A stretch of DNA of 64,000 nt, from positions 1,485,650 through 1,549,649 of the forward strand of contig NZ_LR594487.1 of NCBI RefSeq assembly GCF_901686465.1, in the 5' to 3' direction. The notes under the pieces were generated by a model. That model was given only the letters and a program-made list of their open reading frames with translations. It had not been told where the DNA came from and did not search any database. Shown in pieces: positions 1-64,000 of the stretch. The position numbers and the translations under genes were made by a program. Every line of letters begins with the position of its first letter. Within the stretch, counting starts at the first letter, position 1. The DNA comes from Halorubrum sp. DM2. GTDB taxonomy: Archaea > Halobacteriota > Halobacteria > Halobacteriales > Haloferacaceae.

Positions 1-313
1 GCCAGTCCTCGGGGCGCTGTCGCTCGTGGAACGCCCGCACGTTCGCCGCCGCCTCCTCGACCGCGTCGAGGACCGGGTCGTCCGCGTCGGCCAGTTCGTC
101 GTGCGCGCGCTCCGCCGCGTCCGTCACGTCGACGTTGCCGACGGCGACGCCGTCGAACTCTTCTGCGAACTCGCGGACCGCGACGTCGCCCTCCTCGCGG
201 ACCCGCTCGACGATCTCCCGCACGTCTTCGCGGACCCCCTCGACGCCGGCGTCGCGCTCGAAGAAGGCGCGCCGCTCGGCCGGCGAGAGGTCCGCGACGG
301 TTCGTACGTCCAT
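1..313 (-). CDS. hisD: Histidinol dehydrogenase, N-terminal part (runs off the window)
   Basis: HisD oxidises L-histidinol to histidine, the last step of histidine synthesis, in the cytoplasm. Only the first 104 or so codons are inside the window. Reading from the ATG at 311-313, the protein begins MDVRTVADLSPAERRAFFER and continues with an acidic helix (VREIVERVREEGDVAVREF) and FHERQRPEDW. This matches the start of the HisD fold, including the conserved region in which a helix is followed by an ALLEFTxKFDG-like stretch (here AVREFAEEFDGV). The catalytic residues lie outside the window. It is the last gene of a minus-strand run after crtB and the small membrane gene. Confidence 0.8.
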   Translation of the reverse strand, partial: MDVRTVADLSPAERRAFFERDAGVEGVREDVREIVERVREEGDVAVREFAEEFDGVAVGNVDVTDAAERAHDELADADDPVLDAVEEAAANVRAFHERQRPEDW

Positions 314-406
314 ACGCCCCGTCGGAGGCGGCGGGGCAAGGGCGTTCCGACTCGGCCGGGCCGTCGCGGGCGCGTCAGCCGTCCGACTATTCCATCGGTC
401 GGCCGA

Positions 407-616
407 CTACTCCATCGGCCGGATCCCGGTCGCGTCGAGGACGGCGAGGACGAAGAGCGCGACGAGCAGCGCGGCGGCCGCGAAGAGAACGGGTGCCGAC
501 ACGGCGACGGCGACCTCGTAGGGGGCCACCAGTCGAGTCACGCCACGGAGGAGGAAGGAGGCGAACACGAGCCCGAACGCGGCGACCGCGAGGGAGACGA
601 ACCGGGAGCGCTCCAT
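407..616 (-). CDS. Small two-helix membrane protein
   Basis: This is a 69-residue protein with two hydrophobic segments (about residues 6-25 and 39-62) separated by a short loop containing Arg and Tyr. It has no signal peptide and no recognisable catalytic motif. The start lies 12 nt after the crtB stop on the same strand, so it is probably co-transcribed with crtB. Many haloarchaea carry short membrane proteins of this kind, and I cannot assign a function. Confidence 0.6.
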   Translation of the reverse strand: MERSRFVSLAVAAFGLVFASFLLRGVTRLVAPYEVAVAVSAPVLFAAAALLVALFVLAVLDATGIRPME

Positions 617-628
617 GCGGGCCGCCGG

Positions 629-1594
629 TCAGTCCGTCTGCGGGACGCCGGTGCCGTGCGGGCCGTGACCGTGGCGGTCGTGGCCGGGATCGAAGTCGGT
701 ACACATGTCGTAGAACACGGCCTCCGGGTCGCGATTCCACTGCCACTTCCAGCGGGTGCGGACGAGCAGCGAGATCTTCCGGGCGAACGACAGCTCTGGC
801 GTCGCCGACACCGTGTCGTAGCCGCGGTTTCGGATGAGGCGGTGGTGGTCGACGTACAGCACCGCCGCGAGCAGCACCGCAAGCTGGCAGTCCTCGGGGA
901 GGTACTTGATGCCCGCGACGCCCTCCTCGTAGAGCTGCTCGGTGCGGGCCATCTCTTCGCGGACCGCGGCCGCGACGTGCTCGTCGAACTCCAGATCGAG
1001 GATCTGCTGCTCGCTCACGCCGTGGCGGCGGAGCGTCTCCAGCGGGAGGTAGATCCGGTCGCGCTCGACCACGTCCTCGCGGACGTCCCGGAGGAAGTTC
1101 GTCATCTGGAACGCCTCGCCGAGCTTCGTGGCGTGCGGGAGCGCCTCGGCCTCCGCCTCGGGATCGAGGTCCATGATCGCCGTCATCATTCGCCCGACTG
1201 CGGCCGCGGAGCCGTCCATGTACGCCTCCAAGTCCGCGTAGGTCTCGTACCGGTCGGTGTCGATGTCGCTCGCCATCGCGTCGACGAACGAGTGGACGTC
1301 CGCGTCGGGGATGTCGTTGCGCTCGCACACCTCGGCGAACGCCTCCAACACCGGGTCGTCGGTCGGCTCCTCGCCGAGCGCGGTCGCCCGGAGCCGGTCG
1401 AGCTCGGCACGCTGTTCGGCCGGCGGCGCGGTGTCCGCCGCGTCGACGACCTCGTCGGCGATCCGGAAGAAGCCGTACAGCACGTACGTCGGATGGCGGA
1501 TCCGCTGGGGAAGCAGCCGGGTGGCGACGTGGAACGTCTTCCCGGTGCGGCGTTGGATCCGCTTGCTCCGGGCAACCTGCTTTTGCTCTACCAT
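629..1594 (-). CDS. crtB: Phytoene synthase (squalene/phytoene synthase family)
   Basis: The enzyme condenses two geranylgeranyl diphosphates into phytoene, the first committed step toward bacterioruberin and retinal in haloarchaea. The 321-residue protein has both Asp-rich metal-binding motifs of the family: DEVVD at 47-51 and DVRED at 170-174 in the run NFLRDVREDVVERDRIYLP. Its length is normal for archaeal CrtB. A T-rich element on the minus strand (1650-1655), about 55 nt upstream of the ATG, could be the TATA box. The small membrane gene follows after 12 nt. A neighbouring tiny zinc-finger gene resembles the arrangement I recall around crtB in Haloferax. Confidence 0.93.
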   Translation of the reverse strand: MVEQKQVARSKRIQRRTGKTFHVATRLLPQRIRHPTYVLYGFFRIADEVVDAADTAPPAEQRAELDRLRATALGEEPTDDPVLEAFAEVCERNDIPDADVHSFVDAMASDIDTDRYETYADLEAYMDGSAAAVGRMMTAIMDLDPEAEAEALPHATKLGEAFQMTNFLRDVREDVVERDRIYLPLETLRRHGVSEQQILDLEFDEHVAAAVREEMARTEQLYEEGVAGIKYLPEDCQLAVLLAAVLYVDHHRLIRNRGYDTVSATPELSFARKISLLVRTRWKWQWNRDPEAVFYDMCTDFDPGHDRHGHGPHGTGVPQTD

Positions 1595-1753
1595 GCTGAC
1601 CCCGGGAGGTCGGCAAGGAGGGTCACGTACGGGTCGCCCATCATGTGGTAAAAATCGAACTCCAAGAACATAACAGTTCGCACGACTCAGTTTGGTCCCC
1701 GTCCGGGTCGGGTAATTCCGCTCTCGCAGGCGGCGTGCGAACCGACCGTCCGG

Positions 1754-1885
1754 TCAGTAGAACGTGTCGCTACAGTCGTAGACGACGCCGTGCGCCGGAC
1801 AGACGTACTTACAGTGTCGGTGGTACATCGGCGTCTCACAGACCGGGCACGGGCGACCGCCGTCGTCCGCGGTTCCGTCGCTCAC
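1754..1885 (-). CDS. 43-residue zinc-finger protein (HVO_2523-like)
   Basis: This micro-gene starts at a GTG (1883-1885). The product contains CPVCETPMYHRHCKYVC followed by PAHGVVYDCSDTFY. It therefore has CxxC plus further Cys and His residues spaced as a compact zinc-binding fold, which leaves little doubt that it is translated. It matches my memory of the haloarchaeal HVO_2523-type zinc-finger proteins, which sit next to crtB. The function is unknown, with nucleic-acid or protein binding the usual guess. The stop is TGA at 1754-1756. Confidence 0.75.
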   Translation of the reverse strand: MSDGTADDGGRPCPVCETPMYHRHCKYVCPAHGVVYDCSDTFY

Positions 1886-1969
1886 GACGGAGACACGAGG
1901 GCGGGAGCAAAAACGCTGTCCACCCGCCGCCCGCGCGGCGGGACCTGACTGGTCAGCCGTCGGGACGAC

Positions 1970-2539
1970 TCACTCTTCGGCGGCGAGGCGCTCGAAGACG
2001 GAGGTGGCGACCGACTCCTCGCCGAACGGGAGCGTCAGCACGCCCTCCCACTCGGATCCCGTGAGCGCGTCGACGGTCTCCCGGTCGAGTTCGACGCGCC
2101 TGACCTCGGTCCCGTCGAGCGCCATCGACACCACGAACGCCGCCGGGTCGTCGGTCGCGCCCGCGTCGTTGAGGCGGCTCCGGAACGACTCGACGCCCGC
2201 CTCGGAGAGGACGACCTGGACGAGGTACTCGTCGCCCTCGGCGAAGATGCCCTTGACGCGGGCGAGGTCGCTCGCGTCGAACAGCCGCGCGTCGGTCCCG
2301 TCGTCGCCGATGAGCCGCGCCGCGAACGGCGCGCCGGGGTCGACGGGGGCCGCGGTCGGCCCGCCGTCGCTCGTGCCGGCGGTCCCGCTTCCGCCACCGC
2401 CCGCCGGTCCCGGGCCGTCGCCGCCGACACCCTCCATCGCCTCGCCGTCCGTCACCCGCGCCGCGCCGGCGAACCCGACGGCACCGACCCCACAGACCGC
2501 GCCGAGGCCGCCGAGTACGCCCCGTCGAGAGATGTCCAT
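1970..2539 (-). CDS. Exported protein with Tat-type signal and a SecD-head-like domain
   Basis: The 189-residue protein starts MDISRRGVLGGLGAVCGVGAVGF, a twin-arginine signal with a hydrophobic stretch. There is a Cys at residue 16, but the lipobox context is weak. A Gly/Ala/Pro linker (about 35-65) leads to a globular domain with the pattern LARVKGIFAEGDEYLVQVVL followed by SEAGVESFRSRLNDAG. That pattern recalls the P1 head of SecD/SecDF, where a beta strand is followed by an 'xxGAxxF' helix. The resemblance is by eye only. It is most likely an extracytoplasmic, possibly membrane-anchored, haloarchaeal protein of unknown function. Confidence 0.7.
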   Translation of the reverse strand: MDISRRGVLGGLGAVCGVGAVGFAGAARVTDGEAMEGVGGDGPGPAGGGGSGTAGTSDGGPTAAPVDPGAPFAARLIGDDGTDARLFDASDLARVKGIFAEGDEYLVQVVLSEAGVESFRSRLNDAGATDDPAAFVVSMALDGTEVRRVELDRETVDALTGSEWEGVLTLPFGEESVATSVFERLAAEE

Positions 2540-2630
2540 ACCTCGCGGTTCCGGCGAGCGGTAAAAAGGGTTACACGCCGATTACCGCGCGTGATAATCG
2601 CGGTTCGGAGGAATCGAAGCGGCGACGGCC

Positions 2631-3209
2631 CTACTCCGACGCGAAGGCGACCTCGTCCCGGCTCGTCGTCTCGCCGAACAGCCAGTCGGCGTGGTCGACC
2701 GCGTACTCGCGGTGGTCCTCGGTGATGTAGCCCAGCGCGTCCTCGACGACGACCGGGCGGTAGTCCCGGAGCCCCGCGCTGCCCGCGGTGTGGAGGACGC
2801 AGACGTTCGCGAGCGTGCCGCAGATCAGGAGGTCACAGATTCCGTGCGCGTCGAGGTACCCCTCCAGATCCGTCTGATAGAAGGCGTCGTAGGTGTGCTT
2901 CTCGACGACGTGGTCGTCGTCGCGCACGTCGAGGTCGCCGACGAGTTCGGCGTCCCACGACCCCTCGACGACGTGTTCGCCCCACCGGTCGAACTCGTCG
3001 TAGTAGTGCGTGTCGTCGAACTGCTCGGGCGGGTGGACGTCGCGGGTGTAGACGACGCTCGCGCCGGCGTCGCGGGCGCGGTCGACGAGCGCCGTCACCG
3101 GCTCGACCGCCGCCTCGCTCGGCTCGGCGTAGAGGCTCCCGTCGGGGTGACAGAACCCGTTTTGCATGTCGACGACGACCACCGCGGTCTCGGTCGGATC
3201 GAACGCCAT
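2631..3209 (-). CDS. pncA: Nicotinamidase / isochorismatase-family cysteine hydrolase
   Basis: The 192-residue alpha/beta hydrolase has the family triad: Asp14 in VVVDMQNGF, Lys104 in VVEKHTYDAF, and Cys137 in GTLANVCVLHTA preceded by the usual cis-peptide region. Nicotinamidase converts nicotinamide to nicotinate in NAD salvage. The assignment as nicotinamidase rather than another isochorismatase-fold amidase is supported by the nicotinate phosphoribosyltransferase gene 2 kb away, which would use its product. The residues DTHYYDEFDRW match the metal/substrate side of the pocket in PncA-like enzymes. Confidence 0.85.
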   Translation of the reverse strand: MAFDPTETAVVVVDMQNGFCHPDGSLYAEPSEAAVEPVTALVDRARDAGASVVYTRDVHPPEQFDDTHYYDEFDRWGEHVVEGSWDAELVGDLDVRDDDHVVEKHTYDAFYQTDLEGYLDAHGICDLLICGTLANVCVLHTAGSAGLRDYRPVVVEDALGYITEDHREYAVDHADWLFGETTSRDEVAFASE

Positions 3210-3367
3210 ATCCAGTGTTGGAGCGCGGCCCTCAAAAAGCGTCGTCCCGGCCGCCCAGATCGCCGCCTCAGTTGCCGACGGCGAGGGCGAGCCGCGGCGA
3301 AAAATCCGCCGGCGGCGACGCCGAAGGAACCAACAGACTACTTACTAGGGCGTCCGATACGATCCGT

Positions 3368-5152
3368 ATGCGACGGGTTCTCACCCCCTCGACCGCGGCC
3401 GCCGTCGTCGCCGCGCTCGCCGTCCTGTGTGTCGCCCTCACCGCCGGTGCCGCCGCCGCGCCGGACGCCGGCGCTGCCCACGCCGCGTCCGTCGGCGACT
3501 CCGCGGCGTCGGACCCCGTGTCCTCCGCGTCCGCCGACGAGTGCGATCCCGGAGACGGCACCGAGTTGGTCGGCTGCTGGAACGGAACGCACTACGAGGA
3601 GTCGGTCGACTTCAACGAGACCGGCGGGCTCAACGAGACGCAGTTGGCGGCGCTGACGGACCTGACGATGGCACGCGTCGAACACGTCCGCCAGCGGCCC
3701 TTCCGCGAGGACGTGCCGGTCGAGACGGTGTCGCGCAGCGAGTACGCGAACGACACCGCGAGCGGGGGCAACGAGTCCGAGGCGTTCCGCCGCTGGAACG
3801 ACCAGGTGTGGAGGGCGCTGTTCGTCGTCGGCGACGGCGAGAACGCGAACGACGAGATCGACTCGGTGCTCGGCGGCGCGGTCTCCGGCTTCTACTCGCC
3901 GGCCGAAGACCGGATCGTCATCGTCGTCCCGGACGGCGAGTCGGCCGAGGTCGACCCCTCGACGCTCGCGCACGAGCTGCTCCACGCGATGCAAGACCAG
4001 TACCACGACCTCACCGACCCGCGCTACGTCGGCGTCACCCAGGACGGCGACCTCGCGGTCAACGGGATCGTCGAGGGAGAGGCGGTCCACGTCGAGGAGC
4101 GGTACGCCGCCCGCTGTGCTGACAACTGGACCTGCGTCGAGCCACCTGAAAGCGGGGGCGGTGGCGGCGGCGGGTTCTCCGGGAACATCGGCATCCTCCA
4201 GACCGTCCTCCAGCCGTACGGCGACGGGGCCCTCTACGTCCGCGACCTCGTCGACGAGGGCGGGTGGGCGGCCGTCAACGAGACGATGAACGACCCGCCG
4301 AACTCGACGGCTGAGGTGATCCATCGGAACCCCGACTACGAGACGAGCGAGGTCGACTTCGAGGACGCCGCGACGGGCGGCTGGGAGACATACGGAGACC
4401 AGGGTGTCGACGGCGCGGAGACCGCGGGCGAGGCGTCGATGTTCGTGATGTTCTGGTATCAGAGCGCCGGCGTCCAGTTCGACGGCGCGTACGAGTACCC
4501 GATCCTCGATCCCGACCGATCCGTCGGCGGGAACTTCAACATCCTTCTCGAAACGGACGCACAGCTCCAGACGCGGGGGACCTACAACTACGCACACCCC
4601 GTGACGGACGGGTGGGCGGGCGACGAGCTGTACCCGTACCGGAACGGCGACCGGGACGGGTACGTCTGGGCGACGGAGTGGCAGACGGAGGCCGACGCCG
4701 AGGCGTTTCGCGACGCCTACGTTCGGATGCTGAACGCACACGGCGACGGGATATACGAGGACGGAACCGTCTACGCCATCGGCGACGAGAGCGACTTTCC
4801 CGGGGCGTACGGCGTCGAGCGCGACGGGACGAGCGTGACGATAACCCACGCGCCGTCTCCCGAGGGCGTCCTCGAACTGCGCCCGGACGCCGACCTCGCG
4901 TTCCCGGACGCCGACGGGACGGACGGGGCGGACGGGAGCGGCGACGGTGACGGCACCGACGGCGGGAGCGACGACGCTAACGGCACCGACGGCGGAGACG
5001 GCGGGAACGGAAGCGACGGCACCGACGGGAGTGACGGCACCGACGGGAGCGACGGCGACAGCACCGAAAACAGCGCGCCCGGGTTCGGCGTCGCGGCGGC
5101 GCTCGTCGCCCTCGTGGCCGCGCTGGGGCTGTCCGCGCGACGGTCGTCGTAG
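3368..5152 (+). CDS. Surface protein with HExxH motif and PGF-type C-terminal sorting signal (Hvo_1808-like)
   Basis: I take the start at ATG 3368, because it begins a clean signal peptide (MRRVLTPSTAAAVVAALAVL, then an Ala-rich cleavage region). The 594-residue protein carries HELLHAMQDQ at 202-211. This is an HExxH zinc-protease-like motif found in the haloarchaeal Hvo_1808 surface family. Several NxS/T sequons suggest N-glycosylation. A long Asp/Gly/Thr/Ser linker of DGTDGSDG-like repeats leads to PGF, a hydrophobic helix and terminal ARRSS. This is the archaeosortase (ArtA)-processed PGF-CTERM arrangement, so the mature protein should be lipid-anchored outside the cell. Proteolytic activity is not proven. 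Confidence 0.85.
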   Translation: MRRVLTPSTAAAVVAALAVLCVALTAGAAAAPDAGAAHAASVGDSAASDPVSSASADECDPGDGTELVGCWNGTHYEESVDFNETGGLNETQLAALTDLTMARVEHVRQRPFREDVPVETVSRSEYANDTASGGNESEAFRRWNDQVWRALFVVGDGENANDEIDSVLGGAVSGFYSPAEDRIVIVVPDGESAEVDPSTLAHELLHAMQDQYHDLTDPRYVGVTQDGDLAVNGIVEGEAVHVEERYAARCADNWTCVEPPESGGGGGGGFSGNIGILQTVLQPYGDGALYVRDLVDEGGWAAVNETMNDPPNSTAEVIHRNPDYETSEVDFEDAATGGWETYGDQGVDGAETAGEASMFVMFWYQSAGVQFDGAYEYPILDPDRSVGGNFNILLETDAQLQTRGTYNYAHPVTDGWAGDELYPYRNGDRDGYVWATEWQTEADAEAFRDAYVRMLNAHGDGIYEDGTVYAIGDESDFPGAYGVERDGTSVTITHAPSPEGVLELRPDADLAFPDADGTDGADGSGDGDGTDGGSDDANGTDGGDGGNGSDGTDGSDGTDGSDGDSTENSAPGFGVAAALVALVAALGLSARRSS

Positions 5153-5244
5153 TCCGGCGCTCGTCGGCGTCGAGGGGCGACGGAACTGTCTCGGAACCGG
5201 CGCGACACGGGTGGCTTTTCGTTCCGGCGGCCGAAGGGTCGGAC

Positions 5245-6405
5245 ATGAGCGAGTTCGACATCGTCGATGCGACCGCGGTCCGTGAGGGGCGCGCAACCGA
5301 CGCGTACTTCGAGCGGACCGAGGCGGCGCTGGAGGCCGCGGGGCGGAACCCCCGCGTCGTCGCCGAGGTGACCGCGGACCAGTTCCCGGACGGGGAGTTC
5401 GAGCTGTTCGCCGGGCTGGGGAACGCGGTGGAGCTGCTGGCCGGCCGCGACGTCGACGTCCACGCGATCCCCGAGGGGCGGCTGTTCGACGGCGGCCCGG
5501 TGATGCGGATCGAGGGGCCGTACCTCGCGTTCGCGCGGTTGGAGACGTCGCTTCTGGGGTTCCTCTCGCACGCGTCCGGGATGGCGACGGCGGCGCTGGA
5601 CTGCCGGCTCGCCGCGCCCGAGTCGAGCGTCCTCTCCTTCGGCGCGCGCCACGTCCACCCCGCGATGACCGCCGCGGTCGAGCGGTCGGCGCTCGTCGGC
5701 GGGTTCGACGGCTTCTCGCACGTCGCCGCGGGCGAGTTGATCGGCCGGGAGGCGTCCGGGACGATGCCCCACGCGCTCGCCATCTGTTTCGGGCGGGGCC
5801 AACAGGAGGCCGCGTGGCGCGCCTACGACGAGGGCGTCCCGGGAGATGCGCCCCGGATCGCCCTCTGTGACACCTACTCCGACGAGGTAGACGAGGTGCT
5901 CCGGGCCGTGGAGACGCTCGGCGACGACCTCGACGGCGTCCGCCTCGACACCACCGGCTCCCGACGCGGCGACTTCCGGCACATCGTCCGCGAAGTCCAG
6001 TGGGAACTCGACGCGCGCGGCCACGCGGACGTCGACGTGTACGTCTCGGGGGGACTCGGTCCCGCGGACCTCCGGGGGCTGCGCGACGTCGTCGACGGGT
6101 TCGGCGTCGGCGGGTACGTCTCCAACGCGGACCCGGTCGACTTCGCGCTCGACCTCGTCGCCGTCGACGGCGAGCCGGCGGCCAAGCGGGGGAAGCTCTC
6201 CGGCGCGAAGGCCGTTTACCGCACCGCCGACGGTGCCCACGCCGTCGGACTCGCAGACCGCTCGGGGCCCGAGGGAGCCGAGTCGCTCATGGAGCCGGTG
6301 ATCCGGGACGGCGAGGTCGTCGACGGCGACGCGTTCGACCTGTCGGCGGCGACGGAGCGGGCGCTCGCGGACGCGCCGGCAGTGGGCTACGGGAGCGATC
6401 AGTAG
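5245..6405 (+). CDS. pncB: Nicotinate phosphoribosyltransferase
   Basis: The enzyme joins nicotinate and PRPP to give nicotinate mononucleotide in NAD salvage. The 386-residue protein has the typical archaeal form: an N-terminal domain with EGRLFDGGPVMRIEG and ARLETSLLGFLSH, then FGARHVHPAM, the substrate region VRLDTTGSRRGDF, and YVSGGLGPADLRGL near the phosphate-binding loop, ending in the C-terminal barrel. The neighbouring nicotinamidase would feed it nicotinate. Translation starts at ATG 5245 about 90 nt after the surface protein gene, so it may share its transcript or have its own promoter. Confidence 0.9.
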   Translation: MSEFDIVDATAVREGRATDAYFERTEAALEAAGRNPRVVAEVTADQFPDGEFELFAGLGNAVELLAGRDVDVHAIPEGRLFDGGPVMRIEGPYLAFARLETSLLGFLSHASGMATAALDCRLAAPESSVLSFGARHVHPAMTAAVERSALVGGFDGFSHVAAGELIGREASGTMPHALAICFGRGQQEAAWRAYDEGVPGDAPRIALCDTYSDEVDEVLRAVETLGDDLDGVRLDTTGSRRGDFRHIVREVQWELDARGHADVDVYVSGGLGPADLRGLRDVVDGFGVGGYVSNADPVDFALDLVAVDGEPAAKRGKLSGAKAVYRTADGAHAVGLADRSGPEGAESLMEPVIRDGEVVDGDAFDLSAATERALADAPAVGYGSDQ

Positions 6406-6512
6406 TTTCAAATTTTGTATGATATGACGCGTATCGGTTCGGATAGCGCGTCAAATGCGCACACGAACGGCTTTTATGTGACACGAAAGATTGTTTGTTC
6501 CTTGATAAGATA

Positions 6513-6656
6513 TGCGTCGCGCTCGCGGACGGACTCGGCGACTACGCGACGAGCCAGATGCTCCGCGAGCAGCTGGAGACGCTCGAAGAGCACGCTCACC
6601 ACATCGAACACTACCTCGAAGACGACTCGCTCGTCGTCGAGTCCGCGACGAACTGA
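6513..6656 (+). pseudogene. dpsA: Relic of a Dps-type ferritin (C-terminal 47 codons only)
   Basis: In this frame the sequence reads CVALADGLGDYATSQMLREQ, then LETLEEHAHHIEHYLEDDSL and VVESATN, followed by TGA. This closely resembles the last helix and tail of haloarchaeal DpsA, a DNA-protecting iron-storage dodecamer. The ferroxidase-bearing N-terminal two thirds are absent. Upstream the frame runs into AT-rich non-coding DNA with no suitable start. The AT-rich/GC-rich switch at about 6510 probably marks a deletion junction. An ATG at 6512 exists but is out of frame. The neighbouring DtxR-family operon is a fitting context for an iron gene. Confidence 0.7.
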
Positions 6657-6718
6657 GACGACGCGGCGGCGGGGGGACTGAGCGACGACCGACCGGCAGC
6701 CGACCGATTCCGAATTTT

Positions 6719-7132
6719 TCAGTCCGCGTCCGACTGCGGGAGCGACACCGCTCCGGGGCCGAGCGGGTCTCCCGGCACCCCGTCGAGCAGCAGGTCGACG
6801 AGCCGGTTTGCCACCGTCGGACTCACCAGCGCCGCCATCTCCATCGCCTCGCGCTCGTGGGCGTCGAGTCCCAGCACGTCGCGGAAGAACCACGAGAGCG
6901 CGACGTACGCCTCGTGGCGGTCCTCGGCGCGTTCCCGGCCCGCGTCGGTGAGCGCCACGCCGTCGTACGGCTCCCGAGCCACGAGCCCGCGGCGTTCGAG
7001 CCGCTGGAGCATCTCCGTCGTCGCGGCCGGCGACCGCCCGACCGCGTCGGCGATCCGTCCCGGCGGAACCGGCGGCGACGACCGGTGTTCCGCGATGTAC
7101 AGCGCGAGCAGGTACTCCGTCTCGCGCGTCAT
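6719..7132 (-). CDS. DtxR/SirR-family metal-dependent transcriptional regulator
   Basis: The 137-residue protein opens with MTRETEYLLALYIAEHRSS, then the winged-helix recognition region (ADAVGRSPAATTEMLQRLE) and wing (GLVAREPYDGVALTDAGRER). The metal-binding/dimerisation region holds RHEAY, DVLGLDAHEREAMEMAALVS, consistent with Fe- or Mn-sensing DtxR proteins. No C-terminal SH3-like domain is present. I chose ATG 7130-7132, because it overlaps the TGA of the upstream small gene (ATGA), implying translational coupling. Extending upstream adds only an Arg-rich, non-homologous stretch. It is the last gene of a three-gene operon with DtxR-box-like dyads upstream. Confidence 0.85.
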   Translation of the reverse strand: MTRETEYLLALYIAEHRSSPPVPPGRIADAVGRSPAATTEMLQRLERRGLVAREPYDGVALTDAGRERAEDRHEAYVALSWFFRDVLGLDAHEREAMEMAALVSPTVANRLVDLLLDGVPGDPLGPGAVSLPQSDAD

Positions 7133-7299
7133 TCCGACGCCGTCGAACCGCCCTCGCTCGGCTCCTTGTCCGTCGGCCCGTCCCCCGTCGGCCCGTCGTC
7201 CCGCGAGTCGCCGCTCTCGGCGTCGGCACCGAACAGCACGAGGCAGGCCCACGCCCAGCCGTTCGCCCGGGCGCGGCGCGGCGAGTCCGACACGGTCAC
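7129..7299 (-). CDS. Small coupled protein, 56 residues
   Basis: The likely start is GTG 7297-7299, which overlaps the TGA of the preceding gene (GTGA). The stop overlaps the ATG of the regulator (ATGA). The product begins VTVSDSPRRARANGWAWACL, has a short hydrophobic run (WAWACLVLFG), and then an acidic Gly/Asp/Pro-rich tail. No family is recognised. The double overlap is the main evidence that it is translated, and it could serve mainly as a coupling cistron. Confidence 0.55.
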   Translation of the reverse strand: MTVSDSPRRARANGWAWACLVLFGADAESGDSRDDGPTGDGPTDKEPSEGGSTASE

Positions 7300-8111
7300 G
7301 CCCTCCGAGTCAGGTGGTCGCGGACCGCCCGCTGGCACTCGGTGAGCGTCTCGACGAGCCGCGTGACCGTCGAGAGGACGGGGTGTGAGGCCGGGAAGTC
7401 GTCGTAGAGGTACGCGACCGTCGAGCGGTGCCGGAGGCCGACCGCCGCGCCTCGGCTAGCGGTCCGGTCGAGGTCGGCCTGCCGGTCCGCGAGCAGCGAC
7501 TCGCAGGCCGCGATCCGGTCCGCGAGCGTCTCGTGACGCCGGCGTAGCTCGTCGAACCCGAGCGCCGAGAGGGGCGTCTCGTCCGCGGTCGCCAGCCAGT
7601 CGGTGACGTCCCGGATCGTCTCGTGCGCCGACCGGAGGGACGCGGCCTCGCGCTCCAGCGTCCGGTCGAACACCGCGAGCTCCGCGAGCCGGTCGTCGAC
7701 GGCGGACCCGATCGCGGACGCGACCGGCGGGGTGAGACCGTGGTCAGTCTTCGGCGAGAGCGCGACCGCGACGGCGTCGCCCAGTTCCTCACGGATCGTC
7801 GCCGACAGCGGTTCGTCGGCGGCGCGGTCGGCGACGCTGTGGGGGCACACCGTCTCGGCGAACGCCTCTCGGACCCGCCGGCAGCCGTCGGTCGCCGAGG
7901 CGGTCCGTCCCCCGACGGCCGCGCGAACGCCGCCGGCTCCCGGTCCGGTACCGGCAGTCGTCTCCCCACCGGAGGCCGCCGGGCCGGAGGCTGTGGGGAT
8001 CGACGCGACGGTCGACCCGAAGCGCTCGTAGGCCCGTCGCTCGTCCGCGACGACGTCGCGCTCGGCGGCCACACGGTCGCGAGCGCGGTCGACGTGGGTC
8101 TCGACGCTCAT
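7296..8111 (-). CDS. Coiled-coil protein of unknown function (DUF7260-like)
   Basis: The 271-residue cytoplasmic protein has a helical N-terminus rich in Arg/Asp (RARDRVAAERDVVADERRAYERF), a Gly/Ser/Thr linker, and then the conserved block VREAFAETVCPHSVADRAADEPL. Long helices with heptad-like spacing follow (ELAVFDRTLEREAASLRS, then the DRIAACESLLADRQADLDRT stretch). This order matches the haloarchaeal DUF7260 proteins as I remember them. It is the first gene of the operon ending in the DtxR-family regulator, so a link to metal homeostasis or stress is inferred from context only. Confidence 0.65.
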   Translation of the reverse strand: MSVETHVDRARDRVAAERDVVADERRAYERFGSTVASIPTASGPAASGGETTAGTGPGAGGVRAAVGGRTASATDGCRRVREAFAETVCPHSVADRAADEPLSATIREELGDAVAVALSPKTDHGLTPPVASAIGSAVDDRLAELAVFDRTLEREAASLRSAHETIRDVTDWLATADETPLSALGFDELRRRHETLADRIAACESLLADRQADLDRTASRGAAVGLRHRSTVAYLYDDFPASHPVLSTVTRLVETLTECQRAVRDHLTRRA

Positions 8112-8169
8112 CGCGGATCACCGCCGGCGGAGGGGTCGACGCGGGCGTCGTCCGAACGTCTCATAGATA

Positions 8170-8219
8170 TTAGGCCCGCCTAAAACATCAAAAAACCATC
8201 GATTTTTAGGACGGCCTAA
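8170..8219 (-). promoter_or_regulatory. Two DtxR-box-like dyads upstream of the regulator operon
   Basis: Two near-palindromes occur, TTAGGCCCGCCTAA (8170-8183) and TTAGGACGGCCTAA (8206-8219). Their half sites (TTAGGC/GCCTAA) resemble those of DtxR/IdeR-type boxes. Their centres are 36 bp apart and they flank an A/T-rich stretch that could be the TATA box for the gene starting at 8111. The obvious candidate to bind them is the operon's own DtxR-family protein, giving metal-dependent autoregulation. Confidence 0.65.
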
Positions 8220-8309
8220 GAAATTGGGCGTCGCGCTCGACGAGGCTACGGCTCTGCGTTCGGCGTCGACCGAGAGAAACGCGATGGGGTGGAAATCGCC
8301 CGGACGCGA

Positions 8310-8402
8310 CCGAGCGGGGAGACGGAGAAGGCGGGGAGAGAATAGAAGGCGAGAGACGAAGAAGGGGCGGGAGACGAAGAAGGGCGGGGAGGAGAGGGAG
8401 AC
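8310..8402. repeat. Polypurine tract in the 300-nt intergenic region 8112-8411
   Basis: About 90 nt are almost pure A/G on the plus strand (CT-rich on the minus strand). They include an imperfect direct repeat of a GAGACGAAGAAGG-type unit. The tract lies just downstream of the AMMECR1 gene's stop (both on the minus strand), between that gene and the metal-regulator operon promoter. It may act as a pyrimidine-rich 3' end/terminator for the AMMECR1 transcript. No gene is visible here. Confidence 0.5.
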
Positions 8403-8411
8403 AGTGAACGA

Positions 8412-9014
8412 CTACAGCTCTTCGACGGCACCGCCGTCGGCGCGCTCTCGGAACACCTGTCCTTCGATGAGCGTCACTATCGTGTCCTCCTCCTGCCACG
8501 CGGTGGGGGAGAGCTTCGCCTTCCGGCAGGCGCGCGAGAGGAACTCCGCGCCGGACCAGCCGTTCTCGACGGGGACCGTCGGGTAGAGCCAGCCGTGAGC
8601 GTTGCCGCTGTCGACGGCGACGCCGTGGGTGCCGACCTCAAGGTCTTCGAGCGGGTCGTTCGTGAGGATCGTATTCGAGACGACGAACACCGAGACCGTG
8701 AGGTTGTCCAGCTCCTTCGGCTCCACCTCGGAGCCGCAGGAGTCGTCGGAGGCCGCCTTGATGGCGGCCTCGACGATGGCGTGGCCGAGCTGGTCGGAGG
8801 TCTCCCACGCGCCGGCGCAGCCGCGGAGGCGGCCGCGTCCCCGCGTCGATTCGAGTCGAACGAAGGCACCGGTGCGGGCGTAGAACGCTTCGCGCATGCT
8901 GCCGGGTTGTTCGCGTTGTCCGTGTTGGACGAACGACTCGACCGCCTCCCGCGCGAGTTCGACCGCTCGTGCACCGTCGTCGTACGACAGCTGAACGGTC
9001 TGAGCCTCGGACAT
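8412..9014 (-). CDS. AMMECR1-domain protein
   Basis: The 200-residue protein spans the complete AMMECR1 domain. It contains GAFVRLESTRGRGRLRGCAG, where the family signature LRGCIG appears as LRGCAG, then AIVEAAIKAASDD, and LDNLTVSVFVVSN preceding the GTHGVAV loop. The family is universal in archaea and eukaryotes. Its biochemical role is unresolved, though a link to Memo-like chemistry has been suggested. It is diverged from the RNase P RNA gene, so the two share the promoter region 9015-9134. Confidence 0.9.
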   Translation of the reverse strand: MSEAQTVQLSYDDGARAVELAREAVESFVQHGQREQPGSMREAFYARTGAFVRLESTRGRGRLRGCAGAWETSDQLGHAIVEAAIKAASDDSCGSEVEPKELDNLTVSVFVVSNTILTNDPLEDLEVGTHGVAVDSGNAHGWLYPTVPVENGWSGAEFLSRACRKAKLSPTAWQEEDTIVTLIEGQVFRERADGGAVEEL

Positions 9015-9134
9015 GAGAGACTATTACGTTGCTGACGACTTGAACGCTTCCCTTGTGGCACCGCTCCCGCGGCGTTCGCGGCGTCTCGCCGGAAACGCGC
9101 CCGATCGAACCGCTTATTCGCCGGCGGGCGAAAG

Positions 9135-9535
9135 GGCGGAACGGACAGAGGGAGCCCGACTCCCGTGCCTCCGGCATGAGGAAAGTCCCCCCACCGGCCG
9201 GACGGGCGACCGGGCACACGCCCGGAGTCGGAGACGGCTGGCGCTGGAACAGCAACGACACCCCCCGCCTCGACCGATGAGACGCGTTCGGTCGCCGCAG
9301 GCGACCGGCGGCGTTCGCGGGATCACCCGCGAACGCGCGAACCGACCCGCAAGGGAAGGGAGTTAACCCGTCGAGGACCGACGTGGCCTCGCCACGCGAC
9401 GGGCGGGAACGGATGGAACGGCGAATCCTCGCCGGTGCAAGTCCGTGCCATAAGGTAGTCCGGCCACGGCGCGGACGCTCAGCCGAATGTCGGGACGAAC
9501 CGAAGGGGGCTTACTCCCCTCAGTCCGCTCGTACC
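9135..9535 (+). ncRNA. rnpB: RNase P RNA
   Basis: This is the catalytic RNA that trims tRNA 5' leaders. Diagnostic archaeal elements are present in order: ACAGAGGGAGCCCGACTCCC near the 5' end, the conserved GAGGAAAGTCC (CR-I), an AGTTAACCC/GTGCAAGTCCGTGCC central region, ATAAGGTAGTCCGG, and GGGGGCTTACTCCCCT near the 3' end. The ends can pair: 9139-9146 with 9523-9530 (7 of 8 pairs), giving P1. The length of roughly 400 nt fits type A archaeal RNA. A TATA-like CTTATT lies at about 9112. The exact ends are estimated to within about 10 nt. Confidence 0.92.
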
Positions 9536-9563
9536 GACGAGCGGCGCGCCTCTCCCGCGATTG

Positions 9564-9571
9564 TTTATAAA
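9564..9571 (+). promoter_or_regulatory. TATA-box-like TTTATAAA in front of repeat copy A
   Basis: This is a near-consensus archaeal TATA box between the end of rnpB and the structured repeat. Initiation would be expected about 25 nt downstream, at the start of the repeat. It makes independent transcription of copy A plausible. The same TTTATAAAC string appears in the tail of copy D. Confidence 0.45.
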
Positions 9572-9578
9572 CCGACAG

Positions 9579-9915
9579 CGGTGGCGCGTGCCTCCGAGCG
9601 GTCGCCCTCGGCGACCGCGAGGAGCACCGCGCGAGGGAGTCGGTGGCGGTCGAGCGAAGCGAAGACCGCCAGCGACGAGGCTGGGGAGGCGCGAGGGGCT
9701 GTGCGGAGCGGTGCGGGGCGGGACTCGAAGGGGCAGCCGGGAGGGGGTCGGAGGCGAAGTAAGGACCGGAAGGAGCGAGCAACGCGAGCGACTGAGGACC
9801 GCAGCGAGCGTCCGACCCCCTCCCGGCTGGGGCTTCGGCGGTCTCGGTTACAAGGTCGGCTTCACAGTAGCGAGCAGCTGAAGCTTCAACGACATCTATG
9901 GCTATCGCCCGACCA
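9579..9915 (+). repeat. Structured dispersed repeat, copy A (with 3' tail)
   Basis: This is one of four related non-coding elements in the window. Stem 1 is 9598-9606 with 9610-9618 (9 bp, loop CTC). Stem 2 is 9644-9651 with 9664-9671. Stem 3 is 9735-9752 with 9811-9828, a perfect 18-bp match enclosing 58 nt. Between stems 2 and 3 lie the conserved boxes GAGGCTGGGGAGGCG and GGGACTCGAAGGGGCAG. A degenerate tail repeat beginning GGCTGGGGCTTCGGCGGTC follows. It sits just after rnpB on the same strand, upstream of the htpX 3' end. ORFs through it are Arg/Pro/Ala-rich artefacts. The boundaries are approximate. Confidence 0.8.
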
Positions 9916-9935
9916 AAAGTGGATTATTAGCCGTA

Positions 9936-10808
9936 TCAGGCCGTTTCCAGCTCTTTTTCCATCTCGCGGAGCCGCTCGATGCGGTTCTCCGTCGACGGGT
10001 GCGTCGAGGCGATCTTGCCGACGAAGCCGGCCTTGATCGGGATGATGAAGAACGCGTTCATCTCCGCCTCCTCGCGGAGGTCCTCCTTGGGCACCTTGTC
10101 CATCCGGCCGTCGATCGTCATCAGCGCCGAGGCGAGCGCGCCGGGCTGGCCCGTGATCAGCGCCGCACCGCGGTCGGCGGAGTACTCGCGGTACCGCGAG
10201 AGCGCGCGGATGAGCAGGAACGAGATCACCCAGACGACCAGCGACACGAGGATCGCCACGATGACGGGCGCGCCCTGCCGGTTGTCGCCGCCGAACAGCC
10301 ACCCCCACCGCACGATGAAGAAGGCGATGGTCGAGAGGAACGACGCGATGGTCATCACCATCACGTCGCGGTTCTTCACGTGGGCGAGCTCGTGGGCGAG
10401 GACGCCGTCCAACTCGTCTTCGTTCAGGCTCTCCAGCAGCCCGGTCGTCACCGCGACGGTGGCGTTCTTCTTGTTCCGGCCGGTCGCGAACGCGTTCGGC
10501 ACCTGCGTGTTCGCGACGGCGACCGTCGGCTTCGGCAGGTCGGCCTGCTGGCTCAGCCGCTCGATCCGACGGTGGAGGTCGGGGTACTCGTCCGCGCTCA
10601 CCTCGCGAGCGCCCATGCTCCGGAGCGCCAGCTTGTCGCTGAAGAAGTACTGCGCGAGCGAGAACCCGCCGAGCATGATCAGGATCGTCAGGCTCCCAAC
10701 ATCGAAAAACGTCACGAGGACCCCGACGAAGGCGACGTAGAGGGCGAACAGGAGGAACATCGTCAGTCCCATCCGTCCGCGTAACCCCCAGTCTGTCTTC
10801 CATTCCAT
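9936..10808 (-). CDS. htpX: HtpX-like membrane zinc metalloprotease (M48)
   Basis: This is a membrane protease for quality control of misfolded membrane proteins. The 290-residue protein has two N-terminal hydrophobic helices (about 14-56), then the zinc motif HELAH at 139-143 (catalytic Glu140), and two further membrane segments around 150-200. The third zinc ligand region is SRYREYSADRGAALITGQ, followed by the C-terminal STHPSTENRIERL block typical of the family. Length and order match archaeal HtpX. It stands alone, convergent with rnpB and repeat copy A. Confidence 0.93.
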   Translation of the reverse strand: MEWKTDWGLRGRMGLTMFLLFALYVAFVGVLVTFFDVGSLTILIMLGGFSLAQYFFSDKLALRSMGAREVSADEYPDLHRRIERLSQQADLPKPTVAVANTQVPNAFATGRNKKNATVAVTTGLLESLNEDELDGVLAHELAHVKNRDVMVMTIASFLSTIAFFIVRWGWLFGGDNRQGAPVIVAILVSLVVWVISFLLIRALSRYREYSADRGAALITGQPGALASALMTIDGRMDKVPKEDLREEAEMNAFFIIPIKAGFVGKIASTHPSTENRIERLREMEKELETA

Positions 10809-10911
10809 GGCGTTGAATAACCGTTCAGCGCGTTAAAGCCTGCCGGAGGCCACGCCGTCCCGCACCCGACAAGTGCGGTGCGTTTTTCGCCCGTCCGCAC
10901 GACCGACTGGC

Positions 10912-11832
10912 ATGGAAACGGTACTCGTTACGGGCGGCCGCGGAGCCTCCGGGCGCTGGGTCGTCGACCGGCTCGCCGGCGACTACGAGGTCGTCGTCGT
11001 CGACTACGACCACCCGGGGCTCGGCGTCGACCCCGCTCCGAACGTCTCGTTCCGTGCGGCCGACCTCGCGGAGCGTGGCGAAGCGCTCGACATCGTCGCC
11101 GCGGTCGACCCCGACGCGGTCGTCCACTGGGCCGCCATCCCGGTCGCCGGCACCCACCCGGAGGGGCGGGTGTTCGAGGCGAACGCGCTCGCCGCCAAGA
11201 ACGTCCTCGACGCCGCCGGCCGGGCCGACGCGCGGATCGTTCAGGCCTCTAGCGACGGCGCGTACGGCTTCTTCTTCGCCGACCCGACGCCGCTCCCGGA
11301 CGAACTGCCGATCACCGAGGACCACCCGCTCCGCCCGGAGGACCCGTACGGGCTCTCGAAGGTGACCGCGGAGGCGGCGGCGGGCGCGGTCGCGCGCCGC
11401 CACGACGTGCCGGCGGTATCGATACGCCCGTCGTGGATCCAGTACCCCGGCGCGTACGCCTGCCGCGCGGACGAGTACGTGACCGACCTCGACGCCGGCG
11501 CGGGCAACTTCTGGTCGTACGTCGACGTCCGCGACGTGGCCGACCTCGTCGCGGCCGCGCTCGCGGAGACGGGCGACGGCGACGCTCCCGTCGACCCCGG
11601 AACCCACGAGGCGGTGAACTGCGTCGCGGCCGACAACGCCCTCGGCCGCCCGCTGCTCGACCTCCTCCGCGAGGCGTACGACGGCGTCCCCGACGACTCC
11701 GCCGTCGACGAGGGCGACGACCGCGGTGCCTACGCGATCGACAAGGCGGATCGGCTGTTCGGATGGACGCCCTCGCGCTCGTGGCGCGACGCCGCCGACG
11801 AGGAGGTCGCCGAGCCGACGCTGTTCGAGTGA
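10912..11832 (+). CDS. NAD-dependent epimerase/dehydratase (extended SDR)
   Basis: The start at ATG 10912 begins with the Rossmann fold: METVLVTGGRGASGRWVVDR, a GxxGxxG-type dinucleotide loop, and an acidic residue (DYDHPG) after the second strand favouring NAD(H). The active-site region has ASSDGAYG, then the YGLSK (YxxxK) pair. RPSWIQYPGAY follows, as in sugar-nucleotide epimerases and related dehydratases. The protein has 306 residues. The substrate is not predictable. Its stop faces the arlJ stop (convergent, about 27 nt apart). Confidence 0.85.
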   Translation: METVLVTGGRGASGRWVVDRLAGDYEVVVVDYDHPGLGVDPAPNVSFRAADLAERGEALDIVAAVDPDAVVHWAAIPVAGTHPEGRVFEANALAAKNVLDAAGRADARIVQASSDGAYGFFFADPTPLPDELPITEDHPLRPEDPYGLSKVTAEAAAGAVARRHDVPAVSIRPSWIQYPGAYACRADEYVTDLDAGAGNFWSYVDVRDVADLVAAALAETGDGDAPVDPGTHEAVNCVAADNALGRPLLDLLREAYDGVPDDSAVDEGDDRGAYAIDKADRLFGWTPSRSWRDAADEEVAEPTLFE

Positions 11833-11859
11833 CGGTCGAGCAGCCCGTCCGCGGGCCGT

Positions 11860-13614
11860 TCAGATCGACAGGATCGCGTTGACGAGCGTCCGCGTCGCGA
11901 TGGCGGTGACCGCCCCGAGCCACGTCAGGAGGACGAAGTGGATGTAGCCGTTCGCCGGGTTCCCGCCGTCGATCCGTCGGATCATCTGCGAGGAGAGCGC
12001 CGCGTTGAACAGCACGACGGTGAGCAGGAGGTACTCGATCAGCGGGATGTCGTACGCGCCGGGGTAGACGATCTGGCCGATGTCCATCTCTTCGAGCCCG
12101 AAGTCAGCGGTCAGGTCGGCCAGAATGGCGACGATCTCCAGTCCGATGAAGAAGGCGAACGTCGCGGCCGCCGTGATCCCGTACAGCAGTCCGATGAACG
12201 TCATCGCCGCCTGCCGGCGCTGCTCGCGCAGCTGGTTGACGGCGTTCATGTTTTTCGAGATCAGCTCACCGAGCATCTTCGGGTCCCCGCCCATCTGGCG
12301 ACCGACGAGGTACATCTCGGAGAACTTCTGGATGAGGTACGAGCGCGTGTCACGCGTGAACGCTCGCCACGCGCCCTCAGTGCTGATCCGCATGTTGAGC
12401 CGGCGGTAGAGCCGCTCGATCGACTCGGAGAGCTTGCCGAAGTTCTTGTCGCGGAGGGTGGTGAGCACGTCGGTCGTCGTCGACTGCTTCGCGCTCTCCG
12501 TCGCCCCGAGCGCGCGGACGAACGACGGGAACTCGCCGTCGCGGGCGGTGATCGCCTGCTCCTCCTGCCGGAGCACCACGCCGGTGACGATCAGCGGCGA
12601 GATGGGGACCGCGAGGTACAGCGGCAGCCGGACGTTGTCGACGAAAAAGAGGAGTCCGGGGAGCCCGGGCCCGTACCCGAACATCCCGGCGGCCGTGATC
12701 CCGATGATCACGAACGTGAGCCCGCCGCCGCCGATGAGCGACGCCCACAGCTTCAGGTCGCCGGGGGCGCGCTCGTCCGGGTGGTACCAGATCGGGTCGT
12801 ACGGCGACGTCGCGCGGATCATCGCGTAGAAGCCCAGTTGGACGAACACGAAGAGGACGATGACGGCCGCCACCGTCGCAGTCGGGTCGTTGCCGGTGAG
12901 GATCGGGAGGACGACCGCGAACACCAACGCGAACGTCATCGAGAGGATCATCGACATATACAGGTCCTTCATCACCTCTAGGTTCGAGAGCGCGGACTCG
13001 TAGCGGGTCTCGTACTGCGCGAGCATCACGTCCTGCTCGGAGACGAGGAACTCTTGGAGCGACTGCCCCGCGCCCATCGTGTAGCCGAGCCGGTCGAAGA
13101 AGTCGGCCATCGCGTCGGAGGGGACCTCCTGTGCCCGGCGGCGACACGCGTCGTCGAGGCTCTGGTTCCACGTGTCGACGAGGTGGACGACGCGGCCGAT
13201 CTCCTCGGCGGCGACGCCGTACTCCTCCTCTTTCGCCAGCGTCCGAAACACCTCCATGCGGTCGATGTTCGTCGTCGACAACACCGTCATGTGCGTCATC
13301 ACGAGGTGTAGCTGGTTGTCGATCTTCGTCTCCAGACTGGAGAGGTAGATCTTCGGGTAGATGACGGCCGCGAACAGCACGAGCGCGCCGAACATCGGGA
13401 TCGGCACCCGGGCGGCGATCGGGAGCGGGAGCGCGACCAGCCCGACGACGCTCGCGAGGAACACGAACACGGCCGGCAGCAACACCAGCCCGACGTACTT
13501 GCGCTTGGAGATGTCGAGCTGGTCGTACGACTCCATGACCTCGGAGGTCAGTTGGAGCGCGGTCGCGAGCCCGTCGCCCATCTCCTTTACCGCCATCGTC
13601 AGTGTTCCCCCCAT
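11860..13614 (-). CDS. arlJ: Archaellum membrane platform protein ArlJ (FlaJ)
   Basis: ArlJ is the polytopic membrane platform on which the ArlI ATPase acts to assemble and rotate the archaellum. The 584-residue protein contains two T2SS-F-like cytoplasmic domains. The first runs around 110-230 (EIGRVVHLVDTWNQSLDD, MGAGQSLQEFLVSE). The second runs around 350-480 (FPSFVRALGATESAKQSTTT, and GRQMGGDPKMLGELISKNMN). Several hydrophobic segments separate them (about 45-90, 235-330, 490-580). It is the last gene of the arl cluster, 28 nt after arlI. Its length is typical of haloarchaeal FlaJ. Confidence 0.93.
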   Translation of the reverse strand: MGGTLTMAVKEMGDGLATALQLTSEVMESYDQLDISKRKYVGLVLLPAVFVFLASVVGLVALPLPIAARVPIPMFGALVLFAAVIYPKIYLSSLETKIDNQLHLVMTHMTVLSTTNIDRMEVFRTLAKEEEYGVAAEEIGRVVHLVDTWNQSLDDACRRRAQEVPSDAMADFFDRLGYTMGAGQSLQEFLVSEQDVMLAQYETRYESALSNLEVMKDLYMSMILSMTFALVFAVVLPILTGNDPTATVAAVIVLFVFVQLGFYAMIRATSPYDPIWYHPDERAPGDLKLWASLIGGGGLTFVIIGITAAGMFGYGPGLPGLLFFVDNVRLPLYLAVPISPLIVTGVVLRQEEQAITARDGEFPSFVRALGATESAKQSTTTDVLTTLRDKNFGKLSESIERLYRRLNMRISTEGAWRAFTRDTRSYLIQKFSEMYLVGRQMGGDPKMLGELISKNMNAVNQLREQRRQAAMTFIGLLYGITAAATFAFFIGLEIVAILADLTADFGLEEMDIGQIVYPGAYDIPLIEYLLLTVVLFNAALSSQMIRRIDGGNPANGYIHFVLLTWLGAVTAIATRTLVNAILSI

Positions 13615-13642
13615 CCCATCGTCGCGTTCGCCTTCATCGTCG

Positions 13643-15316
13643 CTACCTCGTGTTCCGGTGCATGTCGAAGGGGAGCCCCTCGACGCCGTCGCGCTGGAAG
13701 GAGTTGATCGCGTCGTTCACCTCGTGGTAGCCCATGATCCCCTCCTGAATCATCCGCTCTATCAGCTCCGCGCGGAACTCCAAGTCGTCGTAGATGTCGC
13801 GGGTGTCGGCGTAGCCCAGAAGCGTCGCGATCTGCTCTTCGAGCACGTAGGAGTTGTTCATCCCCTGAAAGACGATCTCGTCTTCGACGGGGTCCCAGCT
13901 GAACACCTCGCGCGTGACGACCCCGTCCATCTCCTTCGAGTACCCCTCGATCTCCTGAACGCTGGTCACCCGGCGGAGCACGTCGTCGCCCTGTTTGACG
14001 CGGTTCTGGAACAGCGCCACGTCGGCGTTGTCCATGAACGTCTCCGGGACGTTGATCGGCTCGGAGGTGAACCGCTGGATCATCGAGACGATGTCCGAGG
14101 CGTGGAACGTCAGCATGACCGGGTGGCCCGTCTGGGCCGCCTGGAACGCCATGCGCCCCTCGGCCCCGCGGACCTCCCCGACGATGATGTAGTCCGGACG
14201 CGACCGCAGCGCGGCGGCGACCAGATCGAACATGTCGACGTCGGAAGAGCCCTCGTCGCCGCCCTCGCGGGTCAACAGCTGCTGCCAAGTGTTGTGGGGC
14301 GGGATGACCTCGGCGGTGTCCTCCGCGGTGTAGATCTTCGAGTCGTCCGGGATGTACGACAGTATCGCGTTCAGCGTTGTCGTCTTCCCCGACGCCGTCT
14401 CCCCGACCACGAACACCGTCTGCTCGTTCTCCAAACAGAGCCAGAGGTACGCCGAGAGCTGCGGCGAGAGCGTTCCCCAGTGGGTGATCTGGTTGATCGA
14501 CAGCGGCACCTCGTCGCCCTGCCGGATCGTGAGCGAAGACCCCTTCAGCGAGACGTCGTCGGAGTAGATGATGTTGATACGCGACCCGTCGGGGAGCGTG
14601 GAGTCGACGATCGGGTCGGAGTCGGAGAGGGGGTCGCCCATCCGCTCGCCCATGTTCCGCAGCCAGTTGTCGAACTCCTGTGGCGTCCCGAAGTCGACGG
14701 TCGTCTCCAGCATGCCGTAGGTGCCGTGGTCGACGTGGCACTCCTTGGGGCCGATGACGTGGATGTCCTCGTTGGCCGGGTCGCGCATGATCGGCTCGAG
14801 GGGACCGAGCCCGACGATGTCGCGGTTGAGCCGGTAGCGGATGTTCTCGTAGGTCTCCTCGGTGACCGACAGCTTGCCGAAGTTCTTCAGCTTCGAGAGC
14901 CCCTTGCGCCAGCCGGAGGAGGTGTCGTCGACGTGGGTCACCTCCTCCAACAGCTCCTCGATGAGGTCGTCGTACTCCGCCTCGTTGTCCGGTGCCGTGT
15001 GCTGACCGCTGGCGGTGAGCAGCCGGTTTTTTACCTCGTTGAGCACCTCCACCTGCGGACCGCTCACCTCGGGTTCGATGGCGTAGTACTTCGTGTCCTG
15101 TCCGAGGTCACCGTAGATGTGGCTGTAGATGGGGCCGCCGACGGGGTAGATGACGTTCGGCCGGTCGGACTCGTACTCGTCTTTCGGCTCCTCGATGAAC
15201 TGCGGGAACTCCCCCGTGATCTGTTTGAACTCGCGGAGGTGTTCCCGGAGGTGGGGCCGCCGCATGGCGGCCTTTCGGAGCTCGTCGGACGGTTGTGCGG
15301 TTCCGTGTTCGGTCAT
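13643..15316 (-). CDS. arlI: Archaellum motor/assembly ATPase ArlI (FlaI)
   Basis: This secretion-superfamily ATPase powers both archaellin assembly and archaellum rotation. The 557-residue protein has an N-terminal domain, then the ATPase core: Walker A GETASGKTT (305-313, Lys311), the Asp box YTAEDTAEV, Walker B PDYIIVGEVRG, and the His box TGHPVMLTFHAS. The start MTEHGTAQPSDELRKAAMRR is at ATG 15316. It is followed by arlJ and preceded by arlH with a 71-nt spacer. Confidence 0.95.
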   Translation of the reverse strand: MTEHGTAQPSDELRKAAMRRPHLREHLREFKQITGEFPQFIEEPKDEYESDRPNVIYPVGGPIYSHIYGDLGQDTKYYAIEPEVSGPQVEVLNEVKNRLLTASGQHTAPDNEAEYDDLIEELLEEVTHVDDTSSGWRKGLSKLKNFGKLSVTEETYENIRYRLNRDIVGLGPLEPIMRDPANEDIHVIGPKECHVDHGTYGMLETTVDFGTPQEFDNWLRNMGERMGDPLSDSDPIVDSTLPDGSRINIIYSDDVSLKGSSLTIRQGDEVPLSINQITHWGTLSPQLSAYLWLCLENEQTVFVVGETASGKTTTLNAILSYIPDDSKIYTAEDTAEVIPPHNTWQQLLTREGGDEGSSDVDMFDLVAAALRSRPDYIIVGEVRGAEGRMAFQAAQTGHPVMLTFHASDIVSMIQRFTSEPINVPETFMDNADVALFQNRVKQGDDVLRRVTSVQEIEGYSKEMDGVVTREVFSWDPVEDEIVFQGMNNSYVLEEQIATLLGYADTRDIYDDLEFRAELIERMIQEGIMGYHEVNDAINSFQRDGVEGLPFDMHRNTR

Positions 15317-15387
15317 GTCCCACGCTGCGTCGCCGTGTTGGTCGCGGTCCGCCCGCGCGGACCGACTGTGCGTCTCCGAGTCATGGG

Positions 15388-16137
15388 TCAGGCGACGCTG
15401 CGGCTCTCTATCACGATACCGGTTCCGGAACGGACCGAGAACCCGATGGTGTCGCCGACCTGCTCGCCCATGCCCGCGAACCGCTTGACGTTGATCTGGC
15501 GGCGGATGTCGTTGCCGACCTCGACCATCTCCAGCTGGAGGAAGACGTCCGCAATCGACCGGAACGGGCCGATCGCGTCGTCGTCGACGGCGGAGGGGTC
15601 GACGGTGAGCACCACCACCTTCCCCTGCGAGATGATCTCGCGGAAGAAGGAGATGATCTCCAAGGCGGCCTGTCGCTCCTCGTTTTTCCGGACCAGCGAC
15701 TCGAAGGTGGGGTCGTTACGGAAGATGGCGTCGAACGTGTCGAGGAAGACGACGTCGGAGTTCCACATCGCCTCGGCGTTCATCAGCCGCTTGAGCAGCT
15801 CCTTGCGCTCGCCGTCGCCGTCGGAGAACGCGCCGCCGGAGTCGAAGTCGGCGTGGAGGAAGAGCAGCTCCTCCTGTAAGAGCGGCTTCACCATGTCGTA
15901 CTCCAGCGAGTGCATCTGGTCGATGAACCCGCGGACGGTCAGCTCCGTCGACATCATCGTCACCGACGCGCCCTCCTGGATCAGCCCGTAGGCGAACCGC
16001 TGGGAGATGGCGCTTTTCCCGGCCCCGTAGTCGCCCTCCATGAGGACGATGCTACCGCGCGGGATGCCGCCGCCCAGCTCCTTGTTCAGCCGGTCGCGCT
16101 CGCCGAGGCCGAGGGAGAGCAGGTTGTCGTGGGGCAT
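15388..16137 (-). CDS. arlH: Archaellum regulatory ATPase-like protein ArlH (FlaH)
   Basis: ArlH is a KaiC-like RecA-fold protein that binds ATP and docks onto ArlI in the motor complex. It has 249 residues. Walker A is GDYGAGKSA with Lys41, and the Walker B-like strand is SDVVFLDTFDAIF. The segments VTMMSTELTVRGFIDQM and RRQINVKRFAGMGEQ are typical of the family. Its ATG follows the arlG stop by one base, so the two are probably translationally coupled. Confidence 0.93.
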   Translation of the reverse strand: MPHDNLLSLGLGERDRLNKELGGGIPRGSIVLMEGDYGAGKSAISQRFAYGLIQEGASVTMMSTELTVRGFIDQMHSLEYDMVKPLLQEELLFLHADFDSGGAFSDGDGERKELLKRLMNAEAMWNSDVVFLDTFDAIFRNDPTFESLVRKNEERQAALEIISFFREIISQGKVVVLTVDPSAVDDDAIGPFRSIADVFLQLEMVEVGNDIRRQINVKRFAGMGEQVGDTIGFSVRSGTGIVIESRSVA

Positions 16138-16138
16138 C

Positions 16139-16633
16139 TCAGCTCCCCCCCTCCACGCGGAACTGGAACAGCTCCTCGTCGCCGTTCGCCGAGAGGAACA
16201 CCCGGTGGTCGCCGTCGTCGAGGGTGCCGCCCGATCCCTCGATCTCGCTCACGTTGATCGTGAGCCGCAACACGTCGCCTCGACTCCACGCGTTCGCGCC
16301 GTCCGCGGAGACGAGTTCGCCGGAGGTCGCGTCCGGCCCGACGTAGCTCCCGTCGAAGACGACGTCGAGGTCCGATCCGTCGGGCGCGAGCCGGTAGGTG
16401 CCCGTGTTTTTGATCAGCAGCGTTACGTTGTTCTCGCTCGCGTTATACACCCCCGCGCTAGGGTCCGAGATGATCGTCACGTCGGTCCGAAGCGTCTCGG
16501 TCGCGTCGAGGCCGGCGTCCTCGACGGCGGCGCTCACGCGGTCGACGCCGGTAGTGATGGTGCCGACGACGCCCGCGGCGATGACGAGACTCGCGATGAA
16601 CAGGATGAGGTGGGAGACGGGAACGCTGGCCAT
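16139..16633 (-). CDS. arlG: Archaellum stator component ArlG (FlaG)
   Basis: The 164-residue protein has one N-terminal membrane helix (about 7-27, SHLILFIASLVIAAGVVGTI) and an immunoglobulin-like beta-rich extracellular domain. That domain includes NVTLLIKNTGTYRLAPDGSD, a strand pattern shared with ArlF and archaellins. ArlG with ArlF forms the pseudoperiplasmic stator that anchors the motor to the S-layer. It lies directly after arlF with no gap (16634/16633). Confidence 0.9.
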   Translation of the reverse strand: MASVPVSHLILFIASLVIAAGVVGTITTGVDRVSAAVEDAGLDATETLRTDVTIISDPSAGVYNASENNVTLLIKNTGTYRLAPDGSDLDVVFDGSYVGPDATSGELVSADGANAWSRGDVLRLTINVSEIEGSGGTLDDGDHRVFLSANGDEELFQFRVEGGS

Positions 16634-17107
16634 CTACGGGCTCACCTCCGTCACGGTCGCGGCGTCGCGGACGCCGGACTCGACGACGAGGACGATCCGC
16701 GTTCCCTCCTCGATCGTCGTCGCCGTGTCGTTCTGTGCGACCTCGACCGTCAGTTGCTCGTCACCGAGCCAGAGCGCGGTGTCGGCGTCGCCGTCGACGG
16801 TGGTCGTCGCGTTCGGTCCGCTGACGTCGACGTACTCGTTGCCGACGACGAGCGTCGCGTCGTCCGCGACGAGGCCGACGGATCCCTCGTTGGTGGCGTT
16901 GACGGTGAGGATATCCGAGGTGGTGTCGTACGTGGCGTTCGTCACCGCGAACTCGGTGTTCTGTCGCTCCAGCGCACGCTCGTTGACGCCGTGTTGAGCG
17001 TCGGAGACGCGGTCGAGTCCGTTGGCCGCCACGGGGTAAAACGTCGTGAACGCGAAGAACAGCCCCGCGACGATGATGGCCGTGGACGCGGAGACGCTAA
17101 CGCCCAT
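16634..17107 (-). CDS. arlF: Archaellum stator component ArlF (FlaF)
   Basis: The 157-residue protein has an N-terminal membrane helix (MGVSVSASTAIIVAGLFFAF) followed by a beta-sandwich domain with NVTYD/NATNEGSVGLVADDATL-like strands. In other archaea ArlF binds the S-layer protein. Its start overlaps the end of arlCE by 11 nt, and the next gene is arlG. Several NxT sequons suggest glycosylation. Confidence 0.9.
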   Translation of the reverse strand: MGVSVSASTAIIVAGLFFAFTTFYPVAANGLDRVSDAQHGVNERALERQNTEFAVTNATYDTTSDILTVNATNEGSVGLVADDATLVVGNEYVDVSGPNATTTVDGDADTALWLGDEQLTVEVAQNDTATTIEEGTRIVLVVESGVRDAATVTEVSP

Positions 17108-19073
17108 CTCCCCACCCTCCGTCGGCCGGATCGGCGCGGTCGGAACGGGGATTCGGATCGTTCATCGGTCGCGTGGAACCGTTCCGGTCGCGTCGGTCCT
17201 CGCGGTGACCGTCGCGGCGGTCCGCGTCGGTCTGCGGCCGTGCGTCGCCGCGGTCCGTCGCGTCGTCGTGGTCCGCTCCGTTCGTTCGCCGCTCGCGGGC
17301 GTCGGGCGCGTCGCCGTGTCCGGACGCGTCGTGACCGTTCCGCTCCGGTGCCGGCCGATCGCCCCGCTTGTCGTGGCCGTTGCGGTCGACGTGGTTGGCG
17401 CGGCCGTTGCGGCCGGAGTCGCCCCGCCCGCGGTGCCGGCCGCCCCGGCGGCCGCCGACCGGCGACCCGCCGCCGACGAGCGACCCCCCGGCGAGGTCGT
17501 CCCAGCGGTCCAACAGTACCGCGTGGCTGTTGGTGCCGTTGAGCTGGGTCACGTACCGGAGGCTGCGGGTGTGGTGCTCGCGAACGAGTCGGTCGGTACC
17601 CGGCCGGTCGACGAGGTTGCGGTCGATGGTACCGAACCCGGAGAGGAAATCGCGGAGCCGCGCCGCGGCGTCGGGACCGATCCACTCGATCCGCTCGTAG
17701 TAGTTGATCGCGCGGACCGCGTCGGTGACGTCGCTCTCGGAGACGAGGAACTCCAGCCACTCCATCACGAGGAGGTCGCCGACGTAGTCGCCGGGCAGCT
17801 CGGTGAGGTACGGCTTGCCGCGGCCGCTTCCCCCGGAGAGGTCGTCCTCGCCGACGTACTGGAAGCCCCCGGACGCCTCGGCGGGGTCGCCGCCGGGTTG
17901 TCGGTCGGGCGCGGGGTCGGCCGCCGGTTCGGGGGTAGCGGCGGGTTCGGGGTCGGGCGCTGCGTCGGCCGGCTCCGGGTCGGCCGGTTCGTCGAAGCCG
18001 TCGTCGACGCCCCCGAGGTCGTCCCCGAGGCCGTCGTCCCCGAGACCGTCGTCGGCCTCGTCGAACGAGTCGGTTTCGTCGCCGGGGTCGGCGAACGAGT
18101 CGTCCCCGTCCTCGAACGGGTCGTCGTCCGCGGCGTCGTCGTCCTCCTCGGCCCAGTCGGCCTCCCCGGAGTCGTACTCTTCTTTCAGTTCGCTGAAGCT
18201 CTTTCCATCGTCGTTCATGTCGTCTCCGTCGTCCGCCGTTTCGGTCTCGGACGCGGCGTCGTCCGTGCTGTCGTCGTCCGGTTCCTCGAACTCCTCGTCG
18301 AAGTCGTCGTCGAGGTCGTCGAACTCGTCGTCCCCGTCGAAGTCGTCGAATCCGCCGTCGTCCTCGCCGTCGAGGTCGTCGAACTCGCCGCCGTCCTCGG
18401 CCTCGTCGTCGAAGCCGTCCGGCTCCTCCTCGTCGAGGAGGTCGTCGTCGAAGAACCCGTCCGCGTCCGCGTTCGCCACGTCCTCGTCGAGGTCCTCCTC
18501 CTCGCCGCCCTCCTCGTCGTCGAAGATGCCGAACGAGCCCTCGCCCCCGCCGGCAACGCTGTCGAAGCCGCCGCCGTCGTCGACGAAGGGGTTGATGCCG
18601 CGCGTGACCATCTCGTAGATGTCGAGGAGGTTGCGGACGTCCTCCTCGATGTCGTCGACCGCGGCGGAGATCTCCTCGTTCTCGGAGCGGACGGTCGAGA
18701 CCGTCGAGGAGAGCGAGGCGACCTCGTTTTCCAGCTCGTCGAGTCGGTTTTCGAGCTCGTCGGTCGCGGCACCGCCGCCGCCACCGCCGCCGCCGTCGTC
18801 GAACTCGTCGTCCCACTCGTCCATGCCGTCGAAGTCGTCGAAGCCGTCGCCGCCACCGCCGTCGCCGTCGCCACCGCCCATGCCGCCGCCCATCCCTCCG
18901 CCGCCCATGTCGCCGCCGAAGGGGTCATCGTTGCCGTCCATACCACCGGAACCGTCGTCGTCGGATCCGTCGTCGTCGAGGAACCTGTCGAGGACGCTCG
19001 CACCGACGAGCCCCAGCGTGGCGACTGCCCAGGCGGCGGTTGGAGCTCCCCACACCGGTAGTTCGAGGCCCAT
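17097..19073 (-). CDS. arlCE: Archaellum accessory fusion protein ArlCE (FlaCE), with an unusual Arg/His/Asp-rich tail
   Basis: In haloarchaea ArlCE links the chemotaxis signal (via CheF) to the archaellum motor. The 658-residue protein starts with a membrane-like segment (PTAAWAVATLGLVGASVLDR). A Gly/Met/Asp-rich stretch and a coiled coil of the FlaC type (DELENRLDELENEVASLSST, about 110-165) follow. Next come a very acidic disordered linker (about 190-340) and the FlaD/E domain (PYLTELPGDYVGDLLVMEWL, then SDVTDAVRAINYYERIEWIG). The last roughly 110 residues are low complexity in Arg, His, Asp, Gly and Asn, which is not part of the known domain. Confidence 0.9.
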   Translation of the reverse strand: MGLELPVWGAPTAAWAVATLGLVGASVLDRFLDDDGSDDDGSGGMDGNDDPFGGDMGGGGMGGGMGGGDGDGGGGDGFDDFDGMDEWDDEFDDGGGGGGGGAATDELENRLDELENEVASLSSTVSTVRSENEEISAAVDDIEEDVRNLLDIYEMVTRGINPFVDDGGGFDSVAGGGEGSFGIFDDEEGGEEEDLDEDVANADADGFFDDDLLDEEEPDGFDDEAEDGGEFDDLDGEDDGGFDDFDGDDEFDDLDDDFDEEFEEPDDDSTDDAASETETADDGDDMNDDGKSFSELKEEYDSGEADWAEEDDDAADDDPFEDGDDSFADPGDETDSFDEADDGLGDDGLGDDLGGVDDGFDEPADPEPADAAPDPEPAATPEPAADPAPDRQPGGDPAEASGGFQYVGEDDLSGGSGRGKPYLTELPGDYVGDLLVMEWLEFLVSESDVTDAVRAINYYERIEWIGPDAAARLRDFLSGFGTIDRNLVDRPGTDRLVREHHTRSLRYVTQLNGTNSHAVLLDRWDDLAGGSLVGGGSPVGGRRGGRHRGRGDSGRNGRANHVDRNGHDKRGDRPAPERNGHDASGHGDAPDARERRTNGADHDDATDRGDARPQTDADRRDGHREDRRDRNGSTRPMNDPNPRSDRADPADGGWGDGR

Positions 19074-19223
19074 TACCGTGTACGACCCGCAGAAGCTACT
19101 TCAATTCACCCCTCAAAATATCAACCATGAGAAAGCACGTCACGAGACGGAGAGCGCCCGGTGAAGGAACGGAAACGGAGAAAATCGGAACGCTCGGGGA
19201 GAGATCCGACGGCCGAACCGCGG

Positions 19224-19805
19224 TCAGATCGCGCGTTCGAAACCGTCCGCGGCCCGGACGACGAGACGCCCGTCGGGACCGAACCGGACCGTCCGGCCGA
19301 CGGTGTCGCCGACGTCGCTGGCGACGATCGGAACGCCGGCCGCGTCGAGTACCTCGCCGACCCGTTCCACGTTGCGCGGACCGACCGCGTCGGTGAGATC
19401 GAGCATCTCGGCCCCGCCGGCGACCCGCGCCTCCAGGCGCCGGGGATCGCCGCCGGCGTCGTCGAGCGCCGCGATCAGCGAGTCGACCCCGGTGTCGACG
19501 TACTTCGCGGGCCGCGAGACCGCGGTGGTCCGCCCCTCGCCCGCCGGCAGCATGGCGTGGAGGAGCCCGCGGACGCCCGCCCGGTCGTCGACGAGCGCGA
19601 CCGCGACGCAGGAGCCGAGGCCGCTGGTCGTCAGCACCGCGTCGTCGCTCGTGACCGCGAGTTCGCCCACGCCGACCTTGATCCGGCCGCGGTCGTCGGC
19701 CGTCGGACCGCCGGTGACAACGGTCGGCTCCGCGTCGCCGACCGCGTCGCTCCCCGTTCGGTCCGCCGGGTCGTCCGGCCGATCGTCGGAGAGCGAGCGG
19801 GTCAC
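19224..19805 (-). CDS. cheD: Chemoreceptor glutamine deamidase CheD
   Basis: CheD deamidates receptor glutamines and, with CheC, tunes receptor sensitivity. The 193-residue protein has the catalytic Cys66 in TTSGLGSCVAVALVD and His83 in GLLHAMLP, followed by KYVDTGVDSLI. The C-terminal half shows the RNVERVGEVLDAAGVPIVAS pattern of the family. An extra 40-residue acidic N-terminus precedes the domain. Its start overlaps the cheC stop (ATGA-type, 19802-19805), so the two are coupled. Confidence 0.9.
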   Translation of the reverse strand: MTRSLSDDRPDDPADRTGSDAVGDAEPTVVTGGPTADDRGRIKVGVGELAVTSDDAVLTTSGLGSCVAVALVDDRAGVRGLLHAMLPAGEGRTTAVSRPAKYVDTGVDSLIAALDDAGGDPRRLEARVAGGAEMLDLTDAVGPRNVERVGEVLDAAGVPIVASDVGDTVGRTVRFGPDGRLVVRAADGFERAI

Positions 19806-21004
19806 GACTCCGAGAGCCGGTCGAGCGCCCGCGCCAGTTCGCGCTCGTCGGGGAGCGCGTACACGTCACACCGCGCCTGGATCCCCTCCGTCCGGATCGC
19901 GGTGTCGATCACGAACCCGTAGTCCTGTCGCTCGCTCAGCTTGGCAACGAGCGGGCTGATCGTCGACGCGCCGATGTCGTGGACGAACTCCGGCGGGGAG
20001 TGGGTGATCGTCGTGCCGAGCACGTTCGCCCAGCCGTCGATGAACCCGCTCGTCATCACGTTGCCGAGCTCGCAGAGCGCGTTCTCGGCCATGTCGCCGA
20101 GCGGCTCGTCGGGGTCCATCGGTAACATCGCGTCCGCGACGGCCGCCGCCGACGACTCCTCGAAGAGGATGGCGAGGTAGCCGCTCGGCTGCCCCTGAAG
20201 CTCGAACACCGTGCCCGCGTGCGGCTCGGTGCCGACCTCGGCGGGCACGTCGGCGAGCGGGACGAACCGGAGCCGGCTCACGTCAACGCTGGTCTCCAGC
20301 CCGGTCATCATCGCGATGTTGTCGGCCGCGTTCGCCGACCCCTCCTTCGCCAGCGACGAGAACGTCGACAGCGACTCGTAGGGGACCGCCGTGCTGGTGG
20401 TGCCGCCGTTTGCCGCCGCAGCGGGCGCGTTACCGCCGCCTGCCGCGGGGGCCGTCTTCCCGACGATGAGGTCGCGGAAGGGCCCCGAGTCGGGCAGCAT
20501 GTAGATGGAGAAGTCGAGGTCGGTCGTCGTCGCGTCCAGCCGGCTCTCGAAGAGGAACACGCCGTCGCCGGCGAGCGCCCCGTCCGGCAGCACCGCCGCG
20601 CCGTCCGCCTCGAAGTACCGCGGCGGCGACATGTCGATCGCCTTGCCGAGGTAGTTCGCCCAGCCGTCGAGGAAGCCGCCCAGCGCGATGTTGCCGACCT
20701 CCGTCACCGCGCTCCGTTCCATCGACTGCCCGCCGGGGAGAAGCGAGAGCAGCGCGTCGGCGTTGACGGCGTCGAACGCGAGGACCGCCTCACCGTCCAG
20801 CCCGCCGCGGAGGCCGACGCTCACGCCGATGGACTCCCGGCCCGCGAACGACTCCGCGAGGTCCTCCCCGCTGGCGACGCTCGCGCCGGTCACCTCGACC
20901 GCGAGGTCCGTCCCGGTCAGGTCCGAGAGCGCGCCGGCGGCCTGTTTCGCCCCCTGTTCCGCGAGGCGGTTACACGCGCCGAGCGCGCGAACGTCGACCC
21001 GCAT
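19802..21004 (-). CDS. cheC: CheC-type phosphatase with two CheC domains
   Basis: CheC proteins dephosphorylate CheY-P and bind CheD. The 400-residue protein carries two homologous halves. The first has the canonical S-xxx-E-xx-N active site (Ser98, Glu102, Asn105 in SAVTEVGNIALGGFLDGWAN). The second has MAENALCELGNVMTSGFIDG, where the first position is Asn instead of Asp/Ser. A Gly/Ala/Asn linker joins the halves around residue 200. The gene shares one base with cheY (21004) and overlaps cheD, so cheY-cheC-cheD form one operon. Confidence 0.9.
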   Translation of the reverse strand: MRVDVRALGACNRLAEQGAKQAAGALSDLTGTDLAVEVTGASVASGEDLAESFAGRESIGVSVGLRGGLDGEAVLAFDAVNADALLSLLPGGQSMERSAVTEVGNIALGGFLDGWANYLGKAIDMSPPRYFEADGAAVLPDGALAGDGVFLFESRLDATTTDLDFSIYMLPDSGPFRDLIVGKTAPAAGGGNAPAAAANGGTTSTAVPYESLSTFSSLAKEGSANAADNIAMMTGLETSVDVSRLRFVPLADVPAEVGTEPHAGTVFELQGQPSGYLAILFEESSAAAVADAMLPMDPDEPLGDMAENALCELGNVMTSGFIDGWANVLGTTITHSPPEFVHDIGASTISPLVAKLSERQDYGFVIDTAIRTEGIQARCDVYALPDERELARALDRLSES

Positions 21005-21360
21005 TATACCGCCGAGCCGATGGCGTCGAGCACGTTCGGCTTCTGGAACGGCTTCGTGATGTACCCCTCAGCGCCCGCCTTGATCGCCGCCTTCATCTTC
21101 TCCTCCTGCCCGACGCTGGTGCACATGATCACCGTCGCCTCCGGGTTCTCCTCTAAGATCTCCGTCGTCGCCTCGATCCCGTCGCGGATCGGCATCACGA
21201 TGTCCATCATCACGAGGTCCGGCCCGTGTTCCTCGTACATGTTGACCGCCTCGACGCCGTTTTCCGCCTCCCCGACGATCTCGAACTCTCCTTCGAGAAT
21301 CTCTCGGAGGAGGTTCCGCATGAACTCCGAGTCGTCGGCGATGAGTACCCGCGTAGCCAT
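21004..21360 (-). CDS. cheY: Chemotaxis response regulator CheY
   Basis: The single-domain receiver has 118 residues, with acidic pocket Asp9-Asp10 (IADD), phosphoacceptor Asp53 in LVMMDIVMP, Thr81 in MCTS, and Lys103 in ITKPF. CheY-P binds the archaellum through CheF and ArlCDE to switch rotation. As the first gene of cheY-cheC-cheD, it has a TATA-like element just upstream and would be nearly leaderless. Confidence 0.95.
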   Translation of the reverse strand: MATRVLIADDSEFMRNLLREILEGEFEIVGEAENGVEAVNMYEEHGPDLVMMDIVMPIRDGIEATTEILEENPEATVIMCTSVGQEEKMKAAIKAGAEGYITKPFQKPNVLDAIGSAV

Positions 21361-21385
21361 TGTTGTCTGAACCGGGGTACAGCGA

Positions 21386-21393
21386 TCACTTAA
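21386..21393 (-). promoter_or_regulatory. TATA-like element for cheY-cheC-cheD
   Basis: On the minus strand the sequence GATTAAGTGATCG lies about 27-33 nt upstream of the cheY ATG. This is the spacing expected for a haloarchaeal TATA box giving a leaderless or very short-leader mRNA. Confidence 0.5.
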
Positions 21394-21465
21394 TCGCTCC
21401 CCCGCGGTTCTCAGTGCTGAGAATAGATCCGAGAGCCGAGGGACGGCTGAGAGTCGGACCGCAGC

Positions 21466-23829
21466 TCACACCCAGTGACCGAGGAGGTACGTCGCCCCGA
21501 CGAGGACCGTTCCGCCGAACGTCTCGCGCGTCCCGATGCCGAACGGCAGGAACGTCGCCGGCCCGTCTTCCCCGTCCTCGCCGCCCGAATCGCCGTCCGA
21601 GTCCGAGGAATTCTCGTCCGACTCCGAGCCGTTCTCGCTCCCCGTCGACGCGTCGTCGTCTCCAGACCCGTCACTCCCCGCGTCGGAGGGGTCGGTCGAG
21701 TCCGCGTCATCCGTGCCGTTTCCGTCGTCGGTCCCGTTTCCGTCATCGGAGTCCGCGTCGTCATCGTCGAGCGTCGTCTTCGCCGGATCGTCCGTGACGT
21801 TCAGCGTCCCGTTCCGCACGTCGCCGTCGACCGCGACGGTGAAGGGGTACTCGCCGGGGTCGAGACGGTCGACGCTCACGGACGAGAACGCGACGGTGCG
21901 CGACTCGTTCCCGGACAGCGTCAGGTCGCGGGAGGCGGTGAGATTCCCGTCGTCGACGTCGAGCGAGAGCGTTCCCTCGCCTTCGAGACCGCCGACGTTA
22001 CGGACGTCGACGGCGAGCGCGGAGAGGTTCCCGTCTTCGATGACAGTGGCGTTCGCGGTGGCGTTCTCGATTTCGAGCCGGTCCGGGTCAGACGTGTTGG
22101 AGACGACGACGACGGTCCGGCTGTCCTTGAGCGACGTCCCTTGGTACAGCTCGTAGTTCAGGCGAGTTCCGGGCGAGACGCCGTCGAGACCGGCGTCAAT
22201 TGTGAAGTTCCCGTCCGAGACCTCCATCGTCGCCTCCGTCCGGATCGGCTCGCCGGCGTCGTTCACGAAGTTCGCGGCCATCTCCTCGACCGGAAGGATC
22301 GAGGTCGTCCCCGTGACCGTCCCGCCGTCCGCCTCAACGAGGAGCTCGCCGTCGTCGGTGACGTGGTCGTACCGGATGTACCGTTCCCGGACGGAGAACG
22401 ACGCCTCAGCGCTGACGCCGCCGTCCGCCGCCTCCCAGTAGGGGAACTGTCCGGACGACGAGGGGGTCGCGTCGAACGCGGGAGGCGGCCCCTCACCGTC
22501 GCCACCGAACTCGTACCGCTCGCCCTCGGTCCCCTCCAGCGCGAACTCGACGGCGAACTCGTCGCCGGGCTCGGGGTCCCTCGTGAACGGTCCCCCGTCG
22601 CTCGTGTCCAAGACGATGTAGAAGCGCCCGGCCGTCGGGTCGTCGTCGCCAGCCGTTCCCTCGCTCGCGTCGGCCAATATCAGTGAGACGTCGTCCGGGT
22701 CGGCCGCCGAGAGATCGATCTCCGACGGCGCGCGGTTCCGACCGGGATTGGTCTGTCGGACCCGGAGCGAGACCCCCTCCTCGGCACCGAGGAAGTCGGT
22801 CAGGACGGTATGGTCGAGCTCCGTTCCGGCCTGTGCGTCCTCGGTCGACCCGGCGAAGTGCGAGAGCGCGCCCCAGATACCGCTCGACTCGAACCCGAGC
22901 ACGACCCGGTCGCCCTTCGTCACGGCGGTCCGGTCGAGTCCGTTCTCCCGGAGCGCGTCGAGCGACTCCTCGGCGTCGGGGTCGGCGTCCGGGAGGTCGT
23001 CGCGGTCGGCGGTGGTGAACACCTCAACCTCGTCGTGGAACCTCGGCTTCTCCAAGACGAGTTCCGCCCGCCCGGCCATCTCGACCGGCGTCACTTGCCC
23101 CGAATTCTCGACGACGAACGTCCCGTTGGTGATCGCCAGCCGGTATCGCTGCGGGGCTATCGGGCGCGGAAGTCCGCCGGCACCGGTCGCGCCCGGTATT
23201 TCCGAAGAATTTCGGGCAGCGGAGAGGTTCCCGGCGATCAGTTCCCCGTTCTCGTCACGGAACTCAATGCTACAGTCGGTCTGGCTACAGCTCGCAGGGT
23301 CGGTCGCGTCGGTCCCGAGGGTTCGCGTGTTGATCGTGTCGTCAAATTCGTTCAATTTGAGGACGTCAACGTAGCCGACAGACTGCCCCGAGTCGGTGAG
23401 TCGGTTCCCGCCGACGAGCAGGTAGGCTTCGTCATCCCCAGTGGCTTCGGCGGTATACCTGATGTCAACAGGATCCCCGGCGACACCGGTGTACACGTTT
23501 CGGCTGAACCCGCCGCTGATCTCGGCTCGGTCGGACGGGTCGGCGGCGATCGCCCGGCGGTCGTCCGCGGTGAGCGGAGCGGCGTTCCCCGCCTGAGTCG
23601 TCGGCGTCGGACCCTCCGACGAGATGGCGACGACTCCGGGGCCGGCGGCCGCGGCGACGACGAGCGCGAGGCAGGCGACGAGCGCGATGACCGCGGCCCG
23701 GAGCGTCGAGCGCCGCGCGCTCGTCTCCGTGGCGGCGGAGCGCTCGTCGCGCTCGGTCGAGTCGTATGAGAGGCGGTCAGCGTCGGCTGAGGAGCAGTCG
23801 GCGTCGTCCGGAGGGCATTCGGGTGTCAT
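21466..23829 (-). CDS. Large secreted/surface glycoprotein with membrane anchor
   Basis: The 787-residue protein has a 43-residue polar N-terminal extension, then a hydrophobic signal/anchor (TLRAAVIALVACLALVVAAA). The ectodomain is beta-rich and carries many NxS/T sequons. The pattern ISGGFSRNVYTGVAGDPVDI, FVNDAGEP and NVGGLEGEGTLSLDV resembles haloarchaeal surface proteins with BGTF/S-layer-type and CARDB-like repeats. A Ser/Asp/Gly/Asn stalk precedes a final hydrophobic run (TFGGTVLVGATYLLGHWV). No PGF motif is present. It lies between the che genes and the archaellins, on the same strand. A role at the envelope around the archaellum is possible but unproven. Confidence 0.8.
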   Translation of the reverse strand: MTPECPPDDADCSSADADRLSYDSTERDERSAATETSARRSTLRAAVIALVACLALVVAAAAGPGVVAISSEGPTPTTQAGNAAPLTADDRRAIAADPSDRAEISGGFSRNVYTGVAGDPVDIRYTAEATGDDEAYLLVGGNRLTDSGQSVGYVDVLKLNEFDDTINTRTLGTDATDPASCSQTDCSIEFRDENGELIAGNLSAARNSSEIPGATGAGGLPRPIAPQRYRLAITNGTFVVENSGQVTPVEMAGRAELVLEKPRFHDEVEVFTTADRDDLPDADPDAEESLDALRENGLDRTAVTKGDRVVLGFESSGIWGALSHFAGSTEDAQAGTELDHTVLTDFLGAEEGVSLRVRQTNPGRNRAPSEIDLSAADPDDVSLILADASEGTAGDDDPTAGRFYIVLDTSDGGPFTRDPEPGDEFAVEFALEGTEGERYEFGGDGEGPPPAFDATPSSSGQFPYWEAADGGVSAEASFSVRERYIRYDHVTDDGELLVEADGGTVTGTTSILPVEEMAANFVNDAGEPIRTEATMEVSDGNFTIDAGLDGVSPGTRLNYELYQGTSLKDSRTVVVVSNTSDPDRLEIENATANATVIEDGNLSALAVDVRNVGGLEGEGTLSLDVDDGNLTASRDLTLSGNESRTVAFSSVSVDRLDPGEYPFTVAVDGDVRNGTLNVTDDPAKTTLDDDDADSDDGNGTDDGNGTDDADSTDPSDAGSDGSGDDDASTGSENGSESDENSSDSDGDSGGEDGEDGPATFLPFGIGTRETFGGTVLVGATYLLGHWV

Positions 23830-24052
23830 CGTGTGTGGGAGTTCTCAGATGGCGGGCCGCGGACCGGCCCGCCGTCGGTTGGGCGGGACTCCGTGAGTCA
23901 CCGACTAAAGCGTACCCTCTCGATTATCACCGACAAAAATCGCAGGACGAGTTCGGACGCGTCGATCGGGGAGATCGGAAGACGACGGCGGGGTCCGCCG
24001 ATCGGGCGTTCCCCGAAGAATTAAATCCGACGGGAGTGGGACTTCGATCAGA

Positions 24053-24494
24053 ATGCCATCGTGTCCCCGCTGTGATGCGTCGACCGACGACGGTGACCGA
24101 TACTGCTCGGAGTGCGGCGCTCCGCAGACGGAGGACGCGGCCGAAGAGCTCGACGAGTACGTCCAACGGCAGGCGCAACAGGTCGCGGCGGGGGGCGGAG
24201 GCGGGAGATGGCGGCGGCGGGCCGGACGGGGTCGCGGACATGGAGACCTCACCGACCCGAAAGCAGCTCTGGCGGCGCGGCTGTTACGTCCTCGGCTACG
24301 GGACGACCGTCGTCGCGCTCACGCTCGTCCCGGCGATCGGTGCCTTTCCGCTGATCCTCGCGGGGATCGTGATCTTGCCGCCGGTCCGACGGCTCACCGC
24401 CCGGCCGCTGGGGAGTTCCCTGAAACGAGAGGTGATGGCCGGGCTCTACGCAATATTCGCGCTGATCGGCGTTGCGCTTCTGGTCCTGCTGTAG
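24053..24494 (+). pseudogene. Zinc-ribbon/two-helix membrane protein broken by a one-base frameshift
   Basis: The frame from ATG 24053 encodes a zinc ribbon (MPSCPRCDASTDDGDRYCSE, then CGAPQ) and a helix (LDEYVQRQAQQVAAG), but then becomes an Arg-rich nonsense tail. The following frame encodes METSPTRKQLWRRGCYVLGY and two membrane helices ending VALLVLL. Dropping one G from the six-G run at 24190-24195 joins both parts into a 146-residue protein, an architecture common in haloarchaea. Either the gene is a recent pseudogene or the run was miscounted. An alternative is two genes, with the second starting at ATG 24240. Confidence 0.7.
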
Positions 24495-24506
24495 GTCCTC
24501 GCGGAA

Positions 24507-25289
24507 TCACTCGATCCTGAAACCGCCCTGCTCTTCGGCTGCTCGAACCAGGTCCCCGATGCTGTCGCTCGCGGAGAGTCCCTGACTCGCCGCGAACCGC
24601 TTTATCATCACCGGCGGGATATCGACGGTGGTCTCGGAGGCGGCGAGCAGCAGGCCGATGGCCTCCGGAGTCGGCGAGCTCGGACCGGCGTTCGACGCGA
24701 ACCACGAGACGAGCGTGTCGAACGTCGCCGTCACGTCGTTCGAGACCATCCGCTGTCGGGTGGTGTCGCCGTTCGCGTGGAGCGTCGCGTCGATGCCGTA
24801 CGCGAACCCGTCGCCCTCGAAGGAGTCGGCCAGCCATCGGCTCACCGCCTGTCGGTCGACCGCGTCGCTCCCGGCCGCGGACCGATTTCGGCGCTGTCCG
24901 CCGGCGGCGTTCGGCGGTGGCTGCCCTCCGCCGGGCGGGTTCCCGCCGGACCGTTCTCCGCCGTGGGGTTGCTCGGCGGGGTTGGGCTGGCCGCCGGCGT
25001 TGGGGTGACCGCCAGCAGGCTGGTCGCGTTCGCCGACGCCGGGGCCGGCCGCGCTCGCCCGCGGGTCGTCGCCGGCGGGACGGCGATCCGAGGGGTTCGC
25101 CGGGTCGGCCGCGGTGAAGCCGGAGTCGTCGTCCGCGGGCGGCGCGTGGTGCTGCCCGCGCGATCGACCGACGTTGGGGCGGCCGTTCGTCCCGACGACG
25201 TAGCGGCCGTCCCCGATCTCGACGACGCTCTCGTCGTCGGTGAAGTCGAGCTCCTCCGGATCGGCCGGTAGCGCGTCGTCGTCACTCAT
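24507..25289 (-). CDS. Archaellum-island protein with disordered middle (DUF7500-like)
   Basis: The 260-residue protein has an N-terminal segment containing LDFTDDESVVEIGDGRYVVG and TNGRPNVG. A Pro/Gly/Asn/Asp-rich disordered middle (about 50-145) is followed by a helical C-terminal domain (AVSRWLADSFEGDGFAYGID onward). It resembles DUF7500 proteins that I recall next to haloarchaeal archaellin genes. It lies 83 nt after the last archaellin on the same strand and could be read through from the archaellin promoter. Function unknown. Confidence 0.7.
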   Translation of the reverse strand: MSDDDALPADPEELDFTDDESVVEIGDGRYVVGTNGRPNVGRSRGQHHAPPADDDSGFTAADPANPSDRRPAGDDPRASAAGPGVGERDQPAGGHPNAGGQPNPAEQPHGGERSGGNPPGGGQPPPNAAGGQRRNRSAAGSDAVDRQAVSRWLADSFEGDGFAYGIDATLHANGDTTRQRMVSNDVTATFDTLVSWFASNAGPSSPTPEAIGLLLAASETTVDIPPVMIKRFAASQGLSASDSIGDLVRAAEEQGGFRIE

Positions 25290-25372
25290 GGGTCGTGGTA
25301 GCGCACGCCGAAAAATAGGTGTTGCGGGCGGCCGAGCCGCCGCAAGGTGGTTACCGCGCTGTTCGAGGCTCG

Positions 25373-26053
25373 TTAGAGCCGGACCGCTTCGCCGCCCTCG
25401 GTGAAGAGGTCGGGCGCGCGGAGGTCGACGCTGGTCGTCGCGCCCGAGGGCGAGACGATGTCGAGCGATGTCTGCTCTCCTTGACTGAACGCGTCGTCCG
25501 TCGCGCCAAACGGATCGGTTTCCGGGTTGAAGACGACGGTGAACCGCTCGTCGTCGTTCAGGACCGCTTCGGACGCGGTTGTGAAGTTCCCGGTGGAATT
25601 CTGGACCGCGAACGTTCCTTCAGGAATGTCACTGACTCCAAGAGAGGGATCGTCCAGCAGCGTACCGTCTGTATCCCCATTTGCCGTAGCGTTATCATTG
25701 TCAGTAAAGATCAGGTTTGCCTGCCCGTTGGGGCCGACAGCCTGTATCGTCGCCGAACTCAGGTCGATCTGAGTGGAGCCGGCCGCACCCGCAACGCCAA
25801 CGCGGATCTCAGAGAGGGTCTGTGGATTGGTGCTGTCGTTAACGATGCCGACAGTGCTCGTCACGTCGATTCGCTCGGAGACGAGGTCCGTACTCTCTTG
25901 ACCGGTCGCTTCCGCCTGAGACTGGAGGAATCCAGCCGTGTTGATGAGGACGCCAGCGGCGATGGCGGCGACAAGCACCATCGCGATGAACACGATGAGC
26001 GTGCCGATACCGACCTGACCGCGGTCGTCGTCGTTGTTGATGAACTCGAACAT
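25373..26053 (-). CDS. arlA: Archaellin (type B copy 2)
   Basis: Major-filament subunit, 226 residues. The short basic-acidic leader ends DDDRG and is cut by the prepilin peptidase before [20 protein letters not shown], the hydrophobic assembly helix. The ectodomain carries [17 protein letters not shown] and ST/NST sites for N-glycosylation. It is closely related to the 229-residue archaellin at 26796, sharing [15 protein letters not shown]. It starts 2 nt after the preceding archaellin, so the two form a coupled pair. The symbol arlA follows general naming, and paralogue numbering is arbitrary. Confidence 0.95.
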
Positions 26054-26055
26054 TG

Positions 26056-26628
26056 TTACAGCCTCACCGAAGTCTGGTCACTCGTCAGTGTTGTCGGGAC
26101 GCGGAGTTCCGCGGTCGTCGTCGCGCCGGACGACGAAGTGAACGTCACGGCCAGCCGCTCGCCCTCGGCGAGCGCGCTGTATCCCTCCACGTCGGCAGTG
26201 GTGACATCCACCGTCACGAGCGCGCGGTCGCTGCTGTCCGTGAGAACGTCGTTTTCTGTGCCGAGGATGTTCTCGACGTCAGTAGTGAGGTTCTGGACCT
26301 GGACGGTTGCCTGTCCCTGTTCTCCGACGAACTCGATCGTCGTCCGGTTGAGATCGATGTATCCCGATCCGGGGGCCTTCGCCACCACGAACTGGAGCTC
26401 GTCGACCGTGTTGTCAGTCACGTTGCCGGACTGGCTCACGATCTGAATTCGGTCAGAGACCTGTGCTGTACTCTCTTCGCCGGTCGCTTCCGCCTGCGTC
26501 TGCAGAAAGCCGGCCGTGTTGATCAGTACGCCCGCCGCGATCGCCGCCACCAGCACCATCGCGATGAACACGATGAGCGTGCCGATGCCCACTTGACCGC
26601 GGTCGTCGTCGGTTGTTGCGTCGAACAT
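26056..26628 (-). CDS. Archaellin (type A copy 2)
   Basis: The 190-residue archaellin starts [11 protein letters not shown] with the processing site before [11 protein letters not shown] chose the ATG at 26626-26628, because upstream in-frame codons are AT-rich and lie beyond the mature start. Its ectodomain ([29 protein letters not shown], and C-terminal [16 protein letters not shown]) matches the archaellin at 27488, so this is the second copy of type A. The AT-rich gap 26629-26795 probably holds a promoter for this pair. Confidence 0.93.
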
Positions 26629-26795
26629 TTGTATATCGAGCGCCCGCGGAGTCCGCTCCCGGGCTCTATACGACGAAATGCGAGATGTATTGATAAGCAA
26701 CCGGTCCAATATATTGGATGTAATAATCAGTAGAAGAGACGTAGATGTCACTCAACATGACTAGATAATAATAAGACAGACGGCGATTCAGAGCG

Positions 26796-27485
26796 TTACA
26801 GCCGGACCGCTTCGCCGTTCTCGTTGAACAGGTCGGGAGCCCGGAGTTCGACGCTGGTCGTCGCGCCCGAGGGTGAGACGATGTCGAGCGACGAGGTGTC
26901 GCCTTCACCGAAGTATTCGCCTTCACCTGCGCCGAGGCCGAACGGCTGGGTCTCGGGGTTGAGAACGACAGTGAATCGCTCTTCGTCGTTCAGAACTGCC
27001 TCGCTCGCGTTGACGAAGCTACCGCTGGAGTTCTGGACTGCGAACGTACCGTTGGGAATCTTAGAGACCTTCGATCCGGAGACGTCACTGAGGGAAGTCC
27101 CGCTGTCACCGGTCTCATTCGTGTCCGTGAAGATCAGGTTCCGCTGCCCGTTCGGGCCGACGGCCTGTATCGTCGCGGAACTCAGATCGATCTGGTTGGA
27201 CCCGGCAGCGCCAGCGACGCCGACGCGAATCTCCTGTAGGTCACCGGTTGTGGAGCCGTCGGTTTCGTTCACGATACCGACAGTACTCGTCACGTCAATA
27301 CGCTCGGACACGAGGTCCGTACTCTCTTGGCCCGTCGCCTCAGCCTGCGACTGTAGGAACCCGGCGGTGTTTATCAGCACACCGGCGGCGATGGCGGCGA
27401 CGAGCACCATCGCGATGAACACGATGAGTGTACCGATACCGACCTGACCGCGGTCGTTGTCGTCGTTAGTGATGAATTCGAACAT
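26796..27485 (-). CDS. Archaellin (type B copy 1)
   Basis: The 229-residue archaellin has leader [13 protein letters not shown] and the same hydrophobic helix [20 protein letters not shown]. The ectodomain contains [40 protein letters not shown] and [20 protein letters not shown], nearly matching the archaellin at 25373. It starts 2 nt after the stop of the archaellin at 27488. Several NxS/T sites are present. Confidence 0.95.
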
Positions 27486-27487
27486 TG

Positions 27488-28078
27488 TTACAGCCTCACC
27501 GAAGTCTGGTCCTGCGTCAGCGTTGTCGGGACGCGGATCTCGGTCGTCGTCGTTGCACCGGACGCCGTCGTGAACGTCACCGACAGCCGGTCACCGGCGG
27601 AGAGGTTCCCGTACGTGACCTGATCGTCGAGGTCGACGCTGATTTCGGCCCGGTCGCTGCTGTCCGTCAGAACGACGGTCCCACTGTCCGGACTCGTGAA
27701 GATATCCACGTTTTCGGAGCCGATTTCGTCGAGCTGGAACGTTTCCTGACCGTTTTCACCGATGAGTTCGACACTCGTCTGGTTGAGGTCGATGCTGCCC
27801 GCACCGGGGGCCTTCGCGACGACGAAGTCAATATCGGTGACGTTGATCTGATCGCCGCTGGAATTTACGATACCCGATTGGCTCACGACCTGAATCCGGT
27901 CGCTCACCTGACTCGTACTCTCTTCGCCCGTTGCTTCCGCCTGCGTCTGGAGGAACCCGGCCGTGTTGATCAGCACGCCGGCGGCGATCGCCGCCACCAG
28001 CACCATCGCGATGAACACGATGAGGGTGCCGATCCCCACTTGACCGCGCTCTTCCTCGTCCAGTATGGTTTCGAACAT
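27488..28078 (-). CDS. Archaellin (type A copy 1), first gene of the archaellin cluster
   Basis: The 196-residue archaellin has leader [12 protein letters not shown], processed before [10 protein letters not shown]. The ectodomain contains [40 protein letters not shown] and a C-terminus [20 protein letters not shown]. It is first in the row of four archaellins and has a TATA-like element about 60 nt upstream. Together with the next gene it forms one of two homologous A-B pairs. Confidence 0.95.
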
Positions 28079-28137
28079 TGTGTGTTGCGTCGGCCCCCGG
28101 CCTGCCCGGCGGGCGTTATCGGTAGGATGGGGAATTC

Positions 28138-28145
28138 CTACTTAA
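28138..28145 (-). promoter_or_regulatory. Likely archaellin promoter (TATA-like)
   Basis: On the minus strand the sequence ATCTTAAGTAGGAATTCC lies about 60-67 nt upstream of the first archaellin ATG and would give a leader of roughly 35 nt. The rest of the 385-nt intergenic stretch (28079-28463) holds AT-rich DNA near 28160-28240. I see no gene, repeat or RNA there. Confidence 0.45.
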
Positions 28146-28463
28146 GATCACTTGCCCGGTTATCTAAGTTGATAAAAATCTGCTGTCCTGCGATTTTCGT
28201 GCTTTTTCCGACTAAGTAGTTACAGAATATATCAACGATTTCGTCACGACAGTATCAGGTCTGGATCTGTCGTGGATCGGTGGCAGTACTCCCGAAGCTT
28301 GAGGACCGGCTGGAAGGCGAACGGACAGTTAGAGACAGCTGAGATTGGTAGGAAGGGGAACAGCAAAGTCTCTAGTTTCGGGGGATCGATATCTCGTTTA
28401 CGAGGATCGCGGGGTCGACCGCAAAGATGGTCCGACAGCTACGAGACGGCGGCCGCGTTTCTT

Positions 28464-28802
28464 TCACCGATCGCGTAGGCGCGACAGCTCCGATTCGGGA
28501 ATGACGAACTCCTGTGTCCCCGGCTCGTAGACGGCGAGGCTCCCCGCGATGAGGGCCATCGACGCCGCCAGCAGTCCGGTGTTAACTAAGAGCAGCGCCT
28601 CGGCGTTGCCGAATTCCGTCCGGAAGGCGGCCGCGGGCGTTCCGACCGCCGCGAGGACGACGAGTCCGAAGCCGACCGCCAAGTACGCCATCGCCGTGCG
28701 ACCGGACGACCGATACGCCGCGACCGCGAACGCGACGAGGGTCGCGCTCGCGCCGGCCAACACGGTGGTCGTCATCAGGTACAACCCCTCGATGAGTTCC
28801 AT
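28464..28802 (-). CDS. Three-helix membrane protein (DUF7521-like)
   Basis: The 112-residue protein has three hydrophobic helices (about 8-30, 38-58, 66-88) and a polar C-terminus ending SELSRLRDR. The arrangement and partner fit the haloarchaeal DUF7521-type proteins that pair with winged-helix regulators. The wHTH gene at 28988 is divergent from it. Function unknown. Confidence 0.7.
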   Translation of the reverse strand: MELIEGLYLMTTTVLAGASATLVAFAVAAYRSSGRTAMAYLAVGFGLVVLAAVGTPAAAFRTEFGNAEALLLVNTGLLAASMALIAGSLAVYEPGTQEFVIPESELSRLRDR

Positions 28803-28987
28803 ACGCTCTTTGTTCCGAGACCGGATATAAACCCACGGGAGCGGGTATCAGCGGCGATAACACGCCGACCAAGGCAACGCGCCTGTGACGGACCCGCGAC
28901 CGCGAAAACGACTGACTGGGAACGTATCGAGCGTCTGACGACCACCGGTAGCCTTTTATTACCCGGAAATCAATCTCGATAACGTGA

Positions 28988-29326
28988 ATGGTGGGGGACG
29001 ATCTGATCACCGTACTCGGGAACAAGTACAACACGGACATCCTGACGGCCACGGGCGACGCGAAGTCGGCGCAGGACCTCAGCGACCAGTTGGACGTCCC
29101 GATCGCGACGTGTTACCGGCGGATCAACGAGCTGGAGGAGGCGGACCTACTGGAGCTACACGACCGCCCGCTCTCGGACGAACACCGGCGCGTGAAGGTG
29201 TACCGCCGGAAGGTCGACGGGGTCGAGGTCGACTTCCGCGACGGACTCACCGTCGAGGTCGAGGAGCGGTCGGCGGTGAAGAACCGCCTCGACGACGTCT
29301 GGCGCGACCTCTCCTCGCGAGAGTAG
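28988..29326 (+). CDS. Winged helix-turn-helix transcriptional regulator
   Basis: The 112-residue ArsR-like protein shows a first helix (LITVLGNKYNTDILTATGDA), the HTH (KSAQDLSDQLDVPIATCYRR), recognition-helix end INELEEADLL, a wing (RRVKVYRRKVDGVEVDFRDG), and a C-terminal helix. It starts at ATG 28988 and is divergent from the small membrane gene at 28464. Its place in the motility island suggests it could regulate archaellin genes, as HTH proteins do in other euryarchaea. That is inference. Confidence 0.85.
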   Translation: MVGDDLITVLGNKYNTDILTATGDAKSAQDLSDQLDVPIATCYRRINELEEADLLELHDRPLSDEHRRVKVYRRKVDGVEVDFRDGLTVEVEERSAVKNRLDDVWRDLSSRE

Positions 29327-29354
29327 CCGGCCGAACTGACGGGATTCTTCCCCG

Positions 29355-30086
29355 TCAGAACGACGGCCGGTCGTCGGAGCCGCCCATCATCGAGAAGCCG
29401 CCAGCGCGCTCGTGGACCGTGATTCCCCCCTGTCCGATCTCCATCGGGAAGATGTCAGTGTCGATGTCCTGTTTCCGCATCTTCGCCACCCAGACGTAGC
29501 GGTTGACGCCGGAGTCGGTCGGCGTCTGGATGAAGTAGATGTTCCCGTCCGTGAGGAAGTTCTCCAGTCCGACCTCGGTGTCGGGGAAGACGGCACCCTG
29601 CTCGTTGATGAGCAGCGACGTGAGTCCGTTCGCCTTGAGGATGTCCGAGAACTTCAGCAGGTACGTGCGCTTCTCCTGTTCGGCGTCGAAGAAGAGCTGG
29701 AACATCGACAGCGAGTCGAGGACGAGGCGGTCGAAGTCACCGTCCTCGACGGTATCCAGCAGACGGTCGACGGCCGTCGAGAAGTCGGTCTCGCGGAGCA
29801 TCTCGCGTTTGTCGAGGATGACGATGTCGCCGTCCTCGACCATCTCGTCGAACCCCTCGAAGCCGACTGACTCGGCCGCGCCGCGGATGTCGGCCTCGTC
29901 CTCCTCGAAGGAGACGTAGACGCCGCGTTCCCCGTGTTCGGAGACGCCGTGGTGGAGGTACTGGATTCCGAAGATACTCTTGCCCGTGCCCGGATTCCCC
30001 GAGACAAGGACCGTCGATCGCTCGGTGATACCGCCGGTGAGAATGGAGTCGAGCCCCTCGACCCCGGTGGAGACGAGTTCTGACAT
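29355..30086 (-). CDS. KaiC/RAD55-like ATPase
   Basis: The 243-residue protein carries one RecA-fold domain. GITERSTVLVSGNPGTGKSI gives Walker A at 30-37 (Lys36). YVSFEEDEADIRGAAESVG, FDRLVLDSLSMFQLFF (Walker B) and the switch region LTSLLINEQG follow. Its relatives in haloarchaea are single-domain KaiC proteins of signalling or motility loci. It is not the ArlH orthologue, which is at 15388. The C-terminus is Gly/Met-rich (FSMMGGSDD). Confidence 0.85.
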   Translation of the reverse strand: MSELVSTGVEGLDSILTGGITERSTVLVSGNPGTGKSIFGIQYLHHGVSEHGERGVYVSFEEDEADIRGAAESVGFEGFDEMVEDGDIVILDKREMLRETDFSTAVDRLLDTVEDGDFDRLVLDSLSMFQLFFDAEQEKRTYLLKFSDILKANGLTSLLINEQGAVFPDTEVGLENFLTDGNIYFIQTPTDSGVNRYVWVAKMRKQDIDTDIFPMEIGQGGITVHERAGGFSMMGGSDDRPSF

Positions 30087-30230
30087 TCGTCTCCCCTTTG
30101 GCGGGCGGTGTATATAAAAGACGGTTCAGTACATCGGGCGAACGAACGGCGACAGTTTTATCTCTCGACATACCGCTCCTTCGTGTATGCCCGGTGAAGC
30201 GTGTCTCGTCGCGCGCGACGGTGATCGACG

Positions 30231-30794
30231 GTGAGCGATCCGTCGATACTCGTCGTGGAGGACGAGCCCGACATCGCGGCGCTGTACGCCGGCTTCCTTG
30301 AGGAGCGGTACGTCGTCGACGTCGCCGAGACCGCCGCCGAGGCGATCGATCAGGTCGACGCCGCCGTCGACGTGGTGCTTCTCGACCGGCGGCTCCCGGA
30401 CGGGAGCGGCGACGACGTCTTAGAACACATCCGCGAGGAGGGGTACGACTGCCGCGTGGCGATGGTCACCGCGGTCGAGCCCGACTTCGACATCATCGAC
30501 ATGGGGTTCGACCTGTACCTCACCAAGCCGGTGAGCCGCTCGAAGCTGCTCGCGGCCATCGACACGCTCCTGACGCGCAGCGAGTACGACGACCTCGTCC
30601 GAGAGGCCGCCGCGCTCGCCAGCAAGCGCGCGGTGCTCAGCTCGCAGAAGCCGGCGGCACAGCGCGAGGGGAACGAGGCGTACGCCGAACTCGTCGAGCG
30701 GCTGGAGGACTTGGACGCCGACATCGACGACCTCGGCGAGTCGCTGTCGACCGACGACTACCGCGCGATGTTCCGCGACCTCGGCGAGGCCTGA
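30231..30794 (+). CDS. Response regulator with HalX domain
   Basis: The 187-residue protein starts at GTG 30231. The receiver domain has VVEDEPD (acidic pocket), phosphoacceptor Asp52 in VVLLDRRLP, Thr79 in MVTAVEP, and Lys in YLTKPVS. The C-terminal HalX domain (about 125-187: YDDLVREAAALASKRAVLSS, YAELVERLEDLDADIDDLGE) is a helical module peculiar to haloarchaeal regulators. No histidine kinase is adjacent. It probably adjusts transcription or signalling, with the target unknown. Confidence 0.9.
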   Translation: MSDPSILVVEDEPDIAALYAGFLEERYVVDVAETAAEAIDQVDAAVDVVLLDRRLPDGSGDDVLEHIREEGYDCRVAMVTAVEPDFDIIDMGFDLYLTKPVSRSKLLAAIDTLLTRSEYDDLVREAAALASKRAVLSSQKPAAQREGNEAYAELVERLEDLDADIDDLGESLSTDDYRAMFRDLGEA

Positions 30795-30995
30795 CGCGGC
30801 GCGACCGCCGCCGCACCGCTCCGACCGATCTCTTTCGTCCGTTTGTTCTCCGACGCCGTCGACTCGTCTTGTCAGAGAATCCGCCGACAGCGGCCGGATC
30901 TGAGACGAAGTTTGAACGGACCTCGCCCCGATTTCGCCCCGAATTTGTCCGGTAGTTGAAAAATCTATATCCCCGATATCGCCCTCATAGGAAAC

Positions 30996-31928
30996 ATGAC
31001 GAGACAAGACACGCGGCGGCGGTTCCTGTCGACGAGCGGCGGACTCGCGACGCTGGCGCTCGCCGGATGCCTCGGCGGAGACGACAGCGACAGCATGGGA
31101 GACGGCGACGGCATGGGAGACGACGGGATGAACGACAGCGACGGCGGGATGGACGGCGACGACGACATGAACGGCAGCGACGGCGGTGGAATGGACGACG
31201 GCGACGACGCGATGGACGACGACGGGATGACGGAGACGGCCACGGTGCGGGTCCGGATCGAGAACGTCGCTTCGACCGAGTTCTATCCGGCGGACACGTC
31301 GACGGACGGTGCCGTCTGGGTCACGCCGGGGGCGTACGCCGTCCACGAGGGCGGGAATCCGATCTACGACCTCGGCGAGTCGGCGTCGGTCGGTCTCGAA
31401 GCGCTCGCCGAGGCCGGACCGCCGACCGGCTTCGAGGGCGAGGACGGGCTGGTCGACGAACTCGACGTGTCGACAGACGTTCATCACTCGGGCGCGTACA
31501 CCCCGGCCGAGACGGTCGCCGACCCGAACGACCCGACGGGGGAAGTCCCGGGCGCGCCGCCGATCGCGCCCGGCGGTGCCTTCGAGTTCGAGGTCGACGT
31601 CGCGCCCGGACAGCGGCTCTCGTTCGCCTCGATGTTCGTCCCCTCGAACGACGTCTTCGTCTCGACGGACGAGGGGGGGATCGCGCTCTGGCCCGAGGAC
31701 GGCGAGCCGGTCGACGGCGACGTCACCGACGCCGCCGCGCTGTTCGACGCCGGGACGGAGCCGAACGCGGAGCCGCCCGGCACCGGTCCCGACCAAGCGC
31801 CCGCGCAGGACGCCTCCGATCAGGGGGCCGACGAAGGGGGAACGGTCCGTCGACTGAGCGACGTCGACGACGGCCACGAGTACCCGAGAGTCGAGGACGT
31901 GGTTCAAGTGACCGTAACCCCCACGTAG
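30996..31928 (+). CDS. Spondin-domain lipoprotein, Tat-exported
   Basis: The 310-residue protein has a twin-arginine signal (TRRRFLSTSGGLATLALAGC) with lipobox Cys25, so it should be a lipid-anchored, exported protein. A Met/Asp/Gly-rich acidic linker (26-78) leads to a Spond_N-like domain: VRVRIENVASTEFY, WVTPGAYAVHEGGNPIYDLG, then PGQRLSFASMFVPSNDVFVS. The stop is 3 nt before the molybdoenzyme start, so the two are almost certainly co-transcribed. Its ligand is unknown. Confidence 0.88.
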   Translation: MTRQDTRRRFLSTSGGLATLALAGCLGGDDSDSMGDGDGMGDDGMNDSDGGMDGDDDMNGSDGGGMDDGDDAMDDDGMTETATVRVRIENVASTEFYPADTSTDGAVWVTPGAYAVHEGGNPIYDLGESASVGLEALAEAGPPTGFEGEDGLVDELDVSTDVHHSGAYTPAETVADPNDPTGEVPGAPPIAPGGAFEFEVDVAPGQRLSFASMFVPSNDVFVSTDEGGIALWPEDGEPVDGDVTDAAALFDAGTEPNAEPPGTGPDQAPAQDASDQGADEGGTVRRLSDVDDGHEYPRVEDVVQVTVTPT

Positions 31929-31931
31929 ATC

Positions 31932-33449
31932 ATGATCAGCGTTACCGAGCATCGAGACGCGTTCCTCGCGGCGGCGGCCGGCGCGGCCGCGGTCGCCGGC
32001 TCGTACCTCGTCACGGGGTGGACGCCGTCGTTCGTCGTTCGTCCGATCGACCAGACCATCGTCAACCAGACGCCCGGACCGGTCGTGACGACCGCGATCG
32101 AGACCCTCGGCGACGCCGGACACCTGATCCACATCGCCATGGCGGTCGCAGTCGCGGTCGGGCTGTTCGGCGCGGTCGCGTTCGCGGGCCTCCGGGTCGC
32201 CGCGCGCGCCGATCGACGCGCCGTCGGCGTCGCCGCCGCCGGCGTCGGGTCGTGGCTGCTCGCCGCGGGGCTGACGGGGGTCTCGGCCGGCGCGTTGGGC
32301 GCGGCGCTCCCCGCGGCGGCCGTCGTCGGGCTCGGATGGGTCTCGCCGCGGAGCGACGGGACAGAGGACGACTTCACGGAGGCGGACGACCTGACCGGCG
32401 GCGTCGACGCGGTCCGCCGCCGGACGCTCGGCGTCCTCGCCGGGACGCTGGGGTTCGTCGGCGCGACGGTGGTCGGTCGGCGGTCGGTCGCGCGGAGCGA
32501 CGAGCCGCTTCCCGACGCCCCGCGGTCCGAGGGCGCTGCCGCGCGACTACAGGAGCTGGAGACGGCGTCGCTGTCGGTCGAGAGCGACGACCTCCACGGG
32601 ATGGTGAGTCCGATCGGGGAGTTCTACAACGTCGACATCGCGGAGTTCGACCCGGAGGTCACCGCGGCGGAGTGGTCGCTGACGTTCACCGGGGAGACGG
32701 GGTCCGATCGGACGGTCGACTTCGACGAGCTGATCGATCGCCCCGTCGAACACCGGGCGATAACGCTCCGCTGCGTCGGGGAGGACCTGAACGGGCCGAA
32801 GCTGGACAACGCCGTCTGGACCGGGACCCCGATTCGACCGCTGCTGGAGTCCGTCGACCCGCAGGGGGACTGTAACTGCGCAATGTTGCGCGGCGAGGAC
32901 GGGTACTACGTCCAGTTCCCGGTCGACGTGCTCGCCGACGGGTTCCTCGCGTGGGGAATGAACGGGAAGGAACTACCGTCCGGCCACGGCCATCCGGTCC
33001 GGGTACTGATCCCGGGCCACTGGGGCGAGACGAACGTGAAGTGGCTCTCGGAGATCGAGCTGCTGAACGTCGAGGACGACGGCTACTGGGAGGAGCGCGG
33101 CTGGGAGGGGACCGGCGAGGTGAAGACGGTCGCCAAGCTCTGGGACGAGGGGATCACGGAGCTGAGCGACGGGCGGATCGAACTCGCCGGCCACGCCTAC
33201 GCCGGGACCCGCGGGATCGACCGCGTCGAGGTGTCGACCGACGGCGGCGACACGTGGACCGACGCCGACCTCTCCGAGGCGCTCCCCGACGCCGACGTGT
33301 GGCGGCAGTGGCGGCACACCTTCGACCCGGACGGCAGCCGCGAGGTCGTCGTCCGCGCGGTCGACGGCGAGGGGACCCTCCAGACCGGAGAGTCCACGGG
33401 GTCGGTCCCGAGCGGCGCGGCGGGGTGGGTGCGCCGGACGGTCGGCTGA
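31932..33449 (+). CDS. Membrane-anchored SUOX-fold molybdopterin oxidoreductase
   Basis: The 505-residue protein has an N-terminal membrane domain (helices at about 10-25, 62-90, 98-120 and 123-137). A linker leads to the sulfite-oxidase-type molybdopterin domain. The Mo ligand is Cys281 in ITLRCVGEDLNG. Cofactor-binding features include WTGTPIRPLLE, GMNGKELPSGHGHPVRVLIP and NVKWLSEIEL. A dimerisation/Ig-like domain at 420-490 (GIDRVEVSTDGGDTWTDA) is typical of SUOX proteins. The substrate is unknown. It is coupled to the spondin lipoprotein. Confidence 0.88.
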   Translation: MISVTEHRDAFLAAAAGAAAVAGSYLVTGWTPSFVVRPIDQTIVNQTPGPVVTTAIETLGDAGHLIHIAMAVAVAVGLFGAVAFAGLRVAARADRRAVGVAAAGVGSWLLAAGLTGVSAGALGAALPAAAVVGLGWVSPRSDGTEDDFTEADDLTGGVDAVRRRTLGVLAGTLGFVGATVVGRRSVARSDEPLPDAPRSEGAAARLQELETASLSVESDDLHGMVSPIGEFYNVDIAEFDPEVTAAEWSLTFTGETGSDRTVDFDELIDRPVEHRAITLRCVGEDLNGPKLDNAVWTGTPIRPLLESVDPQGDCNCAMLRGEDGYYVQFPVDVLADGFLAWGMNGKELPSGHGHPVRVLIPGHWGETNVKWLSEIELLNVEDDGYWEERGWEGTGEVKTVAKLWDEGITELSDGRIELAGHAYAGTRGIDRVEVSTDGGDTWTDADLSEALPDADVWRQWRHTFDPDGSREVVVRAVDGEGTLQTGESTGSVPSGAAGWVRRTVG

Positions 33450-33536
33450 CGTGCCCGTTTCCGTCGCGCGGTCGGTCGGGTCGCCCTTCGGGGTCGAAAC
33501 AGTTTTCGCAGCCTACCAGACACAACAGTACGCCAA

Positions 33537-33818
33537 ATGGAGAAGGCCCTGTGGTACCTGTTCGTCGCGAGTCGCGGGGGGGCCAACAGGGTCCGAATCG
33601 TCCGGGAACTTCGCGACCGCCCCCGGAACGCGAACGAACTCGCGGAGGAACTGGATGTCGACTATAACACGATCACGCACCACCTCGAGATGTTGAAAGA
33701 CCACGACGTCGTCGAACCGAGCGACCACGACTACGGGAAGCTGTACTTCCTGACCGACCGCTTCGAGCGTCACACGGAGACGTTCGAAGAGATCACGTCG
33801 GAGGTGGACGCCGAATGA
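33537..33818 (+). CDS. Winged-helix (ArsR-like) regulator
   Basis: The 93-residue protein carries a compact HTH: RVRIVRELRDRPRNANELAE, recognition helix LDVDYNTITHHLEMLKDHD, and a wing (SDHDYGKLYFLTD). The stop overlaps the ATG of the next gene (ATGA), so regulator and membrane protein are made together. The pair recalls the haloarchaeal wHTH-membrane modules, another of which is at 28464/28988. Confidence 0.85.
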   Translation: MEKALWYLFVASRGGANRVRIVRELRDRPRNANELAEELDVDYNTITHHLEMLKDHDVVEPSDHDYGKLYFLTDRFERHTETFEEITSEVDAE

Positions 33819-34114
33819 ACCCGGCGACGCCGACCGGAATTGCCGTCCTGATCGCCATCGTCAACAGCGCGCTGTTGGCGGTGCTGGCCGCGGTGTGGCT
33901 CGACAACTACCGCGAGTTCGGCTCGACACTACTCTTAGGACTATTGGGATTCAGCGCCGTCCTGCTGGTCGAGAACCTGATCTCGATCGCCTTCTTCTTC
34001 AACAGCATGCGGACGCTGTACGCGATGGATCCGCTCGTGGGACGCGTCGTACTCGGGCTGAGCCTGCTCGAACTGCTCGCCGTCTCGCTGCTAACCTACG
34101 CGACGCTGAAGTAG
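33815..34114 (+). CDS. Three-helix membrane protein coupled to the wHTH regulator
   Basis: This is a 99-residue hydrophobic protein with helices at about 8-27, 35-62 and 75-96, with charged residues only in the loops (NYREF, RTLYAMD). It overlaps the upstream regulator by four bases. The pairing suggests the membrane protein modulates or senses for the regulator, by inference only. Confidence 0.8.
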   Translation: MNPATPTGIAVLIAIVNSALLAVLAAVWLDNYREFGSTLLLGLLGFSAVLLVENLISIAFFFNSMRTLYAMDPLVGRVVLGLSLLELLAVSLLTYATLK

Positions 34115-34152
34115 CGAGTGCGCGGGAGCCGGCGGGGCTTGGGGGAGGCCAC

Positions 34153-35568
34153 TCACGAGAGCTGTTCGCCGACGATCCGGTCCGCCTCGGCGAGGAACGC
34201 GTCGCGCTCGCCGGTCGGGATCGTCGCGCCCGCGGCGACGTCGTGACCGCCGCCGTCGCCGCCGACCGACTGACTCGCCTCGCGCATCACCACGGAGAGG
34301 TCGAGCCCCTGCCGGACGAGCGCGTGCGAGCCGCGCGAGGACACTTTCAGTTCCTCGTCGCTCTTCTCGGCGAAGGCGATCACGGGCTTGGAGCGGTCGA
34401 CCGCGGGCGAGCCGACCGCCATCCCGGCGACGATGCCGACGATGGTCTCGCGGATGCGCGACCCGGCGTCGAACCACTGGAGGTTGTCCTCGTGGGTGAC
34501 CCCCTCGTTTTTGACCCACTGGAGGCCCTCCGAGAGGTTCTTCCGATGGGTGCGGAGGAGCCGTCTGGCCTCCGCGAGCGCGTCGCCGCGGTCGCCGAGA
34601 CACACCGCGAGGCCGACGTCGCCGCGCTCGTAGCGGGCGGTCGCGTTGAGCAGGGTGGAGAACTCGCTCACGTCTCGCAGTTCGGTGCCGACCTCCTCGT
34701 CGACGAGCGTGTACGCGGTGCCGACGAGCGCCTCGATCCGGTCGGAGGGAACGCCCGAGGCGACCGCCCGGCGCATCAGCGCGGAGGCGAGCCGCCGACG
34801 CTCGTCGGCGTCGAGGTCGACCCAGCGCCGCCACTCCCCGTCGCGTTTCACGTCGAGGTCGAGGTCGGTGAGGAAGGCGATCGCTCCGGCCTCGTCGTTG
34901 GTGATCCCGGGGATCTTCACGTCGGAGGCGTACTCCAGGAACTTCGGGAGCGGTCGGGTCTGTCTGCCGTAGAGGTCGAGGTCGGTCCGCGCGTCGAGGA
35001 CGCCCGCGTCGACGCCGTCGGCGACGATCGCCTCGTTGGCACCGACGAGACCGTCGGTCGAGTCCTGCATGTCGCCGACCGCGCCGACGACCGCCAGCCC
35101 GGCGAGGTCGCGGTTGTCGCCGTCGCCCTCCAGCGCGCGCGCGAGCAGGTAGCTCGCGCCGGCACCGGAGAGCTCGCTCGCGCCGTCGATCCCTTCGAGC
35201 AGGGGGTTGAGGTGGTACCGCGTGTCGCGGTCGGCGGGCTGGTGGTGGTCGGCGACGACGGGGACGAAGTCGCCGGCCGCCTCGTGGTCGGCGATGATGT
35301 CGAGCTGGCCGGAGCCGAAGTCGGTGAAAAGCACCACGTCGAACTCGCGGGCGGCGATGCCGGCGATCGAGTCGGCGTCCAGCTGCTTCTCGAAGACGAC
35401 CTCGTGGTCGACCCCGGCCCGCGCGAGCGCGGTGGAAGCGATCGCGGCGCTCGTGATCCCGTCGGCGTCGATGTGGGAGGCCAAGAGGACCCGGTCGGCC
35501 TCGCGCAGGCGGTCGGCGCAGTCGGTCGCGCGGTCGGCGAGGTCGGGGACGGGAGCGGCGACTGCCAT
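34153..35568 (-). CDS. DHH-family single-stranded DNA exonuclease (RecJ/GAN-like)
   Basis: The 471-residue protein carries the DHH phosphoesterase motifs: SHIDADGI (motif I), TDFGSGQLD (motif II), ADHHQP (DHH motif III) and GAVGDMQD (motif IV). Its C-terminal DHHA1 domain ends with GGDGGGHDVAAGATIP. Archaeal homologues bind GINS/CMG and act as RecJ-like nucleases in replication and repair. I used ATG 35566-35568. A GTG two codons upstream is possible. Confidence 0.9.
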   Translation of the reverse strand: MAVAAPVPDLADRATDCADRLREADRVLLASHIDADGITSAAIASTALARAGVDHEVVFEKQLDADSIAGIAAREFDVVLFTDFGSGQLDIIADHEAAGDFVPVVADHHQPADRDTRYHLNPLLEGIDGASELSGAGASYLLARALEGDGDNRDLAGLAVVGAVGDMQDSTDGLVGANEAIVADGVDAGVLDARTDLDLYGRQTRPLPKFLEYASDVKIPGITNDEAGAIAFLTDLDLDVKRDGEWRRWVDLDADERRRLASALMRRAVASGVPSDRIEALVGTAYTLVDEEVGTELRDVSEFSTLLNATARYERGDVGLAVCLGDRGDALAEARRLLRTHRKNLSEGLQWVKNEGVTHEDNLQWFDAGSRIRETIVGIVAGMAVGSPAVDRSKPVIAFAEKSDEELKVSSRGSHALVRQGLDLSVVMREASQSVGGDGGGHDVAAGATIPTGERDAFLAEADRIVGEQLS

Positions 35569-35721
35569 TACCACCGGTTGGAGCCCGATCGGTCATAAAC
35601 GCACGCTTCGGGGAGACGGGAGCGGCGCGGTCGGCGGAACGGGACCGCGGAGCCCGTCGAAGGGGGCATCAATTGCCGTAACTGACGGTTATAGAAGTTT
35701 GCGGACGTATGAGCAACAAAC

Positions 35722-37065
35722 ATGACACGTGGGTTTTCCACCCGGAGTCTCCACGCCGGAGCCGAGCCCGACTCGGCCACCGGTGCCCGCGCCACGCCGA
35801 TCCACCAGACGACCTCGTACGTCTTCGACGACGCGGACACGGCGGCGGAGATGTACGCGCTCCGGGCGGAGGGCCACATCTACTCCCGACTCTCGAACCC
35901 GACGGTGAACGTCTTGGAAGATCGGCTGGCGGATCTGTCCGGCGGGTCGGACGCGGTCGCGACCGGGTCGGGGATGGCAGCGTTCGACGCGATCACGACC
36001 GTCCTCGCGAGCGCGGGCGACAACGTCGTCGCCAGCTCCGAAATGTACGGCGGCACCGCGGCGTACCTCACGAGCATCGCGGACCGCCGGGGGATCGAGG
36101 CGCGGCTCGTCGACACGCTCGACTACGAGGCGTACGCGGACGCGATCGACGGCGACACCGCGTTCGTCCACGTCGAGACCATCGCGAACCCCTCGCTCGT
36201 CACGCCCGACTTCGAGCGGCTGGCCGACATCGCCCACGACCACGCGGTCCCGCTCGTCGTCGACAACACGTTCGCGACTCCCTACCTCTGTCGCCCGTTC
36301 GAACACGGTGCTGATATCACGTGGGAGTCGACGACGAAGTGGATCACGGGCAACGGCACCACTGTCGGCGGCGTCGTCGTCGACAGCGGGCAGTTCCCGT
36401 GGGACCACCCCGACGCCGACTACGACGAGCTGGACGGCGAGTCGTCGGCGTTCCCGATCAACTTCGTCGAGCAGTTCGGCGACGCCGCGTTCGCCAACGT
36501 CGTCCGCCAGCGCGGGGTGCGCCCGATCGGCGGCCAGCAGTCGCCCTTCGACGCGTGGCAGACGATTCAGGGGCTCAACACCCTCCCGCTGCGGATGGAG
36601 CGGCACTGCGAGAACGCGCGGCGGGTGGCCGAGTTCCTCCGCGACGACGAGCGCGTCGACTGGGTGTCGTACCCGGGGTTCGAGGACCACCAGAGCCACG
36701 GCAACGCCGCCGAGTACCTCGACGGCTTCGGCGGGATGGTCACCTTCGGCGTCGACGGCGGCTACGAGGCCGCGAAGACGTTCTGCGAGTCGGTCGAGCT
36801 GACGAGCTTCCTCGCGAACATCGGCGACGCGAAGACGCTCGTCATCCACCCGTCCTCCACGACGCACGCGCAGATGGACGAAGAACAGCAGCGGCTGGCG
36901 GGCGTCTACCCCGAGATGCTTCGGCTCTCGATCGGCATCGAGGACCCGGAGGACGTGATCGCCGACCTCGACGCGGGGCTGGCCGCAGGCGAGCGCGCGG
37001 CGGACGGGGAGAGCGCGGACGAAGAGAGCGCGGACGGAGCCGATACGGGCGGCGAGGGGGCCTGA
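35722..37065 (+). CDS. metY: O-acetylhomoserine sulfhydrylase / cystathionine synthase-type PLP enzyme
   Basis: The 447-residue Cys/Met-metabolism PLP enzyme has the internal aldimine Lys206 in [13 protein letters not shown], the pyridine-binding Asp in [12 protein letters not shown], and [13 protein letters not shown] and GMAAFDAI for phosphate and substrate. Its C-terminal SSTTHAQM is typical for MetY-like enzymes. The C-terminus has an added acidic Ser/Asp/Glu/Gly tail. It is 4 nt from metX, so O-acetylhomoserine made by MetX would be sulfhydrylated to homocysteine. Confidence 0.9.
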
Positions 37066-37069
37066 TCCG

Positions 37070-38371
37070 ATGAGCACCGTCCCGACCGACCACGGCGTCG
37101 CCTCGCTCGGCGAGTTCACCTTCGAGTGCGGGCAGTCGGTGCCCGACTTCGAGGTCGCCTACGAGACCCACGGCGAGTTCGACGGCGACAACGTCGTGTT
37201 AATCTGTCACGCGCTCACCGGCAGCCAGAACGTCGCGCGGTCGCCCGCGCCGGAGCGCGACGCGGAGACCGCCGGGGCCGGGCAGGCCGGACAGGCCCGC
37301 GCGTGGTGGGACGACGTCGTCGGACCCGGGAAAGCGATCGACACGACGGAGTACTACGTCGTCTGCGCGAACGTCCCCGGCTCCTGTTACGGGACGACGG
37401 GTCCGGCCAGCGAGCGGCCCGCGGACCTCGACCTCCGGGAAGAGCCGGACCACGACCGCTGGGGGACCGCGTTCCCGCCGGTCCAGGTCGAGGACTGGGC
37501 GCGGGCGCAGCGCCGGCTGCTCGACCACCTCGGCGTCGGGCGGCTCCGCGCGGTCGTCGGCGGCAGCGTCGGCGGGATGAACGCCTTGGAGTGGGCGAAG
37601 CGCTACCCCGACGACGTCGACCGCGTGGTCGCCATCGCGACCGCCGGACGGCTCGACGCGCAGTGTCTCGCGCTCGACGCGGTCGCGCGGCGGGCGATCC
37701 GCGCGGACAAAGACTGGAACGGCGGCGACTACTACGGCGACAACCGGCCGGAGCCGACGGAGGGGCTGGCCATCGCCCGCCAGATCGGCCACATCATGTA
37801 CCTCTCGAAGGCGTCGATGGAGCGGAAGTTCGGCCGGCGCTCGGCGGGGCGCGACTCGCTCACGCGCGAGGACGGCGACCTCGGGCTGCCGCCGGAGCCG
37901 ACGGCCGGCTTCTTCCCGTACCGCGAGGTGGAGTCGTACCTCGACTATCAGGCCGAGGGGTTCGGCGACCGCTTCGACGCGAACAGCTACCTCTACCTCA
38001 CGCGCGCGATGGACGAGTACGACCTCGCCGCCGGCCACGGCACCGACGCCGACGCGCTCGCGGCCTTCGAGGGCGAGGCGCTGCTCGTGAGCTTCACCGC
38101 CGACTGGCACTTCACCGTCGAGCAGTCGTCCTCCCTCGCTGACGCCTTCGGCGAGGCCGAGGTCCCGGCCGCACACCACGTGATCGACTCCGACCACGGC
38201 CACGACGCGTTCCTCGTCGAGCCCGAACACGTCGGGCCGCCGGTCCGGGACTTCCTCGCGGACGGCGTCAACGGCCGGGCCGTCTCCGACGAGGGCGACG
38301 ACGGCGACGACCGCCCGGACCGCGGCGACGCCGACCACGCACCAGTTCATGCGAGTCTTTTTAAGGGATAA
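37070..38371 (+). CDS. metX: Homoserine O-acetyltransferase
   Basis: MetX transfers acetyl from acetyl-CoA to homoserine in methionine synthesis. The 433-residue alpha/beta hydrolase has nucleophile Ser166 in [15 protein letters not shown], the oxyanion region [12 protein letters not shown], the GCYGTTGP-like segment ([10 protein letters not shown]), and C-terminal Asp/His ([19 protein letters not shown]). An acidic tail follows. It is co-transcribed with metY. Repeat copy B begins about 30 nt after its stop on the same strand. Confidence 0.92.
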
Positions 38372-38402
38372 CCGGAGTTCGAGGAGAACCGAGACCCTAC
38401 GG

Positions 38403-38790
38403 TAGCGGTGGCGCGTGCCTGCGAGCGGCCGCCTTCGGCGGCCGCGAGACAGCGCCGCGCGAGGGAGTCGCTGGCGGTCGGAGCGAAGCGAAGACCGCCA
38501 GCGACGAGGCTGGGGAGGCGTGAGGTGCTGTGCGGTGGCGGTCGGGTGGGACTCGAAGGGGCAGTCGCGAGGCGGGCGGAGGCGACGCAAGCACCGCAAG
38601 GAGCGAGTGAAACGAGCGACTGCGGAGCGCAGCGAGCGTCCGCCCGCCTCGCGGCTGGGGCTTCGGCGGTCTCGGTCGCGAGGTTACTCTCGATGAAAGC
38701 AGTCACGTATAGCCGAGCGGCTGGGACTTCGACGGTCTTAGTCACGAAGTCGATCTCGACGAAAACAGTCATGTATAGCTGAGCGGTCGA
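38403..38790 (+). repeat. Structured dispersed repeat, copy B (with tandem tail)
   Basis: Stem 1 is 38425-38433 with 38437-38445 (9 bp, loop TTC). Stem 2 is 38467-38479 with 38493-38505 (13 bp). Stem 3 is 38563-38580 with 38639-38656 (18 bp, one G-U). The conserved boxes GAGGCTGGGGAGGCG and GGGACTCGAAGGGGCAG lie between stems 2 and 3. The tail holds about 2.5 degenerate copies of a roughly 66-nt unit starting GCGGCTGGGRCTTCG. It fills most of the 564-nt gap between metX and the CoA ligase. From 38791 to 38935 I see only a probable promoter region. Confidence 0.8.
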
Positions 38791-38935
38791 GAATTCGACG
38801 GCGTCAGAGTGGACGAAAAACGTTCAGACCGGAACCCGATCGTTGAGAGAAGATCAGTAGAAGTCGCCGCCCCGAGGGACCCTCCCGATCAATCATGACA
38901 ACGTTCATAGTTCCCGACCTCGTGGTGTGTGAGGT

Positions 38936-40585
38936 ATGCCAGGCGGACACGCTCAGACCCTGCGACCGTTCATGTGGCGCGCGGAACGACTGTACCCGGA
39001 CACCGAGATCGTCTCGCGCACCCACGAGGGGCGCACGCGGCACACGTACGCCGAGTACGCCGACCGGACCGCACGGCTCGCCAACGCCTTAGACGCCCAC
39101 GGGATCGAGCGCGGCGACCGCGTCGCGACGTTCTGCTGGAACCACACGCGGCACTTCGAGACGTACTTCGGCGTCCCGAACACCGGCGCGCAGCTCCACA
39201 CGATCAACCCGCTGCTGCCCGACGAGCACATCCAGTACATCGTCGACGACGCCGACGACGAGATCATCTTCGTCGACCCCTCGCTGGCCGAGAAGATCGC
39301 GAGCGCCGCGGAGGGCGCGGACGAGTTCGAGGGCGTCGACTTCGTCGCGATGGGATCGGAGGGGATCGACGCGCTCGACGCCCCCGCCTACGAGGAGTTC
39401 ATCGCGGACCACTCGACCGAGTACGACTGGCCCGACCTCGACGGCGACCAGCCCGCCGGCCTCTGTTACACCTCCGGTACGACGGGGAAGCCGAAGGGCG
39501 TCGAATACACCCAGTCGATGCTGTGGAGCCACACGATGGCCTCCCAGACGCCACAGGGGATCCCGATGGAGGACTCCGACGTGGTCATGCCCGTCGTGCC
39601 CATGTTTCACGTCAACGCGTGGGGGATGCCGTTCACCGCGGCCGCCGCGGGCGCGAAACACGTCTATCCCGGACCGTCGCCGGACCCTGCCGACCTCGCG
39701 GCGCTGATCGAGGAGGAGGGCGTCACCATCTCCGCGGGCGTCCCGACGGTGTGGCTCGGCCTCCGCGAGTACATCGAGGGGGGCAACGAGGTGGACCTCT
39801 CGACGCTCGACACCGTGATCATCGGCGGCGCGGCCGCGCCGAAGGCGCTGATCGAGTGGTACGACGACCGCGACGTCGAGGTGCTTCACGCGTGGGGGAT
39901 GACTGAGATCGCACCGATCGGGACCGTCTCGCACCTCAAGAGCGACCTGCGCGACGCCGACTACGAGACGCAGGTGAACAAGCGGGCGAAGCAGGGCCTC
40001 GTCGCCCCCGGACTGGAGTTCGAGGTCATCGACGAGGACGGCGAGGAGATCGCGTGGGACGGCGAGGAGTTCGGCGAGCTCCGGATCCGCGGGCCGTGGG
40101 TCACGAAGGAGTACTTCAAGCGCCCCGAGGCCAACGAGGAGGAGTTCGTCGACGGCTGGCTGAAGACGGGCGACGTGGTCACCGTCGACGAGGACGGCTA
40201 CATGCAGCTCGTCGACCGGACGAAAGACGTGATCAAGTCGGGCGGCGAGTGGATCTCCAGCGTCGAGCTGGAGAACGCGATCATGGCCTACGACGGCGTC
40301 AGCGAGGCGGCCGTCGTCGGCGTGCCCCACGAGCGCTGGCAGGAGCGCCCCGTGGCGTTCGTCGTCGTGGCCGAGGGCGTCGACCGCGAGGAGCTCGTCG
40401 AGCGGATCGAGACCGGGCTCCGCGAGGAGTACCCCAAGTGGTGGGTGCCGGACGCGGTGGAGTTCATCGACGAGGTGCCCAAAACCGCCACCGGGAAGTT
40501 CTCGAAGAAGGACCTCCGCGAGCAGTACGGCGACCAGTCGCTCGTCGAGGGCGCGGTCCCGGAAGACGACGCGCCCGAGGAGTAG
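38936..40585 (+). CDS. Long-chain fatty-acid/acyl-CoA ligase (AMP-forming)
   Basis: The 549-residue ANL-superfamily enzyme activates a carboxylic acid as an acyl-adenylate and then as an acyl-CoA. Motifs include YTSGTTGKPKGVEYTQ (A3), GAAAPKALIEWY, HAWGMTEIAPIG (A5), GWLKTGDVVTVDEDGYMQLV (A7), VDRTKDVIKSGGEWISSVEL (A8), and the C-terminal catalytic Lys in KTATGKFSKKDLRE. Its length is typical of medium/long-chain acyl-CoA synthetases of haloarchaea. It is not in an operon. Confidence 0.92.
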   Translation: MPGGHAQTLRPFMWRAERLYPDTEIVSRTHEGRTRHTYAEYADRTARLANALDAHGIERGDRVATFCWNHTRHFETYFGVPNTGAQLHTINPLLPDEHIQYIVDDADDEIIFVDPSLAEKIASAAEGADEFEGVDFVAMGSEGIDALDAPAYEEFIADHSTEYDWPDLDGDQPAGLCYTSGTTGKPKGVEYTQSMLWSHTMASQTPQGIPMEDSDVVMPVVPMFHVNAWGMPFTAAAAGAKHVYPGPSPDPADLAALIEEEGVTISAGVPTVWLGLREYIEGGNEVDLSTLDTVIIGGAAAPKALIEWYDDRDVEVLHAWGMTEIAPIGTVSHLKSDLRDADYETQVNKRAKQGLVAPGLEFEVIDEDGEEIAWDGEEFGELRIRGPWVTKEYFKRPEANEEEFVDGWLKTGDVVTVDEDGYMQLVDRTKDVIKSGGEWISSVELENAIMAYDGVSEAAVVGVPHERWQERPVAFVVVAEGVDREELVERIETGLREEYPKWWVPDAVEFIDEVPKTATGKFSKKDLREQYGDQSLVEGAVPEDDAPEE

Positions 40586-40619
40586 CCGGCACGTCGCCGG
40601 CGGCAACGAGGGCAACCGC

Positions 40620-41060
40620 TCAGTCGTCGCGGTCGCCGACGACCCACTTGTGCGAGTAGCTCTCGCCGCAGGTGCAGTGGGCGTACGCGTGGACCACGTC
40701 GCCCTCGGCGTAGAGCCCGCCGACCTCCTCGTTTTGCGCCTCCGCGAACGCGAAGACGAACCGGATCTCGTGGTCGTCGTCGGGGTTCTCCGCGGCAAAG
40801 GGGCACGCCCCGTCGTCGAGCGAGCGCGCGATCTCTCCCTCCGCTCCCATCGCCGTCTTCGCGAACTCCATCGCGCCCATGCCCGTGCCGGCCTGGAACG
40901 CGGACCGGCCGGTCTCGCCGTCGAGGATCAGCCGGACGCCCCCGTCGACCTCGGTGCCGACGCTGCGGAGCCGGGAGTCGTCGTCGAGGTACGCGTCGCT
41001 CACGTAGAAGACCACGTCGTCGAGCCGCTCGCCCGCGAGGAACTCGTCGAGGTTGCTCAT
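40620..41060 (-). CDS. Conserved haloarchaeal protein (DUF5807-like)
   Basis: The 146-residue protein begins MSNLDEFLAGERLDDVVFYV at ATG 41058-41060. It ends with GLYAEGDVVHAYAHCTCGES and YSHKWVVGDRDD. A Cys-rich CTCG near the end and one Cys in DGACPF may bind metal. The pattern matches my memory of the DUF5807 family. The function is not known. It is convergent with the acyl-CoA ligase. Confidence 0.75.
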   Translation of the reverse strand: MSNLDEFLAGERLDDVVFYVSDAYLDDDSRLRSVGTEVDGGVRLILDGETGRSAFQAGTGMGAMEFAKTAMGAEGEIARSLDDGACPFAAENPDDDHEIRFVFAFAEAQNEEVGGLYAEGDVVHAYAHCTCGESYSHKWVVGDRDD

Positions 41061-41211
41061 GCCCGTCGGTGGCGCGTGAGCGGTAAAAGGCGTGCGAGTC
41101 GCGATGGAGAACTGCGAGTCGCGGCCGAGTGGGAGGGAGAAGCCCGATTCGATGTTAAATCGTGTGGAATAGGGGTAAGCGTTAATACGTACCACGGAGA
41201 TCCGTCGCGTA

Positions 41212-41316
41212 ATGAGCGCGCAGACGAGATCCGGCAACCGGCTCGCGGAGTGGGCGCAGCTGGTCGACGAGGACGTCCCGGAAGAGCTCCGAGAAGAGCG
41301 TTCCGGCGACCGATAA
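41212..41316 (+). CDS. Candidate 34-residue protein upstream of hef
   Basis: ATG 41212 to TAA 41316 reads MSAQTRSGNRLAEWAQLVDE, then DVPEELREERSGDR. This is an acidic, helical, haloarchaeal-looking product. The upstream DNA is AT-rich (about 41150-41195) and contains TATA-like strings. It lies directly before the hef promoter region. I regard it as a probable micro-gene, but its short length leaves doubt. Confidence 0.45.
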   Translation: MSAQTRSGNRLAEWAQLVDEDVPEELREERSGDR

Positions 41317-41368
41317 CTTTCACCCCGCTTCGCGAAGGCTTTAGGCCGACGGCGGCGAAGCGTCGCCG

Positions 41369-43873
41369 ATGGCGACCGAAGCCGCCGGGATCGACAGACC
41401 GCTGCTCGTCGACGGGTTCTTACAGCGACGCCGCTACCAGCTCCAGCTGGCGGACGCCGCCGCCGACGAACACACGCTCGTCTGTCTCCCGACCGGCCTC
41501 GGCAAGACGGCGGTCAGCCTGCTCGTCACCGCCGAGCGGCTCCACGAGGCGGGCGGGAAGTCGCTGTTTTTAGCCCCCACGAAACCCCTCGTCCAACAGC
41601 ACGCGGACTTCTACCGCGAGGCGCTTTCGATTCCGGACGACGAGATCGTCGTGTTCACCGGCGACGTGAGACCGGACGACCGCGCCGCGCTCTGGGAGGA
41701 CGCCCGGATCGTGATCGCGACCCCGCAGGTGGTCGAGAACGACCTCGTCGGCAACCGGATCTCGCTGCGGGACGTGACCCACCTCACCTTCGACGAGTGC
41801 CACCGCGCGACCGGCGACTACGCGTACGTGTACATCGCGGAGCGCTACCACGCCGACGCGGCGGACCCGCTCGTCACCGGGATGTCGGCCTCGCCCGGCG
41901 GCGACACCGAGGAGATCGAGACGGTCTGTGAGAACCTCGGCCTCGTCAACGTCGAGGTGATGACCGAGGAGGACGCCGACGTCGACGAGTACACCCACGA
42001 CACCGACGTCCGGTGGGAGCAGGTCACGCTCCCGGACGAGGTCCTCGCGATTCGGGACGCGCTCAACGAGGTGATCACAGATCGGTTAGAGAAGCTGAAG
42101 TCGCTCGGCGTGACGAACACGACGAACCCTGACCTCTCGCAGAAGGACCTCAACAAGATGCGGGGGCAGCTGAAGCGGATGATGGACAACGACCAGTCGG
42201 ACGGGTACAAGGGGATGAGCACCCACGCCGAGGTGATGAAGCTCCGGCGCGCGACCGAACTGGTCGAGACGCAGTCGGTCGAGTCCGTCCGGCGGTACTT
42301 CGAGCGCCAGCGCGAGGCCGCCCGCTCTTCGGGCGCGTCGAAGGCGAGCCAGCGGATGGTCGCGGACCCGAAGGTGCGCGAGGCGATGCGGAAGGCGGAG
42401 TCGTTCGACGGCCTCCACCCGAAGTTCTCGAAGGCCCGGATCCTGCTCGCCGAGACGCTCGGCATCGACGGCGGCGAACGCGCCATCCTGTTCACCGAGT
42501 CGCGCGACACCGCCGAGGCGCTCGTGGAGTTCCTCTCCGCGAGCTTCGACGTGCGGAAGTTCGTCGGACAGGGCGACAAGGAGGGCTCCGACGGGATGAG
42601 CCAGAAACAGCAACAGGAGACCCTCGACGCGTTCAAGGCCGGCGAGTTCGAGGTTCTCGTCTCCACGAGCGTCGCCGAGGAGGGGCTGGACGTGCCCGAG
42701 GTCGATCTGGTCTGCTTCTACGAACCGGTGCCGACCGCGATCCGGTCGATCCAGCGCAAGGGTCGGACCGGGCGGCAGGCCGAGGGGAAGGTCGTCGTGC
42801 TGATGGCCGAGGACACCCGCGACGAGGCGTTCTTCTGGATCTCGCGCCGCCGCGAGAAGGAGATGGCCAGCCAGCTCGCCGAGCTGAAGGAGGCCACCGA
42901 CGACATCGAAGACACCGTCGGCGACGACGGGCAGGCCGGGCTGGACGCCTTCTCGGGCGGATCCGACGACGACGGTGTCGGATCGGAGACCGACGACGGC
43001 GCGGCCGGCACGGCCGACGCGGTCAAGGAGTCCGGTGACGGCGGCGACGCGGACGGCGACGCCGGACTCACCGACTTCGCGGCAGAGGCCCGAGGGGGAT
43101 CGGAGGGTGACGGCGAGGAGGGCGACAGAGCGGAAGAGGATGGAGCGGAGAGCGCCGAGGAGAGCGAGGCGACCGACGAGAAAACCGACGACGACGGCAT
43201 CGTCGCGACCGCCGGCGTCGAGGAGGGGGTCGAGGTCGTCGTCGACCAGCGCGAACTCGACTCCGCGATCGCGAAGGACCTCTCGACGCGCGACGGCCTC
43301 GTCACTCGGCTGGAGACGCTCGCGGTCGGCGACTACGTGCTCTCCGACCGAGTCGCCGTCGAGCGCAAGTCTGCGGCCGACTTCGTCGACTCGATGCTCG
43401 ACTCCGACCGCTCGATGTTCGAGCAGGTCGGCGAGCTCTCGCGGGCGTACGCCCGTCCGGTGATGGTCGTCGAGGGGACGAACCTCTACGGCCAGCGCGA
43501 CATCGACCCCAACGCGATCCGCGGCGCGCTCGCGTCGCTCGCGGTCGACTTCGACGTGAGTGTCCTCCGCACCGAAGGGGAAGACGACACCACCGAACTG
43601 CTCGCGACGGTCGCCAAGCGCGAGCAGGAGACGCGCGACCGCGAGGTGAGCGTCCACGGCGAGAAGACGACGAAGACCCGCGCGGAACAGCAGGAGTACG
43701 TCGTCTCCTCCATCGCGGACATCGGGCCGGTCACCGCGCGCACCCTGCTGGAACACTTCGGCACGGTCGAGGCCGTGATGACCGCGCCGGAGGACGATCT
43801 GCTCGAAGTCGACGGCGTCGGTCCGGTGACCGCGGAGCGCATCCGCGAGGTCGTCGGAAGCGAGTACGATTGA
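41369..43873 (+). CDS. hef: Hef nuclease/helicase (FANCM/XPF-type)
   Basis: Hef restarts stalled replication forks. The 834-residue protein has an SF2 helicase domain: Q-like LQRRRYQLQLADAAADE, Walker A CLPTGLGKTA with Lys46, DECHRATGDY (DECH), and C-terminal helicase motifs FTESRDTAEALVEFL, VSTSVAEEGLDVPEVD and RSIQRKGRTGRQ. A long acidic linker (about 520-620) leads to an XPF-type nuclease (VVVDQREL, GDYVLSDRVAVERKSAADF) and a helix-hairpin-helix pair (DIGPVTARTLLEHFG, VDGVGPVTAERIREV). Length and order are typical of haloarchaeal Hef. The tnpB element begins right at its stop codon. Confidence 0.94.
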   Translation: MATEAAGIDRPLLVDGFLQRRRYQLQLADAAADEHTLVCLPTGLGKTAVSLLVTAERLHEAGGKSLFLAPTKPLVQQHADFYREALSIPDDEIVVFTGDVRPDDRAALWEDARIVIATPQVVENDLVGNRISLRDVTHLTFDECHRATGDYAYVYIAERYHADAADPLVTGMSASPGGDTEEIETVCENLGLVNVEVMTEEDADVDEYTHDTDVRWEQVTLPDEVLAIRDALNEVITDRLEKLKSLGVTNTTNPDLSQKDLNKMRGQLKRMMDNDQSDGYKGMSTHAEVMKLRRATELVETQSVESVRRYFERQREAARSSGASKASQRMVADPKVREAMRKAESFDGLHPKFSKARILLAETLGIDGGERAILFTESRDTAEALVEFLSASFDVRKFVGQGDKEGSDGMSQKQQQETLDAFKAGEFEVLVSTSVAEEGLDVPEVDLVCFYEPVPTAIRSIQRKGRTGRQAEGKVVVLMAEDTRDEAFFWISRRREKEMASQLAELKEATDDIEDTVGDDGQAGLDAFSGGSDDDGVGSETDDGAAGTADAVKESGDGGDADGDAGLTDFAAEARGGSEGDGEEGDRAEEDGAESAEESEATDEKTDDDGIVATAGVEEGVEVVVDQRELDSAIAKDLSTRDGLVTRLETLAVGDYVLSDRVAVERKSAADFVDSMLDSDRSMFEQVGELSRAYARPVMVVEGTNLYGQRDIDPNAIRGALASLAVDFDVSVLRTEGEDDTTELLATVAKREQETRDREVSVHGEKTTKTRAEQQEYVVSSIADIGPVTARTLLEHFGTVEAVMTAPEDDLLEVDGVGPVTAERIREVVGSEYD

Positions 43874-43875
43874 CA

Positions 43876-45300
43876 CCCTCCCCGCGCTGAAGCGCGAGGA
43901 TTCCCACGGCACCGCGCCGCTGGGTTGGGATATTGTGGTTTACGACGTTACCTGTTCTTGAGGCGCAAACGCGCCAGTTTCCTTGTCAAACAGGAACGTC
44001 GATGGCTGTGCCAACCAGCCGTTACTCCTATCACCGCCATCCGTGGCGGGACTCGGAGATACTTTCTGTCGAATGTTCTCGGCTCCGTTCACGTCCGCGT
44101 TCGCTACCGTACCACAGTCGTCACACACGTACAACCCGCGTTTGACGCGGTTCGCGTCACGCTTGCGGCCACAGCACGAACACGATTTCGACGTGTCGCG
44201 TTCGGACACCTGCTCAACCGTGATACCTTCCATCTCGGCCTTGTAGGTGAGCAAGTCGGTGAAGCGGTCGAACGCCCACGAGTGTAAGTCGAGATTCTCG
44301 TGAGAACCCCAGTTTTTCGAGTCTTCGGTTTCATCGTCCTCGCGAATGTCGGAGAGATCGCCGATCATGATTGTCCCAACATCTTCCTCAACACACTGCT
44401 GGACAATGTGTTTCGAGAGCGTGTGGAAGTAGTGGGTGCGGCGCTCCGATTTCTTGTGGTTTAACCGCGTGGCTTGTTCGGAGTTCGAGTCGTCACACCG
44501 CGCGATCCGCTTGCTGAAGTAGTAGTCGTCTTCTTTCAGGCAATTGAGCGGATACAGCTCGGCATGGCCGTCCTCGTAGGCGAGTGCGGCGAAGTTGTTG
44601 ATCCCGAGATCAACACCAACCGTCTTCTCACCGGGAGATTTAGCCACTTCAATTTCGACTTTACACACGAAGTGTAACTCCCATTCCTCGCCAGTCCAGA
44701 TGGCCCGCACTTGCTGGACGTTCTCCACGGCGGAGAGGTCAACGTCGGGGCGTGTCTGGTATTTACAGAGGACGAAGTCCGACCAGTAGTCCTTGAGGTT
44801 TGAGCCTTGGGAGAGTCGAACGCGGTTGTACTGGGTGTCGAGTTTGAAGCCGGCGGCTTTGAACGTCACCGTACTCCGTGGGTGTTCGTCGCCGTGTTTA
44901 CGGTAGCCGGGCGGGTTCGCTCGCATGTCGCCGTTGCGTCGTTTGCCGTACCAGCCGTTGAACGCCTCAGCGAGTTCTTGAAGGACTCGCTGACTTGACT
45001 GAGAATGGAGGTCATCGTAGCGTTCGTGCGATTTCAGGTACGCGGTGAGTTCGGTGTGATTTGGAATGTGTCCGATTTCATCCCAGACTCGGCTGCATGT
45101 CCACCGTCCGACGTTCCAGAGTTTCGAGGCTGCGAACCCGAGGGCGTCAAGGTCGTCTGACACCCGAGACTGATTCCGAATGGAAGCAGTATAGGTGCGC
45201 GTGACGACCTGTTTTGCCATACGTAACCTATGACAATATTCCTAGTTAAAGGTGTATATTGATGCGGCATGAAATATCCTGCCGTGCCATCGAACGGTGG
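43876..45300 (-). mobile_element. IS200/IS605-like solo tnpB element (no tnpA)
   Basis: The element carries only tnpB. At its right end the minus strand reads GGAATCCTCGCGCTTCAGCG, with stem 43883-43888 (CGCGCT) paired with 43891-43896, then GGGGAGGGTGTCAA, ending at about the hef stop. At the left end a hairpin CGGCA/TGCCG (45265-45269 with 45280-45284) is typical of subterminal IS200/IS605 palindromes. No transposase gene is present, so movement would need TnpA in trans. The ends are estimates. Confidence 0.7.
43940..45220 (-). CDS. tnpB: TnpB, RNA-guided nuclease-family protein of a solo IS605-type element
   Basis: The 426-residue protein has the TnpB architecture: an N-terminal wedge/HTH region (SKLWNVGRWTCSRVWDEIG), a RuvC core with Asp204 in VGVDLGINNFAAL and Asp376 in ADVNGAENI, and a zinc ribbon with Cys347/350 and Cys366/369 (SKSCSCCG, YVCDDCG). 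The second RuvC motif, where active TnpBs usually have Glu (VEDL-like), reads TIMIGDLSDIRED, with Gly287 at the expected position. An omega RNA would derive from the 3' end region 43880-43990 on the minus strand. Confidence 0.92.
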   Translation of the reverse strand: MAKQVVTRTYTASIRNQSRVSDDLDALGFAASKLWNVGRWTCSRVWDEIGHIPNHTELTAYLKSHERYDDLHSQSSQRVLQELAEAFNGWYGKRRNGDMRANPPGYRKHGDEHPRSTVTFKAAGFKLDTQYNRVRLSQGSNLKDYWSDFVLCKYQTRPDVDLSAVENVQQVRAIWTGEEWELHFVCKVEIEVAKSPGEKTVGVDLGINNFAALAYEDGHAELYPLNCLKEDDYYFSKRIARCDDSNSEQATRLNHKKSERRTHYFHTLSKHIVQQCVEEDVGTIMIGDLSDIREDDETEDSKNWGSHENLDLHSWAFDRFTDLLTYKAEMEGITVEQVSERDTSKSCSCCGRKRDANRVKRGLYVCDDCGTVANADVNGAENIRQKVSPSPATDGGDRSNGWLAQPSTFLFDKETGAFAPQEQVTS

Positions 45301-45321
45301 ATTGGAGAAGAATTGTCGGAT

Positions 45322-45353
45322 TCATCCCCGCGGTGAAGCGCGAGGCTTTCTCC
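45322..45353 (-). repeat. Isolated IS605-type right-end remnant
   Basis: On the minus strand the sequence AAAGCCTCGCGCTTCACCGC followed by GGGGATGA closely resembles the right end of the tnpB element (CCTCGCGCTTCAGCG). It lies just upstream of that element's left end, between it and vapB. It looks like the leftover end of an earlier element in the same orientation. Confidence 0.5.
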
Positions 45354-45405
45354 TTGATTCTCCGTAACATCGGGCGACGAGCGCGTCGACCGGCGAAACG
45401 ATATT

Positions 45406-45435
45406 GTATACAGAGACGTATACGAAACTGTATGA
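45406..45435 (+). promoter_or_regulatory. vapBC operator: GTAT(AC) units at 12-bp spacing
   Basis: GTATAC occurs at 45406-45411 and 45418-45423, and GTATGA at 45430-45435 overlaps the vapB start codon (ATG 45432). The exact 12-bp spacing suggests a protein binding on one helical face, as expected for VapB-type autoregulation. A TATA box probably overlaps the first unit or lies just upstream (ATATTG). Confidence 0.5.
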
Positions 45436-45644
45436 GCAAGAGCATCCGCGTCGACGAGGAGACCCACGCCGCGCTCGCGTCGCTCAAGGGAGACGACGAG
45501 ACGTTCGACGAGCTGTTGACGCGGCTGCTCCGCGAACGTCGTGAAAACGTCCGCTCGGGTGCTGGCCTATGGGAAGGGACCGATGCGGCGGAACGTGCGC
45601 GAGCCAAGCGTCGAGAGATGAAACGCGGGGTTGACTCGCGGTGA
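45432..45644 (+). CDS. vapB: VapB-family antitoxin
   Basis: The 70-residue protein begins MSKSIRVDEETHAALASLKG, a ribbon-helix-helix-type N-terminus of the DUF217/VapB group. LLTRLLRERRENVRSGAGLW and a basic C-terminal tail that would wrap the toxin follow. The stop overlaps the GTG start of the toxin gene (45641). It should neutralise the neighbouring PIN-domain protein and repress its own promoter. Confidence 0.85.
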   Translation: MSKSIRVDEETHAALASLKGDDETFDELLTRLLRERRENVRSGAGLWEGTDAAERARAKRREMKRGVDSR

Positions 45645-46033
45645 CGCTGTACGATAGTAGCGTCCTCATCGACTACCTCGCGGGACGTGACGCCGCGGTC
45701 GAATACGTCGAGTTACACGCCGACGAGCGGGCGGTCGCCCCGCCGCTGGTACTGTTTGAGGTGTATCAGGGAGAAGTTTTCAAGACGGGCGCGACGGATC
45801 TCGACGCGATCGACGAGGCGTTGACTTGGGTCGACGTGGTCGAGACGTCGGCGGCGAGTGCTCGGGCGGCGGCGACTCTTCAAGACGAACTGCGAGCGAC
45901 CGGCGAGCCGCTCGCTGCCCGTGACGCGTACATCGCTGGCGTCGCCGCGCTTCGGGGCGAACGACTCGCAGTGGCCGACGCCGACTTCGACGTGGACGGG
46001 ATCACGGATCGACTCATCGTCGACTTTGTCTGA
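45641..46033 (+). CDS. vapC: PIN-domain ribonuclease toxin VapC
   Basis: The 130-residue PIN domain shows the acidic active site: Asp5 in LYDSSVLIDYL, Glu in LVLFEVYQGEV, Asp in LAARDAYIAGVA, and the final Asp-rich strand VADADFDV. It would cleave RNA, often tRNA, when free of VapB. Translation starts at GTG overlapping the vapB stop, so synthesis of the pair is coupled. Confidence 0.9.
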   Translation: MTLYDSSVLIDYLAGRDAAVEYVELHADERAVAPPLVLFEVYQGEVFKTGATDLDAIDEALTWVDVVETSAASARAAATLQDELRATGEPLAARDAYIAGVAALRGERLAVADADFDVDGITDRLIVDFV

Positions 46034-46038
46034 GTCGG

Positions 46039-47148
46039 TTAGTCGAACCCGCTCACCAGCGTCACGACCCACTGGCCGAGGTCGTACTCCGCCCGGACCT
46101 CGACGCGCGTCACCCACTTCACCCACTGGAAGCCGCGTCGGTCGGGAGCCACGAGCCGCGCCGGCGCGCCGTGGCCGTGCGAGAGCCGCTCGCCGCCGAC
46201 GCGCGTCGCGAGCAGCGCGTCCTCGGCCTCCTCCAGCGGGAGGCTCCACCGGTAGCCGGTGACGGACGTGAACCGGACGTAGGCGGCCTCTTCGTCCACG
46301 CCTCCGGCCGCCTCCAGCAGGCCACCGACGCGGATCCCGCCCCACTCCTGTACGGTGTACCAGCCGCTCGTACAGTCGAGCAGCGCCTCGGTCTCGTGGC
46401 CGGCGGCGAGGTCGGCGGCGGTCAGTTCCGCCGGGTCGCTCACGAGGCCGTCGACCGCCAGCCGGTAGTCGTCGCGGTCGATCGGGTCCGGATCGTCGGC
46501 GACCCACGAGGTGATCGGGAAGGCGGCGTTGCCCGCGCCCTCCCGTGGCTGCGAGCCGGTGAACCGGCGGTCCGCGCCGGCCGTATCGAGCGCGTCGTTC
46601 GCGGCCTGCTGGACCCGGTAGGTCGCGCCGCCGGCCGCGAGCAGCGCGAAGTACCGGACCGCGGTCCGCCGCCGCTCGAAGTCGACGCGGCGCGGGAGCC
46701 GGAACCGGGTCGACGCGTGCGCGGCCACGAGCGGGACCAAGGCGAGTCCGAACCCGACGTGGACCGAGAGGAGCGTCCAGTACGAGATCCGCACGTCGAG
46801 ACCGAACACCCACGCGACCCCGGTCGCGAGCGCGCCGACCGCGGCGACAAGGGTGAGGACGGACAGCGCGGTCGACCGCCGCCACAGGGCGGGATCGGTG
46901 ATTCGGCGGCGGACGCGCGCGAGCTTCCACGCGAGCAGCGCGACGATCCCGACGCCGAGCGACCGGTGGAGCCAGAAGAGGGGCCACCCTTCGGGGACGC
47001 CGACGGTGAACGAGACCAGCCCGGTGGTCGCCTCGGCGACGACGAACGCGAACAGCGACCAGTCGACCGCGCGCGGCGGCGGCTCCAGCCGGTCGAGCGC
47101 AGCGTGGAGTCGATCGGTCGCGGCGCGGAGGCGGTCCGTCGCGGCCAT
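46039..47148 (-). CDS. Membrane molybdopterin oxidoreductase, SUOX-fold with cytochrome b561-like helices
   Basis: The 369-residue protein has four membrane helices in the first 150 residues. They include WPLFWLHRSLGVGIVALLAW and YWTLLSVHVGFGLALVPLVA, and the His residues could bind haem, as in cytochrome b561-type partners. The C-terminal domain resembles the sulfite-oxidase molybdopterin domain: LAVDGLVSDP, LDCTSGWYTVQEW (Mo ligand Cys259), LSHGHGAPARLVAPDRRGF, and WVKWVTRVEV. The substrate is unknown. It is unrelated in position to the other SUOX protein at 31932, and convergent with vapC. Confidence 0.85.
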   Translation of the reverse strand: MAATDRLRAATDRLHAALDRLEPPPRAVDWSLFAFVVAEATTGLVSFTVGVPEGWPLFWLHRSLGVGIVALLAWKLARVRRRITDPALWRRSTALSVLTLVAAVGALATGVAWVFGLDVRISYWTLLSVHVGFGLALVPLVAAHASTRFRLPRRVDFERRRTAVRYFALLAAGGATYRVQQAANDALDTAGADRRFTGSQPREGAGNAAFPITSWVADDPDPIDRDDYRLAVDGLVSDPAELTAADLAAGHETEALLDCTSGWYTVQEWGGIRVGGLLEAAGGVDEEAAYVRFTSVTGYRWSLPLEEAEDALLATRVGGERLSHGHGAPARLVAPDRRGFQWVKWVTRVEVRAEYDLGQWVVTLVSGFD

Positions 47149-47205
47149 CTGCGTCTGGTACGTGCTACCGAGGCAAAAGGGTACAGTTCGGAAGGTCGTC
47201 GCTCC

Positions 47206-48033
47206 TCACAGCTCGTAGACTTCGCCGTCGACCGCGAGCGGTTCCGCGAACGCCTCGTCGGCGGGGTAGAAGTGCGCGAGGTGGACGAGCCGCGTCCGGT
47301 CGGCGTCGAGGTCGTCGGCGAGCGCGAGCGCGCCCTCCCGGGTCATGTGTTTCGTGCCGAAGGTGCGCGGGACCCCGTCGGGACCCTCGTGACGCCCGCC
47401 GATCGGGTGGTGCTCGCACAGCGAGGCGGGGACGATGGCGTCCGCGAGCAGGAGGTCGGGGTCGGCGAGCGCCTCGCGCGAGCGCTCCGGGACGTCGTAG
47501 CTGGTGTCGCCGGTGAGCGAGAGCTTCGCGCCCGTCTCCGGGTCCTCAACGACGACGCCGTAGCAGACGAGCGGCGGGTGGTCGACGGGGACGAACCGGA
47601 CCCGTAACCCGCAGGTCTCGAACGGCTCGAAGGGGTCGCGGGCGTGGACGCCGATCCGGTCTTCGAGGTAGTCGTACTTGCGGCGGATGGTCTCCGCGAC
47701 GCTCTCGTCGGTCGCGGGGTCGGTCTCGTTCGGGGCGTGGACCGGAAGGCCGTCGACGAGGCGGTAGACGTTGCCGAGCCCGTCGAGGTGGTCGAAGTGG
47801 ATGTGCGTCACCAGCCCGGCGTCCGGGAGGGGAACGTCGGCCGCGAGGAACTGCCCTCTGAAGTCGGGGCTGAAGTCGACGAGCAGCGACTCGCCGGTGC
47901 GCTCGTTTTCGACGTGGACTGAGAAGCGCGACCGCGACACCCCGCGCTCGCGGGCCGTAACGCAGGTGTCGCAGTCGCAGCCGACCGTCGGCGTCCCGGT
48001 CGTGTCGCCCGTCCCGAGCAGGGTGACGCGCAT
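47206..48033 (-). CDS. Metallo-beta-lactamase-fold hydrolase (PhnP-like)
   Basis: The 275-residue protein starts at ATG 48031-48033 with MRVTLLGTGDTTGTPTVGCD. The metal motif THIHFDHLDGLGNVY (HxHxDH) is followed by GDTSYD and a C-terminal LVHLAHFYP. An N-terminal CDCDTC motif recalls the extra zinc-binding cysteines of PhnP-type phosphodiesterases. The likely activity is a cyclic phosphodiester or related hydrolase. Longer upstream readings lack homology and are shadows of the divergent gene at 48160. Confidence 0.88.
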   Translation of the reverse strand: MRVTLLGTGDTTGTPTVGCDCDTCVTARERGVSRSRFSVHVENERTGESLLVDFSPDFRGQFLAADVPLPDAGLVTHIHFDHLDGLGNVYRLVDGLPVHAPNETDPATDESVAETIRRKYDYLEDRIGVHARDPFEPFETCGLRVRFVPVDHPPLVCYGVVVEDPETGAKLSLTGDTSYDVPERSREALADPDLLLADAIVPASLCEHHPIGGRHEGPDGVPRTFGTKHMTREGALALADDLDADRTRLVHLAHFYPADEAFAEPLAVDGEVYEL

Positions 48034-48159
48034 GGAACGTGGTGGACGGGCCACGGCCTTAGCGTCCGCGGTCGGACCGGGACGGTCGCCCGTCGAGACG
48101 GCCCCCGTCGCGCGACCGCATCCCCGACGTATAACCCCGAGCCGGACCGAGCCGGACAC

Positions 48160-49197
48160 ATGCACACCAGTCGCGACCTCACGCTCGCGCGGCTCCCCTC
48201 GGGAGTCCCGATCCGGACAACCGTCCACGCGTACGGCGAGGGCAAACTCGTCGACGGCGACGACGGTCCCGAGCTCGACGCGCCGGCGGACGCCCCCGTG
48301 GTGTACGCGCAGGCCGCCCAGCACGGTCGCGAGGTGAACGGGGCCGCGGTCCTCCGACGGCTCCACGACCGACTCGTCGGAGCGGAGTCCGAAGGCGGAG
48401 CCGACCCGCCGGCCGCCGACCTCGACGGGACGCTCGTGACGGTGCCGGTCGCCGACCCGCTCACCTTCGACCGGGTCTCGTACACGACGCCGGAGTCGCT
48501 CGACTCGCGGCAGCCGAACATGAACCGCTGCTGGCCCGGCGACGCGGAGGGGTCGCTCCACGAGCGGATGGCGGCCCGGCTCTGGGCGTTCGCGAGCGAG
48601 GCGGACGCGGTCGTCGACCTCCACACCGGGTCGCCGTCGATGGCGACGCACGCGGTGTACATGCGCGGCGACGAGGACTGCCGCGGGCTGGCGGAGGCGT
48701 TCGGCACCGACCTGCTGCTCGCGGAGGCCGCAGGCGATGACGCGGACACCGAGTGGGACGAGCGCGGGTTCGCCGGGAAGCTCCGCGTTGCCGCCACCCG
48801 CGAGGGGATCCCGACGATCACGCCCGAACTCGCCCACAGTCGGGAGGTCGTCCCGGAGGCCGTCGAGACCGGCGTGGCGGGAACCCTCGGCGTCCTGCGA
48901 CGCGAAGGACTGCTCGACGGGGAGCCGGACCCGTGGGACGGGACCGTCGCCCGCAACCACCTCGGACGGGTGATCGCCGACGACTCCGGGCTGTTCGTTC
49001 CCGAACCCGACCTCGCCGTCGGGGACTGGGTGTCGGACGGGGAGCGCGTCGGCGAGGTGTTCGACCCGACGACGTTCGAGACGCTTCAGGTCGCACATGC
49101 CGACCGCGACGGGATCGCGTACTCGGTCGCCCGGGAGTCGACCGTCACCGCGGGCGCGACGCTCGTCGGCGTCGCCGAGCGGATCGACGAGAAGTGA
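48160..49197 (+). CDS. Succinylglutamate desuccinylase/aspartoacylase-family zinc carboxypeptidase
   Basis: The 345-residue M14-like protein contains AQAAQHGREVNGAAVLRRLH (HxxE zinc ligands), VPVADPLTFD, NMNRCWPGDAEGSLHERMA (substrate Asn/Arg), and VVDLHTGSPSMATHAVYM (third zinc His). A C-terminal catalytic Glu is in TPELAHSREV, and a beta-barrel end carries GLFVPEPDLAVGDWVSDGER. The family removes acyl or aminoacyl groups from small amide substrates. The specific substrate is unknown. Confidence 0.88.
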   Translation: MHTSRDLTLARLPSGVPIRTTVHAYGEGKLVDGDDGPELDAPADAPVVYAQAAQHGREVNGAAVLRRLHDRLVGAESEGGADPPAADLDGTLVTVPVADPLTFDRVSYTTPESLDSRQPNMNRCWPGDAEGSLHERMAARLWAFASEADAVVDLHTGSPSMATHAVYMRGDEDCRGLAEAFGTDLLLAEAAGDDADTEWDERGFAGKLRVAATREGIPTITPELAHSREVVPEAVETGVAGTLGVLRREGLLDGEPDPWDGTVARNHLGRVIADDSGLFVPEPDLAVGDWVSDGERVGEVFDPTTFETLQVAHADRDGIAYSVARESTVTAGATLVGVAERIDEK

Positions 49198-49250
49198 AAA
49201 TCGGGTGGTGAGAAGCGGAGTGAACGTCCACCCGGCCGAGCGGCCGGCGA

Positions 49251-49736
49251 CTACGGGCGTCGGACGCGGATCTGTCCGTCGGCCGCGACCGTGACGAACA
49301 GCCGGCGGCGGACCTCGCGGCCGCGGACCGCGTCGCCCGCGCGGTCGCCGATCGCTCGCATGAGCTCCGGCGCGGTCTGGTTCACCTTCACGCCGGCCTC
49401 GTCGCAGGCGTCGTACACGCGCTTGGGCGCGTCGTAGAGGTCGGTTCCTTCCTCGATCTCGACGCGGACCGGGGCCGACAGCGCCTCCGCGAACGCGACC
49501 GTCTCGCGGGCGCGCTCGACGTTGTCGCGGGCGCTCGCCTCGACGCTGGAGACGTTCGCGCGCGAGGTGCCGAGCCGGTCCGCGATGTCCGACTGCCGGA
49601 GCCCGCGCTCGCGGAGCGCCAGCACCTCCGCCTGTCGGCGGGTGAGCACGCTCTCGTCGGCGTCGAACCCCGCCCGATCGAGGACCGAGTCGGCGTCGAC
49701 GTCCGCGGGGTCGGGCCGTCCGTCGTCTGCCACCAT
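49251..49736 (-). CDS. Tfx-family DNA-binding protein
   Basis: The 161-residue protein starts at ATG 49734-49736. An HTH of the sigma-like/LuxR type (LTRRQAEVLALRERGLRQSD, then IADRLGTSRANVSSVEASAR) is followed by a domain seen in archaeal Tfx (EIEEGTDLYDAPKRVYDACD, and GVKVNQTAPELMRAIGD). Tfx is an archaeal transcription regulator, first linked to molybdenum-enzyme genes in Methanothermobacter. Two molybdoenzymes lie within this window, but no direct link is shown. Longer readings upstream pass into repeat copy C. Confidence 0.85.
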   Translation of the reverse strand: MVADDGRPDPADVDADSVLDRAGFDADESVLTRRQAEVLALRERGLRQSDIADRLGTSRANVSSVEASARDNVERARETVAFAEALSAPVRVEIEEGTDLYDAPKRVYDACDEAGVKVNQTAPELMRAIGDRAGDAVRGREVRRRLFVTVAADGQIRVRRP

Positions 49737-49814
49737 GCGATCACCGACGGGCCGGGCGGTCAAAAAACGGCGGTTTCGCGGGGCGGCGGAGCGACCCGGC
49801 GATTCCCGATTCGG

Positions 49815-50150
49815 CGCGCGCCTCCGAGCGGTCGCCTCCAGCGACCGCGAGGAGCGTCGCGCGAGGGAGTCAGCGGCGACCAACGGGAGCCGCTGACGAG
49901 GCTGGGGAGGCGTGAGGTGCGGGGCGGTGCGGGGTGGGACTCGAAGGGGCAGCCGTGAGGCGGGCAGAGGCGACGTAAGCACTGAACGAGTGAGCGAAGC
50001 GAACGAGTGAGGCGCGCAGCGAGCGTCTGCCCGCCTCACGGCAGGGGCTTCGGCGGTCGTGTGCTCGGAAAGAGTCGCGTCGTAGCGAGCGGCTGGGGCT
50101 TCGGCGGTCGTGTCCGTGGCAACGACTACGTCGTAGTGGGCGGCTAGAAT
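49815..50150 (+). repeat. Structured dispersed repeat, copy C (with tail)
   Basis: Stem 1 is 49828-49835 with 49841-49848 (8 bp). Stem 2 is 49869-49877 with 49889-49897 (9 bp). Stem 3 is 49952-49968 with 50026-50042 (17 bp, perfect). The conserved boxes GAGGCTGGGGAGGCG and GGGACTCGAAGGGGCAG are intact. The tail contains two copies of a roughly 57-nt unit with GGGGCTTCGGCGGTCGTGT, followed by a decayed third. This is the only copy not directly downstream of a same-strand gene. It sits between tfx and the TRAM gene (gap 49737-50222). Confidence 0.8.
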
Positions 50151-50222
50151 TTTAGTCGCGTTCGCGTCGCAATCGCCGGCGTCCGGACTGTCCGTGGGGT
50201 GGGGGTCACCCCGAGACGCCGG

Positions 50223-50699
50223 TCACTTCCCCCAGAAGTTCTCGCGGCTGCCGAGTCGCTCGCGGTCCGGGCGGTCACGACGGTGGTCCTCGTCGTCATC
50301 CTCGTCGACCTCGCCGTCGTCCGCGCCGACCGCCTCGTCGTCGTCGGCCTCCTCGTCCGGGTCGTCGGGGAGGCGCTCGACCACGTCCTGCGCCGTCGCG
50401 TGGCTGGATTTGACCCGGTGGATCTTGACCTCGGCGCGCGCCGGGGGGAGGAGTCCGTCGACGAGGACGATGAAGCCGTCGTCGGTGCGGCCGACGCCGG
50501 CCCCGCTCTCGTGGATGTCGTCGACCTCGACCGTGACGACCTCGCCGGGCTGGACCGGCTGCTGTTTCAGCTCGTAGATCGGCATGTCGTAGTGGTTACA
50601 CCACTCCGCGCCGCCTTTGTTGCCGTAGTGTTGACACCCCATCCCCTCGATTCGTTCGTCGAAACTGGGGCAGTCGTCGGCGAGTGGACAGTCCGCCAT
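50223..50699 (-). CDS. TRAM-domain protein with N-terminal zinc-binding cysteines
   Basis: The 158-residue protein begins MADCPLADDCPSFDERIEGM, then GCQHYGNKGGAEWCNHYD, a Cys/His-rich segment that may bind zinc. The TRAM domain (about 49-105) reads QPGEVVTVEVDDIHESGAGV and GRTDDGFIVLVDGLLPPARA. TRAM is an RNA-binding beta-barrel seen in tRNA-modifying enzymes and cold-shock-like archaeal RNA chaperones. An acidic disordered tail follows. The 18-bp tandem repeat lies upstream of its start. Confidence 0.88.
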   Translation of the reverse strand: MADCPLADDCPSFDERIEGMGCQHYGNKGGAEWCNHYDMPIYELKQQPVQPGEVVTVEVDDIHESGAGVGRTDDGFIVLVDGLLPPARAEVKIHRVKSSHATAQDVVERLPDDPDEEADDDEAVGADDGEVDEDDDEDHRRDRPDRERLGSRENFWGK

Positions 50700-50801
50700 A
50701 CCGTAGGGGAGACCGGCCGCCGTTGTAAACGTTTTCGACTCTCAGACCGAGATTTGCGAAAACGGCCGGTTCACGCGGCCGAGCGGCGGCTGCTGAGAAC
50801 G

Positions 50802-50891
50802 GGCGGGAGACGCGCGAACGGCGGGAGACGCGCAGACGGCGGAAAACGCGGAAGCAGCGGGAAACGCGCGAACGGAGGGGAGCGCGCGTCG
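50802..50891. repeat. 18-bp minisatellite, about five units
   Basis: Five consecutive degenerate units of GGCGGGAGACGCGCGAAC type begin at 50802, 50820, 50838, 50856 and 50874. They lie in the 200-nt gap between the TRAM gene's start and the SWIM-type gene's stop. The perfect period of 18 (a multiple of 3) recalls a coding origin, but no convincing frame is conserved, so I treat it as a simple tandem repeat. Confidence 0.75.
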
Positions 50892-50899
50892 GGGGGGTC

Positions 50900-51247
50900 T
50901 CAGAGGAACTCGCGGACCTCGGAGTACCACATGTCGTGGTGGTCGACGGCGTCGATCGCCTCCGCGACGTCGACCGCGATAGCGTGCCAGCAGCGCTCGG
51001 AGGGGTCGTCGGGGTCGAGGTTGTACGTCGCGTCGGCGCAGTCGCACTCGCCGTCCTCGATCACGTACTCGTCCTCGTGGCCGACGACGACGGTGAAGTC
51101 GCGGTACTGTTTCACGCGGCTCTCGCCGACGGCCTCGATCGCGCGCTGCCCGCGGTCGCCGTGCTCGTCGACGATGCTCGCGGCGATCGGGCCGGTCAGC
51201 TCTCCGGCCTCCGTGATCGCGGCGCGCCAGTCGTCGACCGGCTCCAT
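50900..51247 (-). CDS. SWIM-type zinc-finger protein
   Basis: The 115-residue protein carries ECDCADATYNLDPDDPSERC followed by WHAIAVDVAEAID, giving CxCx(n)CxH, the SWIM zinc-finger pattern. Upstream it has a beta-strand region KQYRDFTVVVGHEDEYVIED, as in SWIM domains. Such domains bind nucleic acid or protein. Single-domain forms are common in haloarchaea and their role is unknown. Confidence 0.8.
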   Translation of the reverse strand: MEPVDDWRAAITEAGELTGPIAASIVDEHGDRGQRAIEAVGESRVKQYRDFTVVVGHEDEYVIEDGECDCADATYNLDPDDPSERCWHAIAVDVAEAIDAVDHHDMWYSEVREFL

Positions 51248-51336
51248 GTACCCTCCTTTTCGGGCGGTCGGTTAAATCCCGTCGGTCATCGGGAACCGGG
51301 GGCGGCTCGTTCGACCGCGAACGCCGGACCCGGCGG

Positions 51337-51705
51337 TCACGTCCGCGGCAGCGCCCCGGACTCGTAGACGGGCTCCATGAGGAGTGCGACGGCGACCGCG
51401 AGCGGGAACGAGTACGACTCGTACGCGTCGAAGGAGACGCCGATCAGTCGGCCGCCGAGCGAGGCGACCATCATCAGGATGAGAAGGCCCCAGGCGGTGA
51501 ACGCGAACCGCCAGAGCCGTCCGACGTCCAGTTCGGGACGCAGTCGGAGCAGGCCGAGCGCGACGGCGAGCGGAGCGCCGAATCCGGCTATTCCTTCGAC
51601 GGTCGGCGAGACGGACGACGCGGTTCGGACGGCAAACGACGTGAGTTGTCCGACGGTGAGACAGAGCGCGATCCACGCCTCAACGACGCGACGCGAGGAG
51701 GGCAT
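51337..51705 (-). CDS. Small integral membrane protein
   Basis: The 122-residue protein has three or four hydrophobic stretches (about 10-25, 38-53, 65-88 and 98-112). Motifs such as LRLRPELDVGRLWRFAFTAW give no family match. The start at ATG 51703-51705 is followed by a positively charged SSRR. The AT-rich stretch upstream (51715-51760) probably holds the promoter, just before repeat copy D. Confidence 0.6.
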   Translation of the reverse strand: MPSSRRVVEAWIALCLTVGQLTSFAVRTASSVSPTVEGIAGFGAPLAVALGLLRLRPELDVGRLWRFAFTAWGLLILMMVASLGGRLIGVSFDAYESYSFPLAVAVALLMEPVYESGALPRT

Positions 51706-51769
51706 ACCGGCCGTTTATTTTCCTCTGTGAAATTTTTCCGAACAGAAATTCCTCGATAATACGAGTCTG

Positions 51770-52130
51770 CTTATAAGTCGCCGATCGACACGAACATTCC
51801 CGAAGTCCCAGTCGCTCGGCTGTACAGGAGTGGATCTGTTTATAAACCGTCGATCGACACGAACACTCCTGAATCCCCAGTCGCGAGGCGGACACACGCT
51901 CGCTGCGCTCCTCGTCGCTCGTTTCACTCGTTCCTGCGGTGCTTACTTCGCCTGTGCCCGCCTCGCGACTGCCCCTTCGAGTCCCACCCGACCGCGACCG
52001 CACAGCAACCGCACCTCACGCCTCCCCAGCCTCGTCGGCGGCTCCCGATGGTCGCCGCCGACTCCCTCGCGCGGCGCTCCACCGCGGTCGTCGGGGGCGA
52101 CCGCTCGGAGGCGCGCGCCGACGGGCTACA
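51770..52130 (-). repeat. Structured dispersed repeat, copy D (with tail)
   Basis: Read on the minus strand, stem 1 is 52098-52104 with 52084-52090 (7 bp). Stem 2 is 52054-52062 with 52034-52042 (9 bp). Stem 3 is 51953-51970 with 51879-51896 (18 bp, one G-U on the minus strand). The two conserved boxes are present. The tail (51770-51878) has two copies of a roughly 65-nt unit, each with TGTTCGTGTCGATCG followed by a TTATAA-like string. It begins about 35 nt after the pccA stop on the same strand and fills most of 51706-52158. Confidence 0.8.
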
Positions 52131-52158
52131 AAAGGTATTTCTCGTGGCGTGTGGCGGA

Positions 52159-54057
52159 TTACTCTAGCACGATCAGCACGTCGCCCATGTCGACGCTGTC
52201 GCCCTCACCGACGTGGACGCTCGCGACGGTACCGCCGCGCTCGGCGACCACGTCGTTCTCCATCTTCATCGCTTCGAGGACGCAGACCACGTCGCCGGCG
52301 GCGACCTCGTCGCCCTCGCTCACGTCGACCGAGAGGATCGTTCCCTGCATCTCCGCGTCGATGGACTCGCCGCCCTCCGCGACGTCGACGGCGTCGTCGC
52401 CGCCGTCGTCGGACTTCGCCTGTGGGGGGCGCTTTTGCCCGCCGCCACCGCCGCCCCCGCTCTCCGGGACCGGGATGGCGGGCGCGCCGCGCTCCTCTAA
52501 CTCGACGTCGAAGCGCTTGCCGTTCACCTCGACGGTGAACTCGCGTTCGGTCACCTCCTCGTCGTCGTCGGCCCCGCTCGCCGTCTCGGAGCCCCACCGC
52601 TCCTGCGCGTCGGCGATCAGGTCGGGGTCCAGCTCCTCGTCGAGGTACTTCGTCGTGTGCGTGCCGTCGACGAAGCGCCGGTCGTCGCACATCAGGCGGT
52701 GGAACGGGACGATAGTGACGACGCCGTCGATATCGTACTCGGCGAGGGCGCGCTTCGACCGCGCGAGACACTCCTCGCGGTCCGGGGCCCGCACGATCAG
52801 CTTCGCGATCATCGAGTCGTAGTCGGTGACTAAGTCGTCGCCCTGCCGGAGCGCGTCGTCGACGCGCACGCCGATCCCGCCCGGCGGGTCGTACGTCTCC
52901 AGCGACCCCTCGTTGGCGGGCTGAAAGTCGTTCGCGGCGTTCTCGGCGTTGATCCGGAACTCGATCGCGTGGCCCTCAAGCTCGACGTCGTCCTGCGAGA
53001 CCGAGAGGCCCTCGCCGCTGGCGACCCGGAGCTGCTCTTTGACGATGTCGATCCCCGTCAGCTCCTCGGTGACGGTGTGTTCGACCTGAATTCGGGTGTT
53101 GACTTCGAGGAAGTAGAAGTTCGTCTCCGGACCGAGCGGCTCCGCCGGGTCGCGGTCGGGGTCCTCCTCGACGAGGAACTCGACCGTCCCGGCGTTGGTG
53201 TAGTCGGCGGCGGCGACGCCCCGGCGGGCGGCCTCGCCGATCTGCTCGCGCAGTTCGTCGGAGAGCGCGGGGGAGGGAGCCTCCTCGACCACCTTCTGGT
53301 GGCGGCGCTGGAGCGAGCAGTCGCGCTCGCCGAGGTGGACCACGTCGCTCTCCGAGAGGTCGGCGTCGGCGGTCGCGTCCTCGCCGCCTGACCCCGCGGC
53401 CGGGTCGTCCGCGACGATCTGGACCTCGATGTGTCGGGGAGTCTGGAGGTAGCGTTCGAGGTACACCGAGTCGTTCGAGAAGTACGCCTCGCCCTCTCGT
53501 TTCGCGGATTCGAGGGCCTCCTCGGCCTCCTCGGCGCTCTCGACGACCTTCATCCCGCGACCGCCGCCGCCGCCCTCGGCTTTGATCGCGACCGGGTAGC
53601 CGTACTCGTCGCCGAACTCGGTCACCGCCTCGACGTCGGTGACCGGCTCGGTCGTCCCAGGGACGATCGGGACGCCCGCGTCGTCCATCACGCGGCGCGC
53701 GTGGGTCTTCTCGCCGAGGCGCTCCATCGCGTCACTCGCCGGGCCGACCCACGTGATCCCGTCGGCGGCCTCGACGCGGGCCGCGAAGTCGGCGTTCTCC
53801 GCGAGGAAGCCGTAGCCTGGGTGGATCGCGTCGGCGTCGGCCGCGCGCGCCGCCTCGACGACCGCCTCGCCGTCGAGGTAGGAGTCGGCCGCGCGCGCCG
53901 GCCCGACGTTGTACGCCTCGTCCGCGTACCGGACGTGGCCGCCGTGCTTGTCCGCGTCGCTGTAGACGGCGACGGTATCGACGCCGAGCTCCGCACAGGC
54001 GCGCATCACCCGGACCGCGATCTCGCCGCGGTTCGCCACGAGAACCTTATCGAACAT
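52159..54057 (-). CDS. pccA: Acyl-CoA carboxylase alpha subunit (biotin carboxylase + BCCP)
   Basis: The protein carboxylates its own biotin with bicarbonate and ATP. I start at ATG 54055-54057 ([20 protein letters not shown]), giving 632 residues. The biotin-carboxylase ATP-grasp domain has [50 protein letters not shown] and [14 protein letters not shown] Gly/Asp-rich linker leads to the biotinyl domain with EAMKMEN (Lys598). With pccB and pccX it would form a propionyl- or acetyl-CoA carboxylase, as known in Haloferax mediterranei. It is separated from pccX by a gene on the other strand. Confidence 0.93.
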
Positions 54058-54211
54058 TCCTGTCGGTTCTTCCACGAACTGCTACCAAACTCTGTCGGTC
54101 CGTGGCGGCGCTCAGCACGGGCCGTCGGACCGGGGCGGGCCGCGGCGGCGCTCGCACCGACCGGCGGAGCATGCCGGGACGATTAAGGGAACCCGAGCGA
54201 GACGGAGGGGT

Positions 54212-54439
54212 ATGCTCGACGCGGGAAACCCGTACGTGCTGCCGTCGACGCTGGTCGGTGCCGCGGTCTACCTCGGTCTCACGGTCGTCACCGACGCGTC
54301 GCTGCCGATCCGGATCGGCGCGCTCCTCGCGTTCGTCGTCGTCGTTCCGGCCGTCCTCAACCGTCTCCTCGGGGGCCGGGGACCGTCGGAGAGCCTCGGT
54401 GTGGACGACGAGGCGACCGGCGACGAGGGGGCGCGCTGA
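54212..54439 (+). CDS. Small two-helix membrane protein inserted between pccX and pccA
   Basis: The 75-residue protein has two membrane helices (about 10-28 and 32-50, IRIGALLAFVVVVPAVLNRL) and an acidic C-terminus. A TATA-like GATTAAG lies about 30 nt upstream of ATG 54212, so it could be leaderless. It opposes the carboxylase genes, so it is not in their operon. Function unknown. Confidence 0.6.
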   Translation: MLDAGNPYVLPSTLVGAAVYLGLTVVTDASLPIRIGALLAFVVVVPAVLNRLLGGRGPSESLGVDDEATGDEGAR

Positions 54440-54567
54440 GCGCGCGACCGAGGGACGCGTTACCACAGGCATAAATGTCAGCGGACGCATGTACGAACGC
54501 GCCCTGAATCGGGGCCGAATCGGCGGCTCGGCGGGTCAACGCCGCGCCCTCGGGGGAATGCGCGCGG

Positions 54568-54587
54568 CCGGACGCCTCCGCGTCCGG
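54568..54587. terminator. Possible bidirectional hairpin in the 54440-54704 gap
   Basis: CCGGACGC (54568-54575) can pair with GCGTCCGG (54580-54587) with a four-base loop. A T-rich stretch follows on the plus strand. It lies between the converging ends of the small membrane gene and pccX. It may be a terminator, but archaeal termination rarely needs hairpins, so confidence is low. I see no gene elsewhere in this 265-nt gap. Confidence 0.3.
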
Positions 54588-54704
54588 TACTTTCGTTCGA
54601 CGTGTCCGGAGCCCGACACCGACGGCTCCGTCGGTCGGCGCGATATCACGACGGTGGGATCGCCGCGCGCTCGACCGCGCGACTGGGCGAGAGCGACCGG
54701 CCGC

Positions 54705-55031
54705 TCAGAACCGGTCGCTCCGTCCGGCCGCGGTCCACGGGTCCGTCGGGGCGTCGGCGGAGACGCGGACCCGTCGTCGGTGGAGCCGGTCGATCCGGCC
54801 GGCGAGCCCCCACCGGTCCTCGTCGCGGCCGCCGTCGTCCGCGTCGCTCGCGGCGGCCGCGGCGGCGAGTTCGCCGTCCCGGAGGTGGGCGGCGACCGCC
54901 GCGGCGATGGCGGCCGCCTCCTCGTCGCCCGCGTCATCGGGGATCGAGAGGCCGGCGAGCCGGGCCGCTCCGGGAGCCGCCCGCTCACTGACGGCCGCCT
55001 GCCCGTCGACTGACTCGTCGTCGGTCGCCAT
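54705..55031 (-). CDS. pccX: Small third subunit of the acyl-CoA carboxylase
   Basis: The 108-residue protein has ALA/Asp-rich helices ([20 protein letters not shown]) and the C-terminal [20 protein letters not shown] with [12 protein letters not shown]. The ATG overlaps the pccB stop (TGATG), so it is translationally coupled. In Haloferax mediterranei a similar-sized PccX is needed for propionyl-CoA carboxylase activity. The helix-then-DPWxxAGR pattern also resembles the epsilon/gamma subunits of other acyl-CoA carboxylases. The symbol rests on position and size. Confidence 0.75.
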
Positions 55032-56575
55032 CAGATCGGGATGTTACCGTGCTTCTTCGCGGGCTGGTCCGAGCGCTTCCCCTTCAGCATCTTCAGGTCT
55101 TGGATGAGACGCGTGCGGGTCTCCGTCGGCTCGATGACGTCGTCGACGAAGCCGCGGTCGGCGGCGGTGTAAGGGTTCGCGAACTCCTCGCGGTACTCGT
55201 CGATGAGCTCCTGTCTGCGCGCGTCGGGGTCGTCGGCCTCGGCCAGCTCCTCGCGGTAGAGGACGTTGACCGCGCCCTTCGGCCCCATCACGGCGATCTC
55301 GGCGGTGGGCCACGCGTAGTTGACGTCGCCGCCGATGTGTTTCGACGACATCACGCAGTAGGCCCCGCCGTACGCCTTTCGGGTGATGACGGTGAGAAGG
55401 GGAACGGTCGCCTCCGAGAAGGCGTACAGCAGCTTCGCGCCGTGGCGGATGATCCCGTTGTGCTCCTGGTCGGTGCCGGGCATGAACCCGGGCACGTCCT
55501 CGAAGGTGACGATGGGGATGTTGAACGCGTCACAGAAGCGGACGAACCGCGCGCCCTTCTGGCTCGACTCGATGTCGAGGGTGCCGGCGTTCACGCGGGG
55601 GTTGTTCGCGACGACGCCGACCGAGTGACCGTCGAGGCGGGCGAAGCCGACGACGATGTTCTTCGCGAAGTTCTCCTGCACCTCGAAGAAGGAGCCCTCG
55701 TCCGCGACGCTGCCGATCACGTCTTTCATATCGTACGGCTTCCGGGGCGCGTCGGGGACGATATCGGCCAGCTCGTCGTCGGCGCGCTCGGGGTCGTCCC
55801 ACGGCTCGACGCGGGGCGGGTCCTCGACGTTGTTCGCGGGGAGGTACGAGAGTAGGCGAGCGATGTTGTCCAGCGCCTCCTCCTCGCTTTCCTCGGCGAA
55901 GTGCGCGACGCCCGAGGTCGACGTGTGGGTGACCGCGCCGCCCAGCTCCTCGAAGCTCACCTCCTCGCCGGTGACCGTCTCGATGACGTCCGGCCCGGTG
56001 ATGAACATGTGGGAGGTGTCTTTCACCATGAACGTGAAGTCCGTGATGGCCGGGGAGTACACCGCCCCGCCCGCGCACGGCCCCATGATCGCCGATATCT
56101 GGGGGATGACCCCCGAGGCCTCCGTGTTGCGCCGGAAGATCTCCGCGAAGCCGCCGAGCGAGGCGACCCCTTCCTGAATCCGCGCGCCGGCGGAGTCGTT
56201 GAGTCCGACGACGGGCGCGCCCACGTCCATCGCCTTGTCCATCACCTTACACACCTTCTCGGCGAACACCTCGCCGAGGGAGCCGCCGAAGACGGTGAAG
56301 TCGTGCGCGAACACGAACGTCTTCCGGCCGTTGACCTCGCCGTAGCCGGTCACCACGCCGTCGCCCGGGATCTGTTTCTCCTCCATCCCGAAGGTGTGGT
56401 TGCGGTGGGTGCGGAACCGGTCGAACTCGTGGAAGGTGCCGTCGTCGAGGAAGTAGTCGATCCGCTCGCGGGCGGTCATCTTCCCCTTGTCGTGTTGCGA
56501 CTGGATCCGGTCTTCGCCCCCGCCCTTCGACGCCCGCTCGCGGCGCTCGCGGAGGTCTTCGATGCGGTCGTCCAT
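55031..56575 (-). CDS. pccB: Acyl-CoA carboxylase beta subunit (carboxyltransferase)
   Basis: The protein transfers carboxyl from biotin to acyl-CoA. The 514-residue crotonase-fold subunit has [56 protein letters not shown] and [10 protein letters not shown] in the N half. The C half has [40 protein letters not shown] and [21 protein letters not shown] used ATG 56573-56575. A GTG two codons upstream is possible. It is the first gene of pccB-pccX, which shares its upstream region with the ribosomal L1 promoter. Propionyl versus acetyl specificity cannot be read from sequence alone. Confidence 0.93.
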
Positions 56576-56811
56576 CGTCACGGCGGACCACCCTGCGTCA
56601 TTACCTCGTGGGTCGGACAGCGCCGTCAAAAGGGTTCCCCTATCCGACGTTTTCGGCTTCGACGCGCGTCGAATCGCCGTCGCAGCCGGTCGACCTCGCC
56701 CCACGGCCCCCGGTCTCGACGGCCTAGCCTCGATCACTGGCCGCAACTTCTCGCCCTCGACCGCCCGCACAGGCCCTGTCTTCGGTTCGCACGCGGACGG
56801 GCGGTTCGACG

Positions 56812-56903
56812 CTTTTAAACCTCCGATGAACCACTCTCCGATGAGACAGGCTTCGCCTGTTTCACTGACCCGTAGGAGCGACCTGCGTACTACGGAGGTG
56901 AAA
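56812..56903 (+). promoter_or_regulatory. Promoter and structured mRNA leader of the L1-L10-L12 operon
   Basis: The TATA box CTTTTAAA (56812-56819) predicts a start near 56842. The roughly 60-nt leader can form hairpin 56843-56851 with 56855-56863 (9 bp, one G-U, loop TTC) and a second stem CGTAG 56871-56875 with CTACG 56890-56894. The second stem ends directly on the Shine-Dalgarno-like GGAGGTG (56894-56900). Archaeal L1 is known to repress its own mRNA by binding a 23S-like leader site, which is the obvious role here. The rest of the gap 56576-56811 shows nothing clear apart from the pccB promoter region. Confidence 0.6.
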
Positions 56904-57542
56904 ATGGCAGACACAATACAAGAGGCCGTAACCCTCGCACTCGACGATGCGCCCGAGCGGAACTTCCGCGAGACCGTGGACATCGCGATCAACCTGCGAG
57001 ATCTCGACCTCAACGATCCGTCGAACCGTATCGACGAGTCCATCGTGCTGCCGGCTGGAACGGGGCAGGAGACACAGATCGTCGTCTTCGCGGAGGGCGA
57101 AACCGCCGTCCGCGCAGAGGAGGTCGCTGACGAAGTGCTCGACAGCGACGACCTCGAAGACCTCGGAGACGACGACGACCGCGCAAAGGACCTGGCCGAC
57201 GATACCGACTTCTTCGTCGCGGAGGCCAACCTGATGCAGGACATCGGTCGGTACCTCGGTACCGTCCTCGGTCCGCGCGGGAAGATGCCTACCCCACTAC
57301 AGCCGGACGATGACGTCGTCGACACAGTCAATCGGATGAAGAACACGGTGCAGCTCCGGTCGCGCGACCGGCGCACGTTCCACACCCGCGTCGGTGCCGA
57401 AGACATGAGCGCCGACGACATCTCGGACAACATCGACGTCATCATCCGACGACTCGAAGCAGACCTCGAGAAGGGGCCGCTCAACATCGACGGGATCTAC
57501 GTGAAGACCACGATGGGTCCCGCGAAGGAGGTGCCCGTATGA
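56904..57542 (+). CDS. rpl1: 50S ribosomal protein L1
   Basis: L1 forms the mobile stalk at the E site and can bind its own mRNA. The 212-residue protein starts [20 protein letters not shown]. It shows [40 protein letters not shown] and [19 protein letters not shown], typical archaeal L1. An SD-like GGAGGTG precedes ATG 56904, which is more than haloarchaeal genes usually have. Its stop overlaps the start of the L10 gene. Confidence 0.96.
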
Positions 57543-58582
57543 GCTCGGTCCGGAAGACCGAGACGATCCCCGAGTGGAAACGCGAGGAGGTCGACGAACT
57601 CGTCGACTTTATCGACTCGTACAACTCCGTCGGGATCGTCGGCGTGGCCGGCATTCCGAGCCGCCAGCTTCAGGCCATGCGCCGGGAGCTTCACGGCTCG
57701 GCCGCCGTCCGCATGAGCCGAAACACGCTCACGAACCGAGCCCTTGAGGAGGTCAACGACGGGGTCGAGGCGCTGACGGAGTTCGTCAGCGGTCAGGTGG
57801 CGCTCGTCGGCACCAACGACAACCCGTTCGGCCTCTTCAAGCAGCTCGAAGCCTCGAAGACCCCCGCCCCGATCAACGAGGGCGAGGTGGCTCCCAACGA
57901 CATCGTGATCCCCGAGGGCGACACCGGCGTCGACCCGGGACCGTTCGTCGGCGAGCTCCAGACCGTGGGCGCGGCCGCGCGCATCCAAGACGGCTCGATC
58001 AAGGTCACCGAGGACTCGACGGTGCTGACGGAGGGCGAGGTCGTCGACGCCGACCTCGCGAACGTCCTCGTCGAGCTCGGAATCGAGCCGAAGGAGGTCG
58101 GGCTGGACCTGCGCGCCGTCTACTCCGAGGGCGTCCTGTTCGAGCCGGACGAGCTCGAAATCGACGTCGACGAGTACCGCGCGGACGTCCAGTCCGCCGC
58201 GGCCGCCGCGCGCAACCTCTCGGTCAACGCCGCGTATCCGACGGCCGCCACCGCCGGCACCCTTCTCGCGAAGGCGTCCGGCGAGGCGAAGTCCGTCGGC
58301 CTGTTCGCGGAGATCGAGAGCCCGGACGTCGTGCCCGACCTGATCGGGAAGGCCGACGCCCAGCTTCGCGCGCTCGCGGCACAGATCGACGACGAGGAGG
58401 CGCTCCCCGAGGAGCTCCAGGGCGTCGAGACCGCGCCGGCGACGGAGCCGGCCGACGACGCCGACGCGGAGGAGGAACAGGCGGACGAAGAGACGGAAGA
58501 CGCCGAGGACACCACCGACGACGACGCCGACGACGACGACGGCGACGACGGCGGCGAGGGACTCGGCGCGATGTTCGGATAA
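57539..58582 (+). CDS. rpl10: 50S ribosomal protein L10 (P0)
   Basis: P0 anchors P1 dimers at the stalk base and binds 23S rRNA. The 347-residue protein starts [20 protein letters not shown]. It contains the rRNA-binding region [15 protein letters not shown], the P1-binding spine helices (about 200-285), and an acidic hinge ending [13 protein letters not shown], the factor-binding tail shared with P1. It overlaps L1 (ATGA) and is followed by P1 after 16 nt. Confidence 0.96.
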
Positions 58583-58598
58583 CACGAGGTACACACCA

Positions 58599-58943
58599 AT
58601 GGAATACGTTTACGCTGCGCTCATCCTGAACGAGACTGGAGCAGAGATCAACGAAGACAACGTCACCGGCGTGCTGGAAGCCGCCGGCGTCGACGTCGAG
58701 GAGTCCCGCGTCAAGGCGCTCGTCGCCGCGCTGGAGGACGTCGACATCGAGGAGGCCATCGAGACGGCCGCCGCGGCACCCGCCGCCGGCGCGTCCGCCG
58801 GTGGTTCCGCGGACGCCGACGCGTCCGCCGACGAGGCCGACGACGACGATGACGACGACGAAGAGGCCGAGGCCGCCGACGAGGCGGACGACGACGAAGA
58901 GGAAGGCGACGGCGGCGAGGGTCTCGGCGAGCTCTTCGGCTGA
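58599..58943 (+). CDS. rpl12: 50S ribosomal protein P1 (L12)
   Basis: The 114-residue acidic stalk protein has the N-terminal dimerisation domain [20 protein letters not shown], an Ala/Gly hinge, and a long Asp/Glu tail ending [12 protein letters not shown], which recruits translation factors. It is the last gene of the L1-L10-L12 operon. A T-run follows downstream. Confidence 0.96.
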
Positions 58944-58986
58944 CGCCGGAGGACCGCTCGGACCCCGACCGGGTCGACCGACCGTC

Positions 58987-59003
58987 CGATTTTTTATCGG
59001 ATC
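58987..59003 (+). terminator. T-run terminator after the ribosomal operon
   Basis: The sequence TCCGATTTTTTATCGGA carries a run of six T flanked by inverted TCCGAT/ATCGGA, about 45 nt after the P1 stop. T-runs are the usual archaeal termination signal. A TATA-like GTTTATG at about 59035-59041 then serves the next small gene. Confidence 0.6.
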
Positions 59004-59066
59004 TCGCTATCCCGAGTGATAACGCCGTCCGCGAGTTTATGTGTCGATCTCGGAAACGGGGAAGCG

Positions 59067-59258
59067 ATGAAGATCGTCGACGGCGACAAGGCGGAGTGCG
59101 ATCGGTGCGAGTCGGTGTTTCCGCTCGCGGACGTCTCCCTGTTGGAGAAAGAGACCAACCGAGACTACGAGCGAGTGCTTTGCGACGAGTGTCTGGGGAT
59201 CGTCGGCGTTCCGCGCGGGTACAGCCTGCGGCGAGACATCACGCACCTAGCGAAGTGA
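59067..59258 (+). CDS. Small zinc-finger protein (two CxxC)
   Basis: The 63-residue protein starts at ATG 59067 (MKIVDGDKAECDRCESVFPL). It has CDRC and CDEC separated by about 35 residues, forming a zinc ribbon, and ends RGYSLRRDITHLAK. It belongs to the large group of haloarchaeal small CPxCG-type proteins. Upstream in-frame codons are preceded by a TATA-like element, so the later start is preferred. Confidence 0.75.
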   Translation: MKIVDGDKAECDRCESVFPLADVSLLEKETNRDYERVLCDECLGIVGVPRGYSLRRDITHLAK

Positions 59259-59316
59259 GGGGACGGCCGGAGTGCCCATCGAAGTCCTTTTTTAGCGGCG
59301 ACGGGAAGCCGCAGCC

Positions 59317-59532
59317 ATGGAAATCGACGCGGAACTCCGTCGGCAGATCACCGTTTCGCTGGCGGCGGCCGCGGTGTTCATCGTCGGACTGGTCGGCATC
59401 GGGGTCACCTTCGGCGGATCGACCGTCCTCCCGGAAGCGGGCGCGCTCGCGCTCGTGGCGCTTCTGGCCGGGTTCGTCCTCCTGATGGCCGGCGTCGGAA
59501 CGTATCTGATGCGCGCGGACGACGAGTCCTAG
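59317..59532 (+). CDS. Small two-helix membrane protein
   Basis: The 71-residue protein has a polar N-terminus (MEIDAELRRQ), two membrane helices (about 11-31 and 42-64) separated by a short Gly/Ser loop, and an acidic C-terminus (RADDES). It is widespread in haloarchaea in this form, with no known function. A T-rich stretch (CTTTTTTAG, 59283-59291) lies upstream and may be its TATA element. Confidence 0.7.
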   Translation: MEIDAELRRQITVSLAAAAVFIVGLVGIGVTFGGSTVLPEAGALALVALLAGFVLLMAGVGTYLMRADDES

Positions 59533-59582
59533 GCGGTTCGTCCCGTTTCTCCGGTATTAGCGGCCGCAGCGGCGCGTCAAAC

Positions 59583-60755
59583 TCACGCCTCGCTCGCTTC
59601 GTCCGGCTCCCGACCGGCCCGCCAGTCGGTCACCTCGTCGGCCGCGGCCACCCGTTTCTCGTAGTACGAGAGCGGATCGGCCGCGACCTGCATGTGGTCG
59701 TCCTCGTTGTGACAGATCCCGTAGTTCGCGAGCGTCTCGCAGGTCGGCGGCGGGTACTGGGTGCCCCGGTCATCCGTCAGGTACTCGGTCTGGTAGCGGA
59801 TCCCCTCAGCGTCGAGGCTGGTGTCCGCACAGAAGGCGACGACCTCGTCGGGCGTCATCCCGATGCCGACGAGGAAGGCCATCAGCGCGAACGACTCGGC
59901 CGACGAGAGCGCGGCGTCGCGCTCGGCCTTCTCGATGAGGTTGGTCATACACGGCGGGAACAGGTCGGGCGCGACGACGTCGGGCGGCTCCGCGTAGGTA
60001 CGCTCGGAGAGCAGCTGCCTGAGGTCGGCGACGCGCGATTCGAGCGCCTCACCGATCCCCTCATCGGCCGCTAACTCGAAGGGGAGACCCTCGGCGACGC
60101 GCTCCTCGACGGCCGCCTCCAGCGCCGCGAGCAGCTCGTCGCGGGAGACGCGCACCGCGCCGTCGGCGAGCGCCCGGTTGACGAGCCGCCACGAGTCCCC
60201 CCAGTCGGGCGAGGTGAGCCGGAGGTACGGACCGACGTCGATCCGGTAGTGGCTCGGGTCGCGGCCGGGACCGTTCCCGCCGGCCGCCGCCCCGCTCGCG
60301 GCTCCGCGACCGGCTCCGGCCGGGGAGCTCTCGTCGGGGCGCACGGCGTCCGCGAGGTCGAACTCGGCGAGCAGGTCGTCGAGCGCGACCGTCGCGGACG
60401 ACACCGATCGCAGCTCGTCGTCGGTGTCGAGGTCGCGACGGACCCGGTCCATCGCGGTCGCGGCCTCCGCGGCGGCGTACTTCTCGATGGCGGGGTCGGA
60501 GTCGAGCAGGGAGACGAGGATCCGCGCGATGGGGTACGAGAGCAGCTCCGCCTGCGTGTCGTACGCGGACTCGCCCGGGAACGCGCCGCTCTCGGAGGCG
60601 ACCGTCCCTTCGAGGAGGGCGCGTTCGACCCGCTCTCGCGCGCGCTCGACAGCGGGGGCGTCGGCCGCGACGAGCTCCGGCAGCGACACCGCGGCTGCCG
60701 CGACCGCCTCGCGGGCGCTCGCGAAGAACGGGTACTTGGCGTCGAGCGCGTCCAT
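59583..60755 (-). CDS. priL: DNA primase large subunit PriL
   Basis: PriL regulates primer synthesis by PriS and holds an iron-sulfur cluster. The 390-residue protein has an N-terminal alpha-helical domain and a C-terminal Fe-S domain. The cluster cysteines lie in LFPPCMTNLIEKAE, VVAFCADTSLD and PPTCETLANYGICHNEDD. An extra Gly/Ala-rich loop (about 145-165) separates the two halves. Length and motifs match haloarchaeal PriL. PriS is not in the window. Confidence 0.93.
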   Translation of the reverse strand: MDALDAKYPFFASAREAVAAAAVSLPELVAADAPAVERARERVERALLEGTVASESGAFPGESAYDTQAELLSYPIARILVSLLDSDPAIEKYAAAEAATAMDRVRRDLDTDDELRSVSSATVALDDLLAEFDLADAVRPDESSPAGAGRGAASGAAAGGNGPGRDPSHYRIDVGPYLRLTSPDWGDSWRLVNRALADGAVRVSRDELLAALEAAVEERVAEGLPFELAADEGIGEALESRVADLRQLLSERTYAEPPDVVAPDLFPPCMTNLIEKAERDAALSSAESFALMAFLVGIGMTPDEVVAFCADTSLDAEGIRYQTEYLTDDRGTQYPPPTCETLANYGICHNEDDHMQVAADPLSYYEKRVAAADEVTDWRAGREPDEASEA

Positions 60756-60845
60756 GTCGGCGAGAGGTAGTGAGGGCCGGCGAATAAGCGGTGCGGTCCG
60801 CGGCCGGCCGGTGGTCCGTCGACCGGCTCGTCGCGAGCCAGAGAG

Positions 60846-61496
60846 TTACTCGTCGGTCTCCTCGACCGCCGCGCCGGGCGCGTTCGTCTTCACGCTCCGG
60901 AGCCCCTGTTTCGCCTTCTGCTTGGAGGCGTACCCCTGCCCGCCGTCGGCGATGATGTTCCCGTTGTCGTGGCGGAGCCGCCAGCGGAACTGGTCGGCGT
61001 CGTCCGCGTACAGTTCGAAGGTCGCGTCGCTACCGCCCTCGTCGGGCGCTTCCTCGTCGCGCGAGATGTCGACGACGTGCGCGCCCGGCGCGTTTCGCTG
61101 GACGCTCTCGATTCCGGACTCGGCGTCGCGCTTGTCGACGTACCCCTCGCTGCCGTCGGCGATGATGTTCCCGTTGTCGTGGCGGAGCCGCCACCGGTGC
61201 TGGTCGGCGTTGTCCGCGTACAGCTCGAAGCTCGCCTTGCTCGCGGCCGCGTTCTCGTCGACCTCGGTCTCGGACTCCTCGAACTCCATCTCCACCTCGA
61301 AGTGGACCGTCCCGTCCTCGCGTTCGAGTTCGACTTCGACGTCGGACTCGGCGGTCGGATCGACCGTCACCGTGCCGGCGTCGTCGACCGGGACGGGATC
61401 CCCCCGGCCGAACGCCCGGGCGATACGTCGGAAGTAGGTGGCCAGTGCCTGTCGAGTCCGCGACCGCTTCTCCTCGTGAATGGTCTCTTCGGGCAT
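60846..61496 (-). CDS. DUF1508 (YegP-like) protein with two repeats
   Basis: The 216-residue protein starts at ATG 61494-61496 (MPEETIHEEKRSRTRQALAT). After an acidic N-terminal domain it carries two copies of the YegP/DUF1508 motif. The first is FELYADNADQHRWRLRHDNG then NIIADGSEGYVDKRDAESGI. The second is FELYADDADQFRWRLRHDNG then NIIADGGQGYASKQKAKQGL. The repeats are nearly identical, implying internal duplication. The function of the family is unclear. Confidence 0.88.
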   Translation of the reverse strand: MPEETIHEEKRSRTRQALATYFRRIARAFGRGDPVPVDDAGTVTVDPTAESDVEVELEREDGTVHFEVEMEFEESETEVDENAAASKASFELYADNADQHRWRLRHDNGNIIADGSEGYVDKRDAESGIESVQRNAPGAHVVDISRDEEAPDEGGSDATFELYADDADQFRWRLRHDNGNIIADGGQGYASKQKAKQGLRSVKTNAPGAAVEETDE

Positions 61497-61580
61497 ACAC
61501 GTGAGATGTCGTCGCCGCGAAACAAAAGCGTATACCCGAACTGGGGATTTCGGTCGCACGAGACCCACGTCGAGAGTCGC

Positions 61581-62222
61581 CTACGGCTCGCCCGGCCGCT
61601 CCGCGATGATCGTCTCGCCCGCGCGCACGCTGTCGCCCTCGGCGACCAACAGGTCGTCGCGGGTCACGTCGACGGGCAACACCACGTCCGCGCGGGAGCC
61701 GAACGAGACGTGGCCGACGCGGTCGCCGCGCTCGACGCGGTCGCCCGGCTCGACGGAGGGGTGAATCCGGCGGGCGAACCAGCCCGCGATGACGAGCAGT
61801 TCGTACTCGCCGAAGTCGACCGCGACCTGCTCGTTGCGGTCCGACTCCTTGTCGAACGCCGGGCGGTTCGCGCCGGGGCGGTGGCGGACCTCGCGGACCT
61901 CGCCCGCGAGCGGCGCGCGGTTGACGTGGACGTCGGTGACGTTCATGAACACGCCGACGCGGAGCCGCGACCCCTCCTCGCGCACCACGGAGACGGTGCC
62001 GTCGGCCGGGGCGAGGACGGTCTCGTCGCCCTTCGGCGGGTCGCGCTCCGGGTCGCGGTGGAACCAGAGGATTCCGACCGCGAGCGCGACGAGCGCGACC
62101 CCGACCGGCGGGAGGAACGGGAGCGCGACCGCGCCCGCGAGCGCCGGGACGAGCGCGAGGTTCCACGCGGCGTCGACCACGGGAAACGGGAGGAGTCGGG
62201 AGAGCGGGGGGGTCCGGGTCAC
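61581..62222 (-). CDS. asd: Archaetidylserine/phosphatidylserine decarboxylase
   Basis: The enzyme removes CO2 from archaetidylserine to make archaetidylethanolamine. I start at GTG 62220-62222, which overlaps the stop of the RFC gene (GTGA). The 213-residue protein has an N-terminal membrane segment (about 21-55), APADGTVSVV, FMNVTDVHVNRAPLAGEV and HVSFGSRADV. In that last motif Gly175-Ser176 is the autoproteolysis site giving the pyruvoyl cofactor. The short form of the enzyme is typical of archaea. Confidence 0.88.
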   Translation of the reverse strand: MTRTPPLSRLLPFPVVDAAWNLALVPALAGAVALPFLPPVGVALVALAVGILWFHRDPERDPPKGDETVLAPADGTVSVVREEGSRLRVGVFMNVTDVHVNRAPLAGEVREVRHRPGANRPAFDKESDRNEQVAVDFGEYELLVIAGWFARRIHPSVEPGDRVERGDRVGHVSFGSRADVVLPVDVTRDDLLVAEGDSVRAGETIIAERPGEP

Positions 62223-63268
62223 GGCGCGACCTCCGCGTCCCGCAGCGCGGGCGAGAGCCGGGTCCGTCCCGCGGCCCACGCCGCGAGCAGGTGGACGAGG
62301 TGGGTCGTGTCGTCGAGGCCGTCGGAGAGGTCGAGGTCGGCCTCGCCGGCGAGCGCGTGGAGCCGCGCGAGGTCGTCGCCGCCGTACTCGGAGCCGGCGC
62401 GGGCGACCCGGAGGGTCTCGCGGAGCAGTTCCTGCCCGTCGTAGCCCTCGTCGAGGAGGTCGTCCAGCGTCGACCGCGCGTCCTTCAGGTCGCCGTTACG
62501 GGCGTCGGCGAGCGCCTCGCGGAGCGCGTCGTCGTCGCCGACCTCACCGAGCGTCTCGTAGGCCGTCGACATCGTGATCTCGTCGCCCTCGACCGCGGTC
62601 GCCTGCGCGGAGAGGATCGCCTCGCGGAGGTCGCCGCCGGCCGCGCTGGCGACGAACTCCAGCCCGTCGCCGTCGTGGTCGACGCCCTCGCGGTCGCAGA
62701 TCGTTTCGAGGACGTCGATCGTCTCGTCGGTCGTCGGCGAGCGGACGCGGACCGGGAAGCAGCGCGACCGGATCGGCGCGATGAGCTTCGAGGGCTGGCG
62801 GGTGGCGATCACGAACTGCGTGGTCCGGTGGTGTTTCTCCATCACGCGGCGCAACGCCTGCTGGAAGTCCTCGCGGATCGCCTCCGCGTTGTCCAATAGG
62901 ACCGTCTTGTACTCGCCGGACATCGGCGCGTACGACGCGGACTCCTTCAGCACGCGGTTTATCATGTCGCGTTTCGCCATGCGGCTCCGGCCTTCGAGGA
63001 ACCCCTCGAACCGCGGGTCGGTCCGGATCTCCTTTTTGGTCCGACCGAAGAAGTCGGCGACGTTGATCTCGATCAGATCGGCCTCGGGGTCGGCGTGGGA
63101 GGCGTCGGCGAGCGCCCGTGCCGCCGCCGTCTTCCCGACCCCCGGCGGTCCCTGAACGACGAGGTTCATCGGCTCGTCGACGGCCCGACGCAGGCGGTCG
63201 CGGGCCTCGTCCTGCCGGATCTCGTCGAGGTCCGGCGCGTGCGTGTCTATCCACAGCGGTCCCTGCAT
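62219..63268 (-). CDS. rfcC: Replication factor C small-subunit-type AAA ATPase
   Basis: The clamp loader subunit opens PCNA at primer ends. The 349-residue protein has an AAA core with LVVQGPPGVGKTAAARALAD (Walker A, Lys46). YKTVLLDNAEAIREDFQQAL is the Walker B region, reading DNAE rather than DEAD. The SRC arginine finger is in PIRSRCFPVRVRS, and the sensor 2/collar region follows. Haloarchaea have more than one small RFC. The unusual Walker B suggests this is the divergent paralogue (rfcC-like), an assignment made from memory of Haloferax. Confidence 0.85.
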   Translation of the reverse strand: MQGPLWIDTHAPDLDEIRQDEARDRLRRAVDEPMNLVVQGPPGVGKTAAARALADASHADPEADLIEINVADFFGRTKKEIRTDPRFEGFLEGRSRMAKRDMINRVLKESASYAPMSGEYKTVLLDNAEAIREDFQQALRRVMEKHHRTTQFVIATRQPSKLIAPIRSRCFPVRVRSPTTDETIDVLETICDREGVDHDGDGLEFVASAAGGDLREAILSAQATAVEGDEITMSTAYETLGEVGDDDALREALADARNGDLKDARSTLDDLLDEGYDGQELLRETLRVARAGSEYGGDDLARLHALAGEADLDLSDGLDDTTHLVHLLAAWAAGRTRLSPALRDAEVAP

Positions 63269-63320
63269 TACCGGTACCTCGGGACCGCGCGGTCAAGAAT
63301 CGGTCGGTCACGGCGGCCCC

Positions 63321-63977
63321 TCACCGCCGTCTCGCGCGCTCGACGGCCCGCCCCCAGAGGTACGCGGTCACGAGGAGCCCGTAGGCGAGGACGAAGGTGC
63401 CGGCGAGCGGTCCGATCCGAGAGAGCGTGAACAGCGCGCCGCCGACGCCGACCGTGACGACGAGCGCGGTGAACCCGAGCGTCCACCCGAAGAAGTAGGC
63501 GGCGTGGCCGGCTACCGGCCGGAGCGAGTCGGTGGAAAACGCCCGTCGGAGCGATCCCTGCCGGCCGTAGGTCGTCAGTGAGATCGGGACCAGATAGAGC
63601 CCGATGATCCCCATGAACAGGACGGCGGTCGAGCCGGCGAGGATCACGACGACCGGCGCGTCCGCGCCGGGTTCAAGCGTGATGACACCGTAGAGGGTCA
63701 CGAGGAGCGCGGCAAACGGGACGCCGAGGAACGCCAGACAGACGACCAGTCCGCCGAGCGACCGGCGGAGAAGCGTCCGCCCGTCGGCGAGGAACGGCGG
63801 GAGGGAGTCGCCGCGTTCGCTGGCGGCCAACACGCGGACGAGGTAACCGACGACCGGCACCGCCGGAAGGACCGGGACGAGGACCGACAGCGCGAGGAGC
63901 AGCCAGACGGCGAGGAGCGGCCGCTCCGCGGCGTCGCCGGCGACCGGATACGAGACCGCGGCGATCGAGGGGCGCAT
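63321..63977 (-). CDS. DUF4013 polytopic membrane protein
   Basis: The roughly 218-residue membrane protein has about six hydrophobic segments. VPVVGYLVRVLAASERGDSL and PFLADGRTLLRRSLGGLVVC match the DUF4013 signature, and the C-terminus is Arg-rich (GRAVERARRR). I prefer ATG 63977 (MRPSIAAVSYPVAGD), but ATG 63989 four codons upstream is also possible. The window ends just beyond, so its promoter is not seen. Function unknown. Confidence 0.75.
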   Translation of the reverse strand: MRPSIAAVSYPVAGDAAERPLLAVWLLLALSVLVPVLPAVPVVGYLVRVLAASERGDSLPPFLADGRTLLRRSLGGLVVCLAFLGVPFAALLVTLYGVITLEPGADAPVVVILAGSTAVLFMGIIGLYLVPISLTTYGRQGSLRRAFSTDSLRPVAGHAAYFFGWTLGFTALVVTVGVGGALFTLSRIGPLAGTFVLAYGLLVTAYLWGRAVERARRR

Positions 63978-64000
63978 GGGTGTGCCCATCCGCCGGACCG

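Follow-up and report, generated by a model that had tools for sequence, protein, structure and literature searches.

The dpsA locus and its neighbouring genes

The window, by which we mean the whole stretch of 64,000 nucleotides that was analyzed (C1:1485650-1549649), contains the remnant of a dpsA gene, flanked by a nicotinate phosphoribosyltransferase gene and a DtxR-family regulator gene (Table 1). This relic corresponds to codons 136-181 and the stop codon of the 181-codon haloarchaeal DpsA. Homology to the DpsA of an intact relative, the Halorubrum genome G016, runs from Val136 through the stop codon at 6654-6656, and all of the 46 retained residues are identical to those of G016. The open frame that contains the relic (6495-6656, + strand) matches the haloarchaeal DpsA family NF041388 at profile positions 131-171 of 171 (E 9.8e-16), passes the cut-off of the Pfam Ferritin family PF00210 (E 2.4e-6) and matches residues 138-180 of the Halobacterium DpsA structure 1moj (E 1.7e-11). 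These matches are far beyond chance. It should be noted here that the relic scores 58.1 bits against a curated NF041388 score of 170, positions 131-171 alone being matched. Compared with haloarchaeal DpsA (NF041388; Halobacterium salinarum DpsA, PDB 1moj), the relic thus shares the final 46 residues and the stop, but differs in lacking codons 1-135 and with them the ferroxidase region. The ferroxidase ligands, which we take to be numbered His52, His64, Asp79 and Glu83, all precede residue 136 and are absent in the alignment to 1moj. An earlier sequence-only reading had proposed the last 47 codons of a Dps-like ferritin with a clean stop and without the catalytic N-terminal part, while allowing that the frame might not be DpsA at all. 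The identity, the missing N-terminal part and the stop are as proposed, and only the count needs correction to 46 codons plus the stop.

As also recognized in that reading, the relic adjoins an iron-type regulator gene, to which it is convergent with about 62 bp between the two stop codons. The regulator passes the cut-off for the DNA-binding domain Fe_dep_repress (PF01325; 38.1 bits versus 26), a domain type that it shares with the haloarchaeal DtxR-family iron regulators Idr1, Idr2, SirR and TroR, and gives a weak match below the cut-off to the metal-binding dimerisation domain (PF02742; 22.7 bits versus 27, E 9.7e-5). No Pfam match was obtained for the small open reading frame that follows, and no mention of DUF7260, the domain of the next protein, was found in a literature search. 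DUF7260 adjoins DtxR of this type in several genera. The name of the right-hand AMMECR1-like gene is our presumption. Leyn and Rodionov (2015) are said to have studied the DtxR regulon. DtxR-type regulators of haloarchaea take part in iron homeostasis according to PMC11349517, and the DpsA of Halobacterium is downregulated under iron deficiency according to PMC3600143.

Table 1. Features around the dpsA relic, in positions of the window.
Feature	Position	Strand	Basis
Nicotinate phosphoribosyltransferase gene, left neighbour	5245..6405	+	NF006415, 513.9 bits (cut-off 243); synteny
Decayed upstream promoter element (TTTTATGTGACACGAAAG)	6472..6489	+	Relatives have TTTTAGG-N5-CGAAAA
Truncated TATA-like element (TTGATAAGATAT)	6502..6513	+	Relatives continue with AAG, giving ATATAAG
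Deletion junction	6513..6516	+	Spacing in relatives
dpsA relic	6516..6656	+	NF041388, PF00210, 1moj
DtxR-family regulator gene, 137 aa, convergent to dpsA, frame intact	6719..7132	-	PF01325; synteny; DtxR tree
Small open reading frame, 69 aa, between the DtxR and DUF7260 genes	7129..7338	-	Open reading frame list
DUF7260 protein gene, frame intact	7296..8111	-	PF23921, E 1.1e-74
Twin palindromes TTAGG-N4-CCTAA, probable DtxR operators	8170-8183, 8206-8219		Spacing of 36 bp; located before the DUF7260 and DtxR genes
AMMECR1-like gene, right neighbour	8412..9014	-	Synteny in relatives

The genome contains 28 occurrences of the palindrome TTAGG-N4-CCTAA, compared to one of the pattern read backwards, and the clusters of the palindrome include the surroundings of two further dpsA copies (7.5 kb and 1.21 Mb, see below) as well as the window. 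Four pairs in the genome have a spacing of exactly 36 bp. Since the twin palindromes stand before the DUF7260 and DtxR genes, self-regulation of these genes is suggested. The regulator gene, the DUF7260 gene and the palindromes are all intact beside the relic.

The convergent arrangement of dpsA and the regulator gene extends to other genera: among the 24 loci fetched, all 10 non-Halorubrum loci show, within the fetched stretch, a match to DpsA that is opposite in strand to DtxR (about 5 kb from it in Haladaptatus), and 3 of these 10 also have DUF7260. Among 23 examined nicotinate phosphoribosyltransferase loci, out of 52 found, 4 have a full dpsA, 1 has the relic, 2 have DUF7260 only and 16 have none of these. 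The cassette at this place is thus either an insertion in a minority or a frequently lost element.

A single deletion joins the dpsA promoter to codon 136

A full 181-codon dpsA, for which the sequence-only reading had advised looking in sister strains, is present at the same locus in four Halorubrum relatives (G016, G021, G022 and G073). In G016, G021 and G073 the nicotinate phosphoribosyltransferase gene is followed by dpsA and then by the DtxR and DUF7260 genes, which represents the ancestral type of order; G022 has the full dpsA without DtxR at this locus. At the junction in the window, GATAAGATAT (6504-6513) is joined through the two bases GC to GTCGCGCTCG (from 6516). The spacing from TTGATAAGATAT to GTCGCGCTCG is 435 bp in G016, G021 and G022 versus 2 bp in the window. 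Compared with these three genomes the net loss is thus 433 bp, and it comprises the end of the TATA-like element, 30 bases of leader and all codons from the start to codon 135. When 52 genomes of the genus were searched, the exact junction was found only in the genome of the window itself, and no other genome had it at up to 2 mismatches; a match with 3 mismatches in G075 was taken as chance. An older, shared deletion is thereby rejected, the deletion being known from one genome of the species. The four bases GTCG directly follow ATATAA in the leader of G016 and G073 and also begin codon 136, so that this repeat may have guided the deletion by microhomology, although such a repeat is weak evidence in a GC-rich genome. 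The two GC bases at the joint match neither side exactly.

Since the genome contains several dpsA copies, which can confuse an assembly, we considered the possibility that a full gene is present and that assembly or sequencing dropped the 433 bp, for instance through collapse with other copies. However, collapse is unlikely, as the closest other full copy shares only 81% identity with the tail across 135 bp (C1:7864-7998); the genome was assembled as one contig of 3.45 Mb with 99.94% completeness, and substitutions absent from the four relatives are also found in the upstream promoter element. An artefact is accordingly very unlikely. A sharp change in base composition at about 6510, which had been read as a mark of the junction, does not bear on the matter: the AT-rich stretch itself is real (about 6405-6515), but the dpsA genes of the intact relatives have the same AT-rich promoter in front, which rules the step out as a deletion signature.

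The promoter of the relic is damaged in both conserved elements

To describe the promoter we compared 28 of the 29 listed dpsA copies of the same type, the window not being among them and the plasmid copy G022_pl having been dropped for its misplaced start. An element TTTAGG-N5-CGAAAA is present in 24 of the 28 promoters and starts 68-71 nt before the ATG. A second element, TWTAAG, is present in 25 promoters (23 found by script and two by eye, G003 and G066, with TATAAG at the usual place) and ends 24-27 nt before the ATG. The latter is likely a TATA box with a short leader, its spacing presumably matching the haloarchaeal pattern. In the window, CTTTTATG is the upstream element in which TTTTAGG has changed to TTTTATG, one of the substitutions that set the window apart from its four relatives, and the second element is broken at the joint, ATATAAG having become ATATGCG. 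With the upstream element altered and the TATA-like element cut, the relic has lost its likely promoter core. It should be added that the intact dpsA at 7.5 kb in the same genome has TTTGAAG at that place, so that TWTAAG is not strictly needed in that form. The proposal of the sequence-only reading that CTTTTATG at about 6472 is a TATA sequence still able to drive transcription is not tenable in the light of this comparison of dpsA promoters.

The left half of the upstream element TTTTAGG-N5-CGAAAA of the 28 Halorubrum promoters resembles the palindrome TTAGG-N4-CCTAA, whereas its right half differs; the element is possibly a variant DtxR site at dpsA.

Part of the promoter does remain, and together with the convergence of relic and regulator gene this would be compatible with a residual transcript through the tail acting as a regulatory or antisense RNA against dtxR. 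Yet both promoter elements are damaged, and a T-rich stretch between the genes (about 6712-6719) may end transcription, which leaves such an RNA scarcely credible.

The loss of dpsA is probably recent

Relative to the four relatives, the relic carries a single private change over its 46 codons, and this change is silent. In the same lineage, private third-position changes number 21 in the 386 codons of the left neighbour and 7 in the 192 codons of the AMMECR1-like gene. At such rates, a tail drifting over the whole branch would be expected to have accumulated about 5 to 7 changes over its 138 bases, and by a rough Poisson estimate the chance of one change or none is about 1 to 4%. Because one private change contrasts with this expectation, the deletion probably occurred late on the branch of the window, in line with the recent loss that the well-preserved tail had previously suggested. 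For the regulator gene, 9 of 15 private changes in the window lineage fall at codon positions 1 or 2, compared to 4 of 5 in G016 and 5 of 8 in G021; some relaxation of DtxR in the window lineage is possible, although G016 and G021 show the same pattern as the window lineage.

The same preservation could indicate a function. The reading frame of the tail extends upstream to a TTG (6495), and the protein sequence has not changed, as would also be the case for a functional small protein, which counts against reading the relic as a pseudogene. Such a protein would have 53 residues from the TTG, or 32 from an internal ATG (6558, codon 150), and might for example bind intact DpsA subunits. However, the recency of the loss accounts for its conservation, and no second genome among the 52 has the junction at up to 2 mismatches. 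The junction does contain an ATG (6512), but in another frame than the tail, and G022 has ACG instead of the internal ATG at codon 150; the TATA-like element, moreover, is cut. We therefore regard a functional small protein as highly improbable. Lacking a proper start and the ferroxidase residues, the relic is most likely silent, with neither useful transcription nor an active translation product.

Other dpsA copies in the genome

Elsewhere in the genome, where the earlier reading had recommended a search for an intact copy, two full dpsA genes are present, at C1:7475-7984 (282 bits) and C1:301033-301545 (266.8 bits; cut-off 170 for both). The copy at 7.5 kb is of the same type as the relic and aligns with 1moj over residues 1-179, and the copy at 301 kb is a paralogue common in the genus. 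Two further copies have internal deletions that leave the C-terminal end and the stop codon in place. In the copy at 1.21 Mb (L076, 5602-5772), coding bases 106-171 are joined to 435-546, the matches overlapping by 4 bases at the joint; in the copy at 1.06 Mb (L075, 5437-5589), coding bases 172-324 are joined to 506-546, with an overlap of 8 bases. The first segment of the former ends at coding base 171 and the latter begins at 172, which may be chance. The genome therefore contains four copies of the type of the relic, of which one is whole and three are broken by different internal deletions, the regulators and DUF7260 being kept at two of these three.

In the DtxR tree, the regulators that accompany the 7.5 kb and 1.21 Mb copies cluster with that at 730 kb in G022, where the dpsA copy is frameshifted, and with Halopenitus (100/99, 97/86), and the regulator in the window groups with those of G016, G021 and G073 (99/97). 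The extra DtxR-DUF7260 cassettes therefore come from another lineage.

A deletion pseudogene, probably tolerated through redundancy

The relic is homologous to part of a gene that four relatives carry complete at this locus, and it has lost its start codon and likely promoter core. Based on the present data, we consider it about 90% probable that it is a deletion pseudogene, a complete dpsA having been cut by one net 433 bp deletion and its loss having been tolerated, probably through redundancy. The ancestor would have had a complete dpsA after the nicotinate phosphoribosyltransferase gene and convergent to dtxR. One deletion would then have joined the promoter just past GATAAGATAT to codon 136, and the loss would have been tolerated with another full dpsA of the same type remaining in the DtxR-DUF7260 cassette at C1:7.5 kb and the paralogue at C1:301 kb. 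Redundancy probably made the loss tolerable, but many of the 52 genomes of the genus have one full dpsA only, which counts against redundancy as the cause.

The relic is like other deletion pseudogenes of redundant genes in its one clean deletion, in the intact copies elsewhere and in the intact gene in sister species, but differs from them in that different internal deletions have broken three separate dpsA copies of the same genome. As a pseudogene the relic is ordinary, and this repeated breakage is its sole unusual feature. We entertain, as an unlikely reading, that the lineage sheds DpsA from surplus DtxR-linked iron cassettes under selection against ferritin dosage rather than through plain redundancy. 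In favour of this doubtful idea, three of the four same-type copies were broken separately and show short repeats where the ends meet, as would fit a harmful effect of surplus DpsA. A title-level literature search of limited reach found no dpsA pseudogene in Halorubrum. The locus offers a clean case of recent archaeal gene loss, in which the ancestral state, both ends of the deletion and the copies that survive are each identifiable. With dpsA broken repeatedly in one genome and neighbouring DtxR and DUF7260 genes persisting, the redundancy or dosage of ferritin could be tested in a simple way.

In cassettes without dpsA, no DpsA protein match was detected (one locus, L118, at E 1e-3 and three, L119-L121, at E 1e-6), and the DNA matches of only 26-69 bp that several loci gave are scattered and were taken as chance. 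A weak internal DpsA-like fragment lies at G046:C2:2392176-2392304 (L095; 35% identity over 68 positions), with no further cassette gene in the fetched stretch. In another genome (G010; L112, 5535-7214), three dpsA-like genes stand in tandem next to a DtxR gene.

What the first reader, a model, noticed from the sequence alone, without database searches (positions are those of the whole stretch)
9579..9915. A family of four dispersed structured elements with compensatory stem changes (copy A; others at 38403, 49815, 51770)
Four non-coding elements of about 250 nt share the same order: stem 1, stem 2, box GAGGCTGGGGAGGCG, box GGGACTCGAAGGGGCAG, then a 17-18-bp stem 3 enclosing 56-58 nt. Stem 3 arms differ between copies (for example AGCCGGGAGGGGGTCGGA in A and AGTCGCGAGGCGGGCGGA in B), yet each arm has a matching partner, with only two G-U pairs overall. 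Stem 1 changes T-A (A) to C-G (B). Stem 2 changes A-T (C) to G-C (D). Linker boxes barely change. Conserved pairing with changing bases is the signature of selection on RNA structure, so these look like an undescribed structured RNA or 3'-end element rather than junk or genes.
Basis: seen in the sequence. Interest (0 to 1): 0.88.

Follow-up and report, generated by a model that had tools for sequence, protein, structure and literature searches.

The report
Haloarchaea-wide dispersed structured repeat element
The four elements are members of a family of about 137 folded, non-coding repeats in this Halorubrum chromosome; the most conserved hairpin of the family turns up in 149 of 194 sampled salt-loving archaea and in none of about 100 other archaea, its base pairs are preserved while its letters change, and I found no description of it in Rfam or in the papers I could search.

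Summary
A-D are four of ~137 copies in this 3.45-Mb chromosome (69 forward, 68 reverse; reversed-pattern control 0). All 34 other Halorubrum species searched have the element; ten counted carry 15-195 copies. A covariance model of the 118-nt stem-3 hairpin hits 149/194 Halobacteria genomes (54/65 genera) and no genome outside the class. Across families, 31/39 pairs show two-sided changes and 23 covary more than every non-paired column pair. GU exceeds AC in the apical part, GA/GA mismatches are near-invariant on one strand, and that strand folds better: selection acts on a folded single strand. RNA versus ssDNA is not settled. Copies lie between genes, prefer convergent pairs, mostly keep their place between species, and are nearly absent from Halorubrum plasmids and viruses. 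Sequences at matching sites are not closer than paralogues and hairpins reassort freely, so copies recombine. No inverted ends, target duplications or linked Y1 transposase were seen. Rfam and the searched open literature hold no match. Best reading: an undescribed, probably RNA-level, structured intergenic element; its function (3'-end or insulator hairpin) is inferred.

The parts
9564..9572 (+). TATA-like TTTATAAAC just upstream of copy A; a similar motif lies upstream of about a third of copies
   Evidence: sequence; position peak -14 to -16 in 104 copies
9579..9837 (+). copy A, element core
   Evidence: HMM span
9598..9618 (+). copy A stem 1 hairpin GCGGTCGCC/GGCGACCGC
   Evidence: sequence and fold
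9629..9641 (+). copy A box GCGCGAGGGAGTC
   Evidence: near-invariant in the copies aligned
9639..9676 (+). copy A stem 2 hairpin; in other copies replaced by other self-complementary hairpin cassettes
9677..9691 (+). copy A box GAGGCTGGGGAGGCG
   Evidence: 137 matches of the box pattern in own genome
9720..9734 (+). copy A box GGGACTCGAAGGGGC; CGAAG (9726-9730) pairs with CTTCG (9833-9837)
   Evidence: covariation G-C to A-U at the second pair
9735..9828 (+). copy A stem 3: 18-bp arms 9735-9752 and 9811-9828, apical rod 9753-9810 with conserved GA/GA mismatches
9829..9837 (+). copy A closing box GGGGCTTCG
9838..9890 (+). copy A degenerate 3' tail unit
38406..38665 (+). copy B, element core; tail units follow to about 38810
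49813..50052 (+). copy C, element core; tail units follow to about 50150
51870..52121 (-). copy D, element core; tail units run down to about 51780

Best explanation
A-D belong to an ancient family of structured, non-coding intergenic elements of Halobacteria. SHOWN: the plus strand of the element is constrained to fold into hairpins joined by near-invariant boxes; the most conserved part is a 118-nt rod (GGGANUGAAAGGGGC, a long stem of variable sequence, an apical stack of 2-bp helices and GA/GA mismatches, then GGGGCUUUC). Copies sit between genes, mostly keep their place between species, and exchange sequence with each other. INFERRED: the folded strand is RNA, carried in read-through transcripts and in some copies possibly started from the TATA-like motif just upstream; the rod with its GA mismatches and G-rich internal loop binds a protein; the effect is to mark, protect or separate transcript ends, above all between convergent genes. 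Copy number in Halorubrum rose by duplication or capture at new sites by an unknown route, and recombination keeps the copies alike.
For: Covariation: 29/39 pairs with two-sided change in mostly Halorubrum modules, 31/39 across families, 91% paired vs 66% shuffled and 32-41% when slid; 23 pairs above every non-structure pair after average-product correction. Single-strand signature: GA/GA at fixed apical positions in about 95% of 118-mers and across families; apical GU:AC 71:16 (Halorubrum-type) and 25:5 (cross-family); plus strand -162.7 (z -5.6) vs minus strand -127.8 (z -3.1) kcal/mol. Placement: 104/105 intergenic, 42/113 convergent vs 12/73 divergent gaps (p 0.003), element 5' end a median 44 nt after a stop codon. 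Persistence: sites A and B occupied in nearly all syntenic Halorubrum blocks; same site between cbiG and a tetrapyrrole methylase gene in three genera with unlike but self-complementary arms and conserved flanks. Host confinement: none in IMG/VR or phages, one partial match in the plasmid collection, none in sampled low-GC stretches. Class-wide but not beyond.
Against: No transcription data. No clear preference for the sense strand in tandem gaps (21 sense, 30 antisense; other families 21 vs 15), which a cis-acting mRNA element would be expected to show. The TATA-like motif is in only about a third of copies and its spacing varies. Outer stems show no clear strand bias (GU:AC 25:14). Inverted loops occur (9/223). 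About a quarter of Halobacteria genomes gave no match, so it is not essential.
Confidence: 0.42

Rival explanations
1. DNA-level chromosomal element, like bacterial BIMEs: one strand folds as ssDNA (or as an extruded hairpin) and is bound by a DNA protein (topoisomerase, SMC-like, recombination or repair factor). RNA is irrelevant.
For: Independence of transcription direction; near-symmetric GU/AC in the long arms; loop inversions and module reassortment, which are DNA events; head-to-head hairpin pairs in other families; confinement to the main chromosome in Halorubrum. From general knowledge: GCGAAGC-type mini-hairpins and GA/GA mismatches are also very stable in DNA.
Against: No strand run pattern along the chromosome (runs z 0.68), which a replication-strand role might give. 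The folding and GU/AC asymmetry fit ssDNA as well as RNA, so they do not decide.
Confidence: 0.28
2. Old non-autonomous mobile element (MITE, PATE or REP type) that spread selfishly and is now mostly fixed and decaying.
For: High copy number varying 15-195 between congeners; presence/absence and opposite orientation at some orthologous sites; empty sites against Halorubrum cibi and G027; near-terminal palindromes without terminal inverted repeats, as in PATEs.
Against: No TIR or target duplication; genomes with 90-124 copies have no Y1 transposase (G058, G016), and only 1 of 26 Y1 hit loci has a module within the 1.5-kb flanks; near-absence from Halorubrum plasmids, viruses and sampled low-GC stretches, where mobile elements usually gather; most orthologous sites keep the element in the same orientation (14 same, 4 opposite, 4 empty).
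Confidence: 0.22
3. No selection on structure: arms stay matched because inverted repeats correct each other by template switching, and gene conversion spreads the result.
For: Inverted loops, modular stem-2 cassettes in linkage equilibrium with stem 3, concerted evolution between copies.
Against: Correction of palindromes would erase the apical GA/GA mismatches, yet these are near-invariant while the 2-bp helices between them covary; GU exceeds AC in the apical part; the covariation recurs in low-copy genomes.
Confidence: 0.08

Closest known systems
REP / BIME elements of bacteria (with RAYT transposases)
   Same: Dispersed, palindromic, intergenic, many copies, enriched between convergent genes; in other haloarchaeal families the hairpins often form head-to-head pairs 33-300 nt apart.
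   Different: Unit is 118-270 nt, not 20-40; stem sequence is variable and the boxes and apical rod are conserved; no associated Y1 transposase.
PATEs and IS200/IS605-type elements of Haloquadratum (PMC3119063)
   Same: Non-coding, no terminal inverted repeats, no target duplication, palindromes near the ends.
   Different: Not linked to Y1 transposase genes here; nearly chromosome-confined in Halorubrum; positions conserved between species and, at two sites, between genera.
MITEs and SMRs of haloarchaea (PMC3119063)
   Same: Short, non-coding, tens to hundreds of copies.
   Different: MITEs and SMRs have terminal inverted repeats and SMRs high identity between copies; these have neither (81% mean identity, no TIR).
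Structured-RNA motifs of Rfam (general kind)
   Same: Conserved boxes on covarying helices, found in distant genomes with a covariance model.
   Different: No Rfam 15 family matches; transcription not shown.

Membership tests
Rfam family (any of 4227) | score at or above a family's gathering threshold | tested here: not met
   window matches only RNase P and sot0042, both outside the element; best weak match over copy A has E 0.21 and is far below threshold
REP/BIME | dispersed intergenic palindromes, convergent bias, inverted pairing | tested here: met
REP/BIME | short conserved palindrome of about 20-40 nt | tested here: not met
   118-nt rod with variable stem
REP/BIME | associated RAYT/Y1 transposase | tested here: not met
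   no Y1_Tnp in G016, G058 or G132 despite many copies; 1 of 26 Y1 hit loci with a nearby module
MITE | terminal inverted repeats and target-site duplication | tested here: not met
   two empty-site comparisons show neither, though flank divergence limits resolution
PATE / IS200-IS605 | near-terminal palindromes without TIR or TSD | tested here: met
PATE / IS200-IS605 | ends related to IS605-type transposons, mobilised by TnpA | tested here: inconclusive
   no module beside 25 of 26 Y1 hit loci; ends not compared with ISfinder
structured non-coding RNA | significant covariation | tested here: met
   R-scape itself not available
structured non-coding RNA | transcribed | not testable with these tools
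   no RNA-seq available
protein-coding repeat | conserved open frame through the core and tails | tested here: not met
   single-nt indels in the core; tail frame is open in some length types but not in the 57-nt type

The most novel reading that the evidence does not exclude
A class-wide haloarchaeal structured RNA, built of a GA-mismatch rod closed by an invariant G-rich internal loop, is present in up to about 200 gene-end copies per genome as a host-encoded system for marking or insulating transcription units, with copies kept functional by constant recombination.
Probability: 0.3. Interest if true: 0.88.

Novelty: new variant of a known kind. Interest (0 to 1): 0.72.

Why it matters
If right, most sequenced haloarchaea carry an unannotated structured motif, in Halorubrum at about 40 copies per Mb, in a group used as a model for archaeal transcription and genome biology. 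It gives a defined, testable candidate for how archaea handle convergent transcription or organise intergenic chromosome sites, and a case where structure is conserved while stem sequence turns over even at one fixed locus. It also warns that haloarchaeal ORFs reading through these elements may be spurious.

Tried and rejected
Known RNA: rejected. Protein coding in the core: rejected (single-nt indels). Protein coding in the tails: spacing is a multiple of 3 and some length types are open, but the commonest type in other genomes (57 nt) has in-frame stops in 80% of units, and variable sites do not look like third codon positions by eye; left unexplained. Y1/RAYT mobilisation: not supported. 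Own promoter for every copy: TATA-like motif in about a third only, with variable spacing. Replication-strand orientation: no run pattern. Viral origin: none in IMG/VR or phage records. Four copies only: rejected. Simple vertical descent of sequence: rejected, orthologues rank 9th to 80th among 81 paralogues. The first alignment mis-oriented minus-strand loci and was redone. Literature: ten searches found no description; most subscription papers are not in the library.

Full report
WHAT IS THERE. Copy D lies on the minus strand at 51870-52121. The core is about 245-262 nt in most copies; 3' of it come 0-3 tail units that repeat the closing motif GGCTGGGGCTTCGG every 48-69 nt.

COPY NUMBER AND SPREAD. 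The window lies in a single 3.45-Mb contig. A pattern of the second box finds 137 places (69 forward, 68 reverse) against 0 for the reversed pattern. A BLAST with copy A hits all 34 other Halorubrum genomes of the first survey, and ten counted genomes hold 15 to 195 box copies. An exact 25-mer is also in named Halobellus captivus contigs. A covariance model R1 of the stem-3 module matches 149 of 194 Halobacteria genomes, 54 of 65 genera. In a phylum-wide sample of 120 genomes only 15 Halobacteria matched and no genome outside the class did. Related DNA is present on large plasmids of many other named haloarchaeal genera.

STRUCTURE. In an alignment of 33 modules, mostly from Halorubrum, 96.7% of cells are paired against 77.4% in shuffles, 29 of 39 pairs have two-sided changes, and the covariation score is 0.536 against 0.167 shuffled and 0.04-0.09 when slid. 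In 42 modules from other genera and families the figures are 91.0% against 65.9%, 31 of 39, and 0.609 against 0.171; that alignment was fitted to the model, so pair counts lean towards it. After average-product correction, 23 of 39 structure pairs in the cross-family set exceed every non-structure pair, a stand-in for R-scape.

WHICH STRAND, AND WHY NOT MERE PALINDROME CORRECTION. GA dinucleotides at the apical mismatch positions are conserved in about 95% of 118-mers and across families. In the apical part GU outnumbers AC 71:16 and, in other families, 25:5 (counts are not independent because copies share ancestry). The long arms show no clear bias (25:14). The plus strand of copy A folds at -162.7 kcal/mol (z -5.6), the minus strand at -127.8 (z -3.1). 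Template switching between arms could keep arms matched without selection, and loop inversions (9 of 223) show that such events happen. But it would erase the conserved mismatches, so selection on a folded single strand is the better account of the apical rod. Whether that strand is RNA or ssDNA cannot be told here.

WHERE THE COPIES SIT. With an ad hoc hexamer gene finder, 104 of 105 placed copies are intergenic. Convergent gaps hold one in 42 of 113 cases, divergent in 12 of 73, tandem in 51 of 278 (Fisher p 0.003 and 0.0001; the sample is enriched for gaps with elements, equally for all types). The 5' end lies a median 44 nt after a stop codon, or about 103 nt from a start codon. In tandem gaps sense (21) and antisense (30) placements are similar.

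HISTORY. In syntenic blocks of nine Halorubrum species, sites A and B are occupied in nearly all, in the same orientation; C and D vary. In a wider set some species have an element in the opposite orientation beside RNase P. Over mapped loci: 14 same orientation, 4 opposite, 4 empty in the window genome. Two empty sites could be read and show no inverted ends and no target duplication, though the flanks have diverged. Elements at matching sites are not each other's closest relatives (ranks 9-80 of 81), and stem-2 and stem-3 types are unlinked, so copies exchange sequence. In low-copy families the module keeps fixed places: between cbiG and a tetrapyrrole methylase gene in three genera, and between a zinc-ribbon protein gene and a tRNA-intron endonuclease gene in two. 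There the boxes and flanks are conserved while the arms differ, each arm still matching its partner.

MOBILITY. No viral or phage record holds the element. In the plasmid collection only one partial match was found (Halorubrum salinarum pHAR01; in a convergent gap), although at least five Halorubrum plasmids totalling about 1.66 Mb are held; at the chromosomal density of about 40 per Mb some 60 would be expected. Five sampled stretches of a low-GC region (0.53-0.60 against 0.685 in the window) have none. Genomes with many copies lack Y1 transposases, and only one of 26 Y1 hit loci has a module within its 1.5-kb flanks. Active selfish spread is therefore not favoured; slow gain and loss plus conversion is.

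READING. Shown: an ancient, class-wide, intergenic, structure-constrained element that recombines among copies. Inferred: RNA as the acting molecule, protein binding by the rod, a role at gene ends. The independence from transcription direction is the main point against a cis-acting mRNA role and keeps a DNA-level role alive.

LIMITS. No RNA data; R-scape and ISfinder not available; class-wide copy numbers are lower bounds because candidates per genome were capped; only about 105 of ~137 own copies were read in full; the literature search covers open-licence papers only, so 'undescribed' means not found there or in Rfam 15.

Noticed in passing
window 9144-9525 (+): Archaeal RNase P RNA (Rfam RF00373); copy A lies just 3' of it, and this arrangement recurs in many Halorubrum species checked.
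   Followed up: partly
window 43879-44064 (-) and 43943-45220 (-): sot0042 RNA (Rfam RF02656) overlapping the 3' end of an OrfB_IS605/Cas12f1-like TnpB gene; not related to the element.
   Followed up: no
3' tails of the elements, e.g. 38666-38810 and 50053-50150: Tail units repeat at spacings that are almost always multiples of 3 (118 of 124 in other genomes), with a reverse-strand frame that is open in the 51, 54 and 69-nt types but not in the 57-nt type. No explanation found.
   Followed up: partly
own genome C1 about 1.02-1.37 Mb (L476-L480): A roughly 350-kb stretch with no 0- or 1-mismatch copies of the box; sampled parts have GC 0.53-0.60, so probably a foreign island.
   Followed up: partly
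L409, L413, L398, L405, L390, L411: In other families the hairpin modules often form inverted pairs 33-300 nt apart, like BIMEs.
   Followed up: partly
L449, L451, L454 and L392, L452: Single modules kept at the same place in several genera: between cbiG and a tetrapyrrole methylase gene, and beside a tRNA-intron endonuclease gene.
   Followed up: partly
own genome 472303-472544 and 749376-749592; L119, L152 and others: Copies whose stem-3 rod or loop is inverted relative to the rest of the element.
   Followed up: partly
5' flanks of about ten own-genome copies: Several copies share upstream sequence (GCTCAGTACAGG...GACCGATCTGCGGTG) close to what look like IS ends (GGCTTTGTTGAAATTC).
   Followed up: no
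window 25373-28078 (-): An array of adjacent genes holding four 278-nt repeats that are 65-73% identical to the first, i.e. tandem paralogues.
   Followed up: no
CP002989.1 70821-70924: A hypothetical protein is annotated over a module, probably a spurious ORF through the element.
   Followed up: no
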